DNA of 64,000 bases, from positions 124,001 to 188,000 of the forward strand of contig JAFGFE010000014.1 in the NCBI GenBank assembly GCA_016931225.1, written 5' to 3'. The position numbers were made by a program, and so were the translations under genes. Of this stretch, positions 1 through 64,000 are shown one piece after another. Position 1 is the first letter of the stretch, and every line of letters starts with the position of its first letter. This stretch comes from Candidatus Zymogenaceae bacterium (GTDB lineage: Bacteria > Desulfobacterota > Zymogenia > Zymogenales > Zymogenaceae). The notes under the pieces were generated by a model. The model had not been told where the DNA came from. It ran no database searches and worked only from the letters and a program-made list of their open reading frames with translations.

Positions 1-1122
1 TGGGAGGCGGCCGATGCCCTCTCCCTCGGGGTGGGAGTGACCCACAACCTTTATGATGACACGCGGAAAAACAGCATAAATGGCTTATGTAAGCGTGTTT
101 CTCCTTTACCTATTTTTAACCTTACCTACAACATAGAGAGCGAAGAGATCCTGAGCCTGGACTATCACGGTGTATCACCGTTCTTGGGCGTGTCATATGC
201 GCCGTCCGAGTGTTTCAGACTTGAGACATCCCTCGGTCTCGATATGTATACAGGTTCCGTCTCCAAGGAAGCCGAGATATCCGCATTTGGGAATGACTAC
301 TCCGAGGACGTGGATTCCGGCGACCTGGACGGCTGGGGGATGCGGGGAGATATTAAACTAACGGCGGGATTGAATGAGCGAGTGTCGATTCCCGTGAGAT
401 TCAGCGTGTCGTACAATGAGCTTGAATGGAACACGAACGGTGCGGGATATGGAAATATGTTTAACGGCGGATATTGGTATTTCATTCGCGGCCGGGGCCC
501 CATTGAGTATGAGAATGATTTCGAGGCGTGGGATATGAGCGCCGGCGTCGGGATCAAGTACACGACCGACGGGCTCGCCCTTTCGTTCGTGCCGATGTAC
601 ACACACCGGGTATTCACCAACGACTACAACGTCCACAACCGGGTGACCGGGGGAAGCAACCCGGCCGGAGATTACCTGTTCACCCAGTCCGATAGGGAAG
701 AGGTGGACGTGCTCTCCCTCGACGTCCGGGTGGAGAAGAGATTTTCGGAGGAGTGTACCGGCGAGCTCGGTCTCCGGTATGACTGGGGGTGGGTGAAGAG
801 GGACTATGACGTGTACCTGACAAATCCACTTGAATTCGTCCCCGGAAACTACCTGGACGCGACGAGCTCCGGGAAGGATCAATACCACGACCTGACGCTC
901 AGCACGGAACTGTTCGTCACACCGGTACAGAACCTGACGATCACCCTCTCTGGGATGGTGACGATCCCCTTGGAGCCCCTGGATTACGATCTCTCCGGCT
1001 CCGTCACGGGGACTGATCCGACGGTGACAAATACTTTCTACAACACCAACGGCATCGCTCGCGATTACAAGGATTCGAGCTGGGTATACGGCGGGATGCT
1101 GGAGGTGATCTACGAGTTTTAA
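1..1122 (+). CDS. Outer-membrane beta-barrel protein, 5' end outside window
   Basis: The reading frame is open from the first base of the window, so the N-terminus and signal peptide are missing; about 373 residues are visible. The protein is rich in alternating aromatic and polar residues and short Gly/Asn/Asp turns, and it ends in VIYEF with a terminal Phe, the usual C-terminal signature of barrels inserted by the BAM complex. Several repeated strand-turn-strand patterns support a porin-like or DUF-type barrel. I cannot name a substrate or family. A strong terminator follows 30 bp after the stop, so this is the last gene of its transcript. Confidence 0.72.
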   Translation, partial: WEAADALSLGVGVTHNLYDDTRKNSINGLCKRVSPLPIFNLTYNIESEEILSLDYHGVSPFLGVSYAPSECFRLETSLGLDMYTGSVSKEAEISAFGNDYSEDVDSGDLDGWGMRGDIKLTAGLNERVSIPVRFSVSYNELEWNTNGAGYGNMFNGGYWYFIRGRGPIEYENDFEAWDMSAGVGIKYTTDGLALSFVPMYTHRVFTNDYNVHNRVTGGSNPAGDYLFTQSDREEVDVLSLDVRVEKRFSEECTGELGLRYDWGWVKRDYDVYLTNPLEFVPGNYLDATSSGKDQYHDLTLSTELFVTPVQNLTITLSGMVTIPLEPLDYDLSGSVTGTDPTVTNTFYNTNGIARDYKDSSWVYGGMLEVIYEF

Positions 1123-1150
1123 GATTTAAAAAAGGCGGATAAAGAGAAAA

Positions 1151-1176
1151 AGCGGGGGGCGATCCCCCGCTTTTTT
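1151..1176 (+). terminator. Rho-independent terminator after the barrel gene
   Basis: Eight-base-pair stem AGCGGGGG/CCCCCGCT with a 5-nt loop, followed by a run of T. Confidence 0.9.
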
Positions 1177-1338
1177 ATGGGGAAAACGCATTTTTTTCGG
1201 GAAAAAAGTGACGAAGATCACAAATATTGAGAATATTTTATCCGTATGTGATTTTCGTTACAGTTGCTCCCCCACCTTTTGCTATCCTGAAACCGTATAC
1301 TACATATATCCAATAACCTTTTTATCAGGAGGCAAAAC

Positions 1339-1947
1339 ATGAAACGGGGAATGTTTGTTATCATTTTCGCACTTATCGCTATCATTTCTTTACCGGCTTT
1401 TGCCGAAACCGTGGTCGACGATGTGAGGATCGTCAATACCAGCGCCCTGGATCCCTTCGAGTATCAGAAGTATCTGGACGACGACGATCTGAGGAGTCTG
1501 GCGGGTCTTTCCGTGTCGGAAAATCCGACGCTGTTTCCCACCATCGAGAGCTTCGAGGTGAGACAGACCAAATCGGAGCTTGAGTTTCACGGCAGCATCG
1601 ACCCGGAGAAGGAGGCCTTGGAGTTCATCTCCATGCCCTACTACAACGAGGTCGGAAAGTACGACGTGGCGGTGGTCAAGCCTGACGGCAGCATTGAGCG
1701 GTATGACAAGGAAGTCGTCATCGACTATCAGGAGCGCACCATCAAGACCTACGATTCCCTTTCCGTAGAGGAGGGGGACGTGGTGCTGCTGTTCGCCAAG
1801 GAGTATGTGGAGATCGTGTTTGGGAAGGAGGAAAGGAACACAATCGGAGAAGGCAGAACCACCACGGCCAGTCGGGGACAGCAACCCGGACGCCCCGGTG
1901 GAAATAATAACGGGAACAACAACAACGGCAACAACGGCCGTCCATAA
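1339..1947 (+). CDS. Secreted protein of unknown function with Gly/Asn-rich tail
   Basis: A strong ribosome site AGGAGG lies 7 nt before the ATG. Residues 1-22 form a classic signal peptide (hydrophobic core, cleavage after PAFA). The mature part of about 180 residues is acidic and contains no motif I recognise. The last 20 residues are low-complexity Gly, Asn and Pro, resembling flexible or surface-exposed tails. The gene stands alone between two terminators, so it is probably monocistronic. The function is unknown. Confidence 0.75.
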   Translation: MKRGMFVIIFALIAIISLPAFAETVVDDVRIVNTSALDPFEYQKYLDDDDLRSLAGLSVSENPTLFPTIESFEVRQTKSELEFHGSIDPEKEALEFISMPYYNEVGKYDVAVVKPDGSIERYDKEVVIDYQERTIKTYDSLSVEEGDVVLLFAKEYVEIVFGKEERNTIGEGRTTTASRGQQPGRPGGNNNGNNNNGNNGRP

Positions 1948-2018
1948 ACAACGGCGTTGGCTCGGAGTATACTTCTACATATTATACCAATATACCCCTT
2001 CATACATACCCATACCTC

Positions 2019-2049
2019 ATCGCCCGGATCGCATCCGGGCGATTTTTTT
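2019..2049 (+). terminator. Rho-independent terminator after the secreted protein gene
   Basis: Eleven-base-pair stem (ATCGCCCGGAT and its complement) with a CGC loop, then seven T residues. Confidence 0.9.
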
Positions 2050-2377
2050 GAAGATGTATTGAATACAGGTTGGGGAATCTTCTCGAGCGCACAGGCCGCG
2101 GGCGTTATCCCTTCCCTTGAAGATGCAAAGAACGGGGGGACGCATGCTCGTAATGTTCGGAAGGTGACGCGTTCGACGACGGGATACGGCATACGGGGGA
2201 CACAAAGGGTGTGCACGCGAACGTATGTCCGGCGTATAGAGGGAAGTGCCAGACGACACGGAATGTAATGAGAAACACGTTTGAGGCGGGATACGTGATG
2301 AAAAACTCCAGGATGGGTTGCGGAATGGAAGCATGTTTGATACGTTGAAGGATAACAGAGAAAGGAGATACCGCAGT
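2050..2377. other. Intergenic region upstream of the asparagine-synthase-like gene
   Basis: No convincing gene. A 16-codon ORF at 2298-2348 (MKNSRMGCGMEACLIR) lies 29 nt before the next start codon and could be a leader peptide, but it has only a weak ribosome site. Longer open frames on either strand cross the terminator at 2019-2049 or run antisense into the next gene. Confidence 0.4.
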
Positions 2378-3886
2378 ATGAGTGGTTTTGTCGTAGGCTT
2401 CGGTACACCGGAACAAGACACCGTTCTGTCCGCTCACGAGCTCATCAGGCATCGCGGCACCCATGTTTCCGGGTGGTATAAAAAGGGCCGTGTTGTGATG
2501 GCGCAGAACTATCTGAAAGCGGATATTCCGGACGATGTCCCGCACACCATCGTACCCGTATGGAGGATTGGAGAAGAAGGCCTGCGGATTTGCTATGACG
2601 GACAGATTACGCGTCGAGACGATTTGCCGACGGGACCCGTTCCTTCGGAGGAGCATGCCGTGCTCGAGTGTTACGCACGATTTGGCGTTGATATGCTTCA
2701 ATACCTCACCGACGCGGTATTCGCATTCGTCATATCCGACGGTCGGGATTTTTTCGCCGCCAGGGACCTCCTCGGGATAAAGACCCTCTTCTACGGAAGA
2801 GAGAACGACACGCTTTATCTTGCATCCGAGTTGAAGAGCATCACGCACATTACCGACGACGTGTATGAATTTCCCGCCGGGCATTATCTCACGGGCGACG
2901 GTGAATTTGTTCGATTCTCGAAACTTCCATCGGCTCCGGACACATATCCACCCGGAAACATCGAACAGGTAGCCGGTGACATACGATCTATTTTGAGAGA
3001 GAGTATGCGTGCGCGAGTCGATTTCTCCCGGCCCACCGCCGGTCTGTTGAGCGGGGGGATTGACAGCAGCGTTATCTGTGCTTTAGCGTGCGAATTGATC
3101 GGGGAACGGGTAGACCACGGATGCAGGCTGAAGACATTTTCACTGGGCGTGGGGGAATCGGAGGACATCACCTGCGCCAGAACGGTTGCGGAATACCTGG
3201 GAACGGAACATCATGAAGTCATCGTGGACCTTGATGAGCTGCTGGGAGTGTTGCCGGATGTTATCTACTATCTGGAACATTTTGATCCCTCCCTGGTGAG
3301 AAGCGCCGTCTCTAATTTCCTCATATCACGGGCGGCGAAAGAGAACGGAATCGAGGTGCTGCTCTCCGGCGAGGGGGGCGATGAAATATTCTGCGGCTAC
3401 AGTCACATGAGGTCTATGGATTCTCACCGACTCTCCGCCGGGCAGAGGGATGTCCTCGGGCTGTTGCATCATAACGCCGCCCTGCGCCTTGATCGCATGA
3501 ATCAATGTCATTCCATCAAGGTCGTCGCGCCGTTGATATCCGGTGAACTCCTGAACTATTCTCTGACGTCCATTGCGCCGGAGTATAAAATCAAGCACGT
3601 GCACGGTGAAGCAATCGAAAAATGGATATTCAGAAAGGCGTTTGAAGAATCATTACCGACGGATATTGTCTGGAGGGTCAAGCAGGAGTTTTCCCAGGGA
3701 TCGGGATCGGCGGCGTTGTTGACGGATCACTTCGAAAAGACGATCGGTGACGAGGAGTTTCTCTGTGCGAAACAAGTATACTCGATCCTCCGGAGCAAGG
3801 AGGAGCTTCATTATTTCAAAATATTCATCTCCCTTTTCGGAAGTGGTCGAGCGGTTGATACAGCCGGTCAATGGTTGAGCGTGTGA
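2378..3886 (+). CDS. Asparagine synthase-related protein with Ser replacing the glutaminase Cys
   Basis: 502 residues if started at the ATG at 2378, which has AAAGGAG 10 nt upstream; an in-frame upstream ATG at 2318 lacks such a site. The N-terminal third has the class II glutaminase fold pattern, but the protein starts M-S-G-F where AsnB starts M-C-G, so the catalytic cysteine is Ser2. The synthetase domain is intact: PP-loop SGGIDSS at 225-231 and SGEGGDEIFCGY from 330. Family knowledge: AsnB forms Asn from Asp with ATP and glutamine-derived ammonia; relatives without the cysteine (beta-lactam synthetase, lasso-peptide cyclases) adenylate other carboxylates or use free ammonia. No precursor peptide, RRE or protease gene is visible next to it, so the substrate is unknown. 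Confidence 0.85.
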   Translation: MSGFVVGFGTPEQDTVLSAHELIRHRGTHVSGWYKKGRVVMAQNYLKADIPDDVPHTIVPVWRIGEEGLRICYDGQITRRDDLPTGPVPSEEHAVLECYARFGVDMLQYLTDAVFAFVISDGRDFFAARDLLGIKTLFYGRENDTLYLASELKSITHITDDVYEFPAGHYLTGDGEFVRFSKLPSAPDTYPPGNIEQVAGDIRSILRESMRARVDFSRPTAGLLSGGIDSSVICALACELIGERVDHGCRLKTFSLGVGESEDITCARTVAEYLGTEHHEVIVDLDELLGVLPDVIYYLEHFDPSLVRSAVSNFLISRAAKENGIEVLLSGEGGDEIFCGYSHMRSMDSHRLSAGQRDVLGLLHHNAALRLDRMNQCHSIKVVAPLISGELLNYSLTSIAPEYKIKHVHGEAIEKWIFRKAFEESLPTDIVWRVKQEFSQGSGSAALLTDHFEKTIGDEEFLCAKQVYSILRSKEELHYFKIFISLFGSGRAVDTAGQWLSV

Positions 3887-3927
3887 GATAATAATACGGA
3901 TTATTCCACGCAAATGCACGTTGCACA

Positions 3928-3946
3928 CCGCAAAACCGTTTTGCGG
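3928..3946. repeat. Perfect inverted repeat downstream of the synthase-like gene
   Basis: CCGCAAAA and TTTTGCGG separated by 3 nt, 42 bp after the stop codon. It may help end transcription, but it lacks a proper T-run. Confidence 0.4.
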
Positions 3947-4165
3947 CCCCAAGACTCCGCGACAAGCCTAACCTGTTAATATCACTCATTTTATCCCATA
4001 TCAATCCGTGTGCGGACGGTTTTTCGCGTCGGAAGTCTGAATCCCCCCCGAGGATACGCAGAAGACCCACCAAATCACCAATAATATCATTTAGTTACGC
4101 CACAATTTCGGGGTTGGCAAGGTTGTTGCGTATGTGAAAGACAGGTCATTCCAAGGGGGTGTAAA

Positions 4166-4486
4166 ATGATTACGAAGATACGAAAAAACCTGAAGAGAAC
4201 GAATTCCGAGAGCGGTTTTTCAATCCTGGAAAATGTCATTTCCGTTGCCGTGTTCGTCGTGGGAGTGATTTCCATTTCCATGTTCTTTACCCAGACCATG
4301 ACGTATACGCATTTCAGCGAAAAACTGTCTGTGGCAACAAATCTGGTCCGCAGCGGCTTGGAAGAGCTCAGGAACACCCCCTCTGTGAATATCGAAAATG
4401 ATTCGGTGAACTCCACGGTCGATAGTGTTGACTACGACATCTCCCTTGTCGTCACCAGTGACGATCCAGTTGACGGTGCAAAGTGA
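4166..4486 (+). CDS. Type IV prepilin-like protein (PilV/GspI type), orphan
   Basis: 106 residues with an AAGGGGG ribosome site just upstream. Residues 1-17 are a short basic leader ending in ESG. Prepilin peptidase would cut between Gly17 and Phe18, leaving FSILE with the conserved Glu at mature position 5, followed by a hydrophobic helix to about residue 40. The C-terminal domain is short and has no pilin disulphide. The family includes minor pilins and pseudopilins of type IV pili and type II secretion; no assembly genes are near, so it is an orphan. It is short for PilV and may be a truncated or specialised minor pilin. Confidence 0.7.
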   Translation: MITKIRKNLKRTNSESGFSILENVISVAVFVVGVISISMFFTQTMTYTHFSEKLSVATNLVRSGLEELRNTPSVNIENDSVNSTVDSVDYDISLVVTSDDPVDGAK

Positions 4487-4627
4487 CCGGTCACGCAGCG
4501 TGGAGTGGCTGTTTTTTCGAGACAAACAGGATCTCGAAATTATAATGCTCATGTCAAACTGCTGAAAAAGAGAGTCACGCATTTGGCATAGTGCAGTTTT
4601 TCTGATAATGAATGTATTGTGTGATGT

Positions 4628-5131
4628 ATGATGGTTGACAAAAATGTTGAACTTGCTCTATTTCGGATAAAACAGAAGGCGGATTCTCCTCTGAATGAGT
4701 TCAAGAACGTGATAAACAATGAAATGTGTATGATCACAACATCGCTTATCGCCTACTTCGCTACGATGAACGCTTCAGAAAACGTGCTGACGATGGTCGG
4801 TTGGTCCGATGCCGCAATGGGGAATTGCGCCATGATTGACAAGCCGATTGTATACAAAATCGAAGAAACCGGGCTCTGGGGGGATGCCGTAAGGGAACGG
4901 AAAGCGGTGATTACCAATGACTACCAGAATCTTCAAAAGCCGACGAAAAAGGGATATCCAGAAGGCCATGTCACCGTGATAGGCCACATGAACCTGCCGG
5001 TCATGGAAAACGGCAAGGTTGTATTGGTGGCGGGAGTCGGAAATAAAAACAGTGAGTATACTCAAAAAGACGTTAGTGATCTTCAACCGATCATGGACGA
5101 GGCATGGAAGATACTGAAGGCGAAATTATAA
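4628..5131 (+). CDS. Stand-alone GAF-domain sensor protein
   Basis: 167 residues, essentially one GAF domain. The segment ITNDYQNLQKPTKKGYPEGH followed by the MNLPVMENGKVVLVAGVGNK strand and a DVSDLQPIMDEAW helix matches the GAF_2 type usually embedded in PAS/GAF histidine kinases of Deltaproteobacteria and methanogens. Here there is no kinase or cyclase domain, so it presumably binds a ligand and acts in trans. Starts at 4628 and 4631 are equally possible; no good ribosome site is seen. Residues 15-40 are helical and may dimerise. Confidence 0.75.
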   Translation: MMVDKNVELALFRIKQKADSPLNEFKNVINNEMCMITTSLIAYFATMNASENVLTMVGWSDAAMGNCAMIDKPIVYKIEETGLWGDAVRERKAVITNDYQNLQKPTKKGYPEGHVTVIGHMNLPVMENGKVVLVAGVGNKNSEYTQKDVSDLQPIMDEAWKILKAKL

Positions 5132-5224
5132 CAGACCAAAGACGTCTCGTGTTATTGTCTAATGAGTGGTTGAATCTTCTTGAAAAAGCGATCATCCTCA
5201 TGATGGATACAATCTGAAGAACGG

Positions 5225-5416
5225 ATGAGTAGAGAAGAAGAAAAAAAGAAGAGCGAACCGTCTCTTGTATCATTAGGCAAAGGCGTCTGTCAGGAGTGTG
5301 ATTTCTACACGGATTGCCCGAGAATGAAGGGGATCAATCGGTGTTTCAACATCAAAAAAGGACCGGAAGATAAAAAAAACAAAAATCCGCTTCAAACGCC
5401 GGATAATCCTGAATGA
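5225..5416 (+). CDS. Small cysteine-containing protein, unknown function
   Basis: 63 residues, highly charged at both ends, with a central cysteine cluster C-x2-C-x5-C-x8-C (CQECDFYTDCPRMKGINRC) that could bind a metal or an Fe-S cluster. A clear terminator begins 62 bp after the stop codon, which supports this being a real transcribed gene. The ribosome site is weak. I do not recognise a family. Confidence 0.45.
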   Translation: MSREEEKKKSEPSLVSLGKGVCQECDFYTDCPRMKGINRCFNIKKGPEDKKNKNPLQTPDNPE

Positions 5417-5477
5417 ATTTCCATCGATTGATCAATGAATACGACGATCTCATCCGGCAATATGAAACGGATTCGAA

Positions 5478-5506
5478 AAGGCCGACGGTAAGTCGGCCTT
5501 TTTTTT
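5478..5506 (+). terminator. Rho-independent terminator after the small Cys protein gene
   Basis: Nine-base-pair stem AAGGCCGAC/GTCGGCCTT with a 5-nt loop and a run of eight T. Confidence 0.9.
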
Positions 5507-5882
5507 ACGGCGGCACGGGAAACGTCATGGCTATATGCTCCTGGATGTCCCGAAAGAGATTCCCATCGGTTGATATATTTCGTGCAATGGTTTCCCTTAT
5601 ACACGGAGGACGTTCCCTCGTTCGTTCCAAGATGCAGGCCGCCCGATCTCTGTGATACATCTCGGGTCATCGGCCGTCCGACACACGTTTCCCCGCCGGG
5701 CGTGGGAATAACCTACTCAGGGTGTGGAGGGAGAGGCGGGGCGTTGTATTATGTGGTGAAGAGGTGACGACGGTTGGTAAAATTTTTATATATACAATAT
5801 AAGACAAACGAATACACTCACTCTGTACTGTGTTTCAATCAATTCTCGAGAAAAGTATTGAGATGCCGGGAATCGCGTCCCC
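5507..5882. other. Intergenic region without a recognisable gene
   Basis: Nothing convincing. The open frame entering from 5413 reads through the terminator. Positions 5775-5815 are AT-rich. Confidence 0.5.
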
Positions 5883-6512
5883 TCACGTCTTATATGTGAT
5901 GGTGAAGACACATTCATCGTCACCGACAAAACGACACTTCGTTTCCTGAACTTCTGACTGAATTTCCTTTTTAAAACACTCTCCGACGCCTTTCATGACC
6001 CCGGTCATAAAGGCACAGGACGGCTTTGTGAATTCTTTTCGTTTTTTCTCATCCTTGATGAGTTCTTCGCACTCGGTGCAATCGGGCCGATGGATCAAGA
6101 ACTGGTTTTTGTCCGGGATAGACTCCAAGACCTCTTCCGGATCGTACCCGGCATTCGTTATATACGCCGTGTACGCAATCTTGAGTTTTTCGACACTGTC
6201 CATCTTCGCGGCGATGAGGTTTCGTATGGCTTCTGAGTGTTCCACCACCATTTTGATCATGAACATTCCCGCCCTGAACATGATCGCCTCATATCCGCTG
6301 TTGCCGATGATATCCCGGACACCGATGTAGAGTTTTGTAACCGACTCGTACTCGACCCTTTTTTCCGTATCATAATCGGGAGGACTGGTTATCATGTCGT
6401 CCAGTTTGGCGAAACGGAGCACCGAGTTTTTCCCGTTTTCTCCCAGGATGTCTTCCAGTGAATCGAGTAATGACCTGTACGCGAGGTGTGTGAGTGAATC
6501 TTTCTGGCTCAT
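5883..6512 (-). CDS. V4R-domain protein (4-vinyl reductase/heme-NO-binding-like fold)
   Basis: 209 residues with the ribosome site GGAGCGGC before the ATG. The C-terminal half has the V4R signature: GVMKGVGECF, then SEVQETKC, then GDDECVFTI at the end, with conserved Cys residues. V4R domains bind small ligands (hydrocarbons, tetrapyrrole intermediates) or zinc and often sit in regulators. The N-terminal 100 residues are helical and not recognised. The gene is solitary with its own promoter at 6560-6588. Role inferred: small-molecule sensing. There is no DNA-binding or catalytic output domain. Confidence 0.75.
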   Translation of the reverse strand: MSQKDSLTHLAYRSLLDSLEDILGENGKNSVLRFAKLDDMITSPPDYDTEKRVEYESVTKLYIGVRDIIGNSGYEAIMFRAGMFMIKMVVEHSEAIRNLIAAKMDSVEKLKIAYTAYITNAGYDPEEVLESIPDKNQFLIHRPDCTECEELIKDEKKRKEFTKPSCAFMTGVMKGVGECFKKEIQSEVQETKCRFVGDDECVFTITYKT

Positions 6513-6559
6513 GTGCCGCTCCCTTTCAAATCAAAGTTGAAATATTCTTGTGTATTACT

Positions 6560-6588
6560 ATTATACTATCTCTCCTATATAGTTTCTA
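6560..6588 (-). promoter_or_regulatory. Putative sigma-70 promoter for the V4R gene
   Basis: On the minus strand: TAGAAA, a 17-nt spacer, then a perfect TATAAT, about 50 nt upstream of the start codon. The surrounding 6540-6600 is very AT-rich. From 6589 to 6934 I see no gene. Confidence 0.55.
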
Positions 6589-6934
6589 TATATTTTCACA
6601 AAAATCCCGGCGAAAAAGGTTTTTTTGATACCCCTGCAAGCACCTCTCATTGATGCTCGATGCCCGAGAATCCGTCCCGCTGCAATACGATTGTCCGACC
6701 GATGCAGTCAGGATATTGTGAAACGAACGGGTCATATGAACACACTTGTCGGTATTGGCCGTACGTTTTGCCGCACCATGAGAAGGACGTGTTATACAGA
6801 ATTGACATCTTGTGTACATGAGATGTGAGGGAATGCTCCAAGACGGCGACATGTGGAGATGATACCGTTTGATGTGTGTTTGAGAAGGGAGAAAGGGCAC
6901 GATCGCGGTATCCCATTTGACTGAATAGACCTTT

Positions 6935-7171
6935 TTGTACAAATGTGATACAACCAAAGTGTTGAAGATGGGAGCATGGTGGCATGCCGAGGCGATGGCG
7001 GATATCGAGCGGGCGATTGAGATACAATCGGATTATTACTGGTCCTATTTAAGTCGGGAACTGATATACGAAGAACTCGGTGAAACAAAAAAAGCGAGGG
7101 TCGATTTCAAACGTGCCTGTGAAAACGGAGAGGATGAAGCCTGCGACGCCGTCCGGGGGCTGGGGAAATAG
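6935..7171 (+). pseudogene. C-terminal remnant of a tetratricopeptide-repeat protein
   Basis: The 78-residue frame contains one and a half TPR units (A-x2-DI-x-RAIEI, then YEELGETKKARVDFKRAC and a closing GEDEACDAV). Such Cys-containing ends are common in TPR or Sel1-type proteins. The upstream part of a normal TPR array is absent and no ribosome site precedes any ATG, so this is most likely the decayed 3' end of a longer gene. A short functional protein starting at 6968 cannot be excluded. Confidence 0.5.
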
Positions 7172-7251
7172 GGTGGCGGTGAGGGAGAGGCAAAAAACCG
7201 GAGTCCGCCGGTCTCCGTAATACTCGTTGGATTCAAAGAGGTATAATGTGT

Positions 7252-7884
7252 ATGGGAATCAAGACCTTTTTTTCAAGCCAGGCGCGTAAGCCCTCAGGGT
7301 CTTTCGGGCGATTGATCATGCCTCTCATCTTCGATTGGGGCAATACCGGAGTAAATACACTCATGACAGACGCCCTTGATCTGAAGGAAGGCGATCGTAT
7401 TTTGGAGATCGGTTTCGGAACCGGTAGGTTTCTCAAAGAAACCGCACGACTTCTCACCACCGGGTGTATTGAAGGAATAGATTTTTCGCATACCATGGTG
7501 GTGATGGCGAAAAAGAGGAATAAGAGAGGTATCGCGAAGGGAAGGGTTCGTATTCAACACGGCGATTTTGAAACGGAGATGTACGAAGATGACAGCTATG
7601 ATGCGGTCTGTTCGGCGAACACGATATATTTTTGGTCACATCCAGACAATGCGGTGGAAAAGATTTTTCGGATGTTAAGGCCGGGGGGTAAGGTGATTTT
7701 GGCCTTCGAGGATATCGATCAATTGGAGGGCAGACCGTTGGACACCGGCGTTTTTCATTTATACAGTACCCGGGATATTGAGGACCTGTTGAGGCGCAAT
7801 GGGTTCCGTGAGGAAATAGATATTATTACAAAGAAGAAGGGATCACAAAAATTTCATTGTGTTGTGGCGACAAAGGACGCATGA
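7252..7884 (+). CDS. Class I SAM-dependent methyltransferase
   Basis: About 210 residues. Motif I is LEIGFGTGRFL near residue 62, followed by the acidic residue of GIDFS, then GDFE and a post-motif AVCSANTIYFW, LRPGGKVILAF. The overall form matches the UbiE/Methyltransf_11 group that acts on small molecules or lipids. The start at ATG 7252 has better spacing from AGAGG (7237-7241) than the in-frame ATG at 7246. It is convergent with another methyltransferase gene ending at 7914. The substrate cannot be told. Confidence 0.8.
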   Translation: MGIKTFFSSQARKPSGSFGRLIMPLIFDWGNTGVNTLMTDALDLKEGDRILEIGFGTGRFLKETARLLTTGCIEGIDFSHTMVVMAKKRNKRGIAKGRVRIQHGDFETEMYEDDSYDAVCSANTIYFWSHPDNAVEKIFRMLRPGGKVILAFEDIDQLEGRPLDTGVFHLYSTRDIEDLLRRNGFREEIDIITKKKGSQKFHCVVATKDA

Positions 7885-7913
7885 AAAGAAACCGTACATA
7901 GTGCGTGTGACTA

Positions 7914-8564
7914 TCACGGGTGAATGATCGGTTTCCATGCGAATACATAGGCCCTTCTACTCTGATACTCCACATCTGGGTATGGCGGTCTCTCGATTAT
8001 TTCAATCCGCTCAAATCCACACCGCTTCACACATTTCCTGATACAGGCGGTGGTAAAAAACATGAAATCAATATCTACTTTTTTATCGAGAAAGCTGTCT
8101 ATATGAAGTGTCTCGTCACCGATATGGTACGTGAAAAGGAACACTCCGCCCGGCTGCAATACGCGGAATACTTCACCGAATACGGTGCCGACCTCTTCTT
8201 TGGTACAGTGCACGATAGAATAGAAGGATACAGCGGCGGCGATTGAGTCATCGTCACATCCCAGGTGAAGCATGTTCCCCTTTTGAAATCGGATGTCGGG
8301 GAACAGTGATCGTGCCTGTTTTACCATTTCTCCCGATATATCCATGCCTGAAATCTCGATACCAAGATCATGGAGATATTTCGTGGTGTGACCGGGGCCG
8401 CTGCCGAAATCCCATACCGGTCGTTTGTTCCCGATCTCCCGTACAAATCGGGCGAGTATTTCCCGGTCTTTGGGTTTTTGTTCGTGCTCTTTCGAGAATG
8501 CTTGTGCGTATTCCTTCGCCACCGTATCGTATGTCTTTTCAACTATCTCTTTTTTTCGCGCCAT
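7914..8564 (-). CDS. Class I SAM-dependent methyltransferase
   Basis: 216 residues. Motif I is WDFGSGPGHTTKYL near residue 52, with GMDISGEMVKQA, the GNMLHLG acidic loop and LQPGGVFLFTYH. The N-terminal YDTVAKEYAQAF helix is typical of the Methyltransf_25/31 families. An AGGA ribosome site lies about 9 nt upstream of the ATG. It is unrelated at close range to the convergent methyltransferase at 7252-7884. The substrate is unknown. Confidence 0.8.
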   Translation of the reverse strand: MARKKEIVEKTYDTVAKEYAQAFSKEHEQKPKDREILARFVREIGNKRPVWDFGSGPGHTTKYLHDLGIEISGMDISGEMVKQARSLFPDIRFQKGNMLHLGCDDDSIAAAVSFYSIVHCTKEEVGTVFGEVFRVLQPGGVFLFTYHIGDETLHIDSFLDKKVDIDFMFFTTACIRKCVKRCGFERIEIIERPPYPDVEYQSRRAYVFAWKPIIHP

Positions 8565-9113
8565 ATGGCTTCATCCTGACGGGGTACCGTTGTGATCGAT
8601 ATGGACAGAGATACATCGGGTGACACAGGAACCTTCCGGATACGTTTCAGGTCAATGCGGCGAAAAAAGGCATCCGCTTTTTGCCTGAAAAGGGTCGGAG
8701 GCCTCCATATACCACATAATATCATCAATAATAGTAACGAAATCCAATGAGGTGTCAATGCGAAAGTATGATCTCACGGGGCTTGTATGGTTTTGTCTGA
8801 AATCGCACCCCTGAAGCGTCCGTTCTCAGGAAATACACGCCACCCCACGGTGTCGCCCGGAGGTCGGTACGCCGATCGAGTCAACGGACAACGCGCGAGG
8901 CGTGCAAGGGCCTGGAGGGGGTGATTTCGTCCGGCCCGCTGCGCTTCACGACACGGTTGTGAAAGCGGAGGACCGCGGGGCCGTCACCGAGATCGGCGGG
9001 GAGAACCGGGGAGAAATGAGAGAGAAAGCCTCTTAACGGAAATTGAAATAATAGTTATACATATTTTGAGAGCTTTGATAAAATAGTAAAAAGCAGATTA
9101 ATTCTACTGTTTG
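8565..9113. other. Long non-coding region
   Basis: No frame of useful length. Positions 8800-9020 are noticeably more GC-rich than the flanks and could be the remains of a decayed gene, but I recognise no protein fragment. Confidence 0.4.
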
Positions 9114-9128
9114 GGATGGAGCGTGTAT

Positions 9129-12100
9129 ATGAGCAGAGGGAAGCGGCGTGATGATTTCAAGATAACCGTTGATATTCTGGGGCAGTATCTTGAAATCATG
9201 GGAGTAATGATCCTCGGTCTTAACAGAGCAGGAGATATCGTTTTCATCAATCAAAAGGGCGAAGAGATACTCGGATACAATAAAAAGGAACTGCTCGGGA
9301 GCAATTGGATAAAAAACTATGTCCCAAAACGGCTTCGGAAGGAAGTGACCACGATATTTCGGGAAGTGATGGCGGAAAAGAGAGATGTGAAAGGGTATTA
9401 CGAAAATCCGGTCGTTGTAAAAACTAGCGAGGAGCGCATTATCAGATGGAACAATACGGTTTTGAGGGACGAGGGGGGGGAGATTATCGGATCCCTGAGC
9501 TCGGGTGAGGATGTCACGGAGAGGAAGAAAGTCGAGAATGCGCTCAAAGGGAGCGAGGAGAAATACCGGACGCTGTTCGAAACGATGGTTCAGGGAGTGG
9601 TGTACCATGATAAAAAGGGGAGGGTCGTCTCGGTGAATCCCGCCGCCGAGGAGATTCTGGGTGAGACCCTTGAGCAGATGAAGAACAAGACATCCTTGGA
9701 TGCCGCCGGGTTTAGAATGTTTTATGAGGACGGTTCTGAATTACCCGAAGACAAACACCCGGCCATAGTCGCCCTGAAGGAGGGACGAGAAATAAAAGAT
9801 GTTGTTCTTGGTGTGTATAATCCCAGGAGGATGGAGACGGTTTGGATCAACATCCACGCGATACCGCTGTTTCGATTGAGTGAGAAAAAACCGTACATGG
9901 TATACACCACTATCGAGGACATCACCGAAAAACGAAAGGTGCGGGAGGATCTTGCCCGGGAAAAGACCTTCATCAATGCGCTGATCGACAGCCTTCCCGG
10001 TACGTTCTATGTCTTTGACGACCGAGGTCGTTTTATACAATGGAACAAGACTCTGGAGGACGTTTCCGGATACACCGGCGAGGAGATCATGAAGATGGAG
10101 CCGGTCGGCTTTTATTCAGAGGAAGAAAGCAGGATGCTGACGGAAAAGATCCAGCAAGTATTTCAGGGAGAAAAAGCTTTTGCTGAGGTTGATTTCATCA
10201 CGAAATCGGGCGGAACAATTCCCTTTTTACTCACCGGCGCCCGGGCCGTTATTGATGATAAGACATATATCGTCGGTATCGGCATCGATCAAAGCGAGAG
10301 AAAGGAGACACAGAAGGTACTGGATGAATACCAGCGCATGCTTTCCACGTTGATGTCGAATATCCCCGGTATCGTGTATCGGTGCAAAAACGATCACGAC
10401 TGGACAATGCTCTTTCTCAGCGACGGGTGCAAACGGATTACCGGATACGACCCGAGAGACCTGATAGAGAACAGGACATTCTCGTTCAAGGATATCCTTC
10501 ATCCGGATGATCGGGATGACGTTTGGAATCAAGTGCAACAGGCGGTTGACGAGGAGAGACCCTATAAGATCGAGTATAGAATTATAACAAAAGCGGGAAA
10601 GGAAAGATGGGTATGGGAACAGGGAGTCGGGACCCCGATGGAAGGGACCGGAGAAGTTCTGCTGGAGGGAATCATTAATGATATTACCGATAGTAAGAAG
10701 ATATTGGAAGAGCTGAGAGCATCTGAAGAGAAATATCGAATTCTTATAGAGAATGCGGGAGAGGCGATCATTGTTTCTCAAGACAACCTGGTTCAATATG
10801 TCAATCCCAAAACCTGTGAGATATCAGGTTATTCTAAAGAGGAACTCATCTCCAGGTCGGTGGTATACTTCGTTCATCCCGAAGATCAAGAGAGGGTCTA
10901 TAACGATCGCGTAGAGAAATTAAAAAAGGGGGAAAATTTTAATGGATATGAGTTTCGAGCATTGGATAAATCGGGGGAGACAATCTGGGCGAGGGCCAGC
11001 TCGGTAACCATAGAATGGAACGGAAGGCCGGCGGAACTGAACTTTTTAAGCGATATCACACTCTCGAAAATGGCGGAGGATGAGCTAAGAGAGAGTGAAG
11101 AACGATATCGATCGTTGGTGGAAAATATAAACGATCTCATTTTCAGTCTTGACGCTTCCGGTCATCTTACATACCTCAGTCCTGTTTTTGAACGGATTTT
11201 AAAATATCGAATAGATGAGGTTATCGGTAAGGATTTTGTTAAATATATTCACCCAGATGACGTATCGGGTCTCCTCGAGAGTTTCGAGAGAACACTGAAA
11301 GGAACCGTTGAACCCCATGAATTCCGATTGGTGGATAAGGACGGCTCGCTCCTGTATGTTCGGACTTCAAGCAGGACACTGTACAAAGACGGAGAGCTTG
11401 TCGGGATGACCGGTGTTATGAGCGATATCTCCGACAGAAAAAAGATGCAGGAGAAGCTGATTCAGACGGAAAAACTCTCGAGCCTCGGGGGCATCCTTTC
11501 CGGGGTGGCTCACGAGTTGAACAATCCCCTCGCCGCAATTATCGGATATGCGCAGCTGCTTTCAGAAAAAGAGATACCGGAAGACATTAGAAGCTATGTG
11601 GATGTCATCATTCGCCAGTCGAAGAGAACCGCGGGCATTATTAAGTCTCTCCTTACGTTTGCCAGGGAACACAAGCCGCTTCGTAAGATGATAGACATTA
11701 ATGCTGTTATTGAGGAGTCTTATAAACTCAGGGAGTATGAACTGCGTACGAACGATATTGATTTGAAACTCGACCTCAAAGGTGATCTACCAAAGACGTT
11801 TGCCGATCCATATCAGCTCCAGCAGGTGTTTATAAACATGATAAACAACGCCCATGATGCCCTGAGAAAGCGAGGCGGTGGGAGTCTTATCGTTCGATCT
11901 TTTCAACAAGATATGAAGATCGTGATTCAATTCATCGATGACGGTCCGGGTATCCCCAAAAAATATATCGGTAAGATATTCGATCCCTTCTTCACCACCA
12001 AGGAGGTCGGTCAGGGCACGGGACTTGGATTGAGTATCGTATATGGTATTTTGGAGGAACATGGCGGAGACATCTCGGTAGACAGCACTCTGGGTAAGGG

Positions 12101-12569
12101 CACGACCTTTACCATAGAGCTGCCGATTATTCAGATACAAGAACCTCTCGTCGCAGAAAAGAACAAAAGACCGAAAAAACCGGACAGGCCGTACTCAATT
12201 CTGGTGGTCGAGGATGAAGATCCTCTGAGAAAATTTATCTCGGAGGCGTTGAAAGAGGAGGGGTACGACACGAAGACAAGCAAAGACGGTGAAGAAGCGA
12301 TTGATATGATTGAAAACAACGAGTTTGACGCCGTCGTCACCGATATCAAGATGCCCGGATTGAGCGGTCAAAATTTATATACCTATATTCAGAAATATCA
12401 CAAGGATATCGGGAACAAGGTATTGTTCATTACCGGCGACATTCTGGGAGAGGAAACGCGCTATTTTTTTAAAATCACCGGGACCAGGTTTTTGACAAAA
12501 CCCTTTGAACTCAATGAACTTTTCGCTCAGTTGGGGGAATTACTCGATCAGCCGGATCAACCGTTCTGA
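9129..12569 (+). CDS. Hybrid sensor histidine kinase with six PAS domains and a C-terminal receiver
   Basis: 1146 residues from the ATG at 9129, preceded by GGATGGAG at good spacing; a TTG 18 nt upstream is less likely. Six PAS/PAC units follow one another from about residue 15 to 780. Then come HisKA with the phospho-acceptor His795 (VAHELNNPLAAIIGYAQLL), an HATPase_c domain with N box NMINNAHDAL, G1 DDGPGIP and G2 GTGLGLSIVYGI, and a receiver domain with phospho-acceptor Asp1072 (TDIKMPG) and the conserved TKPFE lysine. There is no transmembrane segment, so it is a cytoplasmic sensor, probably of redox or small ligands. No partner regulator gene is adjacent. Its base composition is AT-richer than the housekeeping genes right of 17.4 kb. 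Confidence 0.93.
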   Translation: MSRGKRRDDFKITVDILGQYLEIMGVMILGLNRAGDIVFINQKGEEILGYNKKELLGSNWIKNYVPKRLRKEVTTIFREVMAEKRDVKGYYENPVVVKTSEERIIRWNNTVLRDEGGEIIGSLSSGEDVTERKKVENALKGSEEKYRTLFETMVQGVVYHDKKGRVVSVNPAAEEILGETLEQMKNKTSLDAAGFRMFYEDGSELPEDKHPAIVALKEGREIKDVVLGVYNPRRMETVWINIHAIPLFRLSEKKPYMVYTTIEDITEKRKVREDLAREKTFINALIDSLPGTFYVFDDRGRFIQWNKTLEDVSGYTGEEIMKMEPVGFYSEEESRMLTEKIQQVFQGEKAFAEVDFITKSGGTIPFLLTGARAVIDDKTYIVGIGIDQSERKETQKVLDEYQRMLSTLMSNIPGIVYRCKNDHDWTMLFLSDGCKRITGYDPRDLIENRTFSFKDILHPDDRDDVWNQVQQAVDEERPYKIEYRIITKAGKERWVWEQGVGTPMEGTGEVLLEGIINDITDSKKILEELRASEEKYRILIENAGEAIIVSQDNLVQYVNPKTCEISGYSKEELISRSVVYFVHPEDQERVYNDRVEKLKKGENFNGYEFRALDKSGETIWARASSVTIEWNGRPAELNFLSDITLSKMAEDELRESEERYRSLVENINDLIFSLDASGHLTYLSPVFERILKYRIDEVIGKDFVKYIHPDDVSGLLESFERTLKGTVEPHEFRLVDKDGSLLYVRTSSRTLYKDGELVGMTGVMSDISDRKKMQEKLIQTEKLSSLGGILSGVAHELNNPLAAIIGYAQLLSEKEIPEDIRSYVDVIIRQSKRTAGIIKSLLTFAREHKPLRKMIDINAVIEESYKLREYELRTNDIDLKLDLKGDLPKTFADPYQLQQVFINMINNAHDALRKRGGGSLIVRSFQQDMKIVIQFIDDGPGIPKKYIGKIFDPFFTTKEVGQGTGLGLSIVYGILEEHGGDISVDSTLGKGTTFTIELPIIQIQEPLVAEKNKRPKKPDRPYSILVVEDEDPLRKFISEALKEEGYDTKTSKDGEEAIDMIENNEFDAVVTDIKMPGLSGQNLYTYIQKYHKDIGNKVLFITGDILGEETRYFFKITGTRFLTKPFELNELFAQLGELLDQPDQPF

Positions 12570-12667
12570 GTGGGATGTGCAGTGACATGTCGTGCGGCAT
12601 CCAGCAACTTTTTCCTCTCTGTCACATCAAGCGGCCCCCCTGCACACCTCAGACCAGTCCCCGGTCG

Positions 12668-12964
12668 GGCGAGGACGTCTTCGGGGAGGATCTGAATGCG
12701 CTTGTTGCAACGACCGACGGTATGGTCGGTTATTACGCCGTCGTGTTCGGCAGGTACCGGGAGGCCAAGATATTGAACGAGCTGAACGGGATCGACGGGA
12801 TCATCACGGTGGCGCCTACCTATGAGAATACGGCGATTTCGCTGGGCATATTGCACAAGGGATCCGAGGGCGATCGGACACGCCCCGTTCTGAACGTGAC
12901 CTTTGACGGGAACAGGAACGAGAACAACCGAACGAAAATCGAAACCTTTGTCTATTATCTGTAG
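12668..12964 (+). pseudogene. C-terminal remnant of a 2-hydroxyacyl-CoA dehydratase/activase-type protein
   Basis: The roughly 98-residue segment contains NELNGIDGIITVAPTYEN followed by RPVLNVTFDGNRNENNRTK and ends in ETFVYYL. This resembles the extreme C-terminus of large HgdB/HgdC-like (BcrAD/BadFG-DUF2229) proteins, where an IDGII strand precedes an FDG-x-NxNR-T-LE-F motif. The full protein is over 1000 residues, so at least nine tenths is missing. The frame upstream of 12668 reads as non-homologous sequence. I interpret it as a degraded fragment. Confidence 0.45.
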
Positions 12965-13153
12965 GATCAGCCGGTTCGCGGGGCAAAAACGTTCCGTGAC
13001 GGGAGCGGATGCAATCGGATGAAGCGAAAGCTGCACATGTGTACCTCGGAAAGAGGGGCGGAATCGCAGCCGGGGTAAAACGGGACGGCGGGTATCTCCA
13101 AGATATCCCCGTCGTCTGTATCATACAAAAATCCTGAAGGGACGGGAAACAGA

Positions 13154-14308
13154 ATGAAAAAAATGAACACTCCGACCTCTCCGTCCAGCGGCATGGTCAT
13201 CCATGAGGTAGGAAGGGTGCACAACAGAGTGAAAAAGCCCTTTCTGGTAGCGGGAGACGACGGCATCGAGTTGCAGGGTAACGTGGATGCCATCAGGCGC
13301 CGGGTCCACCGAACGGGGGATGATATGTCGGAGATTATTATCGATGAGGAAATGATCGATATCCTTCATGGCATCGAAGAATATTCTCATCTGGTCATCC
13401 TCTATTGGGCGCACATGGTGCCGGAGTCGAGCCGCACGCTGAAACAGGTGCATCCGATGGGGAGGGCGGATTTTCCGCTGATGGGGATATTTTCCACCTG
13501 CAGCCCGGCCCGCCCCAATCCGATTTTGACCACCGTCGTCCGGCAGCACGAGAGGAGGGGAAACGTCCTCACGGTGTCCGGGCTTGACGCGGTGGACGGA
13601 AGCCCCGTTTTGGATATCAAACCGTTTGTTGGGGAGTTTTACCGCCAGCAAGACGTCCGCATCCCCGAGTGGATGCGAAAGATCGTAGATGAGATGAGAG
13701 AAGATATGAACAGCACTGAAAAAGGCCGACATGAAACAGCCCATGGTCAAGGTGGGTGCAGACGGGGCAAAAGCAGCTTCAACATGCACGATCCGGCTCT
13801 CGTGTTCGGGGAACTGAAGCTCAAGGCGGGCGATGTCTTCCTCGACCTCGGCTGTGGGTCGGGGGAGTACTCTCTGCACGCGGCGGGGCTGATCGGGGAG
13901 GAGGGGGTTGTCTATGCGCTGGATAGATCGGAATCCCACATTACCGGCCTGAAGAGCCGTGCCGACGAGGAGAGTATCGAAAATATAACGGCGGCGGCCG
14001 CGGATATCACCGGGCAGCTGCCAATCGACGACGCGTATGTGGATGTCTGTCTGTTGGCGACCGTTCTTCACATCCCGGATATCACACGAAGGGCGAAAGA
14101 TCTGTGCACGGAGATACGCCGTGTTCTGAAGCCGGACGGTCGGCTGGCGGTCATCGAGTGCCATAAAAAGGCCCTCCCCTTCGGGCCGCCGGAGCATATT
14201 CGCCTGTTTCCCGCGGAGGTCAAGGGATTGATAACACAATGCGGTTTCACGGTCGTAAGCGAGGTCGATCTCGGGTACAATTACATGATTCAGTTCGGGG
14301 TGGAATAA
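13154..14308 (+). CDS. Fusion of a TrmO-like (TsaA/UPF0066) domain and a class I SAM methyltransferase
   Basis: 384 residues. Residues 14-165 match the TrmO beta-barrel family: EVGRVHN at the start, YSHLVILYWAH at 77-87, the ARPNPI signature at 119-124, and GLDAVDGSPVLDIKP at 143-157. TrmO N6-methylates t6A37 in tRNA using SAM bound by a non-Rossmann fold. Residues 215-384 form a separate Rossmann methyltransferase with motif I DLGCGSG at 231-237, ALDRSE and VLKPDGRLAVIE. A charged linker of about 40 residues joins them. Two SAM-using folds in one chain suggest sequential or coupled methylation, or a redirected TrmO domain. There is no stop or frameshift between the halves. Confidence 0.85.
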   Translation: MKKMNTPTSPSSGMVIHEVGRVHNRVKKPFLVAGDDGIELQGNVDAIRRRVHRTGDDMSEIIIDEEMIDILHGIEEYSHLVILYWAHMVPESSRTLKQVHPMGRADFPLMGIFSTCSPARPNPILTTVVRQHERRGNVLTVSGLDAVDGSPVLDIKPFVGEFYRQQDVRIPEWMRKIVDEMREDMNSTEKGRHETAHGQGGCRRGKSSFNMHDPALVFGELKLKAGDVFLDLGCGSGEYSLHAAGLIGEEGVVYALDRSESHITGLKSRADEESIENITAAAADITGQLPIDDAYVDVCLLATVLHIPDITRRAKDLCTEIRRVLKPDGRLAVIECHKKALPFGPPEHIRLFPAEVKGLITQCGFTVVSEVDLGYNYMIQFGVE

Positions 14309-14949
14309 GGATCCCGAGGGTGGAGGACGCGGCGTTCGGGGAATGTCGCAATGAACAGTATCGAAAAGATAAAAAATGGGCCACTCGAATTCGCCGGATT
14401 CCGGGGACGGCAATGATGGGGGGGAGGGGGGGGCGGAGTAACTTCCGCCTCGTCTTTCATGGGCGGGGTCTGTCGCTGTTCTTATAAAAGCAAGGCGTTT
14501 TTTCATCTCACCATGCGGCGATTCCCGCCGTCATTCAATCGTGTGGAAATTCAAGAAGGACGCGCATTTCAGGGACACCCAACGCCCTGGAAAAGAAATG
14601 ATCAGGTGAGTGGATAATGGGATTTTATTTTATATATACCAAACAGAAAAAATCTTGACATAGTCCATTAGATATTCTATTATTATGCAACAAATAAGCA
14701 TAATTTAAAACATCGAATCACTTCATCACTCTCAACGCGGCGAATGAAAGTCGTGATCCCATAACAGCTTTTTTCTCCCTTTTCTATTGAATTGCAGCGA
14801 ATATTCTATTCAGTGCGATTCTCATTTTCTATTTATTGCAATCTCTCATCAGCGGGGTGCATACGGTAACCGTTCAGACGGAACCATACCTTTACGATGC
14901 GTCAAGACAATTAAATATTATTTATCAATCTATTAAATGAGGGAAAGAC
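14309..14949. other. Long intergenic region; second half is an AT-rich leader
   Basis: Positions 14309-14620 hold nothing I recognise. From about 14620 the sequence turns AT-rich; it carries a good promoter at 14655-14683 and then about 260 nt of untranslated leader before the beta-helix gene. I could not match the leader to a known riboswitch. Confidence 0.5.
14655..14683 (+). promoter_or_regulatory. Sigma-70-type promoter for the beta-helix gene
   Basis: Consensus TTGACA, 17-nt spacer, TATTAT. It lies about 265 bp upstream of the next start codon, giving a long 5' leader. Confidence 0.6.
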
Positions 14950-16791
14950 ATGAACGGGAAAACCATTACCATGTTTGTATGTTTTTTTCTAATTCTTGGC
15001 GTATGGGTGTTCACCCCACTCAGTGTAATAGCCGGGGACGAAGCCGTCACGGAGTTCTTCAAGGGAATGAAGGATGAGAAGAAAGGAAATGAGATGGTCG
15101 TCGCAGAGGGTACGGACGATACGGGAGACCACAACTCTGATACCGTCGAAGAGTATGCCCTTATGTTCGATAAAGAAGACCCCTACCCTTATGATACCAT
15201 CACCGGATATGATCCCACAACCGATAGTTTATTAAAGGGTCGTCTCTCGATGTATTTAATATATGTGAACAATGGACATACATATGTAAACGGGGATGAA
15301 GGTGACGGGACCTGGGAGAAGCCGTATACGACAATCACAGAGGCGCTGGACGCGTTGGAGGACCCCAGAAAACAGGCTATCTTTGTCGTGAAGACGAATG
15401 TGCCTTATGGCGGATTTACCGTCTGGAAAGATTTTACCACGATCTGTGGACAAGGGTATAATATCCCCCGCGTTGGACCGCTACATGGATTTTACGCGGC
15501 TTATCCTCTTATAGACGGCCCTGTTACGATTAGAGCATCCAACGTAGAGATAGCGGGCTTCTCATTTAACAATCGAAGCCAGATAGGAACCTGCATTACC
15601 ATTGTGAGTGGTGATGCCGCGGTTGTGCATGACAATACCTTTCTCCTTGATGGTTTCTACTGCAGGGGGATTTTGATAGTAGGGGGAACCTATGGGATGA
15701 TTTCGGGCAATACCTTTACCGGCTCGGGGCTTGGGATAAAAGACGGAACAGCGGGCAATAATATAATTTTCAGAAATGAATTTAGCATGATAGGGGCTCG
15801 CAGTGGGGCGATCTCATTTTCGAGTGATTCATCTGGCCTTACGATTAAAGAAAATACTATCCATTCGAGGGTAGTCGGCATCGGTGCGAATATCTCCGGT
15901 TCCCCCGGCACTTCGGATAGTCGACCTTTAATTATTGACAATGAAATTATTGTAGATGGGACAGGCCTTGGCTCCGAGGCCGCTGGGATTTACCTAGATA
16001 CGTCAATTGGTCTCAATGTGGATATATCTGGAAATAACATATTAGTGATAGGAGACGATAATATAGAAGGAATTGGCATTACCCTTCTTATTGGGACAGG
16101 GGGATGCATCGGGACGGACGACGTTCCCGCCACGATTAAAGGGAACACCATCACTGTCGATTCCTCCCAAAACTCCTTAGAACCTCGCAGCGTTGGTATT
16201 CGTATCGACAGTAAAAGGGAAACATTTATCGAAATTCAGGGAAATTATCTACATGTAGAAGGATGGGAGGCAGCCGGTATAGATATGAGTGGCGAAGATG
16301 TCTTGGATACAACCATCTCTGATGACAATTTTATTTTTGTTGATGCAATACTCGATGCGAGTGGTGTCAATTTGCACGGGAGAACCGTCAAGGGAATGAT
16401 AGACGGCAATAGCTTTTTCGTTCATGGAAGAACCAATCTCTATATGGTGAGAGTTGGTGAGGAGTGTGATGAGATTCCAACAGCAGAGGATACAATCGGT
16501 ACCCCTGAAGAGCCCTTCTATATTACCAACAATACCGGGTTCTGCAGCGACCGGCCTAATATCCTGGAACGAAGGGATCATCACGGAATTGTATTGTGTT
16601 CTATACATCCAGGGGCTGGGAATAATGTTATCTGGAGTGGTACGAACTTCACACCATTGGGGAGCGACTGGTCGCCGTGCGACCACCACCGATGTTACGA
16701 TTCTCCCAACTGTAACAGTTACGGCGGTGGTATGGTTCAAACGAACTTTGTGGGTGAAGATTATATTTACCCTGTTTTCCCATCACCGTAA
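14950..16791 (+). CDS. Secreted right-handed parallel beta-helix protein
   Basis: 613 residues with ribosome site GAGGGAAAG. The signal peptide (residues 1-27) has a long hydrophobic core and ends after VIAG. After an acidic spacer, residues about 105-135 carry the YVNGDEGDGTWEKPYTTI pattern that opens DUF1565/pectate-lyase-like helices, and from about 190 to 540 there are repeated I-x-x-N-x-I/F rungs (GNTFTG, ENTIHS, NNILVI, GNTITV, GNYLHV, GNSFFV). Such proteins bind or cut polysaccharides or act as surface adhesins; no catalytic residues can be assigned. The C-terminus is Cys/His-rich (PCDHHRCYDSPNC), which is unusual. Base composition is clearly AT-richer than the genes after 17.4 kb. Confidence 0.8.
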   Translation: MNGKTITMFVCFFLILGVWVFTPLSVIAGDEAVTEFFKGMKDEKKGNEMVVAEGTDDTGDHNSDTVEEYALMFDKEDPYPYDTITGYDPTTDSLLKGRLSMYLIYVNNGHTYVNGDEGDGTWEKPYTTITEALDALEDPRKQAIFVVKTNVPYGGFTVWKDFTTICGQGYNIPRVGPLHGFYAAYPLIDGPVTIRASNVEIAGFSFNNRSQIGTCITIVSGDAAVVHDNTFLLDGFYCRGILIVGGTYGMISGNTFTGSGLGIKDGTAGNNIIFRNEFSMIGARSGAISFSSDSSGLTIKENTIHSRVVGIGANISGSPGTSDSRPLIIDNEIIVDGTGLGSEAAGIYLDTSIGLNVDISGNNILVIGDDNIEGIGITLLIGTGGCIGTDDVPATIKGNTITVDSSQNSLEPRSVGIRIDSKRETFIEIQGNYLHVEGWEAAGIDMSGEDVLDTTISDDNFIFVDAILDASGVNLHGRTVKGMIDGNSFFVHGRTNLYMVRVGEECDEIPTAEDTIGTPEEPFYITNNTGFCSDRPNILERRDHHGIVLCSIHPGAGNNVIWSGTNFTPLGSDWSPCDHHRCYDSPNCNSYGGGMVQTNFVGEDYIYPVFPSP

Positions 16792-16854
16792 TACTGGGAA
16801 CGGGAGGGAGGTATACCGGAAAGAATACGACAGGGCAAGACGGTCGAATCAAAA

Positions 16855-16887
16855 GGGCATCCTGGAACTTCTCGGGATGCCCATTTT
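16855..16887 (+). terminator. Probable terminator after the beta-helix gene
   Basis: Eight-base-pair stem GGGCATCC/GGATGCCC with a 12-nt loop, then a short T-run. Confidence 0.6.
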
Positions 16888-17075
16888 CATGTGCCGATGG
16901 CACCGTTACAGAATTTAGATGACCTCTTGTCAGTTTGGGCGATACCAGAGCGTATGGGAGCGTCGAGTAACGAGGAGGGGCGATGAGTATTTCCGATAAT
17001 AGGATTGAAAAAAACAGGTTTAACAACGAGGTCGTGTGTGTGTCGTGTCTCTGGTTCATGTCGACGCCGATTTGA

Positions 17076-17216
17076 AAGTCGATCAGGTGGTTTTCGGAAT
17101 ACAGGGGAGTCGGCAAAACACAACGCTATCTGAACGTAACCGACAGGCATCTTGATGCCACCGTTGATTTTATCGGTTTTTGGAGGACAGAAATCGGGGT
17201 AATGTATTGCCGATGA
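17076..17216 (+). pseudogene. C-terminal remnant of a tyrosine recombinase (integrase) next to tRNA-Pro
   Basis: The frame after an in-frame TGA at 17073 reads GVGKTQRYLNVTDRHLDATV and ends 22 residues later. The TQRYLNVTD segment is the characteristic region around the catalytic tyrosine of phage-type integrases (usually TTQRYLNVTDEEL). The upstream boxes with the catalytic Arg and His-x-x-Arg are not found. A short ORF with a strong GAGGAGGGG site (16983-17075) precedes it in the same frame but is not integrase-like. The remnant lies directly beyond the tRNA 3' end, where an element integrated into the tRNA would carry its integrase. The rest of 16888-17319 holds no gene. Confidence 0.5.
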
Positions 17217-17319
17217 GGTGACCACCTAACTATTGACGAGATACTTTCTTGGTCGGTGTCAATTTTGGTGTCAGAGACGAAGAAAGGAGTATTGGAAACC
17301 CGTAACTCCTTGAAATAAT

Positions 17320-17397
17320 TGGTCGGGGTGAGAGGATTTGAACCTCCGACTTCCTGCTCCCAAAGCAGGCGCGCTAACCAGGCTGCGCTACACCCCG
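17320..17397 (-). tRNA. tRNA-Pro, anticodon TGG, CCA encoded
   Basis: On the minus strand the acceptor stem CGGGGTG pairs with CACCCCG, followed by discriminator A and an encoded CCA. The D-arm (AGCGCAGCCTGGTTAGCGCG), the anticodon arm CCTGC-TTTGGGA-GCAGG with anticodon TGG, and the T-arm GGAGG-TTCAAAT-CCTCT are all intact. It reads proline CCN codons. Confidence 0.97.
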
Positions 17398-17463
17398 ATT
17401 TCAAGCATGACATACTCTACTATCGACTGGGGGAAAAATCAAGGAAGAATCCAGTCGGGATAA

Positions 17464-18801
17464 TCAGTCCTCCCGCCTGGTTTTTTTTACCGGTCGTTTC
17501 TTGGAGTGAAGAATCATTCGCCACAGCGGATCGTATCTGTTTTTCTTCGAGGGCCAGGGTGCGTCGGGAAAGATACCGGTGGCGCGGACGGTAATTCCCA
17601 ATAGGTCAAAGGCCTCGTTGAAGAGGTGCTTTCTGCGAAGATAGACCGGCATAAACCTGCGGTCGATCATGTTGTACATCTTCCAGTGCAGGAACAGAAG
17701 CTGACGCATGATGTCGATATTCTTTTTGGAAACCCCCACATGATCGAGAGATTCCGACAGGTGCTTTTGGATGAGACGGGGGACGTCCTGCTTTTTTCCC
17801 TCTTCCAATTGATGTGTCTTGGTGGTCAACCTGTGGGTTGAGGCGATCATCATAACCGAGAAATAAAAGGGGATTGTCCGCTCCTTTCCGGTCAGGGTCA
17901 GGACGTCAAGCAGCTCGAGAGATTTTAACAGAACGTTTCTGTCCTCTTTGTTCTCCATCGTGGATTCCACGATGGTCGGGAACAGCATCTGAAGCATACC
18001 GAATTCAATGAACTTGCCGATGGATTTGGCGGAGATACCGCTTCGAAAATCCTTGAGGAGCTCTTCGTGTATCCTGGCCGGGGAACACAGGAGGATTTTA
18101 TCCTTCATTTTGTAAATGGCCCGGGCGGTATTTTCCTCGATTTCAAAGCCTGTGCGGGCGGCATGACGGATGGCACGGATCATCCTGACCGGGTCCTCGA
18201 CAAACCGCAGTTCGGGATCGCCGATGACACGGATGATCCTGTTTTCCAGATCCGTGAGGCCGCCCACATGGTCGATGACCGTAAAATCGGCGATATTGTA
18301 AGCCAGGGCGTTTATCGTGAGATCACGTCTGAATGCGTCTTCACGATCGGTTCCGAAGGTATTGTCCCGACGCGTGGGAAAACCGTTTTCGGCGTTGTTG
18401 TCATTGTTCGCCCCGCGAAACGTCGTGACCTCGATGATCTTGTTGTTCTTGAATCTGATATGGACGATACGAAAACGCTTCCCAATAATGAGACTGTTAT
18501 TGAAAAGCTTCTTCACCTGTTGGGGACTGGCGTCGGTGCCGATGTCGAAGTCCTTGGGCTTTTTGCCCAAAAGCAGATCGCGCACGCTTCCCCCCACCAG
18601 GTACGATTTGTAACCGTGCCGATGCAATCGATAAAGCACCTTCAGGGCATCCGGATCGATGTTCTTCCGGGAGATAGGATGTCTGTCTCGGGGAAGTATT
18701 GTCGGCTCCGAGGGGGGCTGGTACGGAGCCGATTTCGATTTACCGAGTTTTTCCCTGCCGGTGGCAATCAAAGATGATATTTTATGAGTCAGCCAATTCA
18801 C
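17464..18801 (-). CDS. pcnB: Poly(A) polymerase / tRNA nucleotidyltransferase family protein (PcnB-like)
   Basis: The nucleotidyltransferase head is clear: YLVGGSVRDLLLGKKPKDFDIGTDA with the catalytic Asp pair, followed by RRDLTINALAYNI, VIDHVGGLTDLENRIIRVIGDP and the RF-x-EDPVRMIRAIRHAARTGFEI block. The C-terminal 200 residues are helical and end in a basic tail (HSKKRPVKKTRRED), as in bacterial PcnB, which adds A-tails to RNA and speeds decay. CCA-adding activity cannot be excluded, although the tRNA next door already encodes CCA. The frame extends to an ATG at 18873, but that ATG and the next one lie inside the promoter at 18857-18886; GTG at 18801 is the first usable start I see, without a good ribosome site. 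Confidence 0.85.
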   Translation of the reverse strand: MNWLTHKISSLIATGREKLGKSKSAPYQPPSEPTILPRDRHPISRKNIDPDALKVLYRLHRHGYKSYLVGGSVRDLLLGKKPKDFDIGTDASPQQVKKLFNNSLIIGKRFRIVHIRFKNNKIIEVTTFRGANNDNNAENGFPTRRDNTFGTDREDAFRRDLTINALAYNIADFTVIDHVGGLTDLENRIIRVIGDPELRFVEDPVRMIRAIRHAARTGFEIEENTARAIYKMKDKILLCSPARIHEELLKDFRSGISAKSIGKFIEFGMLQMLFPTIVESTMENKEDRNVLLKSLELLDVLTLTGKERTIPFYFSVMMIASTHRLTTKTHQLEEGKKQDVPRLIQKHLSESLDHVGVSKKNIDIMRQLLFLHWKMYNMIDRRFMPVYLRRKHLFNEAFDLLGITVRATGIFPDAPWPSKKNRYDPLWRMILHSKKRPVKKTRRED

Positions 18802-18856
18802 ACAATAAATGCCGCAAGCGGTTCCAGTAGTTGCAGAGGGAAATTGTACTGTGAAC

Positions 18857-18886
18857 ATTATAACGGGTAACATGTAAATATTTCAA
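18857..18886 (-). promoter_or_regulatory. Sigma-70-type promoter for pcnB
   Basis: Minus strand: TTGAAA, 18-nt spacer, perfect TATAAT, predicting transcription from about 18850. Confidence 0.7.
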
Positions 18887-18944
18887 CACTTTTTTTACGT
18901 GAACGGATATTTAATGCGATTATTTTTTACGTGTTATTATTTAT

Positions 18945-18967
18945 GGCCGAACATGTCGGCCTTTTTT
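18945..18967 (+). terminator. Plus-oriented intrinsic terminator between two minus-strand genes
   Basis: GGCCGA/TCGGCC stem, 5-nt loop, then six T on the plus strand. On the minus strand no T-run follows the stem. Confidence 0.6.
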
Positions 18968-18996
18968 CGATCATTTGTTCCCGAATGACGGTGTTT

Positions 18997-20064
18997 TTAA
19001 AAAAGAGATGCGATGGCGGCACCGAAGGGGGGGTACAGGATACCCTTTTCCGTGATAAACGCGGTTATAAAGTGCTGTGGGGTGACGTCGAACGCGGGAT
19101 TGAAGACTGGGACGTCCCGAGGAGAGATGCGTGTCTCCAGGATACGGCGCACCTCGTCCTGATCCCGCTCTTCGATGGGGATATCCGCCCCCGTTTCCGC
19201 CTCGGGGTCGAAGGTGGAGACCGGCGCGGCAATATAAAAGGGGATGCCGTGCTCTTTCGCGAGTACCGCGTGGGTATACGTGCCGATCTTGTTTGCGGTA
19301 TCTCCGTTTTTCGCAATGCGGTCGGCGCCGGTGATGATCATGTCCACCATACGGCGCTGCATAATGATTCCGGACATCCCGTCGGTAATCAGCGTTACCG
19401 GGATGTTGTCTCGCGTCAGTTCCCAGGTTGTCAGTCGGCTTCCCTGAAGCAGCGGACGGGTTTCGCAGGCTATGACGCCGATATTCTTTCCCGCGGCAAT
19501 CGCGGATCTGATGACGCCCAGTGCGGTGCCGTGGCCCGCAGTGGCAAGGGCGCCGGCGTTACAATGGGTCATCACCCGGTCGCCCGTTTGTATCAGCTCC
19601 TGACCGAAGTCGCCCAGGGTTCTGTTGATGGTGAGGTCTTCGTTGTATACGGCGACGGCCTCCCGCTGGAGGGCGTCGGCGATGGCACGGGGATCGCCGT
19701 CGGCGGTATGGGCGACGGCGCGCATGCGCTCCAGCGCCCAGAAGAGGTTCTTTGCCGTGGGGCGGGAGGAGGCGAGATAAGAGAGCGCATCGTCGAGACT
19801 TGAGAGGAACGACTCCCTTGTCGGTTGCGCATCCTTCGTCAGAATTCGCGCCTGGAGAGCGACACCCATGACCGCTGCAATGCCGATGGCCGGCGCTCCG
19901 CGAACCGCGAGCGTCCTGATGGCGTCCACTACATGATCTATTGATGTGAGGACGAGGTATTCCTCCCTTGCGGGAAGCGTTCGCTGGTCGATAATTCGGA
20001 TGCCGTCGCCGAGCCACCGTATCGTTTCGATACCGGTATCGCTTTTCGATGTGGTATGAATCAT
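18997..20064 (-). CDS. mtnA: S-methyl-5-thioribose-1-phosphate isomerase
   Basis: 355 residues of the eIF2B-alpha-like isomerase family, which converts 5-methylthioribose-1-phosphate to the ribulose form in methionine salvage. Diagnostic segments are the N-terminal RWLGDGIRIIDQRTLP, VRGAPAIGIAA, the catalytic Cys in MTHCNAGALATAGHGTALGV, the catalytic Asp in IITGADRIAKNGDTANKIGTYTHA, and FNPAFDVTPQHFITAFITEKG at the end. The gene starts 5 nt after the AsmA-like gene ends, so it is co-transcribed with it. No other methionine-salvage gene is in the window; some bacteria use this enzyme in nucleoside salvage (DHAP shunt). Confidence 0.95.
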   Translation of the reverse strand: MIHTTSKSDTGIETIRWLGDGIRIIDQRTLPAREEYLVLTSIDHVVDAIRTLAVRGAPAIGIAAVMGVALQARILTKDAQPTRESFLSSLDDALSYLASSRPTAKNLFWALERMRAVAHTADGDPRAIADALQREAVAVYNEDLTINRTLGDFGQELIQTGDRVMTHCNAGALATAGHGTALGVIRSAIAAGKNIGVIACETRPLLQGSRLTTWELTRDNIPVTLITDGMSGIIMQRRMVDMIITGADRIAKNGDTANKIGTYTHAVLAKEHGIPFYIAAPVSTFDPEAETGADIPIEERDQDEVRRILETRISPRDVPVFNPAFDVTPQHFITAFITEKGILYPPFGAAIASLF

Positions 20065-20069
20065 TACTG

Positions 20070-21575
20070 TTACTGGATGGGATATGAGATGTTGTTATAT
20101 CGGATGGAAAACCCGCTTTTGTATTTTTCTTCCATCTGACGCTGGAAGTCGTCGAAGATGTCTTCGGCGTTTTTTTCCGTAAGGAATTCGGGCCTCAGGA
20201 GAAAATCAGGTTCCTCGAGGCTCCCGGACATATAAAACGGAATGGTCAGCTTTCCGCTTGCGTCGCTGAGAAGCTCCGAGAAATATGCGGGCTTGATTTC
20301 CATGGTAACGGTATCGGAGAGGAAAATATCTCCATCAAAGACCAGCGCCCCGGAAAGCTCCAGGGTCCCTTCCGCGATGGCGTCCCACTCGGGGGAGGTG
20401 ATGGCGAGGGCGGCGGTTGTAAAGGCGCCGTCTTGAAGGGTAAAACTTCCCGTTATTGATGAGTATATCGTGTCGAGATCGTGGGGCATGCCGCTGTTGT
20501 TGGTGATGAGCCCCAGGGCGATGAGCTCCGTTCGGATGTTGAAGGCGGGGATCAGCCCCTCTTCAATCCTGACGATGCCCTCCCCGGAAAGGTTCCCGGT
20601 TATTTCCGAAAAACTGTCGCCGACGCCCTCAAATCTCCCCTCGCAGGAGATCGCGCCGAAGAAATGCTGGCCGTTTCCGGTGATGACGCCAAGAATCTTG
20701 TTCGCCATGATATCCCATGCGCAGACCGATATCTCCAGATTCCAGGGTGTATCGGAAAAGTCCCAAAGGCCGGTGAGAACGGTTTTGCCGCCGAAGATGG
20801 ACGCAGTGGCCTCATCGATGACCAGTATCTGTTTCCCGATCGATCCGGAAAGGGCCAGGTCCGTGTAGGCGCACCCGCCGATGATCCCGGAATCCGTCCG
20901 GGCGGTCACATCCCCGGTGACCGGCGGGCCGTCGATGAAGGTGCTCGGGTCGAAATCAAACATCGACAGCGCCTCGCGGTTTTTCAGACAAACCGTGACG
21001 TTGTTCATTTCGATGGTCGTTGTTGTATCCCCCACGGCCGCGGGTGTTGACACAACGACGTCCATCTTGCACAAAACCGCCTCGGTGACCCGGTAGGTCA
21101 TCCCCCGGAAAAACAGTCCGCACCAGCCGAGGGAGGCGGCACCATCGGTGATGTTCGGTTCGCCTGTGGGGCGGTCGGCACCGAGGGTGGCGATGTTCCA
21201 TCGGCCGGCATCGTCGGATATGATGTTGAGCGTCCCGCTCGATATTTTCACCCGATCCACCACCGGTGCGCCCGAGAAAAACGAGACGGGGCTGAGGGAA
21301 ACCACCACCTTTTCCGCTGTGAGGAAAGTCTCCCCGGAGATGCGGGGATCATCGGGGATGGTCACGCCGTGCAGGATTATCCGGGGTCCGGCAAGGAGAG
21401 AGAGCGAGATGTCCTGAATCGTCACATCCCGGCTGATGATATCCGAGAACAGGTGCTGGATGTCGTCCATAGCCGACTTGTTTCGTACCGGGTACGGAAC
21501 GGCCGCGGCGACAATGGCGGCGGCGATCAGGAGACCAGCCGCTATGATCGGTGCCTTTTTGAGTGGTTTCTTCAT
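20070..21575 (-). CDS. AsmA-family membrane-anchored protein
   Basis: 501 residues from ATG 21575; an in-frame TTG at 21614 is also possible. A basic N-terminus (MKKPLKKAP) and one transmembrane helix at about 9-29 are followed by a long periplasmic region: the AsmA-typical N-terminal repeat (VTIQDISLSLLAGPRIILHGVTIPDDP, LTAEKVVVSLSPVSFFSG, RVKISSGTLNI) and a C-terminal AsmA_2 part with stretches such as ITGNLSGEGIVRIEEG. Family members are related to lipid-transfer and outer-membrane homeostasis proteins (AsmA, TamB, YhdP). Its place between gatB and mtnA gives no functional clue beyond probable co-transcription. Confidence 0.8.
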   Translation of the reverse strand: MKKPLKKAPIIAAGLLIAAAIVAAAVPYPVRNKSAMDDIQHLFSDIISRDVTIQDISLSLLAGPRIILHGVTIPDDPRISGETFLTAEKVVVSLSPVSFFSGAPVVDRVKISSGTLNIISDDAGRWNIATLGADRPTGEPNITDGAASLGWCGLFFRGMTYRVTEAVLCKMDVVVSTPAAVGDTTTTIEMNNVTVCLKNREALSMFDFDPSTFIDGPPVTGDVTARTDSGIIGGCAYTDLALSGSIGKQILVIDEATASIFGGKTVLTGLWDFSDTPWNLEISVCAWDIMANKILGVITGNGQHFFGAISCEGRFEGVGDSFSEITGNLSGEGIVRIEEGLIPAFNIRTELIALGLITNNSGMPHDLDTIYSSITGSFTLQDGAFTTAALAITSPEWDAIAEGTLELSGALVFDGDIFLSDTVTMEIKPAYFSELLSDASGKLTIPFYMSGSLEEPDFLLRPEFLTEKNAEDIFDDFQRQMEEKYKSGFSIRYNNISYPIQ

Positions 21576-21666
21576 GTATATACGGCGCACGCGTTTACTG
21601 TTTGTATATTGCAACGTCTTTTTGTTTCTGTATCCGACCCAATCCCGGATGCCGGCCTCGTTCCTT

Positions 21667-21722
21667 CCGTACCGCTCCTCCCGTATCGTCCCTCCCGCAC
21701 CACCCCTTCCGTACCGTCTCTC
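21667..21722. repeat. Four imperfect 14-bp tandem repeats in a pyrimidine-rich tract
   Basis: Units begin at 21667, 21681, 21695 and 21709: CCGTACCGCTCCTC, CCGTATCGTCCCTC, CCGCACCACCCCTT, CCGTACCGTCTCTC. The plus strand stays almost purely C and T until about 21795, so the minus-strand message between gatB and the AsmA-like gene carries a long purine-rich stretch. Confidence 0.75.
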
Positions 21723-21786
21723 TCCCTTCCTCCCCTTATCCCCTCCCCACGCTTCACGGCCTCCCTGTCCCCCTTCAGCCCTCCCT

Positions 21787-23217
21787 TCAGGCCCCCAGCT
21801 TCTTTTTCACGAGGTCGTTGACCAGCTTCGGATTGGCCTTGCCCTTGGTTTCCTTCATCACCTGCCCGATGAAGAACTTGAGGAGGTTTTCCTTGCCCCC
21901 CCGATATGCCGCCACCTCGTCGGGATGTGCGGCGATGATGTCGTCCACGATGGCGGCGATCTCACCGCTGTCGGTAATCTGTACGAGCCCCTGTTCCTTG
22001 ACGATCACCTCGGGGGATTTGTGCGTGTCGTACATCTCGGCGAATACTGTCTTTGCGATCTTACCGCTGATGGTCTCATCTTCAATCAGGCCGATGAGCC
22101 GGGCCATATCTTTTGGAGGGATGGGGGAGTCGGCGATGAAGACCTTGTCATCGTTGAGCTTGTGCAAAAGCTCCACCATGATCCAGTTGCTGGCCGGCTT
22201 CGGCGGCGCCCCGGCAGAGACCGTTTCCTCGAAATACTCTGCCAGCTCCTTTTCCGAGGCGAGCACCCGGGCGTCATAATCGGAAAGATTGTATTCGGAC
22301 TGAAATCGCCTGATTTTTTCGTCCGGCAGCTCCGGCAGCTCTGTCTTGATCATGGCGATCCATTCCCGGTCGACCCTCAGCGGCACCAGGTCCGGGTCGG
22401 GGAAGTAGCGATAGTCGTGGGCCTCTTCTTTTCCCCTCATGGATTCGGTGATGTTTTTCTGGTCGTTCCACAGTCGGGTTTCCTGGACGACACTGCCGCC
22501 GTCTTCCAGGACCTCTATCTGGCGGTGGATTTCATATTCCAGCGCCCGCTCGACATTGCGGAAGGAATTCATGTTTTTCAGCTCCGTCCGGGTGCCGAGC
22601 GTCTTCGATCCCTCGGGCATGACCGAAATGTTCGCATCGCATCGGAAGCTCCCCTCCTCCATGTTCCCATCGCACACCCCAAGGTAGCGAAGGATACTGC
22701 GAAGTTTTCTGAGGTACTCGCCCGCCTCTTCCGGCGTGCTCATGTCCGGCTCGGACACGATCTCCAGAAGCGGCACACCGGTGCGGTTGAGATCCACGTA
22801 GGAGAAGGGAGCTTTGTCGTCATGGACGAGCTTGCCCGCGTCCTCCTCCATGTGTATGCGGGTCAGACCGATTTTCTTTTTCTCGCCGTTTGTCTCGATC
22901 TCCACGTGTCCGCCCTTTGCCAGGGGATATTCGTACTGGGAAATCTGATATCCCTTAGGGAGATCGGGGTAGAAATAGTTTTTTCGGGCGAACTGGGCGA
23001 ACTCGGCGATTTCCCCACTTGTGGCCAGGGCAGCCCGGATGCCGAACTCCACGACCCGACGGTTCAGGACGGGCAGCACCCCCGGCATGGCGGTACAGAC
23101 CGGGCAGATATGGGAGTTCGGCTCGGCCCCAAAGGCGGTGGAGCAGCCGCAAAAGATCTTCGAATCGGTGAGAAGCTGTGCGTGGACTTCAAGCCCTATA
23201 ACGGCGGTATATTTCAT
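21787..23217 (-). CDS. gatB: Asp-tRNA(Asn)/Glu-tRNA(Gln) amidotransferase subunit B
   Basis: 476 residues, normal GatB length. It begins [25 protein letters not shown] with the zinc Cys pair, continues [15 protein letters not shown] and [16 protein letters not shown], has the RCDANIS and [21 protein letters not shown] motifs, and closes with the YqeY-like tail domain ([24 protein letters not shown]). GatB binds the misacylated tRNA and transfers ammonia from GatA. It lies 111 bp downstream of gatA in the same direction. GatCAB indicates that Asn-tRNA and/or Gln-tRNA is made indirectly in this organism. Confidence 0.97.
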
Positions 23218-23328
23218 GGCGATATCGTCTTTTTCTCGATGCCATAATTGAAAGAATTATAACAAAGATCGTGTGAGGGTGTTCTGATTTTAATTATTAA
23301 AAAAAAATAATGAAATCACTCCGAAGGA

Positions 23329-24789
23329 TCACAGGCTCGGTTTCGGAGTGTGATGCGGGCGATTCTGTTCAAGGTAGTAGGCCGACCGGAAGATGTGTTC
23401 CTCGCCCAGGGGTTTCGCTAAAAGCTGCACCCCGATGGGGAGCCCCTGGGAGTTGAGACCCGCGGGAACGCTCATACCCGGAATGCCGGCCAGGTTCGCC
23501 GTGACGGTGTAGACATCCCCCAGGTACATGGAAAGGGGATCTTCAAGCTTTTCGCCGATTTTATATGCCGGCGTGGGCGCCGCGGGGCACGCAATGACAT
23601 CTACCTTGGCGAAGGCCGCCTCCAGATCGTCGCTCAAGAGGCGGCGCACCTGGAGCGCCTTTTTGTAGTACGCGTCGTAATAGCCGGCGGAGAGGGCGTA
23701 GGTCCCCAGCATGATGCGCCGCTTTACCTCGGGGCCGAATCCGCCGGAGCGGCTCCGCCTGAACATGTCGATGAGGGAGTCCTTGGGCCGCGTGTCCCTG
23801 AAGCCGTAGCGTACGCCGTCGTAGCGGGCCAGGTTGGAGCTCGCCTCGGACGGGGCGATAATGTAGTAGGCGGCCAGGGCGTGCTCGGTGCGGGGGATGC
23901 TGACGTCTATGATCTTCGCCCCTCCCCCTTCCAGCGTTTTCACCATCTCCATCACCCGACCTTCGACCTCTTCGTCCAGCCCCTCGCCGAAATATTCCTT
24001 CGGGACGCCCACACGAAGGCCTTGGACGCCTCGATCGAGAAATTCGGTGTAATCGGGGATGTCCACCTCCAGGGAGGTGGAGTCCCGCTTGTCATGCCCC
24101 GCGATGGCGGAAAAGAGGATCGCCGCATCGCGCACGTCCTTGGTCATGGGGCCGATCTGATCCAGCGACGAGGCGAAGGCCACCAGGCCGTACCGGCTGA
24201 CCAGGCCGTAGGTGGGCTTGAGACCCACGATGCCGGTATAGGAGGCGGGCTGGCGGATGGAACCGCCGGTGTCGCTTCCCAGGGCCGCACAGCACAGGTC
24301 CGCCGCCACCGCGGCGGCGGAGCCGCCGCTGGAGCCGCCCGGTATATAGTCGGTGTTGTGGGGATTTCTCGTGGGGCCGAAATAGGACGACTCGGTGGAA
24401 GATCCCATGGCGAACTCGTCCATGTTGGTCTTTCCCAGCATCACCGCGCCCTGTCCCGCAAGGCGCTCGATAACCGTCGCGTTGTAGGGCGGTACGAAAT
24501 GTTCGAGAATCTTCGAGCCGCAGGTGGTGGTGATGCCCCGGGTACACATGAGGTCCTTTATGCCCAGGGGAATGCCGGTGAGGGTCGTGGCATCATTGTT
24601 TACCAGGCGCTTTTTCGCCTCCTTCGCCCGGGCCAGGGCTGTATCTGCGGTAATGCGTATGTAGGCGTTGAGGGACGGATTTATCCGCTCGATGCGTTCG
24701 AGAAAGGTCTCTGTGGCCGCCACCGGGTCTGTGTCGCCGTTTCGATACGCGGTCGCAAGTTCATGTATGGTCGATGAGCAAATATCCAT
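23329..24789 (-). CDS. gatA: Asp-tRNA(Asn)/Glu-tRNA(Gln) amidotransferase subunit A
   Basis: 486 residues. The amidase signature Ser-cisSer-Lys triad is visible: Lys in GIPLGIKDLM, Ser in GGSSGGSAAAVAADLCCAALGSDTGG, and the nucleophile in the GSIRQPAS context. The C-terminal MYLGDVYTVTANLAGIPGMSVPAG and GVQLLAKPLGEEHIFRSAYYLEQ are standard. GatA releases ammonia from glutamine and channels it to GatB. It starts 13 nt after gatC ends, so the two are translated from one message. Confidence 0.97.
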   Translation of the reverse strand: MDICSSTIHELATAYRNGDTDPVAATETFLERIERINPSLNAYIRITADTALARAKEAKKRLVNNDATTLTGIPLGIKDLMCTRGITTTCGSKILEHFVPPYNATVIERLAGQGAVMLGKTNMDEFAMGSSTESSYFGPTRNPHNTDYIPGGSSGGSAAAVAADLCCAALGSDTGGSIRQPASYTGIVGLKPTYGLVSRYGLVAFASSLDQIGPMTKDVRDAAILFSAIAGHDKRDSTSLEVDIPDYTEFLDRGVQGLRVGVPKEYFGEGLDEEVEGRVMEMVKTLEGGGAKIIDVSIPRTEHALAAYYIIAPSEASSNLARYDGVRYGFRDTRPKDSLIDMFRRSRSGGFGPEVKRRIMLGTYALSAGYYDAYYKKALQVRRLLSDDLEAAFAKVDVIACPAAPTPAYKIGEKLEDPLSMYLGDVYTVTANLAGIPGMSVPAGLNSQGLPIGVQLLAKPLGEEHIFRSAYYLEQNRPHHTPKPSL

Positions 24790-24802
24790 GAAGCAAAAAA
24801 TC

Positions 24803-25141
24803 CTATTCGATCACTTTCGGTACCTTAAAAAGCGTGTTCTTCGATTCCGGCGCGTTGGCGAGGATCTCGCTCGTGTCTGTAAACGGGACCACCGCATCCG
24901 GGCGCATGACGTTTTCTTTCGGGATTGCATGGGTCATGGGGGGGACGTTGGTGGTGTCGACCTCTCCCAGCTTTTCCATGTAGGAAAGAATGTCGTTGAT
25001 GTTGTCGGTCATCCGCTCGGTTTCGGTGTCCGTCAGGTCGAGACGGGCGAGCCGAGACACGTACAGAACTTCATTTTTCGTGATTTTCGCAGCTTTATCG
25101 CTCATGAGAGGGCACCGGTTTTCTTCGTTGGCGTTTTCCAT
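24803..25141 (-). CDS. gatC: Asp-tRNA(Asn)/Glu-tRNA(Gln) amidotransferase subunit C
   Basis: 112 residues. From residue 13 it reads MSDKAAKITKNEVLYVSRLARLDLTDTE, the usual GatC opening, and it ends in FKVPKVIE, the normal GatC end. The start at 25141 is chosen because GGGAGGGGGG lies just upstream; the inner ATG at 25105 has no ribosome site. GatC stabilises the GatA-GatB interface. It is the first of gatC-gatA-gatB, 56 bp after the transporter gene, and its ribosome site sits inside a strong hairpin. Confidence 0.95.
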   Translation of the reverse strand: MENANEENRCPLMSDKAAKITKNEVLYVSRLARLDLTDTETERMTDNINDILSYMEKLGEVDTTNVPPMTHAIPKENVMRPDAVVPFTDTSEILANAPESKNTLFKVPKVIE

Positions 25142-25143
25142 AT

Positions 25144-25176
25144 CGCCCCCCTCCCGAGGCCGCCGGAAGGGGGGCG
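25144..25176 (-). promoter_or_regulatory. Hairpin covering the gatC ribosome binding site
   Basis: On the minus-strand RNA, CGCCCCCC pairs with GGGGGGCG (8 bp, extended by partial pairing inside). The 3' arm contains the gatC Shine-Dalgarno sequence. No T-run follows, so it is not a terminator. Confidence 0.55.
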
Positions 25177-25197
25177 TGTTGTTTTCTTGCTTTTAAA

Positions 25198-26577
25198 TTA
25201 TACTTCCATCTGCTCCAGCATGTCGGCGGTGGTTACCTCCTTCGCCTCGCCCTTCTTGACGAACAACATGCAGATGAGGGCCATCAGGAAGAAGGCGGGC
25301 ACCACCAGGAACATGGTCTGGTAGCTGCCGGTGATGTCCTTGAACACGCCGATAATGGGCGGGGACACGGTTTGAGCGAGCATCGAGAAGAAATAATAGA
25401 GGCCGGTATAGGTCCCCAGCATTTCTTCCGTGGTGATGTCCCAGATCATCGGGATGGAGTTGATGTTGATGCAGGCCCAGGACACGCCCCCCAGGAGCAT
25501 GATCCCGATGATGATCGGGATGCTCTTGATGTAGGCCATCGCTCCCATCAGGATCATGAGTCCGATGAGGCCGGCGATGATGGTGCGCTTTCTGCCCACC
25601 TTCGTGGCGATATAGCCGCTGGGGATGGCGAAGATGATGAAGGTCAGTGAGAATAATCCCAGCATGAACGCCGCCCGCCCGGCGGAAAGACCCAGCTCGT
25701 TGATGCCGTAGAGGGTGAAGAAGGTTTCCACGCCGTTGTAGCCGAAGAACCAGCAGAAAATCGCCAGGAATATCAGGATGGAGCTTCTCTCCACCCACCT
25801 GAGCAGGGTGATGAAGACGATCAGTGCGAAAATCAGCATCGCCATCATGACGTGGCCCTGGTAGGCCGACTCGAAAATCTGACCCAACGTTCCGGAGAAG
25901 AGACCCGTGGTGTTGAGGATGAAGTAGGCGATCAGACCCACGACGATGGCGATGACCGACGTCTTCACCAGCTTCATGGAGATGTCCTCGGCCTCCTCGT
26001 GGGGGATCTCCTTGGGCTCCTTGATGGTGAGAAAGAGGATAATGATTGCGAGAACCGTCACCACGGACACGCCGATAAAGGGAACCTTCGGATTGATGTC
26101 ATACAGCATGCCGCCGACGAAGAACACCATGAGCGCCGCGGCGCCTCCCATAAAATTGATGACGCCGTTGGCCTTGCTCCGGTTGACCGACGGGATGATA
26201 TCCGGCATCAGGGCCACGACCGGCGATCGCCACAGGGCCATGAAGATATTCATGAGCACGATGGTGCCGATGAGGAGCCAGAAGGCCTGGGCCATGGGAA
26301 TGTAGAAGAAGAGGACCGCGGCAAGGGGCGCGCCGAAGATGATATAGGGCATGCGGCGGCCGATTCTCGTTTTGGTCTTGTCGCTGACCGCTCCCACGAT
26401 GGGCTGTATCGTCACGGCCAGGATGTTGTCCAGGGTCATGATCAGGCCGATGATGGTTCCCGATGTGATGAATTTTTCCAGGATGACCGGGACGAAGGCG
26501 TTATACAGCGTCCATACGAGGGAAACCCCGAAAAATCCCAAACCGATCAGAAAGGTCTTTTTGTAATCTAGTTTCAT
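25198..26577 (-). CDS. MFS transporter, GPH/SLC45-like sugar:cation symporter family
   Basis: 459 residues with about twelve hydrophobic segments. The MFS loop motif appears as GAVSDKTKTRIGRRMPYI between helices 2 and 3 and again as GYIATKVGRKRTIIAG in the second half. The sequence LVWTLYNAFVPVILEKF in helix 1, LDNILAVTIQPIVGAVSD and MALWRSPVVALMPDI match the glycoside-pentoside-hexuronide/SLC45 branch. The ribosome site AAAGGA is 8 nt upstream of the ATG. It is the first gene of the gatCAB-direction run. The substrate is unknown; sugars are likely from the family. Confidence 0.85.
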   Translation of the reverse strand: MKLDYKKTFLIGLGFFGVSLVWTLYNAFVPVILEKFITSGTIIGLIMTLDNILAVTIQPIVGAVSDKTKTRIGRRMPYIIFGAPLAAVLFFYIPMAQAFWLLIGTIVLMNIFMALWRSPVVALMPDIIPSVNRSKANGVINFMGGAAALMVFFVGGMLYDINPKVPFIGVSVVTVLAIIILFLTIKEPKEIPHEEAEDISMKLVKTSVIAIVVGLIAYFILNTTGLFSGTLGQIFESAYQGHVMMAMLIFALIVFITLLRWVERSSILIFLAIFCWFFGYNGVETFFTLYGINELGLSAGRAAFMLGLFSLTFIIFAIPSGYIATKVGRKRTIIAGLIGLMILMGAMAYIKSIPIIIGIMLLGGVSWACININSIPMIWDITTEEMLGTYTGLYYFFSMLAQTVSPPIIGVFKDITGSYQTMFLVVPAFFLMALICMLFVKKGEAKEVTTADMLEQMEV

Positions 26578-27069
26578 GGATCAGTCCTTTATATATGAAT
26601 CAATAAAAAATGCGCCTCACCTTCCGGTTATGGAGAGCGGACGACTCTCTCCAACCTTTCCATTGGTATCATATAGTCGGAATGATTGTCAATTAAAAAC
26701 CTGGGGCCGTAGGGTGGGGCATATCGGGGATTTATCCCCCCGCCGGATTATTCCGATTCGGGTGTCGATTCGCCCGGTTTCGTTCCGGGCGCGGCGGATG
26801 TATCTGTTTTTTTGTCTATTGTATTCGGATTTAGATATGCCCGTCCTGTTCAATGATGGTACGTTCTGCCTCCCATTGATCCCGTGTGTGAGCGGGCGTT
26901 GGACGGCGGCGTCGGGCGGATCTTCGGCACGATCCCGTCATCTCTCGGTTCTCGGCCGGATTTTACGTTGACTTTGCCGATGAGTGTGATACAGTTTATC
27001 ATTACCGTGTGTGGGGGGGATCTTCCGAAAACCCGCCCAACCGTCGCAAGAAAATGTATTACGGGGGGA
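26578..27069. other. Divergent intergenic region
   Basis: No gene seen. A TTGACA on the minus strand at 26687-26692 may be the -35 of the transporter promoter, but no good -10 follows. The frame running into the next gene from 26884 has no start with a ribosome site. Confidence 0.4.
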
Positions 27070-27089
27070 GGGGGAATTCCCCCCTTTTT
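27070..27089 (+). terminator. Terminator-like hairpin directly upstream of the hydrolase gene
   Basis: GGGGG-AATT-CCCCC followed by C and five T, ending 14 nt before the next ribosome site. It may act as an attenuator of the following gene. Confidence 0.5.
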
Positions 27090-27117
27090 GACGGCTTCAT
27101 TCAGGAGGGGGGCCGGC

Positions 27118-27699
27118 ATGGCAGGGAAAAATCCGCAGAACGAGCCGTCACGGCCGACCACCAAGGATACGGCGGTAATCGTCATCGATGTCCAGGAGGC
27201 CCTGGCGTCGGCCATGAAGGAAAAGATCGCCGATAAAATCATCCGGCAGACCATCACCCTCATCGAGGCGGCGAAGATCCTCGACCTGCCGACGGTGGTC
27301 ACCGAGCAGTACCCGAGGGGACTGGGGCCGACGCTGCCGGTGGTCAGGGACGCCCTGGGAGATCGCTATCGTCCGCTGGAGAAGCTCTCGTTCAGCGTCA
27401 TGGGCGAGCGGTACATAGCGGATGTCATTGAAAACACAGGCGCCCGTCACCTGATCCTGGCGGGCATGGAGACCCACGTGTGCGTCCTGCAGAGCGCCCT
27501 GGACCTCTGTGACGCGGGGTATCTCCCCCACATCGCCGCAGACGCCGTCTGTTCCCGGACGGAGCTGGACTGGGAGACCGGTATTACGTCCATGAGGGAT
27601 GCGGGTGTCGGCATCGGCACGGTGGAACAGTACCTGTTTCTGCTGCTTGAGCGGGCCGGGTCGGATCAGTTCAAGGCGATATCAAAAATGCTCAAGTGA
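27118..27699 (+). CDS. Isochorismatase-family cysteine hydrolase
   Basis: 193 residues from ATG 27118 with AGGAGGGG 7 nt upstream; the frame is open further 5' but without a start signal. The triad of the family is present: Asp24 in VIVIDVQEA, Lys89 in LEKLSFS and Cys122 in METHVCVLQSALDL preceded by the cis-peptide GMETH. The nearest described relatives are YcaC-like and other hydrolases of unclear substrate. The N-terminal 16 residues are a polar extension. It is monocistronic between a terminator-like hairpin and mgtE. Confidence 0.88.
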   Translation: MAGKNPQNEPSRPTTKDTAVIVIDVQEALASAMKEKIADKIIRQTITLIEAAKILDLPTVVTEQYPRGLGPTLPVVRDALGDRYRPLEKLSFSVMGERYIADVIENTGARHLILAGMETHVCVLQSALDLCDAGYLPHIAADAVCSRTELDWETGITSMRDAGVGIGTVEQYLFLLLERAGSDQFKAISKMLK

Positions 27700-27740
27700 T
27701 GCGGGCTGCACGCCGTCGTTTCCGATCGACATATCCGCCC

Positions 27741-27764
27741 GATGAGCGGTAGTAATATATAAAT
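27741..27764 (+). promoter_or_regulatory. Copy 1 of a shared upstream motif (ATGAGCGG...TATATAAAT)
   Basis: A 24-bp segment identical at 20 positions to 31054-31077. It lies about 125 bp upstream of mgtE. In the second copy the AT-rich end coincides with a -10 box, so this is probably a promoter element. Confidence 0.4.
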
Positions 27765-27889
27765 AAATAATTTCAACGAATTGCAGATGGTATCCCCGGA
27801 CAGGTCCGATGGTTTAATCGGCCGTCGGGGGCGCAACATGAATTGATATTCGCCTGTATCGTACGGGCGCATGCCGGACCGGGTCTTTC

Positions 27890-29224
27890 ATGAAAGAACG
27901 AACGAAAAAACTCAGACAAATCATGGCCGAGGACGACCTCCGGGAGCTGAAGGAGGAGGTTTCCAAATTCCATCCGGCGGATATCGCCGAGTTCATGCAG
28001 TACCTCCTGCCCGATGAAAAGCAGGTCGTCTTTTCCATCCTCGATACGGAGGCCGCCGCCGACGTCCTGGTCGAGCTGGAAGACGAGACCCGGGACTTCA
28101 TCCTGGCGGGTCTCGAGAGCGGCCGGCTGTCTGAGATCGTCGATGACATGGAGTCCGACGACGCCGCGGACATCATAGACGACCTGCCCGACGACGTCGC
28201 CCAGGAGGTCCTGGAGCAGATCGACACCGACGACGCCGAGGATATCCAGCGCCTGATGCGCTACGACGAGGAGTCCGCCGGCGGCATCATGCAGACGGAG
28301 CTGGTGAGCGTCGTGCAGGAGGAGACGGTCAACCAGGCCATCGAGAAGATCAGGTCCTTGGCCGATGAGGTCGAGGACATCCACAACGTTTACGTGATCG
28401 ATCGTTTCGGAAAGCTCACCGGCATCCTCCCCTTGAGAAAGCTGATCCTCGCCGCCCCGAGTAAGAGGATTGAGGACATACTGGAGCAGGAGCCGATCAC
28501 CGTGACGGTGGACGTGGACCAGGAGGAAGTGGCCCGGCTCTTCAAGAAGTACGACCTGGTGGGACTGCCGGTGGTGGATTACGTCGGTCGACTGGTGGGG
28601 CGCATCACCGTCGATGACATTGTCGACGTCCTGGAAGAAGAGGCCACCGAGGACATCATCAAGCTGACCGGCGCCGTGGACGACTACGCCTATTCCTCAT
28701 CCGTCCTCAAGAGCGCCGGCACACGGCTGCCCTGGCTGTTTGCCAGCTGGATGGGTGGCGTGCTGGCGTCGTTGATTATCGGATTTTATGAGAACACCCT
28801 GATCGAGGCGGTGGTGCTGGCGGCGTTCATGCCGGTTATCGCCGGGATGGGGGGAAACGTGGCCTCCCAGTCCTCCACCATCGTGGTTCGGGGAATCGCC
28901 ATCGGGAGCATCGACCTCAAGCGATTGTGGTCGGTGGTGTTTCGGGAGGTGAAGATCGGGCTCCTACTCGGAGTCACCTACGGGGTGCTCCTGGGCGTTT
29001 TTGCGAGCCTCTATTTCGTCGACGTGGTGAACCTCTGGCTGGTGGTGGGCCTGGGCATCTTTTCTTCCATCACCATCGCATCCACCCTGGGCACCCTCAT
29101 GCCCATCATGCTCCACTCCATGGGCTTCGACCCGGCGATCTCGTCGGGCCCCTTCGTGACCACCGCCACCGATGTTGTCAGCATGCTCGTATACCTCGTG
29201 CTCGCCACGGCGATTATTCTGTAG
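27890..29224 (+). CDS. mgtE: Magnesium transporter MgtE
   Basis: 444 residues. The N-terminal MgtE domain (LKEEVSKFHPADIAEFMQYL and repeated acidic VDDMESDDAADIIDDLPDD) is followed by two CBS domains (about 135-255: ILPLRKLILAAPSKRIEDIL, VGLPVVDYVGRLVGRITVDDI) and five transmembrane helices carrying GGVLASLIIG, FMPVIAGMGGNVASQSSTIVVRGIA and the C-terminal SSGPFVTTATDVVSMLVYL. The acidic cytosolic part senses Mg2+ and closes the channel when Mg2+ is high. No Mg riboswitch was recognised upstream. Confidence 0.96.
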   Translation: MKERTKKLRQIMAEDDLRELKEEVSKFHPADIAEFMQYLLPDEKQVVFSILDTEAAADVLVELEDETRDFILAGLESGRLSEIVDDMESDDAADIIDDLPDDVAQEVLEQIDTDDAEDIQRLMRYDEESAGGIMQTELVSVVQEETVNQAIEKIRSLADEVEDIHNVYVIDRFGKLTGILPLRKLILAAPSKRIEDILEQEPITVTVDVDQEEVARLFKKYDLVGLPVVDYVGRLVGRITVDDIVDVLEEEATEDIIKLTGAVDDYAYSSSVLKSAGTRLPWLFASWMGGVLASLIIGFYENTLIEAVVLAAFMPVIAGMGGNVASQSSTIVVRGIAIGSIDLKRLWSVVFREVKIGLLLGVTYGVLLGVFASLYFVDVVNLWLVVGLGIFSSITIASTLGTLMPIMLHSMGFDPAISSGPFVTTATDVVSMLVYLVLATAIIL

Positions 29225-29338
29225 TATACTGATATATTGATATAAGGTATATCCGCTTTGTTGTAGCAATGACAACGACGGACACGGACAATCCGTGTAT
29301 CATGAAACTCGGCACGGTGAGGGTGACGAAATAACCCC

Positions 29339-30139
29339 ATGAAACGAATCGAGACGAATGCGATTGTGCTGGCCGCGAGGGATACCGGTGAGGCGGACCT
29401 GTTGGTGACGCTGCTTGCCCGGAGGACCGGCCGGATCACCGGCATGGCGAAGGCGGCGAAAAAGAGCAAAAAGCGATTCGTGAACGTGTTCGATCGGGGC
29501 AATATCGTCACAATCTCGATGTATCGCCCCAGAAACCGCGAGCTCTTTCTCATCGAGGACGCGTCCCTCATCGACGACTGCCGGGGGGCGTCTTCCGACA
29601 TGGAGGCGCTGGCCAGGACGTCGGTGCTTCTGGAGCTGGTGCTGGAGCTTGCCCCGGAGGAGGAGCCGACGCCACAGCTCTTCGACGACCTGGCGGCGGC
29701 CCTTGCCGTTCTCTCGGCCCCGGGCGCCCGGGAAGAAGCGCTGTGGCTGTATCTAATGCGGCTTCTGGAACAGCTCGGCCTGGCCCCGTTTCTGGACGGC
29801 TGTGTACGGTGCGGTAAGGCGGCGGGAATGGAGGACAGGGCGTTTTTCTCGCCCGCCTCCGGCGGGCTGATCTGCACGAAATGTCGTGACCCGAGGGATG
29901 CGGGCATGCCCCTCTCGGCGGGGACGCGCAGGTTCATGGCCGCGGGCCTTTCGACCCCCCCGGATAAAATGCGGCGCATTGTCCTGACCGGCGAGGCGAG
30001 GGGCGAGATCAGGCAGGCCCTGCCTCTTTTCATCCATCACCAGGTCGGAAAGCGCCTTTTGTCTCTCGATTTTTTCGAGCGATATATCATCGAGGGGGAA
30101 CGCACCGAAATGAGGCGGCGCCGCTCAAAAATATCTTGA
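29339..30139 (+). CDS. recO: DNA repair protein RecO
   Basis: 266 residues. The N-terminal OB fold begins IETNAIVLAARDTGEADLLVTLL and continues GRITGMAKAAKKSKKRF. The C-terminal helical domain carries a four-Cys zinc module, CVRCGKA and CTKCRD, separated by FFSPASGGLI. RecO loads RecA on SSB-coated DNA with RecR. The last bases overlap the promoter of the next gene. Confidence 0.94.
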   Translation: MKRIETNAIVLAARDTGEADLLVTLLARRTGRITGMAKAAKKSKKRFVNVFDRGNIVTISMYRPRNRELFLIEDASLIDDCRGASSDMEALARTSVLLELVLELAPEEEPTPQLFDDLAAALAVLSAPGAREEALWLYLMRLLEQLGLAPFLDGCVRCGKAAGMEDRAFFSPASGGLICTKCRDPRDAGMPLSAGTRRFMAAGLSTPPDKMRRIVLTGEARGEIRQALPLFIHHQVGKRLLSLDFFERYIIEGERTEMRRRRSKIS

Positions 30140-30163
30140 CAAGACACGATCAGTGGATATCTT
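30136..30163 (+). promoter_or_regulatory. Promoter for the YugP-like protease gene
   Basis: Perfect TTGACA, 16-nt spacer, TATCTT, overlapping the recO stop codon and 50 bp upstream of the next start. Confidence 0.55.
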
Positions 30164-30213
30164 ACGATAGAGTACGATATATACCAAAAAAGAAAAAAAC
30201 AGGAGGAATATAG

Positions 30214-30894
30214 ATGTTACTCACGCTGGATCCTTTATATTATATTCTGGTCGGCCCGGCTCTGCTGCTGTCGATCTTTGCGTCCATGAAGGTCAAGCGG
30301 ACATTCAAGAAATTTTCCAAGGTGGCCACCGCGTCCGGCATGACCGGGGCCCAGGCCGCACAACGGATGCTGGCCACGTCCGGGGTGCACGACGTCCAGA
30401 TCGAAGCCGTCAGCGGATTCCTCAGCGACCATTACGATCCGTCGAAAAAGGTGCTGAGGCTGTCCCCCGACGTGTTCTCGGGCAAGTCCGTCGCCAGCGT
30501 CGGCGTGGCGGCCCACGAGGCGGGGCACGCACTGCAGGACGCCGGGGGATACGCGCCGTTAAAGCTCAGGACCGCAATCGTGCCGGTCGCGAGCATCGGC
30601 TCAAGCCTGGCGTGGCCGCTGTTGATCTTCGGGTTTATCCTGTCGTCTTTAGCGCTGATAAAGGTCGGGATCATCTTCTTCGGCGCGGCGGTGGCGTTTC
30701 AGATCATTACCCTGCCGGTGGAGTTCAACGCCAGCAGGCGGGCGGTGGCGGCGCTGTCGTCCTCGGGGATGCTGATGGAGCAGGAGGTGGACGGCGCCCG
30801 GACCGTTCTTCGGGCCGCAGCGATGACCTATGTGGCGGCCGCGGCGACGGCGATACTCCAGCTGTTGTATTTCCTGCTCCTCTCACGGCGCTGA
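30214..30894 (+). CDS. Membrane zinc metallopeptidase, YugP family
   Basis: 226 residues with an excellent AGGAGG site. An N-terminal transmembrane helix (about 8-22) is followed by the conserved KVKRTFKKFSKV and MTGAQAAQRMLATSGV segments, the SDHYDPSKKVLRLSPDVF strand, and the metal site HEAGHALQD. Three further hydrophobic segments and the EFNASRRA motif, which supplies a third ligand in this family, complete it. YugP-like proteins are thought to be HEXXH-type membrane proteases; their substrates are unknown. Confidence 0.9.
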   Translation: MLLTLDPLYYILVGPALLLSIFASMKVKRTFKKFSKVATASGMTGAQAAQRMLATSGVHDVQIEAVSGFLSDHYDPSKKVLRLSPDVFSGKSVASVGVAAHEAGHALQDAGGYAPLKLRTAIVPVASIGSSLAWPLLIFGFILSSLALIKVGIIFFGAAVAFQIITLPVEFNASRRAVAALSSSGMLMEQEVDGARTVLRAAAMTYVAAAATAILQLLYFLLLSRR

Positions 30895-31042
30895 TAGGCC
30901 ATTCGCCGGGAGGGGTGCGCCGATCACACCAATGGTGACCGGTCAATCTTTCCTCTTTGTGCTGCAGACGGCAGAGGGTGATCCCGGTCGTGTGTGATGA
31001 TGATATGACGGGGTCGATGGTTTCGATCCCGTCGTTTTTCTC

Positions 31043-31071
31043 TTGCCCAAACGCATGAGCGGCGGTATTAT
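31043..31071 (+). promoter_or_regulatory. Promoter containing copy 2 of the shared upstream motif
   Basis: TTGCCC, 17-nt spacer, TATTAT. The spacer and -10 (31054-31077) repeat the motif found upstream of mgtE at 27741-27764. It lies about 70 bp upstream of the membrane protein gene. Confidence 0.5.
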
Positions 31072-31141
31072 ATAAATGTTATATAGGAGTGGGTAATTCC
31101 ACGTTATATCTCTGACCTGTCCAATCTTTGGTGCGCCTGCC

Positions 31142-31630
31142 ATGAAGCTCGATGCCACAGCCTACGATAAGAAGATGGGCCTTCCCTCTCATAAATTATT
31201 CAAGAACAGATGGCGGGTATCCGGCCAGTTTCTGATGACCCTCGGCTCTCTTTTGGTTGTCATCATCGCCTTTCTGGTATCAAGTCTGATACTCTCCTCC
31301 GATGACGGGCTTCTTGCCGTGATCGGCCTGTTTTTGCTGGTATTTCTCGTGCTGTTTATCCCGATCTCCCGGTACGTGCGCCCCCTCATTGAGGTGGATG
31401 CCATCCGGCATTATCTTGAAGGGATGGAAAAGAAGCTTCGGGCGTGGGATTTCTGTCGGGACGACCTGATGGACCTTGAACGGCTCAGGAATATCCTGTC
31501 CAAAAAGGAGCGAAAGATATACCTCCTGTACCTGTTCAGGACGTCTTTTATTCTTTCCGAGATGGAAAAAAGGGAGGAGGCGAAGACCCAGTTTTACTGG
31601 GGGGACAATCGCTGCGAGGTCCGGCACTGA
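31142..31630 (+). CDS. Small two-helix membrane protein of unknown function
   Basis: 162 residues. Two hydrophobic helices at about 29-51 and 57-76 are separated by a short SSDDG loop; the C-terminal 85 residues are charged, helical and presumably cytoplasmic. No family recognised. It is followed by a terminator and has its own promoter, so it is monocistronic. Confidence 0.65.
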   Translation: MKLDATAYDKKMGLPSHKLFKNRWRVSGQFLMTLGSLLVVIIAFLVSSLILSSDDGLLAVIGLFLLVFLVLFIPISRYVRPLIEVDAIRHYLEGMEKKLRAWDFCRDDLMDLERLRNILSKKERKIYLLYLFRTSFILSEMEKREEAKTQFYWGDNRCEVRH

Positions 31631-31664
31631 TCGGGGCATCCCGATCGACGATCGATTAACATCG

Positions 31665-31702
31665 AAAAAAGAACGTTCGGCACGCCGGGTGTTCTTTTTT
31701 TT
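31665..31702 (+). terminator. Rho-independent terminator after the membrane protein gene
   Basis: AAAAAAGAAC pairs with GTTCTTTTTT around a 16-nt GC-rich loop; the T-run continues for two more bases. Confidence 0.8.
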
Positions 31703-31805
31703 AGGATGTCTCCCCTATCTGGAAAAATACCGTCCGGATTGTCTCTTTGTGTATAATATATCCGTGCCCGCCGCCCGGAAGTGAACCGACCGGCACGACC
31801 TTCCA

Positions 31806-32516
31806 TTATGACGAAAGCCGCTTTTTCTTGATCCCCTGATAGAGATACACCATCCCCCCGGTCATGGAGTGGGACGTGACATCGGTGAAGCCGGACTCCT
31901 CCATGAGGGCGGTGACCTCCTCGGGACGCAGAAAGCCGTGGATCGAGTCCGCCAGGTAGTCGTAGGCGCCCCTATTCGCGGAGACGATCCCCCCGATGAC
32001 CGGGAGGATGCGGCCCAGGTAGAGCCGATAGGGAACCAGGAGCAGAGATGACCGCGGGGGCGCGAACTCCAGGATGAAGAGCCTTCCACCCGGTTTGAGC
32101 ACCCTGGCCGCCTCGATGATGCCTTCCTTTTTGTCCGAGAGGTTCCTGAGGCCAAAACCCATGGTGGCGATGTCGAAGGCGTCATCGATAAAGGGGAGAG
32201 CCTGGGCGTCGCCGGGAAAGAGCGCCTTTTCCGTGCCGGGGCGGACGCGGGACACCTTTCGCCTGCCCCCCTCGAGCATCTTTTGGGAAAAATCGACGCC
32301 GCATACCCCGATGCCCGGCACCGCCCGGAGAAAGGCCGCGGCGATGTCTCCCGTGCCGGTGCAGATATCCAGGATTTTGTCATCCGGGCGGGGCGCGGCC
32401 ATGCGGAGCAGCCGCCGTCGCCACAGGCGGTCGATGGAGAGGCTCAATACATGGTTGAGGAGATCGTAGCGGTGCGCGATGGAGTCGAAGAGGTTCGAAA
32501 CGCCGGTTTTGGTCAT
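31806..32516 (-). CDS. ubiE: Demethylmenaquinone/2-methoxy-benzoquinol methyltransferase
   Basis: 236 residues from ATG 32516; the frame continues upstream as non-homologous, Pro/Arg-rich sequence. UbiE/MenG features are VSNLFDSIAHRYDLLNHVLSLSIDRLWRR, motif I LDICTGTGDIA, GVDFSQKMLEGGR, the family signature FDIATMGFGLRNLSDK, LKPGGRLFILEF, and the C-terminal AYDYLADSIHGFLRPEE. It adds the ring methyl group of menaquinone (and ubiquinone where present). No other quinone-biosynthesis gene is in the window. Confidence 0.93.
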   Translation of the reverse strand: MTKTGVSNLFDSIAHRYDLLNHVLSLSIDRLWRRRLLRMAAPRPDDKILDICTGTGDIAAAFLRAVPGIGVCGVDFSQKMLEGGRRKVSRVRPGTEKALFPGDAQALPFIDDAFDIATMGFGLRNLSDKKEGIIEAARVLKPGGRLFILEFAPPRSSLLLVPYRLYLGRILPVIGGIVSANRGAYDYLADSIHGFLRPEEVTALMEESGFTDVTSHSMTGGMVYLYQGIKKKRLSS

Positions 32517-32941
32517 GGTGACAGGTCTCAATCGTCCGACGCCGCTGGGCACGACGCCCCCGGCGGTCGGCTTTCTGTTGCTGTTTTCAGAGGCCGACGA
32601 TGCCCCGAGAAGGCCTCGTCGGTGTCTGTGAAGATAGGATGTGTTCCTCTCGGGAGGCGGCCCGTCCCCGCACACCCACCTTCCCCGCGCTCCCCGGCTC
32701 GCCTGCGGTTGATCACACGACACACACCGCAGAGGGAACACGGCAAAGAAAACGCCCGCTCATTATTGCCCATCGTGGGCTGTTTGTCAATCGCCCGCGA
32801 AACGGTATCGGATCGATGCCGACGCCCGGAGAGATATGCGAGAACATTGTGATGATCGAAAAAGGATTTTGACAGGGATTTTCCACTCTGGTACCATATG
32901 GTTTCAGGGAGTATTCCCCATTCTATTTTTGGGAGTAGAGC
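32517..32941. other. Divergent intergenic region between ubiE and pmbA
   Basis: No gene seen. It contains the plus-strand promoter at 32869-32897. Confidence 0.5.
32869..32897 (+). promoter_or_regulatory. Sigma-70-type promoter for pmbA/tldE
   Basis: Perfect TTGACA, 17-nt spacer, TACCAT, 45 bp upstream of the start codon. Confidence 0.6.
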
Positions 32942-34294
32942 ATGAATCACCGGGAGCGGTTTGAATTGTTGCGAGACCGGTTGGAGGGGAGGCTTGCGAG
33001 TGCGGGCGTTCCCGACTGGGAGATATATTACGGCGCGTCGTCGCGTCTGGGCATCTCCGCCGAGGACGGAGGAGTGGAGGATTACAGCTTTTCCGCCCCC
33101 TACGGCGTGAGCCTTCGGGTCATCAATGACGGCGGCATCGGCTTTTCCTTCGCCACCCGCCCGGACGACGACGCCCTTGACCGTATGGTGGCTGACAGCC
33201 TGGCCGGGGCGCAACACACCGCAAAGGACGACCGCTACCGGTTCGCCGATCCCGCGCACGAAATCCCGGACGTCGGTCCCCTGACGGACGAAGGTTTGGA
33301 AGACGTGCCGCTTCCCGAGAAGATCGAGCGGGCATTGGCGATAGAGCGGTCGGCGCTGGCCGTCGATCCCAGGGTCAAAAGGGTTCGGGGCGCCCGGTAC
33401 GGAGAGGTCCGGGCGACTATGTTTCTCGCCAATTCCCTGGGCGTGGACGTCGGCTATGAAAAGACGGTGGTCTCCGCCCAGACGATGGCGATGGCGGGGG
33501 ACGGCTCCGATCAGGAGATGGGGTGGGACGCGGAGTTCGCCCTGACGGCGGGCAGGATCGACCCCGAGCGGGTCGGACGGCGGGCGGGGGAGGAGGCCGT
33601 CTCCCGGCTGGGGGCGAAAAAGGCTCCCACCTGTTCGTGCGCGGCGCTCTTTGTGCCCCAGGCGGCGGTGGATATCCTCGAGGTGCTCTCATCATCCTTT
33701 CTGGGCGAGAACGTCATGAAGGGAAAATCGATGCTGGCGAAAAAGCTCGGAACCCGGGTGTTTTCGGAGCAGGTGACCATCGTGGACGACGGGTTGCTCC
33801 CCGGAGGGGTGGCCACCTCTCCCGTGGACGGCGAGGGCGTACCCGCCGGCACCCTGGAGCTGATCTCAAAAGGGGTGCTGAACGGGTTTCTCTACGACCT
33901 GGTCAACGCCGCCCGGGCGGGGGTGGAGCCCACCGGGTCCGCCGCCCGGGGCGGGGTGACGGCGCCGCCGACATCAAACGTCAGGAACTTTTTCATCAAG
34001 CCCGGCGATGCGGATGCCGACGCCCTGATTGCGGGGATGGGGACGGGCGTGATCATCACCGACCTGATGGGGGTGCACACCGCCGATCCGGTGACCGGGG
34101 AGTTCTCGGTGGGGGCGTCTGGATTTCTGGTGGAAAACGGGAAGAAGGGCGCGCCCTTCAAGGAGGCGGCGATCGCCGGGGACCTGATGACCCTCTTTTC
34201 CCGCATCATCGCCGTGGGGAATGACCTCCGCTTCTACGGCGGGACAGGTTCCCCCTCGTTTGTGGTGGAGGGACTGGATGTGAGCGGGGAGTGA
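32942..34294 (+). CDS. pmbA: TldE/PmbA-family metalloprotease subunit
   Basis: 450 residues. The N-terminal part (WEIYYGASSRLGISAEDGGVEDYSFSAPYGVSLRVI) and the C-terminal part (FLGENVMKGKSMLAKKLGTRVFSEQVTIVDDGLLPGG, SNVRNFFIKPG, GTGVIITDLMGVHTADPVTGEFSVGASGFLVENG) are those of PmbA/TldE. The HExxxH zinc motif of TldD is absent, as expected for the TldE partner. TldD/E cleaves small peptides such as microcin B17 precursor and CcdA. No tldD is in this window, so the partner must lie elsewhere. Confidence 0.93.
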   Translation: MNHRERFELLRDRLEGRLASAGVPDWEIYYGASSRLGISAEDGGVEDYSFSAPYGVSLRVINDGGIGFSFATRPDDDALDRMVADSLAGAQHTAKDDRYRFADPAHEIPDVGPLTDEGLEDVPLPEKIERALAIERSALAVDPRVKRVRGARYGEVRATMFLANSLGVDVGYEKTVVSAQTMAMAGDGSDQEMGWDAEFALTAGRIDPERVGRRAGEEAVSRLGAKKAPTCSCAALFVPQAAVDILEVLSSSFLGENVMKGKSMLAKKLGTRVFSEQVTIVDDGLLPGGVATSPVDGEGVPAGTLELISKGVLNGFLYDLVNAARAGVEPTGSAARGGVTAPPTSNVRNFFIKPGDADADALIAGMGTGVIITDLMGVHTADPVTGEFSVGASGFLVENGKKGAPFKEAAIAGDLMTLFSRIIAVGNDLRFYGGTGSPSFVVEGLDVSGE

Positions 34295-34399
34295 TCGGAC
34301 AGAGTATTGTAATTACTTTTATTATTTAAAATTTCTAAATAGCGTACTTCGCTATTTAAAGAATTTAAATAACGGAAGATAATATTTAATATAGAATGA

Positions 34400-34434
34400 A
34401 ACGGGCGGGACGCCGATAAAGCACCCCGCCCGTT
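34400..34434. terminator. Bidirectional terminator between convergent genes
   Basis: Ten-base-pair stem AACGGGCGGG/CCCGCCCGTT with T-rich plus-strand and A-rich left flank, between pmbA (plus) and the DUF3160 gene (minus). An additional AT-rich inverted repeat lies around 34337-34360. Confidence 0.7.
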
Positions 34435-34462
34435 CTGTTTCTCAGGTTTTTTAGTTTTTCTA

Positions 34463-36529
34463 TTATTTAATGAACGTATCGGTCCATGCCGGGCGGTCGG
34501 GTTGTCTTCCTTCATCCAGCATCAGCCGCCAGGACTCGTCGGTCAGGCGGTCGCCGATGGGCCAGGGGAACTCGTAGTAGGAGAAAACCCCGCCCCGGGC
34601 GATGGAGAGGCCGCCGTTGCCGTTGGGCACCGCCACATATATCTCGAACACCCTGCCGGTGGCCTCCTCCAGGACGGATCCGCCGGCGTCGGTGGCCACG
34701 TCGGCCACGAGGGCCGAGTCGATTTTTTCAAAGAATCCGGCGTATCCTTCTCCATCGGCTGCGGATAACGTCAGCCATTCCAGCGTGCCGCCGATATACA
34801 TGATGCGGTCGTATTCGTCCCGTTCCAGGAAAATCCCCTTGAGCTCTTTCTGGGAGACATCGAGCAGAAACACCAGAAGGCTGTCGAGACGATCGAGGAT
34901 ATCCGAGACGTTCTCGGTCAGAAGCGCCCGGGAGTCGAGGCCCGTTCGGGTCATCCGTGTGAGGGCCAAAAGCCGGGCGTAGACCTCCGGCTGGGGCTCC
35001 ACCCAGCCGGTGATGACCGGCGGCTCCTCGCCGCCCATCTCCGCCATCACCTGCTTGGCGTAGAGGATCGTATCGTGCTTGAGCTCCGTCCACGATCCCA
35101 TGGCGGTGGCAAGGTCCTTTCGCTCCCAGCTGTCATTTCTCATAAATGCGGGATACGACGCCCCCTTCTCCTCCAACAGCGGAAGGAAGGTATAGAGCCA
35201 TGCCCAATAGATGGTCTGGGTCCAGGAATCCTCTTTCAATCCCGCGATCTCAGCTTTCACCTTTTCCATCTGCTCGGGATAGTTGAGGTATGCGGTCTCC
35301 CCGGTCTTTTCCAGGATGGAAAGCGCCTCGTCCGATCCCAGGGCCGCCATCACGTCGAGACCCACGGGCAGCATCCTCGGGTTTTCCAGGGTGCCGACGT
35401 TGCGGAAGATGAGCTGCTCGAAGATGTAGGCGTCCAGCACGAACCGCTGGCCCATGAAGCGAAACCCCTTGGTGACCTCATCCTCGTCCTCCCAGATGTA
35501 CACCCACATGGAGTTGATCTGGGGCGGGGGGAGGGTTTCGGCCTTCTCCATGAACGCGGATAGTTTCTTCTTATCTCCCAGGTCTTTTGGGCTGAAGGAT
35601 GCACCGAAGACTTCTTTCATGATGGGGCGATAGTCCGAAATCGAGAGATCATCCGATTTCCCCACCAGGAATCCTGTGGGCTCATAGACCCGCTCCCACA
35701 CAGAAGCGGCGGGATCCGCCCCGACACCGGTCGTATCCATCAGATAGGTGATCAACAGGGCGGCCTTCGTCTCATCACTGTTGTCCAGGCGGAAGCACCT
35801 CCGGCCGTACCACATCATGGCCCTGAAATAGCGGGAGAGGTCCTCGCTCTTGGTGTAGTGGCCTCGGGGGACGTACTGGGAGTAATCCTCGACCTGGCCC
35901 GGGAAGAGTACGCCCTCGGACAGCCCCGTGTGGGCGTCGATTAGGGCGAGCTCCTTCGTGACGATGTCCCTCACCGGTTCGGGAATGGGGGTCTGGGGGT
36001 CCAGGAGCTTTTCCGCCACGGAAAAGTATGCCAGCACGAGCTTCGCCGTCTCCTCCATCGATGTGCCGGAAAGCTCGTTGTAGAGTTTTTCCGCATCAAT
36101 CCTGAGGGCCGTGGAGAGGGCCGTGATGTCCGGCGCGAACCGCTCACGCTCCAGGTCTCGGAGGATTTTGTCGAACAGGAGGTGATAGACGTGGAGCGCC
36201 GCGTCGGTGGTGACGAAGGAAGGCTCTTCCATGTAGAACGTCTGGTCATAGAGGGGGTAGAACTCTTTCCAGTCCGCCGGTTTCACCACGAAGCCGTTGG
36301 CCTTCAGGTGTTCCATCTGGGCGGGGGTGAGATCGAAGCTGCCTGTGTTGGAGAGATCGGCGGCATCGATCGGAAGGGTGTAGCCCCGGTACGTTTCCGG
36401 GACGGTCACCGCCGGCTTATCGTACTCGGCAAACCCGTCGCTCCCAGGGTCCAGCGCCAGGGCGAGCCCCGCCGGGAGCAGCAGGAGCGCAAGCGAGCAG
36501 AGTATCAGACTTATATGAAGTATTTTCAT
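34463..36529 (-). CDS. DUF3160 secreted protein
   Basis: 688 residues with a signal peptide of about 25 residues (hydrophobic LILCSLALLLLPAGLALA). The family core is visible: LKANGFVVKP, EFYPLYDQTFYMEEPSFVTTDAALHVYHLLFDKILRDLE, then RYFRAMMWYGRRCFRL, FMGQRFVLDAYIFEQLIF and GSWTELKHDTILYAKQ. DUF3160 proteins are large, mostly helical extracytoplasmic proteins of unknown function found in Deltaproteobacteria, Chloroflexi and others. The ribosome site GAGAGAGG is well placed. It is probably monocistronic; the next minus-strand gene upstream lies about 95 bp away. Confidence 0.85.
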   Translation of the reverse strand: MKILHISLILCSLALLLLPAGLALALDPGSDGFAEYDKPAVTVPETYRGYTLPIDAADLSNTGSFDLTPAQMEHLKANGFVVKPADWKEFYPLYDQTFYMEEPSFVTTDAALHVYHLLFDKILRDLERERFAPDITALSTALRIDAEKLYNELSGTSMEETAKLVLAYFSVAEKLLDPQTPIPEPVRDIVTKELALIDAHTGLSEGVLFPGQVEDYSQYVPRGHYTKSEDLSRYFRAMMWYGRRCFRLDNSDETKAALLITYLMDTTGVGADPAASVWERVYEPTGFLVGKSDDLSISDYRPIMKEVFGASFSPKDLGDKKKLSAFMEKAETLPPPQINSMWVYIWEDEDEVTKGFRFMGQRFVLDAYIFEQLIFRNVGTLENPRMLPVGLDVMAALGSDEALSILEKTGETAYLNYPEQMEKVKAEIAGLKEDSWTQTIYWAWLYTFLPLLEEKGASYPAFMRNDSWERKDLATAMGSWTELKHDTILYAKQVMAEMGGEEPPVITGWVEPQPEVYARLLALTRMTRTGLDSRALLTENVSDILDRLDSLLVFLLDVSQKELKGIFLERDEYDRIMYIGGTLEWLTLSAADGEGYAGFFEKIDSALVADVATDAGGSVLEEATGRVFEIYVAVPNGNGGLSIARGGVFSYYEFPWPIGDRLTDESWRLMLDEGRQPDRPAWTDTFIK

Positions 36530-36624
36530 GACGGTTTCCTCTCTCTGAAGTGCAAAAAATTATTATACCAGATTCCCCCGGCGACGTCGAAAAATGACGA
36601 CTATTGCTGTTTTCACGCGCCGGA

Positions 36625-37293
36625 CTACCACAGGACCAGGTCGTCGATGCCGTCGCCGTCTCGATCGGTGATGGAAAGACCCGTGAACCGTCCCGGAATC
36701 GGCCCCCACTTCATCACGAATCCCATGTCCTCCCACTCCCAGATGTCCACGAAGCGGGGGCGTTTGCACCATACGCCGCACCATTTCTTACCGTACTCAC
36801 CCCTGATCGTCGCCACCTCGTATATGCCGTCCCCGTCCAGGTCTCCCGACGCCATGTCTTCTATCGGAAACGGCAGGGCCGACCCCGCCCAGATCTCATC
36901 ACCGGTGTCCGGCTCCAGGACGATCAAATGACAGCTCATGCCGTTTTTATCTTTATAAGATGCGATGGGGCTTTCCTCCTCGTGCCAGCGCATGATGGGC
37001 CAGTCCCGCCAGGGCCGCCACACGACCACAATCAGCTCGGCCCTGCCGTCTCCGGTCACATCAACCACGGCGCTCTCCGTGATCTCCCAGCCTGTGGCGT
37101 GGGGCGGGAGGGAAAACGGTGTCGCCGGGGGGGGCTCGATATCGTCACTGAACACCGTGTCCAGCACCACAGGCTCGCCGGAGGCGAAGCCGATGGTTTG
37201 ATATGTCGCCGGCGCACATCCAAAGCCGCCCATCCCCACCGACGCGCACAACAGGAGTAATACAGAAATACGTAAGACACATCGCACGGTCAT
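36625..37293 (-). CDS. Lipoprotein with VCBS/FG-GAP-like Ca-binding repeats
   Basis: 222 residues from ATG 37293; the longer frame 5' overlaps the phosphoesterase gene. Residues 1-26 form a lipoprotein signal with lipobox GFGC (Cys26). Three D-x-DGDG-type loops follow, VVDVTGDGRAELIVVVW, ASGDLDGDGIYEVATIRGEYG and LSITDRDGDGIDDLVLW, the last ending the protein. These are integrin-alpha/VCBS-like propeller loops that bind Ca2+. Its start overlaps the stop of the upstream phosphoesterase gene (ATGA), which implies translational coupling. Confidence 0.75.
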   Translation of the reverse strand: MTVRCVLRISVLLLLCASVGMGGFGCAPATYQTIGFASGEPVVLDTVFSDDIEPPPATPFSLPPHATGWEITESAVVDVTGDGRAELIVVVWRPWRDWPIMRWHEEESPIASYKDKNGMSCHLIVLEPDTGDEIWAGSALPFPIEDMASGDLDGDGIYEVATIRGEYGKKWCGVWCKRPRFVDIWEWEDMGFVMKWGPIPGRFTGLSITDRDGDGIDDLVLW

Positions 37294-37853
37294 TTTGTTC
37301 GGGCTTCTTTTGGTATCTGAAAGGAGCCGCTCAGGACCACCTCGCATCGGTCGTCCCGGTCGCATCGGGTAACCGACACCTCGAAGCTCTCCTGACCGAT
37401 CAGTATCAGCCCGGCGTGGGAGTGCGGGGCCAGCGGGTAGAGGTCGCCCGGGTTCAGGAGGACCACGCCGCTTCGCTCCGAGAGGTGGGGGCGGTGGGTG
37501 TGGCCGAAGATGATCAGCCGGGCCCCCAGGGCGTTTCCCCGGTGTGCGAGGTCGTCCATATTTTTTTTCCAAATATCTCGGGGGGCGTAGGGATTCAGAT
37601 CGAACTGGTGGCCGTGGGTCACATGACACAAGAGACCCGAAAGATCCAGGGTCGTCTCCGGGGGATAGTCCCCTCCTGTGTCCTCGTTGCCGGTCACCCC
37701 CACCGTTTGAAACTCCCCGGCTCCGGCAAGCGTTGCCAGGTCCCCCACCCCGTCGCCCGCATGAATCAGGACATCAAAGGGGGCGATGAGGTCAAGGACC
37801 TCATTCGCTCGATTTGTGTTGTGATGGGTATCGGAAATGACGGCGACCCGCAC
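37290..37853 (-). CDS. YfcE/MJ0936-family metallophosphoesterase
   Basis: 187 residues. The metallophosphatase motifs are in order: VISDTHHN, IHAGDGVGD, TGNED (the Cys of the usual GNCD replaced by Glu), THGHQFD and FGHTHRP followed by LLNPGD. Family members hydrolyse phosphodiesters with Mn2+ or Ni2+; the physiological substrate is not known. The stop codon overlaps the start of the VCBS lipoprotein. Confidence 0.9.
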   Translation of the reverse strand: MRVAVISDTHHNTNRANEVLDLIAPFDVLIHAGDGVGDLATLAGAGEFQTVGVTGNEDTGGDYPPETTLDLSGLLCHVTHGHQFDLNPYAPRDIWKKNMDDLAHRGNALGARLIIFGHTHRPHLSERSGVVLLNPGDLYPLAPHSHAGLILIGQESFEVSVTRCDRDDRCEVVLSGSFQIPKEARTK

Positions 37854-37925
37854 GGCCTGTGTCTCCTTCCGGGATGGGTGTCTCTGAAAATACCGTTTCG
37901 TGTCGGGGTGTGATGATTTCCCGTG

Positions 37926-38459
37926 TTATTCCCGCTCGAGGTCAAGGATCATGGCGGTTTCCCGGCAGTCGGGAAAATAGACGCACTTGAGGCAGTGGCT
38001 CCATATTTTGTGGGGCAGGACGGCCTTGTCGACGACGGTAAACCCGAACCGGCGAAAGAACTCCGGGATGTAGGTGAGCACGAAGATGTGGTTAACCCCC
38101 AGAGACGGGGCGTCGGCGATGCACGCGTCTATGAGCTTCCCGGCGATGCCGATATTCTGATGGGCCTTGTTTACCGCCAGGGATCGTATCTCCGCCAGGC
38201 CCCCGGTCATGGGAAGCGCACTGGATGAACCGATCGGCGGGTCGGTGCCGCCGTTGTTTTCCATACCGTGGGGGCCCCAGGTCACGTGAAGCGCCGCGGC
38301 GCCCACAACGCCGTCGTCCTCGCGGTCGAACACGAAATAGGAGCGGATTCTGTCATACAGCTCCGAGAGGGATACCGGGAGCATGTCTCCCGATTTTCCG
38401 TAGGGCTCTATCAACCGCCTCATAGCGGGTATGTCTTCGATGCGTGCTTTTCGTATCAT
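37926..38459 (-). CDS. ArgA-like GNAT N-acetyltransferase
   Basis: 177 residues. The GNAT core is LAEIRSLAVNKAHQNIGIAGKLIDACIADAPSLGVNHIFVLTYIPEFFRRFGF. The following VDKAVLPHKIWSHCLKCVYFPDCRETAM with spaced cysteines is typical of the short N-acetylglutamate synthases that lack the amino-acid-kinase domain. In arginine biosynthesis these make N-acetylglutamate from acetyl-CoA and glutamate. No arg genes are adjacent, so the substrate is inferred from the motif. It sits between recN and the phosphoesterase gene, same strand. Confidence 0.82.
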   Translation of the reverse strand: MIRKARIEDIPAMRRLIEPYGKSGDMLPVSLSELYDRIRSYFVFDREDDGVVGAAALHVTWGPHGMENNGGTDPPIGSSSALPMTGGLAEIRSLAVNKAHQNIGIAGKLIDACIADAPSLGVNHIFVLTYIPEFFRRFGFTVVDKAVLPHKIWSHCLKCVYFPDCRETAMILDLERE

Positions 38460-38536
38460 GGTCTCTCGTGATTTCGCGGGTGGTTAGTGTCGTTTTATTC
38501 GGTACGGTATAGGGATGGGTGGGTCGGTGCGCCCGG

Positions 38537-40261
38537 TCATCTCGCCGTCTCGATCATTTCCTTGGCATGATTCAGGGTGGTTTCCGTGATGATCTCACCC
38601 CCGAGCATCCGGGCGATCTCCATGACCCGCTCATCCTGGGAGAGCCGCTCCACCCGTGTGATGGTTCGCGACGTATCCGCCCCGGTCCTGGCGGCGTCCT
38701 TGACCACGGAGTAGTGGGTATCGGCGAAACTGGCGATCTGGGGAAGGTGCGTAATGCAGATGACCTGCTGGTGGCTGCTGACCTGTTTCAGTTTTTTACC
38801 CACCACCTGGGCGATGCCGCCGCCGATGCCCGAATCCACCTCGTCGAAGATGAGGGTGGGGATGACCTGGGTCTGGGCGAGGGTTTTCTTCATTGCCAGA
38901 AGCAGACGGGAGAGCTCTCCACCCGAGGCGATGCGGGCGAGCGCCCTCGGCTCCTCCCCGACGTTGGGAGAGATGAAAAACTCGACGCGATCTATCCCTG
39001 TGGGGTTCGCGGCGATGCCGTCCAGGGAAAACTCCCCCTCCTTCGCTTTTCTGGTGTCGATGTTCACCACGAAACGGGTCCCCTGCATCCCCAGGGACGA
39101 TACCTCCTCTTCGACCATGCGGGAAAACCGGGCGCCCACGTCCCTTCTCTGTTTTCCCAGCTCCCGGGCGTGACGAAGGGCCTCGGCCTTTACTGTTTCA
39201 ATCTCCCCTTTCAGCCTTTGGATGTTCTCTTCGCTCATCTCGATGCCGGAGAGCTCAGCCTTCGCCTTCTCGGCGAAGGCGAGGATATCCGTGATTGTGC
39301 CGTCGGGGGTTTGTGCATATTTCTTTTTCAAGGACGAGATCAGGCGCAGCCGCTCCTGCACCTGGTCGAGGCGCTCCGGATCGAAGGAGACCCGGGAGGC
39401 GTATGACTCCAGCTCTTTTCCGGCATCCTCGATGCCGTACAGCGCCTCGGCGAGGGTTTCTGCGAGGGCTCCCAGGTTTTTATCGAGCTCGGCCAACTCC
39501 CGGACCTTCGACAGCGCCTCGGCGATGTTTTCGGATGCGGAGTTCTCCATGGCATACAGGAGTCGGTGGGCCTCGTCCGCGTTTTTGAAGAGCTTTTCGG
39601 CATTGGCCAAGAGCGTTCGCTCCTCCCTGAGTTCCTCCTCCTCGCCCGCCGCCAGCTTCGCATCGTCTATTTCCTTGATCTGAAACCTCAGGAACTCGAT
39701 GCGGCGCTCCTTTTCCGCCTCGTCCATCCGTAATGATTCCATCTGTTCGGTCAGCGTCCGAACCCGGCGGATCAGCTCTCCGGTCTTTCGCCTGAGGGGC
39801 CACAGATTCCCGAAGGAGTCGATGATGTCGATGTGGCGATCCGGCCTGAGGAGGGTTTGGTGCTCGTGCTGGCCGGAGATGTTGATCAGCTCTTCGCCGA
39901 CCTCGGAGAGGATCACGAGGGTCGTCATCGACCCGTTGATGAGTACCCGGCTCTTTCCTCCCCGGGAGATGATACGCTTGATCAACAGCTCCTCACCCTG
40001 GTCGTCGATGCCCCGCCGGGATAAAAGCTCCGTGACCGGATTGTCCTTCGGCAGATGAAACATCGCCTCCACCACCGCCTCGTCGGAGCCGGTGCGGATC
40101 AGATCGAGCTGGGCCCGGTCCCCCAATATCAGGTTGACGGCGCTGATGATGATGGATTTGCCGGCGCCGGTTTCCCCGCTCAGGATGTTCATGCCGCGGG
40201 TGAAGGTGATCCTGAGGGAATCGATGATGGCAAAATTTTGTATGGAAAGCTCCACCAGCAT
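38537..40261 (-). CDS. recN: DNA repair protein RecN
   Basis: 574 residues of the SMC-like ATPase. The N-terminal half begins LVELSIQNFAIIDSLRITFTRGMNILSGETGAGKSIIISAV (Walker A). A long coiled coil spans about 150-360, and the C-terminal half carries ISPNVGEEPRALARIASGGELSRLLLAMK (ABC signature) and TLIFDEVDSGIGG (Walker B). RecN holds broken DNA ends during repair. It begins 3 nt after nadK ends, the common nadK-recN pairing. Confidence 0.96.
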   Translation of the reverse strand: MLVELSIQNFAIIDSLRITFTRGMNILSGETGAGKSIIISAVNLILGDRAQLDLIRTGSDEAVVEAMFHLPKDNPVTELLSRRGIDDQGEELLIKRIISRGGKSRVLINGSMTTLVILSEVGEELINISGQHEHQTLLRPDRHIDIIDSFGNLWPLRRKTGELIRRVRTLTEQMESLRMDEAEKERRIEFLRFQIKEIDDAKLAAGEEEELREERTLLANAEKLFKNADEAHRLLYAMENSASENIAEALSKVRELAELDKNLGALAETLAEALYGIEDAGKELESYASRVSFDPERLDQVQERLRLISSLKKKYAQTPDGTITDILAFAEKAKAELSGIEMSEENIQRLKGEIETVKAEALRHARELGKQRRDVGARFSRMVEEEVSSLGMQGTRFVVNIDTRKAKEGEFSLDGIAANPTGIDRVEFFISPNVGEEPRALARIASGGELSRLLLAMKKTLAQTQVIPTLIFDEVDSGIGGGIAQVVGKKLKQVSSHQQVICITHLPQIASFADTHYSVVKDAARTGADTSRTITRVERLSQDERVMEIARMLGGEIITETTLNHAKEMIETAR

Positions 40262-40264
40262 CGC

Positions 40265-41149
40265 TTATTTTCCTCCCCAGCGAAGTTTGCTGCGCAGTAC
40301 CGAAAAATAATCGAGATGGGTCGGCTCCGCGAGGAGTATCTTGGTGGCGCCCCGGCTGATGGTGAGTCTCCTGTTCATCGGATATTGAAACCCCACCTGC
40401 CCGTCCAGGGTAACGAACACGTCGCTGCTTTCCGAGACGAGCTTGATATCAATGACCGCGTCCCCCGGAATGACAATCGGCCGGTTCGTGAGGGTGTGGG
40501 GACAGATGGGGGTGATGATAATGGCCGAGAGCGTCGGGTAAATGATGGGGCCGCCGGCGGACATATTGTAGCCGGTGGAGCCGGTGGGTGTGGAGATGAT
40601 CAGACCGTCCCCCCGGTAGGTGGTCATGTACCTCTGGTTGATGTTGACCTTGAGGGTGATGATTCGGGCAAGCGCCCCCTTGTTGATAACCACGTCGTTC
40701 AGGGCGACATGGGGCGGTATAGTGGCGTCCTTCTCCAGCTCCGATCGGAGCGTCATTCGCTCCTCGATACGGTAGTCCCCCACCAATACCTTTTCCAGGA
40801 CGTCGTAGATGTCCGGCAAAGAGATATTCGTCAGGAAACCGAGACCGCCCAGGTTGACGCCCAGAATCGGCACGCTGCTGTCCCCCACCTGTCTGGCGGC
40901 GTGAAGCAGGGTGCCGTCTCCACCCAGAACGATCACAAGATCGGACCGGCTCGTGATACTACCCGACGACACGGACTGCGGCAGGGTCATCTGGGAGGCG
41001 GTTTCCTCGTCCACGATCACCTCAATGCCGTATGTATCCAGCCAGGGGATCAGCTTGGAGATGATCTCTCCGGCCTGGGGCTTGTTTCGCTTGGCGATGA
41101 TCCCGATGCGGTTGATATCGGGCCGATCGTCCTTTTTCCGGGCATTCAT
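40265..41149 (-). CDS. nadK: NAD kinase
   Basis: 294 residues from ATG 41149, which gives the usual N-terminus NRIGIIAKRNKPQA; the frame is open to an ATG at 41218 without a better ribosome site. Key motifs are the LVIVLGGDGTLLHAAR loop, GVNLGGLGFLTNI, NDVVINKG and DGLIISTPTGSTGYNMSAGGPII. It phosphorylates NAD to NADP. It precedes recN directly. Confidence 0.95.
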   Translation of the reverse strand: MNARKKDDRPDINRIGIIAKRNKPQAGEIISKLIPWLDTYGIEVIVDEETASQMTLPQSVSSGSITSRSDLVIVLGGDGTLLHAARQVGDSSVPILGVNLGGLGFLTNISLPDIYDVLEKVLVGDYRIEERMTLRSELEKDATIPPHVALNDVVINKGALARIITLKVNINQRYMTTYRGDGLIISTPTGSTGYNMSAGGPIIYPTLSAIIITPICPHTLTNRPIVIPGDAVIDIKLVSESSDVFVTLDGQVGFQYPMNRRLTISRGATKILLAEPTHLDYFSVLRSKLRWGGK

Positions 41150-41403
41150 TGACGGTCCAATTCGATAATAACGGCAAGCACATACATACCATAGTTTCTC
41201 GAGGGTGTCCATATTCATTTTTAACCCGAGAGCGGTTGTCTTCGTCTAATTATCGTCGGTACGGTTTTTTTTGACGGGGGACAACTTCGTGTTATAATTA
41301 ATATGAGTCTTTTATTTATATATCGGCGATTCATATCCATACCCGGAGAGGTGGAGGTATCCCCGGAAGATCGGGGGCGAGTGCAGAGTATGGGACATCG
41401 GGC

Positions 41404-42591
41404 ATGAGCAAGCACAAGGATAAAAAGGCCGTCACCCCCTTCCGGCGTGAAGAATATATAACGCCGCCCCGGGTGTTGTGGCGAAGAAAGGTGTCAGAGG
41501 GGGTGGTGAACCCGCTGGCGGTGGTGGATCGATATGTCCTGTTGGAATTGGGGGATCATCTGTATGCCTTCAATGCGGTCGACGGCGCCCTGGCGGACGA
41601 TACTGAATTCCACATCCGTATGCGGAACTGCCATCTCTACTACTCCTCGTTTTCCGGCCTCGATCCCCGGGATGTTCGGGGCATGTTCATGGGGCCACAG
41701 GAAACATCGGCGCTTTCGGCCAATCATGTGTACGATCTTTCGGACGGCAGCCGCGTGATGCAAAAGAGTGGTGGGACCGCCGGGGTCCCCCTCATGACCG
41801 ACACACGGATTTACTACAGCTTTGTCGACAACGCGGGAGAAACCTCGGTCATCGCCCATGATCTAAAGGAGCGTCACACTCTTTGGGAACAGCGATTGAT
41901 TGGTTACCAGGCGATCTTGAAATTTCCCCCCGCCACCGACGGCGAACTGCTGTTTATCCGATCCTATTCCTATCTTCATGCGTTAAGCATGCGGGACGGG
42001 GCGCTGGTCTGGTCCACGAAGCTGACCGGCAAGGAAAAGGAGGAGGGATATCGGGACATCGTCTATTTTTCGGCCCCGGTCTTTTATGACGGCGCCGTCT
42101 ACCTGTTCCGAGACGAGTACATCATCCCCTATCATGTGAGGACCGGAGAGACGAATTATAATTCCTGGAGACGCTATCTCGGCTCCATCGGGCTTTCGGC
42201 CATGGAGGCGGGGCCGTCCCCCATCCTGAAGAGGGGCCGAATCTATACCGCGGGGGCGCTTTATTATATCAGCGGGCACCTGGCGGCCTTGGGCGGATCG
42301 GATATGGCGGGCGGAGACGGCTATTCCCGGGTGTGCGCGTTCGATCTGGAGATGAAACGAACGATCTGGGAGGTGGACGCAGGCGATACATCGGTAAGTC
42401 ATATCGCACTGGGCGGCAAGTATCTGTTGGCGGTGGATTATGAGGGGAAGGTGATCTGTTTTTCCACGGTGAACGGGGCGATACTGTGGGGCGGAACCCT
42501 GGACGGCGGAGTGCGGGTGCGTCCGGTCTTTTTTTTCGGCAGGGTCTACGTGGCCACCGATACCGGTTGGCTCTACTGTCTCGCCCTGTAA
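41404..42591 (+). CDS. PQQ-like beta-propeller protein without signal peptide
   Basis: 395 residues with propeller blades marked by repeated L-x-A-x-D/N-x-x-x-G-x-x-x-W patterns: LYAFNAVDGA, LHALSMRDGALVWSTKL, VCAFDLEMKRTIWEV, VICFSTVNGAILWGG and VYVATDTGWLYCLAL at the end. BamB and quinoprotein dehydrogenases share this fold. There is no signal peptide or lipobox: the N-terminus is MSKHKDKKAVTPFRREEY, so the protein appears cytoplasmic, which is uncommon. No PQQ-ligating or catalytic residues can be assigned. The function is unknown. Confidence 0.75.
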   Translation: MSKHKDKKAVTPFRREEYITPPRVLWRRKVSEGVVNPLAVVDRYVLLELGDHLYAFNAVDGALADDTEFHIRMRNCHLYYSSFSGLDPRDVRGMFMGPQETSALSANHVYDLSDGSRVMQKSGGTAGVPLMTDTRIYYSFVDNAGETSVIAHDLKERHTLWEQRLIGYQAILKFPPATDGELLFIRSYSYLHALSMRDGALVWSTKLTGKEKEEGYRDIVYFSAPVFYDGAVYLFRDEYIIPYHVRTGETNYNSWRRYLGSIGLSAMEAGPSPILKRGRIYTAGALYYISGHLAALGGSDMAGGDGYSRVCAFDLEMKRTIWEVDAGDTSVSHIALGGKYLLAVDYEGKVICFSTVNGAILWGGTLDGGVRVRPVFFFGRVYVATDTGWLYCLAL

Positions 42592-42722
42592 CGGGTGCAT
42601 TCCCGCACGCGGCGTGCCGAACGGGCCGGGTCGAGACGGTTTTTCGAAATCCGCCTTGGGAGGGAGAGTCGCCCGCATTTCGATACACCCTGCAAAAATG
42701 CAGAGAACAGGGAAAGAGGGGG

Positions 42723-42738
42723 TGTGATACATATCACG
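42723..42738. promoter_or_regulatory. CRP/FNR-family-like palindrome upstream of the glycine-zipper lipoprotein
   Basis: TGTGATACATATCACG contains GTGATA and TATCAC in perfect symmetry and fits the TGTGA-N6-TCAC CRP consensus. It lies 66 bp upstream of the start codon. Confidence 0.45.
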
Positions 42739-42756
42739 GTATTTTTGTTGAAAATG

Positions 42757-42769
42757 TCCTATCATAGGA
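42757..42769. repeat. Perfect 13-bp palindrome in the same promoter region
   Basis: TCCTATCATAGGA, 19 bp after the CRP-like site and 35 bp before the start codon. It is a possible second operator. Confidence 0.4.
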
Positions 42770-42803
42770 TAGAACCAATCAAAAAACATGGGGAGGAAAG
42801 ACC

Positions 42804-43337
42804 ATGAGAAAGAATAGAAGCATGCGCCTGTTTGTTTTATTAATGGGTGCGGCGGCATTGCTCCTTGCCGGGTGTTATTCCTACGGCGGATATAACAACG
42901 GCTATTATGGGGGCAACCCGTACAACAATTACGGGCTGACACCGACGCTGAGCGGTACGTTGCTTGGCGGATTGGCGGGAGCGGGTCTGGGTGCGGTCAT
43001 CGGGAATGAGAGTGGTCATGCGGAGGAAGGTGCGGGCATCGGCGCCCTGGCAGGATCCCTCATCGGCGGGACCATCGGGTATGCATTTGAAAATCAGAAT
43101 CGAAGATACTACGATCAACAGTACAACTCCGAATATAACAACCGGTATTACGGAGATCCCTCCTACAACGATCCGTATTATAACGACCCCTATTACAATG
43201 ATCCCTACTACAACGACCCCAACTATTACCCGTATTACGGCGGCGAATACAATACGAACAATCCTCCACGGGAAAGCTCTCCGACCTACTCCGACAACTA
43301 CTACAAGGAGCAAAACCGTCGGGTTATGTCGCCGTAA
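42804..43337 (+). CDS. Glycine-zipper lipoprotein with Tyr/Asn/Asp-rich repeats
   Basis: 177 residues with ribosome site GGGAGGAAAG. The lipobox is LLAGC (Cys24). Residues about 50-95 form a glycine zipper (GGLAGAGLGAVIG ... GALAGSLIGGTIGYAFE) of the SlyB/YMGG type that inserts in or spans the outer membrane. The C-terminal third is low complexity: four tandem Y-N-D-P-Y units plus further Tyr and Asn. The zipper is nearly identical to that of the next gene, so the two arose by duplication. It is probably an envelope-stress or structural lipoprotein. Confidence 0.82.
   Translation: MRKNRSMRLFVLLMGAAALLLAGCYSYGGYNNGYYGGNPYNNYGLTPTLSGTLLGGLAGAGLGAVIGNESGHAEEGAGIGALAGSLIGGTIGYAFENQNRRYYDQQYNSEYNNRYYGDPSYNDPYYNDPYYNDPYYNDPNYYPYYGGEYNTNNPPRESSPTYSDNYYKEQNRRVMSP
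43164..43223 (+). repeat. Four tandem 15-bp repeats coding for YNDPY
   Basis: Units at 43164, 43179, 43194 and 43209, each 15 bp. Codons vary (GAT/GAC, CCG/CCC, TAT/TAC) while the amino acids are kept, except that the last unit ends in Asn. Confidence 0.85.
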
Positions 43338-43354
43338 CGATGACGAAAAACGTA

Positions 43355-43390
43355 CCATGGGCCCGCCGGATACGGAGGGCCCGTGTTTTT
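43355..43390 (+). terminator. Rho-independent terminator after the glycine-zipper lipoprotein
   Basis: CATGGGCCC pairs with GGGCCCGTG (one T-G pair), 12-nt loop, then TTTTT. Confidence 0.8.
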
Positions 43391-43419
43391 CAATGGTTTG
43401 ATGAGGAGAGGTGATTATA

Positions 43420-44082
43420 ATGAAACGTATATACAAAAAGAAGGGCAAGGGGGTAATCGTATTCCTTGCCCTGTCCCTCGCCCTCGTGTTCGGTTTGGTA
43501 AGCTGCACCTCGTCCGGCGGAGTTTCTCCCACAGTCGCGGGGGCGCTCATCGGCGCCGGCGTGGGAGCGGGCCTGGGGGCGGTTATCGGGAATGAGTCCG
43601 GCCATGCCGGAGAGGGGGCCGCCATCGGTGCCGTGAGTGGCGCGCTGGTGGGGGGCGCCATCGGCTACGCCTTCGAGCGGCAGGAACAGCAGTTCAATGA
43701 CATGGGCTACGAGACGTCCCACTCCGGAAACCGAATGACGGCCTATTTCCCCAACGATGTATTGTTTGCATACGACAGCGCGGAGCTTCTGCCCGGCGCG
43801 TATTCGGAACTCCAGCGGGTTGCGGGCATCATCAACAGCGATCCGTCGGTTTCGGTCATCATCGAGGGACATACCGACAGCGACGGTACCCGGGAGTACA
43901 ACCAGATGCTGTCCGAAAAGCGGGCGAACGCGGTCAGAAACGCACTGATATCCTACGGCGTCGATCCCCGCAGGATTACGGCCTACGGATACGGTGAGGA
44001 CCGACCTATTGTTCCCAACGACTCGGCGCATAACAAGCAAACGAATCGTCGAGTGGAGTTGATCATGGTAGGGTCGTCATAA
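43420..44082 (+). CDS. OmpA-family lipoprotein with glycine zipper
   Basis: 220 residues from ATG 43420 with GAGGAGAGG upstream. The lipobox is LVSC (Cys29). Residues about 40-85 are a glycine zipper (GAGVGAGLGAVIGNESGHAG, then GALVGGAIGYAFE). Residues 105-220 are an OmpA-like peptidoglycan-binding domain: VLFAYDSAELLPGA, IEGHTDSDGTREYNQMLSEKRANAV, ITAYGYGEDRPI and NKQTNRRVEL. The protein resembles YiaD/Pal-type anchors that tie the outer membrane to the cell wall. It follows the related zipper lipoprotein but has its own terminators on both sides. Confidence 0.92.
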   Translation: MKRIYKKKGKGVIVFLALSLALVFGLVSCTSSGGVSPTVAGALIGAGVGAGLGAVIGNESGHAGEGAAIGAVSGALVGGAIGYAFERQEQQFNDMGYETSHSGNRMTAYFPNDVLFAYDSAELLPGAYSELQRVAGIINSDPSVSVIIEGHTDSDGTREYNQMLSEKRANAVRNALISYGVDPRRITAYGYGEDRPIVPNDSAHNKQTNRRVELIMVGSS

Positions 44083-44107
44083 CGGACGCCCTCCCGTATG
44101 GATCTGG

Positions 44108-44136
44108 AAAAGCCCTCGATATTGGGGGCTTTTTTC
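44108..44136 (+). terminator. Rho-independent terminator after the OmpA-like gene
   Basis: AAAGCCC pairs with GGGCTTT around a 10-nt loop, ending in a T-run. Confidence 0.75.
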
Positions 44137-44280
44137 TAATGGCGGAGTATATTCCGTTCTGTTTTTTCTTTGTGTTCGCCCGGTATTGGTGTATGCTGAT
44201 ATCGTTAAAAGATATGGATATAAAATAGGCGTGGTGTAGGATTTTTTATCGAATCGTTGGCATCGGGAAGGAAATTCACC

Positions 44281-44742
44281 GTGTTTTCAGTGCGGTTGTT
44301 TGTTATATTGCTGGTTTGTGTGTGCCTTGTGACGCCGGCGGGCTGCGCCACTATGGGTAGGACGGGTCTTGCGGATATGGACCGCCGGGACGTGATGGAT
44401 GCCGTCGATGAGTTGATTGCGGCATATGCCGCAGGCGACCCCGCAGGATTCATGGCCCTGGTCTCCGTACGGTATGCGGGCGTGTATGGAGCGCTCGAAG
44501 AGAAGATAACCGTGGATATGGCCGACGCGCCCGGGATTACCTACACCATGGAGATCGGGGAGGTGACGGTGGATGATGCGGGGAGGGTTGAGGTGGAGGT
44601 CGGGTGGGAGAGGAGCATCATGACCGATGGTTGCGCCGCCCCCGACGGCTCGGGCGTTTCGTTTCTGATATTCGATAATTTCGGCTCTGTGCTCAAGCTC
44701 ACCGACCAGCGGGGCGATGCGCCGTTTCCCCCCGAAATCTGA
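44281..44742 (+). CDS. Small lipoprotein with NTF2-like (SnoaL) character
   Basis: 153 residues if begun at GTG 44281, which has GGGAAGG about 9 nt upstream; a TTG at 44257 is the alternative. The signal peptide ends in lipobox PAGC (Cys22). The mature part starts with a helix DVMDAVDELIAAYAAGDPAGFMALVS followed by alternating beta strands (YTMEIGEVTVDDAGRVEVEVGWERS), which resembles nuclear-transport-factor-2-like folds. No function can be assigned. Confidence 0.65.
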   Translation: MFSVRLFVILLVCVCLVTPAGCATMGRTGLADMDRRDVMDAVDELIAAYAAGDPAGFMALVSVRYAGVYGALEEKITVDMADAPGITYTMEIGEVTVDDAGRVEVEVGWERSIMTDGCAAPDGSGVSFLIFDNFGSVLKLTDQRGDAPFPPEI

Positions 44743-44907
44743 AGGGTTGCGCCGGGCGAACGGGCAGTCGATTGACACGCGGTCAACAGGTAATATGTAA
44801 TACACCGGTTTTTGTATATATCCCCGGTGTCGTGCGTGCACCCGCCCGGCACACGCACCGGGAGACGATACCATACTATCAGGGAACACGTAGAGAGGAT
44901 TCACGCC

Positions 44908-45657
44908 ATGTCAGGACATTCCAAATGGCACAGCATACGACATAAAAAGGGCATCGTGGACGTAAAAAGGGGCAAGATGTTCACGAAGCTCATCCGGGAA
45001 ATCACCGTCTCCGCGAGAATGGGCGACCCCGATCCTGATACAAATCCGCGGCTCAGGACGGCCATCGCCGCTGCGAAGGCCGCGAACATGCCCAAGGATA
45101 ATATCGAGCGGGCCATCAAGAAGGGAACCGGGGAGCTGGAGGGAGAGAGCTTCGAAGAGGTGGTGTATGAGGGATACGGCCCAGCGGGGGTGGCGGTCTT
45201 GGTTGAAAGCCTGACGGACAATCGAAACCGGACGGTGGCGGACATCAGATACATCTTTTCGAAAAACTCCGGGAACCTGGGGGAGAACGGTTGCGTTGGA
45301 TGGCTGTTTGAGAAGCGGGGTGTGATCATCATCGAGGCCAAAGATGTGGACGAAGATGAGCTGTTAACGGTCGCCCTGGAGGCCGGAGCGCTGGATATGA
45401 GCCAGGAGGGAGACTCCTTCGAGGTGGTGTGCGAGCCGGGGGACTTCGAGACCGTCAGAGAGGCGATCGAATCCGGGGGATTCCCGATACAGAGCGCCGA
45501 GGTGACCATGATCCCCCAAAATACCATCTCTTTAGAGGGAAAGGACGCCGAAAAGATGCTCCGGCTCATGGAAGCGCTGGAGGATAACGACGACGTGCAG
45601 AATGTGTACGCCAATTTCGACATCCCCGAAGAAATCATGGAGGGACTCGATTTCTGA
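44908..45657 (+). CDS. yebC: YebC/PmpR-family regulatory protein
   Basis: 249 residues from ATG 44908 (AGAGG upstream). The N-terminus [31 protein letters not shown] and [30 protein letters not shown] are invariant in the family, as is the acidic C-terminal part ending [16 protein letters not shown]. YebC proteins were long called transcription regulators; recent work links them to ribosomes stalled at proline stretches. The gene sits upstream of ruvC-ruvA-ruvB, as in many bacteria, and its end overlaps ruvC. Confidence 0.96.
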
Positions 45658-46150
45658 CGAATACACCATACTGGGCATCGATCCGGGGGTGACCGTTACC
45701 GGCTACGGCGTCGTGTGTCGGGGGCGGGATGTTTCGGTTCGGGCCCTGGGTGAAATAAAGCCGTCGAGAAACGACGCCCTCTCCGAGAAACTTGCACATA
45801 TTCACCGGGAAATCGAGCGGATCATCGTTGATATCAGGCCGGACGCGGTGGCGGTGGAGGGCCTGTTTCACGCGAAGAACGTTAAAAGTGCCATCAGGCT
45901 GGGCCATGCCCGGGGCGTGCTCCTTTTGGCGTCGGCCCAATCGAACATCCCGGTCTATGAGTACGCGCCCCGGGAAGTCAAGGCCGCGGCAACCGGATAC
46001 GGCGCCGCCGGGAAGGACCAGGTCGGGGCGATGGTCCGGCGTTTTCTCTCTCTGGATTGTGATATCGGGGATCATGCCTGCGACGCCCTGGCGGTGGCGG
46101 TGTGCCATATGCACAACATGGGCCCCCTGGGCATGAAAAAAACCATATGA
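45650..46150 (+). CDS. ruvC: Holliday junction endonuclease RuvC
   Basis: 166 residues from a proposed ATT start at 45650. The active-site acids are present: Asp in [16 protein letters not shown], Glu in [10 protein letters not shown], and the Asp pair in [11 protein letters not shown]. RuvC cuts Holliday junctions symmetrically. The frame has only one ATG upstream of the core, at 45602, which lies deep inside yebC and would add 16 non-homologous residues. GGAGGG at 45639-45644 is 5 nt before ATT and gives a normal-length N-terminus, so an AUU start coupled to the yebC stop is likely. Confidence 0.92.
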
Positions 46151-46758
46151 TCGCAGCGCTCCGTGGAAATATCCTCTACAAATCCCTGGAGGGGATCATC
46201 GTCGATGTGGGGGGCGTGGGCTATCGAGTGCTGATGTCTCTTTCCGCGTACGCCCGCCTGCCCGGCGAGGGCCATGAGGTGTCTCTGCTGGTTCACACCA
46301 GCGTTCGGGAGAACGATATCAGCCTGTTCGGATTTCTTACCCCCGAGGAGCGTCGGGCATTTCTCGATCTCATCGGCATTTCGGGCATTGGCCCCAGGGT
46401 GGCGCTGGCGGTGCTGTCCGGCATTTCCCCCGTTGAGCTGGACGAAGCGGTGCTGGCCGGAGATATCAGTCGGTTGATGTCGGTGCCGGGGGTGGGCAGA
46501 AAAACGGCGGAGCGCATTCCCCTGGAGCTCAGGGAGAAGGTGGAAAAGCGCATCGGCACGGAAGAGGGCCGGGCGGCCGTCGGCGGGCGGCTGGGGGTGG
46601 GTGATGTCATCGACGCACTTGTGCAGCTCGGCTATCCCCGCACCCAAGCGGAGCGGGTGGTGCGGGAGGCCTCCCGACGGGAGTCCGAGGGAGATGCGTC
46701 GGATGTGGAGGCGTTATTGAAGAACGCGTTGAAGCTCTTGGGACAGAAACAGGGGTGA
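46147..46758 (+). CDS. ruvA: Holliday junction helicase subunit RuvA
   Basis: 203 residues. ATG overlaps the ruvC stop (ATGA), so translation is coupled. Domain I begins [28 protein letters not shown]; domain II has the two helix-hairpin-helix motifs [18 protein letters not shown] and [15 protein letters not shown]; domain III ([22 protein letters not shown]) contacts RuvB. RuvA tetramers hold the junction for branch migration. Confidence 0.96.
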
Positions 46759-46774
46759 GGGGGGTGTCCAGGTT

Positions 46775-47797
46775 ATGAGCGATACGAGGCTCAACAGCCC
46801 CACACCGATCGACGACGACCTTGTTTTCGAGGCGGGACTCCGGCCGAAGCGGTTGAGTGAGTTCGTAGGCCAGAAAAAAATCAAGGAGAACCTGTCGGTG
46901 TTCATCGAGGCGGCAAGGAAACGGGGGGAGGCCCTGGATCATGTGCTCCTCTACGGCCCGCCGGGATTGGGGAAAACCACCCTGGCCCATGTCATCGCCC
47001 ACGAGCTGGGGGTGGGCATTCGGGCCACGTCGGGGCCGGTCATCGAACGGCCGGGGGACCTGGCGGCGATCCTGACGAACGTCGAGGAAAAGGAGCTTCT
47101 TTTCATCGACGAAATACACCGCCTGAGTCCCGTGGTGGAGGAGATTCTCTACCCGGCGATGGAGGATTATTCCCTGGACGTGATCATCGGTCAGGGACCC
47201 AGCGCCCGAAGCATCAAGATCGGGCTCGACAAATTTACCCTGGTGGGGGCGACGACTCGTGCGGGGCTCATCACCTCCCCTCTCAGGGACCGTTTCGGCG
47301 TGGTGGCGCGGCTCGATTTTTACACCGTGGCCGATCTCGAGGAGATCGTCAAAAGATCCGCTGCAATCCTGAACGTCGAAATCACCCCCGAGGGGGCCCG
47401 GGAGATCGCATCCAGGTCCCGGGGAACTCCCCGGGTCGTCAATCGACTGCTGCGCCGGGTGCGGGATTTCGCCCAGGTCCGGGCGGACGGCGTTATCGAC
47501 ACGGCGGTGGCCAATCAGGCCCTTGAAATGTTGGATGTCGACGAGGCCGGTTTCAACGAGATGGATCGACGGCTGCTCTTGACGATCATAGACAAGTTCG
47601 ACGGCGGCCCGGTGGGGGTGGAGACGCTGTCGGCGGCGGTGAGCGAGGAAAAAGACACCATCGAAGACCTGTACGAGCCGTATCTCATCCAGGAGGGGTA
47701 TTTGGATCGAACTCCCCGGGGGAGAATGGCCACCCGCCGGGCGTATCAGCACTTTAACCGATCACCGAAACAGGAGCAGAAGTCTCTGTTCGATTAA
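46775..47797 (+). CDS. ruvB: Holliday junction helicase subunit RuvB
   Basis: 340 residues. The core begins [19 protein letters not shown]; Walker A is [16 protein letters not shown], Walker B is [10 protein letters not shown], the sensor is [21 protein letters not shown], and the winged-helix end is [25 protein letters not shown]. It is the hexameric motor of RuvAB and begins 16 nt after ruvA. Confidence 0.97.
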
Positions 47798-47938
47798 GTA
47801 ACACATTTATCTTGCTATTTATGTGCAATTTTGCTACAGTCCGTATAAGCACCAGAGGAATATCTCGGTCTTTGCCCGTCGACTGATGGCTATAGAGCAA
47901 AGCAATCTCATTTAGGTTCCTGTTGGAATAAATTATAT

Positions 47939-48337
47939 ATGATACCGGGATTCAACCATAATGTACGCTATAAGGGTGTACTGTACCACGTCCAGACCGA
48001 GGATAGCGGTTCGGATAATCCCGTGGTCACCACGCTGTTATATCAGGCGGGTACGATACTCCATTCCAAACGCACGAGCTATGCGGATATCGTCAGTTCA
48101 GAGAAGATGGACGATGTCGTGCGGGAGATAATGAAAGAGCAGCATAAGATGATGCTCATGGACCTGAAAAACGGCGTGTTTGACAACGCCGGTGCGAAGC
48201 CGGCGGCGGAGGCGGTGCCCAATATTCCTCCCGAAGTGCCCGCACAGGCGGAGGTGGACCTCGGTGACGGAGGTATCTCCGAAAAGACTTTGGACGAGGT
48301 AATCCTCGATTACCTGGCGAACGAAGATACTGATTGA
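47939..48337 (+). CDS. Conserved hypothetical protein of Deltaproteobacteria
   Basis: 132 residues. The opening MIPGFNHNVRYKGVLYHVQTEDSG and TILHSKRTSYADIV, then VREIMKEQHKMMLMDL, recur in many Deltaproteobacteria and Myxococcota as a short protein of unknown function. The last 50 residues are acidic and Pro/Ala-rich. There is no signal peptide or membrane segment. It stands alone between ruvB and ftsE. Confidence 0.78.
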   Translation: MIPGFNHNVRYKGVLYHVQTEDSGSDNPVVTTLLYQAGTILHSKRTSYADIVSSEKMDDVVREIMKEQHKMMLMDLKNGVFDNAGAKPAAEAVPNIPPEVPAQAEVDLGDGGISEKTLDEVILDYLANEDTD

Positions 48338-48517
48338 TCGGGTGTTTTTCATTTTTATATAGCGGGACGGCGGATCAAAAAGCCCGTTATACCTGAATAT
48401 CTGGATGAGGGTGGGAACGAAGAGGTTATTTTCTCTCCTCGTGGGGGCGGAAAGGATCATTTCCGATGTACTTCGGATATGGTTTTTTTTTAACCGGCAT
48501 ACCGGAACAGAAATCCC

Positions 48518-49171
48518 ATGATACGCCTTAACCATGTATACAAAAATTACGGCATGGGCCCGGACGCGCTCTCGGATGTGAGCATGCATGTGGAGAAGGG
48601 TGAGTTCGTGTTCGTGACCGGTCCCAGCGGCGCGGGGAAGACGACGCTCCTCAAGCTTCTATTTTTGGCGGAGCGTCCCACGAAGGGTCAGGTATTCATC
48701 AACGGGGTGGATGTGGGTTCTCTGCCCCGAAGGAAGGTTCCCTATTTACGGCGGGCGGTGGGGGTGGTGTTCCAGGATTTTAAGCTGTTGTCCTCCCTGA
48801 CGGTGCTGGATAACGTCTCCTTTCCCCTGGAGGTAATGGGGATCGGACGTCGGGAGATCAACAGGAGGGTGCGCCGGGTGCTCAAGTTTGTGGGTCTGGA
48901 GGATCGGGAACGGGCCTATCCTCTGGAACTGTCCGGTGGGGAGCAGCAACGGGTCGCCATCGCCCGCTCGGTTGTCAACGAGCCGCCCATTCTGCTTGCC
49001 GACGAGCCCACCGGGAATCTCGATTCCGAGTTGACGCTTGATATCATCCGCCTGATGGAGTATATCCACAGCAGGGGCGCGACGGTGTTGATGACCACGC
49101 ACAACAAGGATATAGTCGAACGATTTCACAAACGTGTGCTGTCGCTGAAGGCGGGCAGGATCACGGCGTGA
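48518..49171 (+). CDS. ftsE: Cell division ATP-binding protein FtsE
   Basis: 217 residues of the ABC ATPase family: Walker [16 protein letters not shown] at about 35-49, [22 protein letters not shown] (Q-loop region), signature [14 protein letters not shown] and Walker [13 protein letters not shown], followed by the switch His in MTTHN. Paired with FtsX 86 bp downstream, it controls periplasmic murein hydrolases at the division site through EnvC, whose likely homologue follows. Confidence 0.95.
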
Positions 49172-49257
49172 TCCATCGACCCGGGTTCAGAATCGCACCG
49201 ATCCCCGCACCCGTTGCGTATATGCCCGGGGTTTTCACCTGACGAAAGAGACTCTCC

Positions 49258-50157
49258 ATGCTCACCGCACGAATATCGTATATCGCAAGAAGGGTCCTGA
49301 GAAATTTCGGGGCGTATCCAATGGTCCATTTTCTGGCGGTGATGACCATCGGCATCTCGATGTTAATACCGTCCGCCTACCTGTTCGTCTATTTCAACCT
49401 CACCGGTCTCTTGACGAAATTCGGTGAGGAGGTCCATATATCCGTCTACCTGTCCGATTTTCTCTCCGGAGACGCCACCGACTCCCTGAAGGAAGAGATA
49501 CTTGCCATCAAGGAGGTCGATCGGGTGGAGTACATTACGAAGGACGAGGCGCTCCTCTATCTCTCCGAATCCTTCGGCGGCCAGGCGGATGTTCTGGAGG
49601 GCCTGGAGGAAAATCCGCTCCCCGCATCGGTGGAGGTGATGCTCAAAGAAGAGTACCGCACGCCGGATGATGTATCTCTGGTGGCGGCCAAGATCGAGCG
49701 GATGAACGGTGTCGAGGACGTGATATACGCCCAGGAATGGCTCGCCCGGTTTCATGAAGCGGTCAAGATCGTACGAATCGGCGGGATCGCCGTGGCGGTT
49801 GTCCTGTCCCTTGCGGCGGTGGCGATTATATCGAACACCATCAGGCTGATCGTTTTCGCCAGAAAAGACGAAATCGAGATCATGCGGCTGGTGGGGGCGA
49901 CCCGCATGTTCATTACGACGCCGCTGGTGGTGGAGGGGATGATTCAGGGAGCGCTGGGCGCGGGCCTGGCGGTGGGGGCGCTCTGGGGGCTGTATCGATT
50001 ATTTATGGAACACTATTACAGTGAATTCGGTCTTTTCTTTGGGGCCGTTGACATCACGTTTTTTCCGCATACCGTGATCCTGTATATCATATTGGGAGGC
50101 GTTCTTTTGGGAATGCTGGGCGGTCTTTTTTCTTTCGGCAGGTCGATACGAGTGTAA
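49258..50157 (+). CDS. ftsX: Cell division protein FtsX
   Basis: 299 residues. One transmembrane helix near residues 22-45 is followed by the large periplasmic loop (VHISVYLSDFLSGD, VDRVEYITKDEALLYLSESFGG, LPASVEVMLKEEYRT, VEDVIYAQEWLARF), then three helices containing SNTIRLIVFARKDEIEIMRLVGATRMFI, the FtsX/MacB signature. FtsX passes the FtsE ATPase cycle to EnvC-type activators. It is immediately followed by the EnvC-like gene. Confidence 0.95.
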   Translation: MLTARISYIARRVLRNFGAYPMVHFLAVMTIGISMLIPSAYLFVYFNLTGLLTKFGEEVHISVYLSDFLSGDATDSLKEEILAIKEVDRVEYITKDEALLYLSESFGGQADVLEGLEENPLPASVEVMLKEEYRTPDDVSLVAAKIERMNGVEDVIYAQEWLARFHEAVKIVRIGGIAVAVVLSLAAVAIISNTIRLIVFARKDEIEIMRLVGATRMFITTPLVVEGMIQGALGAGLAVGALWGLYRLFMEHYYSEFGLFFGAVDITFFPHTVILYIILGGVLLGMLGGLFSFGRSIRV

Positions 50158-50159
50158 TC

Positions 50160-51374
50160 GTGGAGCGACGATCGATACAAAATATACGCATGATCGTCCT
50201 GGGGACGGCGGCGGCGCTGACCGTATGTATGATGACGTCCGCGGTCGTCGCCGATGATCTCGATGAGAAAAAACAGGAACTGACGGATATAAAAAAAGAG
50301 ATAGAGGAAAAAAAGGAGCGCATTCGGGAATCGAAATCCGAGGAGAAGTCGGTTCTCGAAGAGCTTCAGGAGATGGACGCGTCTCTGGAAAAGCGGGGGA
50401 GGGAACTCGTCTCCCTGGAATACGATCTGGAGACCACATCCGAGAAGATCGAGCAATTGAGCGGGCGCATCAAGGAGGTGGAAGGGGAGATCGCCCGTCT
50501 CAGGGAGCACATCGAGGTGCGCCTTGTCGCCCTCTATAAACTCAATGACGCAGGGTATGTGCCGGTGATGTTTTCATCCACCGACTATACCGACGTGAGA
50601 CGACGGATGAAATATCTCTCCGCCATTGTCAAGACGGACCAGCAGCTTTTTTACGAGTATAAAAATCTGAATGACGCCCTGAACGACGACCTCGAAGAAC
50701 TCGAGACGAAACGGGACGAGTTGAAGCTCTTGACCGAGGAGGTGGCCCGAAAGAAGCTGGAAATCGAGGGAGAAAAGTCGAAGCGCGGCGTGTATCTTGC
50801 GGAGGTGAAGAAGGAGAGGGGTCTCTATGAGGATGCGCTGGGGGAGCTGGAGGAATCCAAAAGGAAGCTGACCGCCCTCATCGACGAGCTGTTGGAGGAG
50901 CGGCGCAAAGAGACGGAACGGGCGAAAATGGAGGGTTCCGACCATACGTCCCCCGACGCCGGAGGGGCGTTCGCATCCCTCAAGGGAAAACTGCCCCGGC
51001 CGGTTTCGGGACCGACCATCACCGATTACGGCAAGGGTACGGACCCGACCTATAACAACCCGATATTCAACAAGGGCATCGAGATTCAGGCGGCTGAAGG
51101 GACTGATTTCATATCGGTGGCCGACGGCCAGGTCATCTATGCGGACTATTTTGAAGGGTACGGAAACCTCATTATCATCGACCACGGCGACAGCTACTAT
51201 TCCATTTACGCCCACGCAAGGGACATTCTGGTCGGTGTGGACGATACGGTATCCGCACGCGAGGTTATCGGCACGGTGGGTAATACGGGATCGCTCAAGG
51301 GGCCGAATCTCTATTTCGAGATCCGCCATCACGGCAATACATCGGACCCCGATTCCTGGTTGGCTTCCCAATAG
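50160..51374 (+). CDS. EnvC-like murein hydrolase activator with degenerate M23 domain
   Basis: 404 residues. A GTG start 2 nt after ftsX is assumed; the signal peptide runs to about residue 36 (TSAVVA). Residues 40-260 form two long coiled coils, as in EnvC. Residues 295-400 are a LytM/M23 fold in which the metal ligands are lost: the usual H-x3-D reads NKGIEI and the usual HxH reads NLYFEIRH. The EnvC family activates amidases rather than cutting itself, so this fits an activator controlled by FtsEX. Gene order ftsE-ftsX-this gene supports it. Confidence 0.88.
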   Translation: MERRSIQNIRMIVLGTAAALTVCMMTSAVVADDLDEKKQELTDIKKEIEEKKERIRESKSEEKSVLEELQEMDASLEKRGRELVSLEYDLETTSEKIEQLSGRIKEVEGEIARLREHIEVRLVALYKLNDAGYVPVMFSSTDYTDVRRRMKYLSAIVKTDQQLFYEYKNLNDALNDDLEELETKRDELKLLTEEVARKKLEIEGEKSKRGVYLAEVKKERGLYEDALGELEESKRKLTALIDELLEERRKETERAKMEGSDHTSPDAGGAFASLKGKLPRPVSGPTITDYGKGTDPTYNNPIFNKGIEIQAAEGTDFISVADGQVIYADYFEGYGNLIIIDHGDSYYSIYAHARDILVGVDDTVSAREVIGTVGNTGSLKGPNLYFEIRHHGNTSDPDSWLASQ

Positions 51375-51473
51375 CGATTATTTTAAAATTGTGGTATGAT
51401 AATCTGATAAAAAAATACACACGATAAAAAAAGCCGCGGCGGGAAATCGCCGCGTCCAGAAAGGAGACAACAG

Positions 51474-52730
51474 ATGTCGGATCGACGCGGGAAACTGAAA
51501 TACGTGGTGGTATTCGCCCTTGTATTCATGTTGGGGGTATCACTGGGGAAGGGACTTGATAACGTCCTGGCGTCATCGGATAGCATATACAGCGATCTGG
51601 AACTGTTTACAAACGCGCTGAATATTATTCGAGACAACTATGTGGATGACGTCGACACCCGTGAGGTCATCTACGGCGCCATTGAGGGCATGGTTTCTTC
51701 TTTGGACCCCCACAGCGCCTTTTTCAGGCCCGGTGACTACAAGGAGTTTATGGAAGACACCAAGGGAGCCTTCGGAGGTCTGGGTATCGAAATCTCTGTT
51801 GTCGATGGTGTGCTGACGATCATTGCACCCATAGAGGATACTCCCGCCTGGGAGGCGGGGTTGAAGGCGGGGGACAAGATCCTCTACATTGAGGGAGACT
51901 CCACCGAGGGCATGACGGCCTTCGATGCGGTGAAGCTGCTCAGGGGGCCCAAGGGAACCCAGGTGACCATCACCGTTCAGAGCGAGGGCGAGACGAAGAT
52001 GCGGGATGTGACCATCACCCGGGATATCATCGAGATACAGAGCGTCAAGTATGAAATCTTCGATGACAACACCGCCTATATCAGGATAACGTCGTTTCAG
52101 GAGCGGACTGCGGTTGATCTAAGGGATGCCCTTGATGCCATCACCGACGAGACCAACGGGGACATCACCGGCATCATCCTGGACCTCAGGAACGATCCGG
52201 GGGGGCTCCTGTCCAAGTCGGTGGACGTCTCGGACATGTTTCTCAGCGAGGGGGTTATCGTCTCTATCAGGGGCAAAGACCCGACCAGCAACGCCATATT
52301 CAGCGCCCATCGTGAAGGGACCATTGCGGATCTGCCGATGGTGGTGCTGGTAAACGGCGGCAGCGCCAGCGCGTCGGAGATCGTTGCCGGCGCCCTCAAG
52401 GACAACGGCAGGGCGATTCTCATCGGCACCACGACCTTCGGCAAGGGGTCCGTCCAGACGATCATACCCATGAAGGACGGCTCCGGCCTGAAGATCACCA
52501 CCGCGCTCTACTATACCCCCAGCGGCGCGTCCATCCATGAGATCGGCATTGAGCCGGATATCGAGGTGACGTTTCCCGCACCCGGGGAGGTTTCGGAAGA
52601 AGACGGTGAAGTCACAGATGAGACGGAATCCGAAGACGAGACCGCCGATGAGGAGTTCGTGGACGTACAGCTCGAGAAGGCCAAGGAGGTCATCGCCCAC
52701 TGGAGTAAATACGAATATCTTCTGAAATAG
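51474..52730 (+). CDS. S41-family C-terminal processing peptidase
   Basis: 418 residues with AAGGAG upstream. A membrane anchor/signal (VVVFALVFMLGVSLGKGLDNVLA) is followed by an N-terminal helical part ending VSSLDPHSAFFRP, a PDZ domain (LGIEISVVDGVLTIIAPIEDTPAWEAGLKAGDKIL) at about 95-170, and the protease core with Ser in VNGGSASASEIVAGALKDN and Lys in TTFGKGSVQT. An acidic tail follows the core. These enzymes trim periplasmic proteins, including cell-wall hydrolases. A 7-bp GC hairpin (51435-51454) precedes the ribosome site. Confidence 0.95.
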   Translation: MSDRRGKLKYVVVFALVFMLGVSLGKGLDNVLASSDSIYSDLELFTNALNIIRDNYVDDVDTREVIYGAIEGMVSSLDPHSAFFRPGDYKEFMEDTKGAFGGLGIEISVVDGVLTIIAPIEDTPAWEAGLKAGDKILYIEGDSTEGMTAFDAVKLLRGPKGTQVTITVQSEGETKMRDVTITRDIIEIQSVKYEIFDDNTAYIRITSFQERTAVDLRDALDAITDETNGDITGIILDLRNDPGGLLSKSVDVSDMFLSEGVIVSIRGKDPTSNAIFSAHREGTIADLPMVVLVNGGSASASEIVAGALKDNGRAILIGTTTFGKGSVQTIIPMKDGSGLKITTALYYTPSGASIHEIGIEPDIEVTFPAPGEVSEEDGEVTDETESEDETADEEFVDVQLEKAKEVIAHWSKYEYLLK

Positions 52731-52800
52731 GATCGATACACCACCGATTGCGTGAAGTGAATACATCCACGAGGTATGACGGAGGGATCGGGGAACACAG

Positions 52801-54069
52801 GTGACACACGACCGTTCACGTCGCAGGCCCGCCTCACGGCGCGGCCCGGCGTCTCGAAGCGGGCCTATCCGGCGTGGTTTAAAAAATACGGGCACGTCTT
52901 TGCATAAACCATCAGGGCGTGCCCATTTCATCATCTTCGCGATACTGGGCGTGGTGGTGTTGTGTCTCTGTGTCGCCATCGTGTTTCAGCTGAGCCGGGA
53001 TCGAGTCGCCTGGCTTCCGGCCGCCCCCACGGCGCCTTCGACGACCGACTCCCCACAGGATGAGCGGACGGAGAGGATTCGTTCGATCAACGATGCGCTG
53101 GATGGCGTCTTGATCGATCGGGGGCTGGAAGACGGCCTCTTCAGCGATCGAAAGACCTGGCCCCGAGAGGAACGGGGTCTTGTATGGGTGGAGGTGCGGG
53201 ACGAATACGGGGCGGACTCGCCCGTGGATGTTGATTCTCTCAGATCGGCCCTGGACGACGTCCTGGATGAGTGGGAGGGGGTTGCCCACGGGGAATACGA
53301 GGTGTTTCCCGAAGGGGGATTCATCCTGACGGTCACCGCGTATTCCGTGCCGGTCCGCCGTCTGACCGTGTTTCCCCCGGCGCCCGAGATTCCACGAGTC
53401 GCCATCATTATGGATGATATGGGCATGAGCGATCGGTACATTGACGATCTGCTCGCCCTGGATTTTCCTATCACGTGTGCGGTGCTGCCCGGGGAGTCCT
53501 GCTCGGTAGAAGTAGCCACCCTGGCCCACGACCGGGGGTGGGAGGTGATGCTTCACCAGCCGATGGAGCCGATACGCTACCCCGAGGTAAATCCGGGGGA
53601 TCACGCGCTGTTTGTCTCGATGGACCGAGCGGAGATAGAGGCGTGTCTTGAGAGCTCCATCGAGTCGGTTCCCTTTATCAGCGGCGTCAACAATCACATG
53701 GGCTCCCTTTTTACCGGGGACGAGACCGGGATGAATGCCGTCCTGGACGTGTTGGAGCGACACGATCTCTATTTCGTCGATTCCCGAACCACACCCCGCA
53801 CCGTCGCGTATACGATAGCCCTGGGAATGGGCATGCCGACGGCGGAGCGAAACGTTTTTCTGGATAATGATCGGGACGTGAAAAAAATCGAGAAAAATAT
53901 CGAGATGTTACTGGAACTGGCGGTCGGAGAGGGATCGGCGGTGGCTATCTGTCACCCCTATGATGAGACGATAACGGCGCTGAAACGCATGGAAAAACGC
54001 CTGACCTCAGGTGATGTGATGGTTGTACCGGTGGGGGAGTTGATCCTGTATCGGGACACAGTGCAGTAG
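52801..54069 (+). CDS. Divergent polysaccharide deacetylase family protein (YibQ-like)
   Basis: 422 residues with a GTG start. A basic, Arg-rich cytoplasmic N-terminus is followed by one transmembrane helix at about 43-63 and a periplasmic region. The deacetylase-like domain runs from about 198: VAIIMDDMGMSDRYIDDLL, FPITCAVLPGESCS, MLHQPMEPIRYP, SGVNNHMGSLFTGD, YFVDSRTTP and AVAICHPYDETI. It belongs to the group often found after ctp genes, distantly related to NodB-type deacetylases, with function inferred in envelope polysaccharide processing. It starts 70 bp after the ctp gene. Confidence 0.88.
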   Translation: MTHDRSRRRPASRRGPASRSGPIRRGLKNTGTSLHKPSGRAHFIIFAILGVVVLCLCVAIVFQLSRDRVAWLPAAPTAPSTTDSPQDERTERIRSINDALDGVLIDRGLEDGLFSDRKTWPREERGLVWVEVRDEYGADSPVDVDSLRSALDDVLDEWEGVAHGEYEVFPEGGFILTVTAYSVPVRRLTVFPPAPEIPRVAIIMDDMGMSDRYIDDLLALDFPITCAVLPGESCSVEVATLAHDRGWEVMLHQPMEPIRYPEVNPGDHALFVSMDRAEIEACLESSIESVPFISGVNNHMGSLFTGDETGMNAVLDVLERHDLYFVDSRTTPRTVAYTIALGMGMPTAERNVFLDNDRDVKKIEKNIEMLLELAVGEGSAVAICHPYDETITALKRMEKRLTSGDVMVVPVGELILYRDTVQ

Positions 54070-54096
54070 AGGAAACATAATAAGAAGAGGGGAGAT

Positions 54097-54711
54097 ATGG
54101 GTAATTTTCTTGATTTACTGGTGAAGGGCGGACCGCTCATGATTCCCATTGTGCTGTGCTCGGTTATCGCACTGGGAGTGTTTCTTGAGCGTGTGTTTTA
54201 TCTGCGCCGCAGAAAAATCATCCCGCCCGAGCTGGTCATTCACGTGGAAGAACTGGTGAAAAAGGATAAGATCAACGACGTCTCGACGATTCTCAGACGG
54301 GATCGATCTCCGATGGCCCGGATATTCTACGCGGCGATAAAAAACTTCGGGAGAAAGAGGGATATCATCAAGGAGGCGGTGGAGGAGATCGGAAGCCAGG
54401 AGGCGGAGTTTCTTGAGAAGTATCTGGGTGTTCTTTCCGTCATCGCACAGATCAGCCCGCTTTTGGGCCTTTTGGGTACGGTTCAGGGTATGATCAAGGT
54501 CTTTACAAAGATCACGGAAATCGGCGTGGGCGATCCGACCCAGCTCGCAGACGGCATATCCGTGGCCCTGGTGACCACGGCGGCGGGTTTGACGGTTGCG
54601 ATACCCACATTGATCGGATATCATTACCTGATGGGACGGGCCAACGATCTGATCTTCGAGATGCAGCAGTACAGCATCGGCCTGATCGACATCATCAAGG
54701 GGGAGGACTGA
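54097..54711 (+). CDS. MotA/TolQ/ExbB proton channel protein
   Basis: 204 residues. Three transmembrane helices (about 12-35, 105-125, 150-170) have the family spacing, with FLEKYLGVLSVIAQISPLLGLLGTVQGMIKVF and GISVALVTTAAGLTVAIPTLIGYHYLM as the conserved block. It forms the proton-driven stator with the ExbD/TolR protein that starts 1 nt after its stop. No TolA, TolB, Pal or TonB gene is nearby, so Tol and Ton roles cannot be separated. Confidence 0.93.
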   Translation: MGNFLDLLVKGGPLMIPIVLCSVIALGVFLERVFYLRRRKIIPPELVIHVEELVKKDKINDVSTILRRDRSPMARIFYAAIKNFGRKRDIIKEAVEEIGSQEAEFLEKYLGVLSVIAQISPLLGLLGTVQGMIKVFTKITEIGVGDPTQLADGISVALVTTAAGLTVAIPTLIGYHYLMGRANDLIFEMQQYSIGLIDIIKGED

Positions 54712-54712
54712 G

Positions 54713-55126
54713 ATGAATTTCTCCCGAAAGACCCGGGGCAAAGAGCCTCCCGTGGTCAACCTCACCTCACTGATCGATGTGGTGCTTCTGCTCCTTATTT
54801 TCTTCATGATCTCCACCACCTTTATATTGTCCCCCGGCCTCAAGGTGGACCTCCCGGAGTCATCGGCGGAGGATATCACGCAGGAAGAGAAGGATATCAT
54901 CGTTGTGGTCACGGTGGATGATGAGATATTCATCGGCGAGGATCGCATGGACGGCGAATCCCTCATGAAAAGACTTCGGGAATTCAAGGACGAAAATCCG
55001 GACTCGAACCTGATCATCCAGGCGGACGAGGGGGCGAGTCACGGCGCGGTGGTGGTGGTGATGGACAGCGCAAAACGCACCGGGTTCAGCATGCTTTCCA
55101 TCGCCACCGTCAAGCATGCGGAGTGA
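54713..55126 (+). CDS. ExbD/TolR-family biopolymer transport protein
   Basis: 137 residues. A basic N-terminus precedes one transmembrane helix with the essential Asp (VVNLTSLIDVVLLLLIFFMISTTF), followed by a periplasmic domain with DLPESSAED, DDEIFIGEDRMDGESL, NLIIQADEGASHGAVVVVMDSAKRTGF. It pairs with the upstream channel protein. Confidence 0.93.
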   Translation: MNFSRKTRGKEPPVVNLTSLIDVVLLLLIFFMISTTFILSPGLKVDLPESSAEDITQEEKDIIVVVTVDDEIFIGEDRMDGESLMKRLREFKDENPDSNLIIQADEGASHGAVVVVMDSAKRTGFSMLSIATVKHAE

Positions 55127-55364
55127 TTCAACGACGATCGTGCAATGTTGTATTCCCTCTGCGGCGCGGCCTGATAACGGCGGTTCATCAGAGGAGAAAG
55201 CAAGTTTTTCTTCGCCTGTTTTTTAAGGATTCGTACCCGTACCCACCGGGGGCCTCTCGCGACATATCGAGACAGCCCCCTTTTTCGGGCGTGTCGTGCA
55301 CGGTCCTTTTTCAGTATGTCTTCAATATCCGGCCGGCGGAGTCATCTCCCGCGTGCCGGACACA

Positions 55365-55724
55365 TCACTCTTTCATGACCAGCTCGCGGTTGCACCGCCT
55401 GCAGTATCGCTTGACCTCTTTTCTCTCGTTGAGGCGAAAGACATCGTCGATCACCTCGCAATCGGGGCAGAGGTCCCAGTTTCGAAACAGGACCGTCCCG
55501 TCGGTGGCCTTGATGTACTTGACCTGAGGGAAGTAGAACCAGAAGGTGTTTTTGCCGTGTCTCAGATCTTGACCTTCGCATACTTCGGCGAATAGAAATC
55601 CGCCCACGCCGACGGTAAACGCACCCTGGGGAAGGACGATGGCGCCGGTATCGACCTCGATCGAGCCGTCATGCTTCAGTTCGGGCGGTTGATTTCCCTC
55701 GGTCAGAATCAGCGTTATGCCCAT
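55365..55724 (-). CDS. Small protein with C-terminal zinc ribbon, unknown function
   Basis: 119 residues. The N-terminal 75 residues are predominantly beta strand (GITLILTEGNQPPELKHDGSIEVDTGAIVLPQG). The C-terminus has two Cys pairs, CPDC and CRRC, 24 residues apart, forming a zinc-ribbon-like site, and ends in NRELVMKE. No family recognised. The 55127-55364 interval beside it holds nothing clear. Confidence 0.6.
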   Translation of the reverse strand: MGITLILTEGNQPPELKHDGSIEVDTGAIVLPQGAFTVGVGGFLFAEVCEGQDLRHGKNTFWFYFPQVKYIKATDGTVLFRNWDLCPDCEVIDDVFRLNERKEVKRYCRRCNRELVMKE

Positions 55725-55807
55725 TATGTATCTCTGTGCTCCAGAAAGTGAAAGAATTCGTGCAGTGCTATATCAAAAATAGACGAATACGTCAAGTGTC
55801 AAGTCGC

Positions 55808-55849
55808 AAAAAAACCGGAATTTCATGAATTTGAAATTCCGGTTTTTCA
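55808..55849 (-). terminator. Strong hairpin terminator, minus-strand orientation (possibly bidirectional)
   Basis: A perfect 16-bp stem (arms 55810-55825 and 55832-55847) with a 6-nt loop, flanked by A-runs and T-runs so that it can act on both strands. It lies downstream of the M23 peptidase gene. Confidence 0.85.
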
Positions 55850-55927
55850 TCCAACCATTGTGTCGTGCTCTTGCAGAATGTCGTCCCCGTTCGTGTTCGA
55901 GGAGTGTATCCCTCGTTATCGGGGGTG

Positions 55928-56518
55928 TTACAGCATCATGTCCCAGAACATCATGGGATCCATACGCTGGTCGTTTATGAGGATCTCATAATGCAGGTGC
56001 GGGCCTGTTGAAAGGCCGGTGCTCCCCATGAGTCCGATCAACTCACCCTTTTTTATCTTCTGTCCGTCAACGACCAGGGATTCTGACAGATGGGCATACA
56101 ACGTTGAGACGGAGTTGTTGTGATCAATCACCACCGAAACGCCGTATCCGCTGGTCCAGCCGGTACGTGAGACAACGCCGTCGGCGGCGGCGAATATCTC
56201 ATGGCCGGAGTTATTGGCGATGTCGATTCCGGAGTGGAATTCAATCCTGGAACAGTCAAACGGACACACCCGGTATCCGTAATGCGACATGATCGTGCCG
56301 CTGGTGGGGATACCGAATGGAAAGTTACACAGTGTTTCTTGATCGAGACGACAGAAATTCCTGACGACCGATGCATTGTAGTGGTTTCTTACGACCCGAC
56401 TTGACGTCGTTTCGTAAAACCTTTTGGCACTGTCGTGAATGTCCTGGGAAAAAAGGGTGGTCGGAGCCGACAAGAGCAACAACAGCAACACACCGCTACA
56501 TGCCACCAACCGCTTCAT
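55928..56518 (-). CDS. M23-family peptidase (LytM), intact active site
   Basis: 196 residues from ATG 56518. A signal peptide (MKRLVACSGVLLLLLLSAPTTLFS) is followed by a short helical region with two Cys residues and the LytM domain. The Zn ligands are present: HSGIDIA (His and Asp), LYAHLS and HLHYE. It should cut peptidoglycan cross-bridges, unlike the degenerate EnvC-like protein at 50160. Its start lies inside the end of the membrane coiled-coil gene (23-nt overlap), so the two are co-expressed. Confidence 0.88.
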   Translation of the reverse strand: MKRLVACSGVLLLLLLSAPTTLFSQDIHDSAKRFYETTSSRVVRNHYNASVVRNFCRLDQETLCNFPFGIPTSGTIMSHYGYRVCPFDCSRIEFHSGIDIANNSGHEIFAAADGVVSRTGWTSGYGVSVVIDHNNSVSTLYAHLSESLVVDGQKIKKGELIGLMGSTGLSTGPHLHYEILINDQRMDPMMFWDMML

Positions 56519-56975
56519 CAAGAATTCGCTCCTCCACATAGACCTGATCCAGCTCGTCACTGAGAGTGTTTGATGTACTGGTAATTTCAAGGAATTTCCT
56601 GAAACCGAGCACGACGAGATCGATATCGGTCTTGTGTTGTTCTTTTTCCCGCTCGTATGCGGCGATTTCCTCGTTCATAACGCGAATCTGCGCCAGCAGG
56701 TCTTCGTTTGTTCGAAAGGATGTTTCGAGTTCCAGTTCGAGTGCCAGTTTTTCCAGATCGTTTTCCATCTCGGCGCGCTCCTCCGCCAGGTACTTGTTGT
56801 AATCGCCCCTGGACTCGATCAGCGCGATGGTGATGGGCCGTGCCACCAAGAGGTAGATAAAGGTGATAAACAGAACGATGTGGAAATAGACAAAGACCTG
56901 AGGATGCTCTTTGCCGAATTGTCTGAGCCGTTCCCAGAGCTGCGACACGCGGGAATTTGCCTCGTTTTGTGTCAT
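56496..56975 (-). CDS. Single-pass membrane protein with coiled coil
   Basis: 159 residues. A cytoplasmic N-terminus of about 25 residues precedes one transmembrane helix (VFVYFHIVLFITFIYLLVARPITIAL), followed by a strongly charged coiled coil (LAEERAEMENDLEKLALELELETSF, EEIAAYEREKEQHKTDI). The topology resembles FtsB/FtsL or PilO-like partners. Overlap with the M23 gene suggests that it anchors or regulates that peptidase. No family recognised. Confidence 0.65.
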   Translation of the reverse strand: MTQNEANSRVSQLWERLRQFGKEHPQVFVYFHIVLFITFIYLLVARPITIALIESRGDYNKYLAEERAEMENDLEKLALELELETSFRTNEDLLAQIRVMNEEIAAYEREKEQHKTDIDLVVLGFRKFLEITSTSNTLSDELDQVYVEERILDEAVGGM

Positions 56976-57482
56976 TCGCTCATCTCTCCATAAGGTTTTT
57001 GTGATTTCTGTGTGGTGTGATACCAGGAAGGTTTTCCAGCGATGTTTGTCATCGCCGCACTATGAAGGTGCCATGTACAGAATACCGGGCTTCCGGAACA
57101 CACCAGATTCCAACGCTATTTCTTCAGCACCACATGCTGCCGTCCCGAGGCATGCGTGTTTCAGTTCGCATATTGGCCATGACGAGCCTGTGGTATCTGT
57201 AATGGTTCGTATGTTTATTTGCGGCCGGTTGATCGGCGTTCTCCAGATCTCCCCGTACGAATACTCCGTATCCCCGGGGGTAATTCCGAGACGTACCCTG
57301 GATGATTTTTGTGCTATAATTGTATAATTGTAAGTATGATACCCTAAAGATAGAATCTCTATAGAGATTAACTCTATTTTTTATCATATTTATCCTCTCA
57401 AGTCAAGCAGAAAGAAAATATTACCCATATTTGCTCAAAATGGAGAGAAAACCCTTTCCTAAGGTCGTATTTCGGGAATTAC
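56976..57482. other. Divergent intergenic region with a perfect palindrome
   Basis: No gene seen. AATCTCTATAGAGATT at 57354-57369 is a perfect 16-bp palindrome in AT-rich sequence about 115 bp upstream of the M28-like gene, and may be a hairpin or an operator. TATAAT occurs at 57315-57320 without a clear -35. Confidence 0.45.
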
Positions 57483-58343
57483 ATGAGAAAAGCATCATTT
57501 CTGTTGGTTTTTTTTACTGTGTGTTGTTCCTATCCTTTGTTTGCCTGCGCCGCAGACGTGACTATATCTCCTATGGATGAAGTCATAAGCGAGCTGGGAA
57601 CGATCTCCCGGGAGCGGGCCGAGCGGTGCAACAGCATCGCACTGCTTTTTGAACGGTTGGGGGCGACAAATGTGATTATCGAACCGGTCTCCACCGACGG
57701 TGAGCCGTCAGGCGGCTCTTCGGATTGTCCCGGCAACGTTATCGTCTCCCTGGAGGGAGGTGGCGAGGGGTGGCTGATTATCAGCGCCCACCTGGACAGC
57801 GCCGGTGAGGGTATGGGAGTGTTGGATAATTACAGCGGCATGCTGATGGCAGCGGCGCTCTATCGGGGCCTTTCTGACGAGGAACTGAATCATAATCTTC
57901 TCTTTGTGATTTTCGACCTTGAGGAGGCGGGGCTTTTAGGCTCCATCGATTTCGCCTGTAACAGCGATTGCCTGCCGAAAGAGATCCATGCGATGGTCAA
58001 TCTGGAGTGTCTCGGGATGACCATGCCCCATCCCTGGCCTGAGGGGTCGTCGGATGTGCTGGAGGACATTTTTGTTGAGGTCGGCGGGCGGTTCGGGTAC
58101 GACGCATCGCCGGGTTCGATCACCGGGGTCGCCGCGGATTCCCTGGTGTTTCTTGCCCTGGGGGTACCCGCGATCACTATAGACGGCGTGAACGAGTGCG
58201 ATCTTGATATACTGGGAAGCGAACGGGACGTGCCGGAGGTGATCGACAACGATGTGCTCATGAACAGCTATCCGGTCATCGAGGAATATATCCGGGTTCT
58301 GGATGATCTTGCCTATCCATTGGATCCGGCCAACGTGCGATAG
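57483..58343 (+). CDS. M28-family zinc peptidase-like protein, secreted
   Basis: 286 residues with a signal peptide of about 23 residues (cleavage near ACAAD). The first metal-site motifs are SAHLDS, GVLDNYSG (bridging Asp) and FDLEEAGLLGS (Glu pair). The next ligand position reads NLECLG (Glu where Asp is usual). The last His, normally in a YHT-x-D motif before ID, is missing; the matching segment reads GSERDVPEVID. So it has the aminopeptidase fold but an altered metal site. It is monocistronic, convergent with the EIIA gene. Confidence 0.8.
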   Translation: MRKASFLLVFFTVCCSYPLFACAADVTISPMDEVISELGTISRERAERCNSIALLFERLGATNVIIEPVSTDGEPSGGSSDCPGNVIVSLEGGGEGWLIISAHLDSAGEGMGVLDNYSGMLMAAALYRGLSDEELNHNLLFVIFDLEEAGLLGSIDFACNSDCLPKEIHAMVNLECLGMTMPHPWPEGSSDVLEDIFVEVGGRFGYDASPGSITGVAADSLVFLALGVPAITIDGVNECDLDILGSERDVPEVIDNDVLMNSYPVIEEYIRVLDDLAYPLDPANVR

Positions 58344-58358
58344 GAGAAGGCGGAATGT

Positions 58359-58745
58359 TTACCTGATGGTGAAAATACTCTCTTTTCCCGCCTTGACGGC
58401 CATCTTCGCCAGACGCTTGAGTGTCATGCCGTCACGGTAGTTGATCACCGCCAGGACCATCGGCAGGTTGACACCGCTGACAACCTCGATATGCCGCTTT
58501 TCCAGAAGCTCGTGGGCGAGCATGGCGGGGGTGCCTCCCACAATGTCCGTCAGCACCAGCACGCCGTCTCCCTGATCCACCTCGCCCGTAGCCAGGGACA
58601 AACCAAGCAGCATCTCTTCTTTCTCCATGCCGAGCTCTACGGAGAACACGTTTACCTGCTGTGGCGTTTCGCCCAGCATAAATGACGCCGTTTTAAAAAT
58701 ATTTTTCGCCATGTCAAGATGACAGGCGATGACTATGCCGACCAT
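58359..58745 (-). CDS. Stand-alone PTS EIIA, mannose/sorbose family
   Basis: 128 residues from ATG 58745; the longer frame upstream is not homologous. It begins VGIVIACHLDMAKNI with the phosphorylatable His9, continues VFSVELGMEKEEMLLGL and has the family strand VLVLTDIVGGTPAMLAHELL and VVSGVNLPMVLAVINYRD. In complete systems it passes phosphate from HPr to EIIB. No EIIB, EIIC, HPr or enzyme I gene is near; isolated EIIA-Man proteins in Deltaproteobacteria are thought to be regulatory. Confidence 0.88.
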   Translation of the reverse strand: MVGIVIACHLDMAKNIFKTASFMLGETPQQVNVFSVELGMEKEEMLLGLSLATGEVDQGDGVLVLTDIVGGTPAMLAHELLEKRHIEVVSGVNLPMVLAVINYRDGMTLKRLAKMAVKAGKESIFTIR

Positions 58746-58931
58746 GGTACCGTCGTGTATTGAGTATCCAGTAATTATCTTGCAACATGCGGCCCGGGAT
58801 CTTTTAAGGGACCGTTGTTGACGTATGTACCATTTTCCGCTGTATCGGGTCAATAGAAACATGAAAAAAACAGCGGCATTGAGAGTGAAACACCCCAAAA
58901 AAAACTCAAGGTGTCCGGTAGAGAAAAATAC

Positions 58932-58959
58932 TTGACATACCATCGTTCCGTGCGATAGT
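58932..58959 (+). promoter_or_regulatory. Promoter for the TetR-family gene
   Basis: Perfect TTGACA, 16-nt spacer, GATAGT, ending one base before a perfect palindrome. It predicts a leader of about 220 nt. The rest of 58746-59189 holds no gene. Confidence 0.5.
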
Positions 58960-58960
58960 G

Positions 58961-58976
58961 TTGACCGGCCGGTCAA
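58961..58976. promoter_or_regulatory. Perfect 16-bp palindromic operator, probably for the TetR-family protein
   Basis: TTGACCGGCCGGTCAA is fully symmetric and covers the expected transcription start. TetR proteins commonly bind such GACC-GGTC palindromes and repress their own operon. Confidence 0.6.
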
Positions 58977-59189
58977 TAATCGGTTTTGTTTCTGACGGGC
59001 ATTCTGTTTCGGATCGGACGCGCTCCGGAGAGAGAGAACGGGCGGTACCAGAGAGATAGTCCATACGGGGATACAGACTCTTTTTTTGAGGGGTAACAGA
59101 CCGACAAGAAAACACTTAGACAAAAAGAGCGCCTCCGGTGTTCTCTGGAATGGGGGCCCGGTGCGTGTTTATATAAAACACTTTCATAA

Positions 59190-59813
59190 ATGAACGTGTG
59201 GTATATTGTGACTCAGTCAAAAAACCTTGAACTCACCCAAAAACGCAAATCCCAGATACTCAGAGCCGCGTACGATATTATCGCTGAGCAGGGATACGAA
59301 AACATTACCGTTCAGGATATCGCCACCCGGGCTGGATTTTCCAAAGGGATAATATACTATTACTTTTCCAGTAAGGAAGATGTCATGGTATCCCTGTTTG
59401 ATTCCATCATACGGGTTATCGACAGAAACTTCGCGTCGACTATACAGAACCACCCGGAACCCAAAGAGCAGATGGAACGGATTCTCCGTGTGAGTTTCGA
59501 CCTGGTTCACGAACATAAGGAGTTTTATCACGTCATGATGGTTTTCTGGTCGCAGATCACCCAGAAAACCCTTATGAGCGATCTGAATGCAACCCTGTTT
59601 CGACGATACCGGCGGGAAATGGCGAAAATTGTCGAACGGGGAGTTGACAAGGGCGTGTTCCGGGCGAGGGTCGACGTGAATCTTCTGGCGTCCCTGATTA
59701 TCGCCGTCATAGGCGGGGCGTCGCTCCAGTATATTTTTGATCCCGAAGCGTTCGATTTCAAGGTGATGGTGGATACGTCCGTCGCGGCTGTCATGAGTTT
59801 TTTAAATGCGTGA
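59190..59813 (+). CDS. TetR-family transcriptional regulator
   Basis: 207 residues. The DNA-binding domain is ILRAAYDIIAEQGYENITVQDIATRAGFSKGIIYYYFSSKEDV at about 23-66. The C-terminal ligand-binding domain is helical and of the TetR_C_6/BetI-like type. The start is uncertain: ATG 59190 lacks a ribosome site, and a GTG at 59208 is possible. Downstream genes in the same direction encode an iron alcohol dehydrogenase and an SCP2 protein, which are plausible targets. Confidence 0.9.
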   Translation: MNVWYIVTQSKNLELTQKRKSQILRAAYDIIAEQGYENITVQDIATRAGFSKGIIYYYFSSKEDVMVSLFDSIIRVIDRNFASTIQNHPEPKEQMERILRVSFDLVHEHKEFYHVMMVFWSQITQKTLMSDLNATLFRRYRREMAKIVERGVDKGVFRARVDVNLLASLIIAVIGGASLQYIFDPEAFDFKVMVDTSVAAVMSFLNA

Positions 59814-59939
59814 AGGCCCGACGACCCTCCATATGACAAATCGATTTCGTACCGGGAAACCGGGCACGCCGAAGCGATGTCGGAGGCGGTACGGGGACCG
59901 TGGAAGATATGGAACGTGTGCGTATTATAGGAGGTGTTC

Positions 59940-61136
59940 ATGAAATATCCTGATATTGCATTCGACCCGTTTTTCATCTGGTTACATCGTCCCAGAATTA
60001 TGTATTCGCCGGGACTGAGGGCCGAAATCGCCTACGAGATGGAACAGCTCGGGGGCACCCGGGCGGTGATCTACACAGACGCGGGGCTCGTCGATGCCGG
60101 TGTCGTCGATATGGTGACCGAGGAGATCAAAAAATCTGGCTTGGCCCTGGTCGGCGTGTTCGACGAGATCGTTCAGGACGCCCGCATAGACGTGGTCAAC
60201 GAGGGGGTGGTGTTTTACAGAAAGAACGGGGCGGACTGCATGGTGGTAATCGGCGGCGGGAGCGTTATGGACACCGCGAAGGCGGTGAACATCATGATCG
60301 GCGAGGGGCATGACGACTTCGCCCCACTGGCCGATCAGGCGGCGCTGCATGACACCGCGAAGCTCCTTCCCCCACATATCGCATTCCCCACCACCGCCGG
60401 GACCGGCAGTGAAATCACCACCGGCATCGTGGTTCTGGACGTCCGGCAAAGGCAGAAGATCGCCGTGTCCCATCCCTACTGTAACTGCGATATCGCCATG
60501 CTGGACCCTGAACTGACCACAAAGCTGCCTCCACGGATCACCGCGTTCACCGGAATGGACGCCCTGACCCACGCCATCGAGGGGATGACGTCCACCGCCG
60601 CCGAACCCATCGGCGATGCCCTCTCTCTTCACGCGATCAAACTGATCTTCACGTACCTGCCGGCGGCGGTGAAGGAGCCGGAAAACATAGACGCCCGGGG
60701 ACACATGCTTCTTGCCAGCACCATGGCCGGCATGGCTTTCAGCAATACCATGACCGGCGCCGTCCACGCCCTGGCCCACGCTCTTGGCGGCCGATACGGC
60801 ATCCCCCACGGGCTGGCCAACGGCATGATGCTGCCCCATGTCATGGCGTTTAACGTGGAGGAGGTGCCGGAAAGATTCATGCTCATCGCTGACGCCATGG
60901 GATGTGACGTGGCGGGGATGGATCCGATTGATGCGGGAAAGCTCGCTGTGGAGGCGGTGCACGCGCTGAAAAAGGAGATCGGGCTGACCGATACCCTGAA
61001 AGATCACGGCGTGACGGACGACGGCGAAGACCTGAGCGCACTGGCGGAGCTGGCGGTGGGGGATTCCCAGATCAGCTACAACCCCCGGTACGTCGAGGAA
61101 GAAGACCTCCTGGAAATATATAAAGACGCCCTTTAG
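59940..61136 (+). CDS. Iron-containing (group III) alcohol dehydrogenase
   Basis: 398 residues from ATG 59940 with AGGAGG 5 nt upstream. The NAD-binding loop is VVIGGGSVMDTAKAVNIM, followed by FPTTAGTGSEITTGIVV. The metal ligands are in DIAMLDPELTTKLP, TGMDALTHAIEGM, AVHALAHALGGRYGIPHGLANGMMLPHV. The family oxidises alcohols or reduces aldehydes with NAD(P); the substrate is unknown. It stands between tetR and the SCP2 gene, 127 and 48 bp away, same strand. Confidence 0.94.
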   Translation: MKYPDIAFDPFFIWLHRPRIMYSPGLRAEIAYEMEQLGGTRAVIYTDAGLVDAGVVDMVTEEIKKSGLALVGVFDEIVQDARIDVVNEGVVFYRKNGADCMVVIGGGSVMDTAKAVNIMIGEGHDDFAPLADQAALHDTAKLLPPHIAFPTTAGTGSEITTGIVVLDVRQRQKIAVSHPYCNCDIAMLDPELTTKLPPRITAFTGMDALTHAIEGMTSTAAEPIGDALSLHAIKLIFTYLPAAVKEPENIDARGHMLLASTMAGMAFSNTMTGAVHALAHALGGRYGIPHGLANGMMLPHVMAFNVEEVPERFMLIADAMGCDVAGMDPIDAGKLAVEAVHALKKEIGLTDTLKDHGVTDDGEDLSALAELAVGDSQISYNPRYVEEEDLLEIYKDAL

Positions 61137-61184
61137 GGTGTCTAATAATATATACTATCATTACGGATCTCGGAGGTGGAGAAC

Positions 61185-61601
61185 ATGGAATTCTGGAAAA
61201 ATGAAAATCAGCCAATCGAGGCGTTTCTAAAGATGTTTGACAAATGCATGGCGGATCCAGATCTGTCCAAAAGCCTTAAGAAGGTGAACCAGCTTATCCT
61301 GTTTGATTACACCCAGGACGGAGAAAACTGCGCCTTTTGGGTGGATGCCCGAGGCGGGAAGGTCACGTCCGGGCAGGGGCGGCCCGATGACGAGCCGGAT
61401 CTCATCATGAGCCTTTCGGCGGACGACGCCCATCGCTCGTGGTCGAACAAGCTCAATCCGATCACCGCGATTACCAGGAAAAAAATCAAGGTGAAGGGGT
61501 CGGCGACGGGACTCCTGCGTTTAGCCCCCAAACTTAAAAAGGTCGCGGAATACTACAACGAGGTGCTGGATGAAATGGGCCTTGAGGACATAAAGGTCTA
61601 A
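61185..61601 (+). CDS. SCP2 sterol-binding-domain protein
   Basis: 138 residues from ATG 61185 with GGAGG 8 nt upstream. It matches the SCP-2 fold: LSKSLKKVNQLILFDYTQDGENCAFWVDARGGKVTSGQG, then DEPDLIMSLSADDAHRSWSNKLNP and KIKVKGSATGLLRLAPKL. SCP2 proteins bind fatty acyl or other hydrophobic groups. It is the last gene of the probable ADH-SCP2 operon, with a terminator 68 bp after it. Confidence 0.88.
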   Translation: MEFWKNENQPIEAFLKMFDKCMADPDLSKSLKKVNQLILFDYTQDGENCAFWVDARGGKVTSGQGRPDDEPDLIMSLSADDAHRSWSNKLNPITAITRKKIKVKGSATGLLRLAPKLKKVAEYYNEVLDEMGLEDIKV

Positions 61602-61668
61602 ATTAGATTAAGTCATATTGGACGGACCGAATGATTATCGATACGAATAGTGTACGCACTGTTCTTTC

Positions 61669-61700
61669 AGGGGCGGACAAAAAACCGCCCCTCTTTTTTT
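61669..61700 (+). terminator. Rho-independent terminator after the SCP2 gene
   Basis: AGGGGCGG/CCGCCCCT stem, 8-nt loop, C then seven T. Confidence 0.92.
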
Positions 61701-61840
61701 GCATACTGTGATGTCAGTCATACACAATATTCTCTTTTACTGTACACTGGGATACAGTGATCGAGCGAAGAGTGCAAAAGAGGCGTGAAGATATATAAAT
61801 ATGAGATTATTTTATTAGATTGTATTACAGGGAGGAAGAT

Positions 61841-63040
61841 ATGAAGACATATCGTATGGCATTATACGCCGTCGTGCTCACCCTGGGGATCGTTGGATTT
61901 TCACATTCGGCCGCAGCCCAGGTTCCTGATTCCTTCACCATCGCCTTTACCGACGGCTACCTCGTGGTCGATCCCACCAGCGGCGATATGCAGCTCGCCG
62001 GGGAGGGAATGGTGCTTTCATATGGGGAGGGCCTTGAAATGGTCCAACTCAAGCCGTTTCTGTATCATATCCGCCGCAGCAACTGGAGCGGATATTACTG
62101 GAAGGTGAACACCTCCCGGCGGGAGGCGTATCTGGTCACCGGGGGAGTATTCGGCCAGCTCGGCGGCACCGAGAAGCCCCTTGACGACGTCACGGTGGAC
62201 GTGGTGGGCGGCGTCGGTGACACGGTGCCGGATCGGTTCTTCCTCAGGTTCAGAAAACTCAAATTGGTATACGCCCCCCCGAGCGACACACTCCAGATCA
62301 TTTCGGAAAACACCGTGCTTTCATACGGGGATGACTGGGAGGTGGCGAAGCTGAAAGATTATCTCTATCACCTGAGACTGAAGACATGGAGCGACATATT
62401 TTTCAAGGTGAACACGTCCCGAAAGGAAATATGGAAGGTATCCGGCGGGGTGTTCGGCTCCCTGGGCGGATCTTCGGCCCCCATGAGTGCCGTGGTGCTG
62501 GTGAAAGGCGGGGAGGAAGAGGGGGAGGCGGATGTCGTCATGGAACCCGTGCCCATCCCTCTGGGCCCGATCATGTCGATACGGCCGGATGAGGACTGCA
62601 TCTCGTTTGATCCTTCGCATGTGTCGGTGATAGAGGCGGGGGGAAGCTACAAGCTGGCAGAGGGCGACATGTGGATGGTTGATTTCGGAGATAATGCCGC
62701 GGAGGCGGACAAGGCTTTCCAGATCATCCGGCATTATTCCATGGACTCCCAGTGTTTTGTGGGCAGGCCCGACGCATCGCTGATGTACTGGACCGTGGGA
62801 GGGGGAGCGCCGGAAGGCGCCTATCCCGGCGAGGATTGTGTCGGCTTCGATCCCGACGCCGTTGAGGCGAAGTATATATCCGGAAGGTGGAAGGTCGTAG
62901 ACGGCGATCACTGGCTGTTCGATTTTGACCAACAGGAAGATGAGGCGCGGTTGACCGTGGAGATCATCCGTTTTTACGGATTTGACAAATCATGCTTTGT
63001 GGGCAGGCCGAATGCCTCGTTTACGTACATGAGAAAGTAG
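61841..63040 (+). CDS. Secreted protein with two kinds of paired internal repeats
   Basis: 399 residues from ATG 61841 (GGAGG upstream). Signal peptide: residues 1-27 (SHSAAAQ). The N-terminal half holds two copies of a unit beginning VPDSF/VPDRF, with LSYGEG/LSYGDD, a YLYHLR/FLYHIR strand, W-x(4)-KVNTSR and VSGGVFG-x-LGG. The C-terminal half holds two copies of another unit: EDC-x-x-FDP, DGDHWLFDF/EGDMWMVDF, EA-x-x-x-x-x-IIR-YG/YS, SCFVGRPNASF/QCFVGRPDASL. The second unit recurs in secreted proteins of many bacteria, but I know no function for it. A terminator follows. Confidence 0.8.
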   Translation: MKTYRMALYAVVLTLGIVGFSHSAAAQVPDSFTIAFTDGYLVVDPTSGDMQLAGEGMVLSYGEGLEMVQLKPFLYHIRRSNWSGYYWKVNTSRREAYLVTGGVFGQLGGTEKPLDDVTVDVVGGVGDTVPDRFFLRFRKLKLVYAPPSDTLQIISENTVLSYGDDWEVAKLKDYLYHLRLKTWSDIFFKVNTSRKEIWKVSGGVFGSLGGSSAPMSAVVLVKGGEEEGEADVVMEPVPIPLGPIMSIRPDEDCISFDPSHVSVIEAGGSYKLAEGDMWMVDFGDNAAEADKAFQIIRHYSMDSQCFVGRPDASLMYWTVGGGAPEGAYPGEDCVGFDPDAVEAKYISGRWKVVDGDHWLFDFDQQEDEARLTVEIIRFYGFDKSCFVGRPNASFTYMRK

Positions 63041-63057
63041 TAAAAGCGCGATGTGGA

Positions 63058-63090
63058 AAGACGGACGGTGCCCGCACCGTCCGTCTTGTG
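63058..63090. terminator. Bidirectional hairpin between convergent genes
   Basis: A perfect 12-bp stem AGACGGACGGTG/CACCGTCCGTCT with a 4-nt loop between the repeat-protein gene and the MglA-like gene. The T-run is short. Confidence 0.65.
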
Positions 63091-63214
63091 ATAAAGCCGA
63101 TGGCGATTGAAAATCGTGTGTTATGACACATTTCAATACGATCCCGGGGGCGTGTCGTCCGAGAATTATTACGGTCTTTCGATGGAGGGAAACGGGCGGT
63201 GCGGGTTGGGAAGA

Positions 63215-63787
63215 CTACTGAGTATGTTTTTTTCTTCCGGCCTTGATGACGGCCTGGGAGATTCCCTTGAGTGTTTCCATGACGTTTTCGCCGGTGATGG
63301 CGACGGACTGGAACTCCAGGTTGAATCTCGGATTGAGGGCCTTGCTGAGATCGTCGACACTGGAGATGTTTTGCAGGTCCCGTTTGTTGTACTGTATAAC
63401 GGTGGGAAACGTCTCCGGGTTCTGTCCGTAATGTTGGAGGATTTCATCCAGGTCAGCACGGGAATAGAGGTTTTCGGTGAGCTTTGATGTCTGGGAGTCG
63501 GCCACGAACACCACGCCGTCGGCCCCGCGCATGACGAGCCGTCGGGTTTCTTCATATTTCACCTGTCCCGGCACGGTGTACAGTTCGAACCTCACCTTGA
63601 TGGAGCCCCCCTTGAATCGGGTGGTGGTCGTCATGTCGAAAAAATCAAAAAAGAGCGTACGGTCCTCCTTCGTGTTGATGGACATGAACTGACCCTTCAC
63701 CTGGGGATTGAGCTTGTTATAGATGGACTGCAGGTTTGTGGTTTTTCCGCCCTGGCTTGGACCGAAATAGACGATCTTCATGATCAT
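63215..63787 (-). CDS. MglA-like small Ras-family GTPase
   Basis: 190 residues from ATG 63787 (GGAG about 10 nt upstream); the frame is open to 63838. The P-loop is GPSQGGKTTNL at 9-19. FDFFDM and YTVPGQVKYEETRRLVMRGADGVVFVADSQ replace the Ras DxxGQ region as in MglA, and QYNKRDL is the base-recognition motif. MglA-type GTPases set cell polarity and drive motility in Myxococcus with the GAP MglB; no roadblock/MglB gene is in the window. The 63839-64000 end of the window shows no gene. Confidence 0.92.
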   Translation of the reverse strand: MIMKIVYFGPSQGGKTTNLQSIYNKLNPQVKGQFMSINTKEDRTLFFDFFDMTTTTRFKGGSIKVRFELYTVPGQVKYEETRRLVMRGADGVVFVADSQTSKLTENLYSRADLDEILQHYGQNPETFPTVIQYNKRDLQNISSVDDLSKALNPRFNLEFQSVAITGENVMETLKGISQAVIKAGRKKHTQ

Positions 63788-64000
63788 CTCACGTTTGCTC
63801 CAATTGATTCGCATGAATGTAAGCACCTCCGATGACATTACGGCTCTTGCGAAGTATTAGTACACTATACAGTATGAGACTTTTTTTGTAAATAGATTTG
63901 TATCCTTGCTTTTTTCCTTTTGTTCCTGTACAAACAGGGACTTTATATATTGTTGATCGCTCAAGAGGGGTGCAGGTATCCCACAAGACGGATGGGAACT

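Follow-up and report, generated by a model that had tools for sequence, protein, structure and literature searches.

Asparagine synthetase B (AsnB; PDB codes 1ct9 and 6gq3) is the closest described enzyme to the protein considered here, which is encoded at positions 2378–3886 (+) of the window, meaning the whole 64,000-nucleotide stretch of Candidatus Zymogenaceae DNA that was analyzed. The two have in common the two-domain fold, the PP-loop, the acid cluster and the equivalents of Arg387 and Lys449. In the human enzyme (ASNS), according to the excerpted text of PMC6748925 and PMC11615228, Asp-367 binds the amino group of β-aspartyl-AMP and Glu-364 reaches the carboxylate via water, while Arg-403 contacts the carboxylate (by simulation) and Lys-466 the phosphate. 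The excerpts of PMC6748925 further describe the cognate pocket positions as the hydrogen-bond network of glutamine, place Asp-400 (Asp384 of AsnB) in the pocket that receives an inhibitor's amino group and term Glu-414 (Glu398 of AsnB), at most 5 Å from the glutamine pocket, absolutely conserved. The equivalence of numbering between AsnB, ASNS and the window protein is derived from printed alignments.

The AsnB fold is also found in β-lactam synthetase (BLS, 1jgt) and carbapenam synthetase (CarA, 1q15), and a related synthetase domain is present in the lasso peptide cyclases. Both BLS and CarA are encoded in antibiotic gene clusters, have lost the glutaminase nucleophile, act on intramolecular substrates and possess a Tyr-Glu catalytic dyad. 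A reading made from the DNA without database searches (the sequence-only reading) had counted all of these enzymes as kin of the window protein, which is not supported, as AsnB is nearer by both sequence and fold. The window protein scores 174.5 bits against AsnB (1ct9), 58.7 against BLS and 46.9 against CarA, and the structural Z scores of its model are 44.9, 34.6 and 30.0, correspondingly. It remains far under the cut-off of the lasso cyclase model NF033535 (95.4 vs. 525 bits). Where BLS reads TGYGAD in the printed alignment, the clade described below keeps the SGEGxDE acid cluster that binds the aspartate amino group. The window protein is also below the cut-offs for asparagine synthases, with 329 bits vs. 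499 for the NCBIfam AsnB model NF006949 and 219.2 vs. 267.1 for the general model TIGR01536.

Relatives of the window protein adjoin MttB-, MtgA- and MtgC-like genes, as in the MtgABC glycine-betaine system, although the window copy itself lies in no such operon. MttB-type enzymes break down betaines in the absence of oxygen and thereby feed the turnover of methane and carbon in sediments; to our knowledge, these pathways have been described only in part. The setting of an AsnB-like synthetase beside MttB-type genes is what is new here. Searches of open-access literature joining asparagine synthase or synthetase with MttB or related words showed no paper on such an operon, and the main text of two papers on the MtgABC system (PMC12478193, PMC9768040) contains neither the word asparagine nor amidotransferase.

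The frame at 2378–3886, supported by Pfam and by relatives, starts with an ATG at 2378, ends with a stop codon at 3884–3886 and encodes 502 residues. A ribosome-binding-site-like AAAGGAG is read in the sequence 10 nucleotides 5' of the ATG (2361–2367, +). A strong terminator-like hairpin of 11 pairs followed by six T is present 5' of the gene at 2019–2043 (+). The protein begins M-S-G-F, and the AGT codon at 2381–2383 (+) puts Ser2 in place of the nucleophile Cys of class II amidotransferases, as the sequence-only reading had noticed. It also held the PP-loop and the acid cluster to be intact, which is the case for both SGGIDSS (residues 225–231, 3050–3070, +; ATP pyrophosphatase) and SGEGGDE (residues 330–336, 3365–3385, +; synthetase site). 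An M-C start was looked for and is absent, also from the longer frame that begins at TTG 2318 (522 residues). The Pfam family Asn_synthase matches with 191.3 bits, and GATase_7 matches only partially, with 38.8 bits over residues 93–156. The AlphaFold model (pLDDT 88.7, pTM 0.89) superimposes on AsnB with an rmsd of 2.1 over 473 residues at 29% identity, aligned between residues 2 and 500.

The loss of the cysteine is shared by a clade of relatives. Among 30 proteins with readable N-termini, the window protein counted, 28 carry Ser as the second residue, whereas L115 carries Gly and L121 Ala. As Ser, Gly and Ala fill this column across the clade and Cys is found in 0/30, Ser2 is not a chance change, and a sequencing error, which the sequence-only reading had named as a possible cause, is ruled out. 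A single-protein query of the named genomes gave no matches; with the alignment A1 as the query, 25 close relatives (L108–L132, 48–61% identity) were found among the best 80 of 534. In a sample of 395 genomes of the phylum, nine others have relatives at 52–61% identity (split or partial in two cases); below these, proteins at 33–42% identity include one more Ser protein (G033) and Cys proteins.

The counts of residues given here refer to 30 Ser-type rows: the window protein, six loci of the phylum sample and 23 named loci, the last being 49–57% identical to the window protein. Left out were L066, which has the same protein start as L119 and was taken as the same, L009/L071 with a split frame, and L045/L128 and L132 without an N-terminus. 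By the names in the records, with MAG binning taken as is, L108–L132 belong mostly to Desulfobacterales and other deltaproteobacterial records; the remainder are MAGs of Dehalococcoidia and spirochaetes, one MAG each under the names Pirellulaceae and Nitrospiraceae, and a single named strain, Desulfoferrobacter suflitae DRH4 (L116).

The Ser-type proteins form a distinct clade, separate from canonical AsnB. The trees were calculated from the C-domain columns only, with the N-terminal columns excluded, and are quick trees with no bootstrap. In the C-domain tree the 30 Ser-type rows lie on one side of a branch with an SH-aLRT of 100, and the 21 canonical AsnB rows form another group, also with 100. 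The window protein therefore does not cluster inside canonical AsnB, the outcome that the sequence-only reading had listed against itself. The clade signature Y45, D49, D74, A367, V383 and S388 is present in 30/30 proteins, including that of the window.

The Cys-type AsnB homologues found in MttB operons, such as L100 and the first of the two copies in L116, have a similar neighborhood and likewise carry Leu in place of Thr323 (22/22). They differ from the Ser-type proteins in their full glutaminase site (22/22), in Asn at position 384 (22/22) and in the retention of Glu398 and Arg400. Their identity to the window protein is 33–38%, and L100 and L116, with 607.6 and 570.6 bits, exceed the AsnB cut-off of 499. 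They are not a supported clade, with a support of 42 in one tree and two changes in another. A second Cys-less group, of the Ala type (L196, L204, L207, L209), takes the same operon slot as the Cys-type copies. This slot lies between two MttB-like genes; Arg49 is replaced by Glu and Arg325 mostly by Ser. Three Ala-type rows have no letter at the nucleophile column, namely L200, which has no readable N-terminus, and L205 and L206, for which the start was placed too far downstream and the frames of which read L-A-S-I. One state change covers the 43 Cys-less and 43 Cys rows on the C-domain tree, at a point where long branches meet, the G033 protein being one of several long branches in the tree. 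As one change suffices, several independent losses of the glutaminase within MttB operons are not shown.

The N-terminal domain of the window protein (residues 1–190, 2378–2947, +) has the Ntn/glutaminase fold, and its pocket is no longer glutaminase-like. Relative to E. coli AsnB, the clade has Tyr for Arg49 and Asp for Val53, each in 30/30, which are the ends of the segment Y45 to D49 (2510–2524, +). Asn74-Gly75-Glu76 is replaced by D74-G75-Q76 (2597–2605, +), with Asp and Gly in 30/30 and Gln in 29/30, and the position of Asp98 is taken by E91 (2648–2650, +), with Glu in 28 proteins and Asp in two. At the five positions R49, N74, G75, E76 and D98 the window protein reads Y, D, G, Q and E, the Gly alone being kept, and the original set is preserved throughout the 21 canonical AsnB and 22 Cys-type relatives. 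Asn74 is the oxyanion-hole residue of AsnB. With the nucleophile and most of the pocket replaced, the glutaminase of the window protein and its clade is very probably dead, which upholds the loss proposed from the sequence.

The reshaped pocket is itself conserved. The six pocket positions are matched in conservation by just 22 of 100,000 random sets of N-domain columns, a figure that serves as a guide and not as a test, since Gly75, one of the set, is kept by nearly every group and the rows are related to one another. The dN/dS of the N-domain is 0.05–0.24 in seven of eight pairs of close relatives, with dS near saturation in two of the eight, and 0.50 in the remaining pair, which comes from a genus without the operon. 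In seven of the eight pairs it is higher than that of the C-domain, and the mean column identity is 0.66 for the N-domain vs. 0.76 for the C-domain. The N-domain is so under selection, if less than the C-domain. Its faster evolution leaves room for a weakly constrained structural remnant.

In the synthetase half the PP-loop (Ser225 and Asp229 in 30/30), the acid cluster (E332, D335 and E336 in 30/30) and the equivalents of Glu348, Asp351, Glu352, Arg325, Arg387 and Lys449 are present in all 30 proteins. The equivalent of the essential Lys449 is K435 (3680–3682, +) and that of Arg387 is R370. Other residues are changed in 30/30, namely Thr322 to Ser, Thr323 to Leu, Asp384 to Ala, Arg400 to Val and Asp405 to Ser, and Glu398 is replaced by Arg in 28/30 and by Lys in 2/30. 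The equivalents of Asp384, Glu398, Arg400 and Asp405 are replaced within the segment formed by A367, R370 and K381–S388 (3476–3541, +), where A367, R370, V383 and S388 are each found in 30/30, and position 381 is Arg in 28 and Lys in two. Position 384 is Asp in 21/21 canonical AsnB, Asn in 22/22 Cys-type proteins and Ala or Gly in 46/46 rows of the Cys-less groups, three of which have no letter at the nucleophile column. Its change in every Cys-less row suggests that the acid or amine handled is probably different in the whole of this group.

The neighborhood of the relatives points to methyl transfer. In G386, G211, G369, G112, G110 and G372 the synthetase gene is the last of a methyl-transfer gene set, which in full comprises a MetH-type activation protein of family PF02965, MttB1, a methyl-THF:corrinoid methyltransferase that matches NF005719 with 310.6 bits (cut-off 259), another MttB, a corrinoid protein and a 420-residue SAM-methyltransferase. 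Family assignments come from scans of the G110 copies and were extended to the other genomes by similarity; G211 and G369 have truncated contigs here. Among the 25 named loci, drawn from the best 80 of 534, MttB is present in 19 (weak matches counted, such as 27% in L108 and 35% in L109) and the SAM-methyltransferase in 19. At least one of MttB, the corrinoid protein and that SAM-methyltransferase is found in 22/25, so that the conserved neighbors to which the sequence-only reading had looked for further evidence do exist. The three loci without any are L118, on a contig of 4.4 kb, and L128 and L132, whose contigs end within the gene and show no match in the 10 kb on the other side. As a control, MttB was found in 0/25 other AsnB loci (within the available flank, E 1e-8), which are 25 of the 55 lower-ranked among the best 80 of 534 and of which L183 and L184 are also Cys-less. 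Three Bacillota loci with M-S-G starts have no MttB nearby.

The SAM-methyltransferase occurs in 11 of the 395 phylum genomes, in 10 of the 11 with an AsnB homologue in the same cluster; seven of these homologues are Ser-type, the divergent G033 protein being one, and three are Cys-type. MttB is found at 11/16 Cys-type loci of the phylum, once 8 kb away, at 4/10 loci of the Ala-type group and, among named Cys-type loci, at L135, with none at L133 and L156. Of the whole set, the spirochaete and planctomycete MAG contigs L127, L130 and L123 hold only the Ser-type AsnB, MttB1, MttB2 and the SAM-methyltransferase; those of L127 and L130 are only about 7 kb long.

SAM synthetase and S-adenosylhomocysteine hydrolase genes adjoin the set in L116 and L114 (by Pfam for L116) and also lie beside Cys-type copies in L098 and L197. 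Cys-type copies stand in tandem with Ser- or Ala-bearing ones in L116 and L121. In the former (D. suflitae, L116:8386–14256) the Cys-type and Ser-type AsnB genes are followed by those of SAM synthetase and S-adenosylhomocysteine hydrolase. Since the two types share the operon position and occur in tandem, the operon does not depend on a lost glutaminase. The MttB1 of L116 matches the solved structure 9yce of glycine betaine methyltransferase with 269.5 bits, which does not settle its substrate, as the trimethylamine methyltransferase 7xcl scores nearly alike (262.2). The SAM-methyltransferase has no PDB match by sequence; the best 50 structural matches listed lie close together, with Z scores of 15.8–17.5, and include N-methyltransferases.

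The link to MttB operons is shown for the relatives, and the window copy stands alone. The surrounding 16 kb showed no MttB, corrinoid-protein or SAM-methyltransferase gene; in the rest of its genome MttB occurs on two further contigs only, and a SAM-methyltransferase of this kind is absent. The window protein departs from the clade at four of 112 otherwise invariant columns, none of which is a pocket or catalytic position, and therefore looks functional. In one genus (G108, G041, G163) the synthetase gene is present without the methyltransferase and with no MttB match. The gene of G041 is split between two frames, that of G163 is a fragment, and the dN/dS between G108 and G041 is 0.43–0.50, on few changes. 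This suggests that loss of the operon may be followed by decay of the gene, with assembly errors possible in these three MAG-like assemblies, of which G163 is 73% complete. Elsewhere in the window, a 209-residue protein at 5883–6512 (-) has a C-terminal V4R domain (31.5 bits, cut-off 31), and a single frame at 13154–14308 (+) carries a TrmO N-terminal domain together with a SAM-methyltransferase domain.

We propose, with a probability of roughly 0.6, that the window protein and its clade are AMP-forming amide synthetases of the AsnB fold that have lost the glutaminase, are fed by free ammonia or an amine, and have been recruited to quaternary-amine metabolism. The C-terminal domain, judging by its retained residues, would bind ATP and activate a carboxylate as an acyl-adenylate. 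The attacking nitrogen would not be released from glutamine in situ and may instead come from free ammonia or an amine. The N-domain, kept under purifying selection, may act as a reshaped non-hydrolytic module with a structural or ligand-binding role. As most relatives adjoin MttB-type demethylases, usually together with a corrinoid protein, a methyl-THF methyltransferase and a dedicated SAM-dependent methyltransferase, the substrate probably belongs to the quaternary-amine pathway and could be an amino acid or a betaine.

In a more specific and rather doubtful version of this proposal, the old glutamine pocket would have been rebuilt as a site for a methylated amine, and the product would be a new kind of metabolite, a methylated or amine-bearing amide of an aspartate- or betaine-like acid, made by cells living on quaternary amines. 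The pocket region of the clade has gained two tyrosines and several acids (Y45, Y73, D49, D74, E91, E92), a make-up that would suit a cage for quaternary ammonium, and where AsnB has a facing interface Glu the clade has Arg or Lys in 30/30. The recurring unit of an AsnB-like synthetase, two MttB and a SAM-methyltransferase, found in records labeled as sulfate-reducer lineages, Dehalococcoidia, spirochaetes and others, suggests amide chemistry at a step that has yet to be described. The operon is available in a named strain, D. suflitae DRH4, and a glutaminase pocket that was replaced and then fixed again offers a way to test what becomes of dead amidotransferase domains.

A plain ammonia-dependent asparagine synthetase that supplies the cell with asparagine is an unlikely alternative in view of the changes T322S, T323L, D384A, R400V and D405S in 30/30, the scores under both the AsnB and asn_synth cut-offs and the operon setting of the relatives. 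The residues that serve ATP, the amino group of aspartate and the adenylate (E332, D335, R370, K435) are kept, and the window genome has an asparaginyl-tRNA synthetase and no match to AsnA, all of which would fit such a role. However, the same genome contains two other AsnB homologues, both with Cys and both over the asn_synth cut-off (453.7 and 460.3 bits). The window copy could also be a relic of an acquired operon that no longer matters to the cell. It is solitary, has the longest end branch of the clade (0.66) and lacks a close match in three genomes of the same family (best E 4.2e-17, 2.9e-15 and none). Its intact frame, its good ribosome-binding site and the few changes at invariant columns make this improbable. 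The G+C content, 0.52–0.55 across the gene vs. 0.43–0.55 elsewhere in the first 12 kb of the window, gives no clear signal of horizontal gain there.

Amidation of a betaine-type carboxylate for demethylation by MttB, with later removal of the amide by a nitrilase, draws on nitrilase-family genes in clusters that contain AsnB and MttB (L072, L105, L106, L191, L196, L207, L209 and, more weakly, L194). Those clusters hold Cys-type or Ala-type copies or, in L072, the divergent G033 protein, and a nitrilase match is found in 0/25 named Ser-type loci (E 1e-8), so that this scheme has a low probability for the clade. The sequence-only reading had also raised natural-product tailoring, with an intramolecular amide formed as by β-lactam synthetase or a lasso cyclase. 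The same nucleophile is lost and the fold is common to BLS and CarA, but AsnB is nearer, the acid cluster differs from that of BLS, and the 11 scanned neighbors in L063, L068 and L072 belong to methyl-transfer, transport, regulator, nitrilase and mutase families, with no antibiotic or lasso family among them. The neighbors of the relatives point instead to quaternary-amine methyl transfer, and tailoring is very unlikely. Least probable of all is that Ser2, exposed by removal of Met1, serves as an Ntn nucleophile on another amide. Ser is found in 28/30 proteins and the pocket is conserved; yet Asn74 is changed to Asp in 30/30, and an active serine nucleophile is rejected for the clade because L115 has Gly and L121 has Ala at the same place.

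Other AsnB-like proteins outside the clade depart from the canonical enzyme as well. L134, L142 and L152 are Bacillota proteins with M-S-G starts in which the glutamine pocket is lost; L134 lies near a glycine-betaine-type ABC transporter, and L142 and L152, by eye, near genes resembling NADH-dehydrogenase or hydrogenase subunits. L013, L014 and L015 (from G040, G026 and G013) encode single-domain AsnB-like proteins of ~310 residues without a glutaminase domain. The neighbors of L014 comprise CobD/CbiB, an aminotransferase, a diphthamide-synthase-like PP-loop protein and a periplasmic binding protein, resembling a cobalamin cluster, and the surroundings of L013 and L015 are similar by eye.
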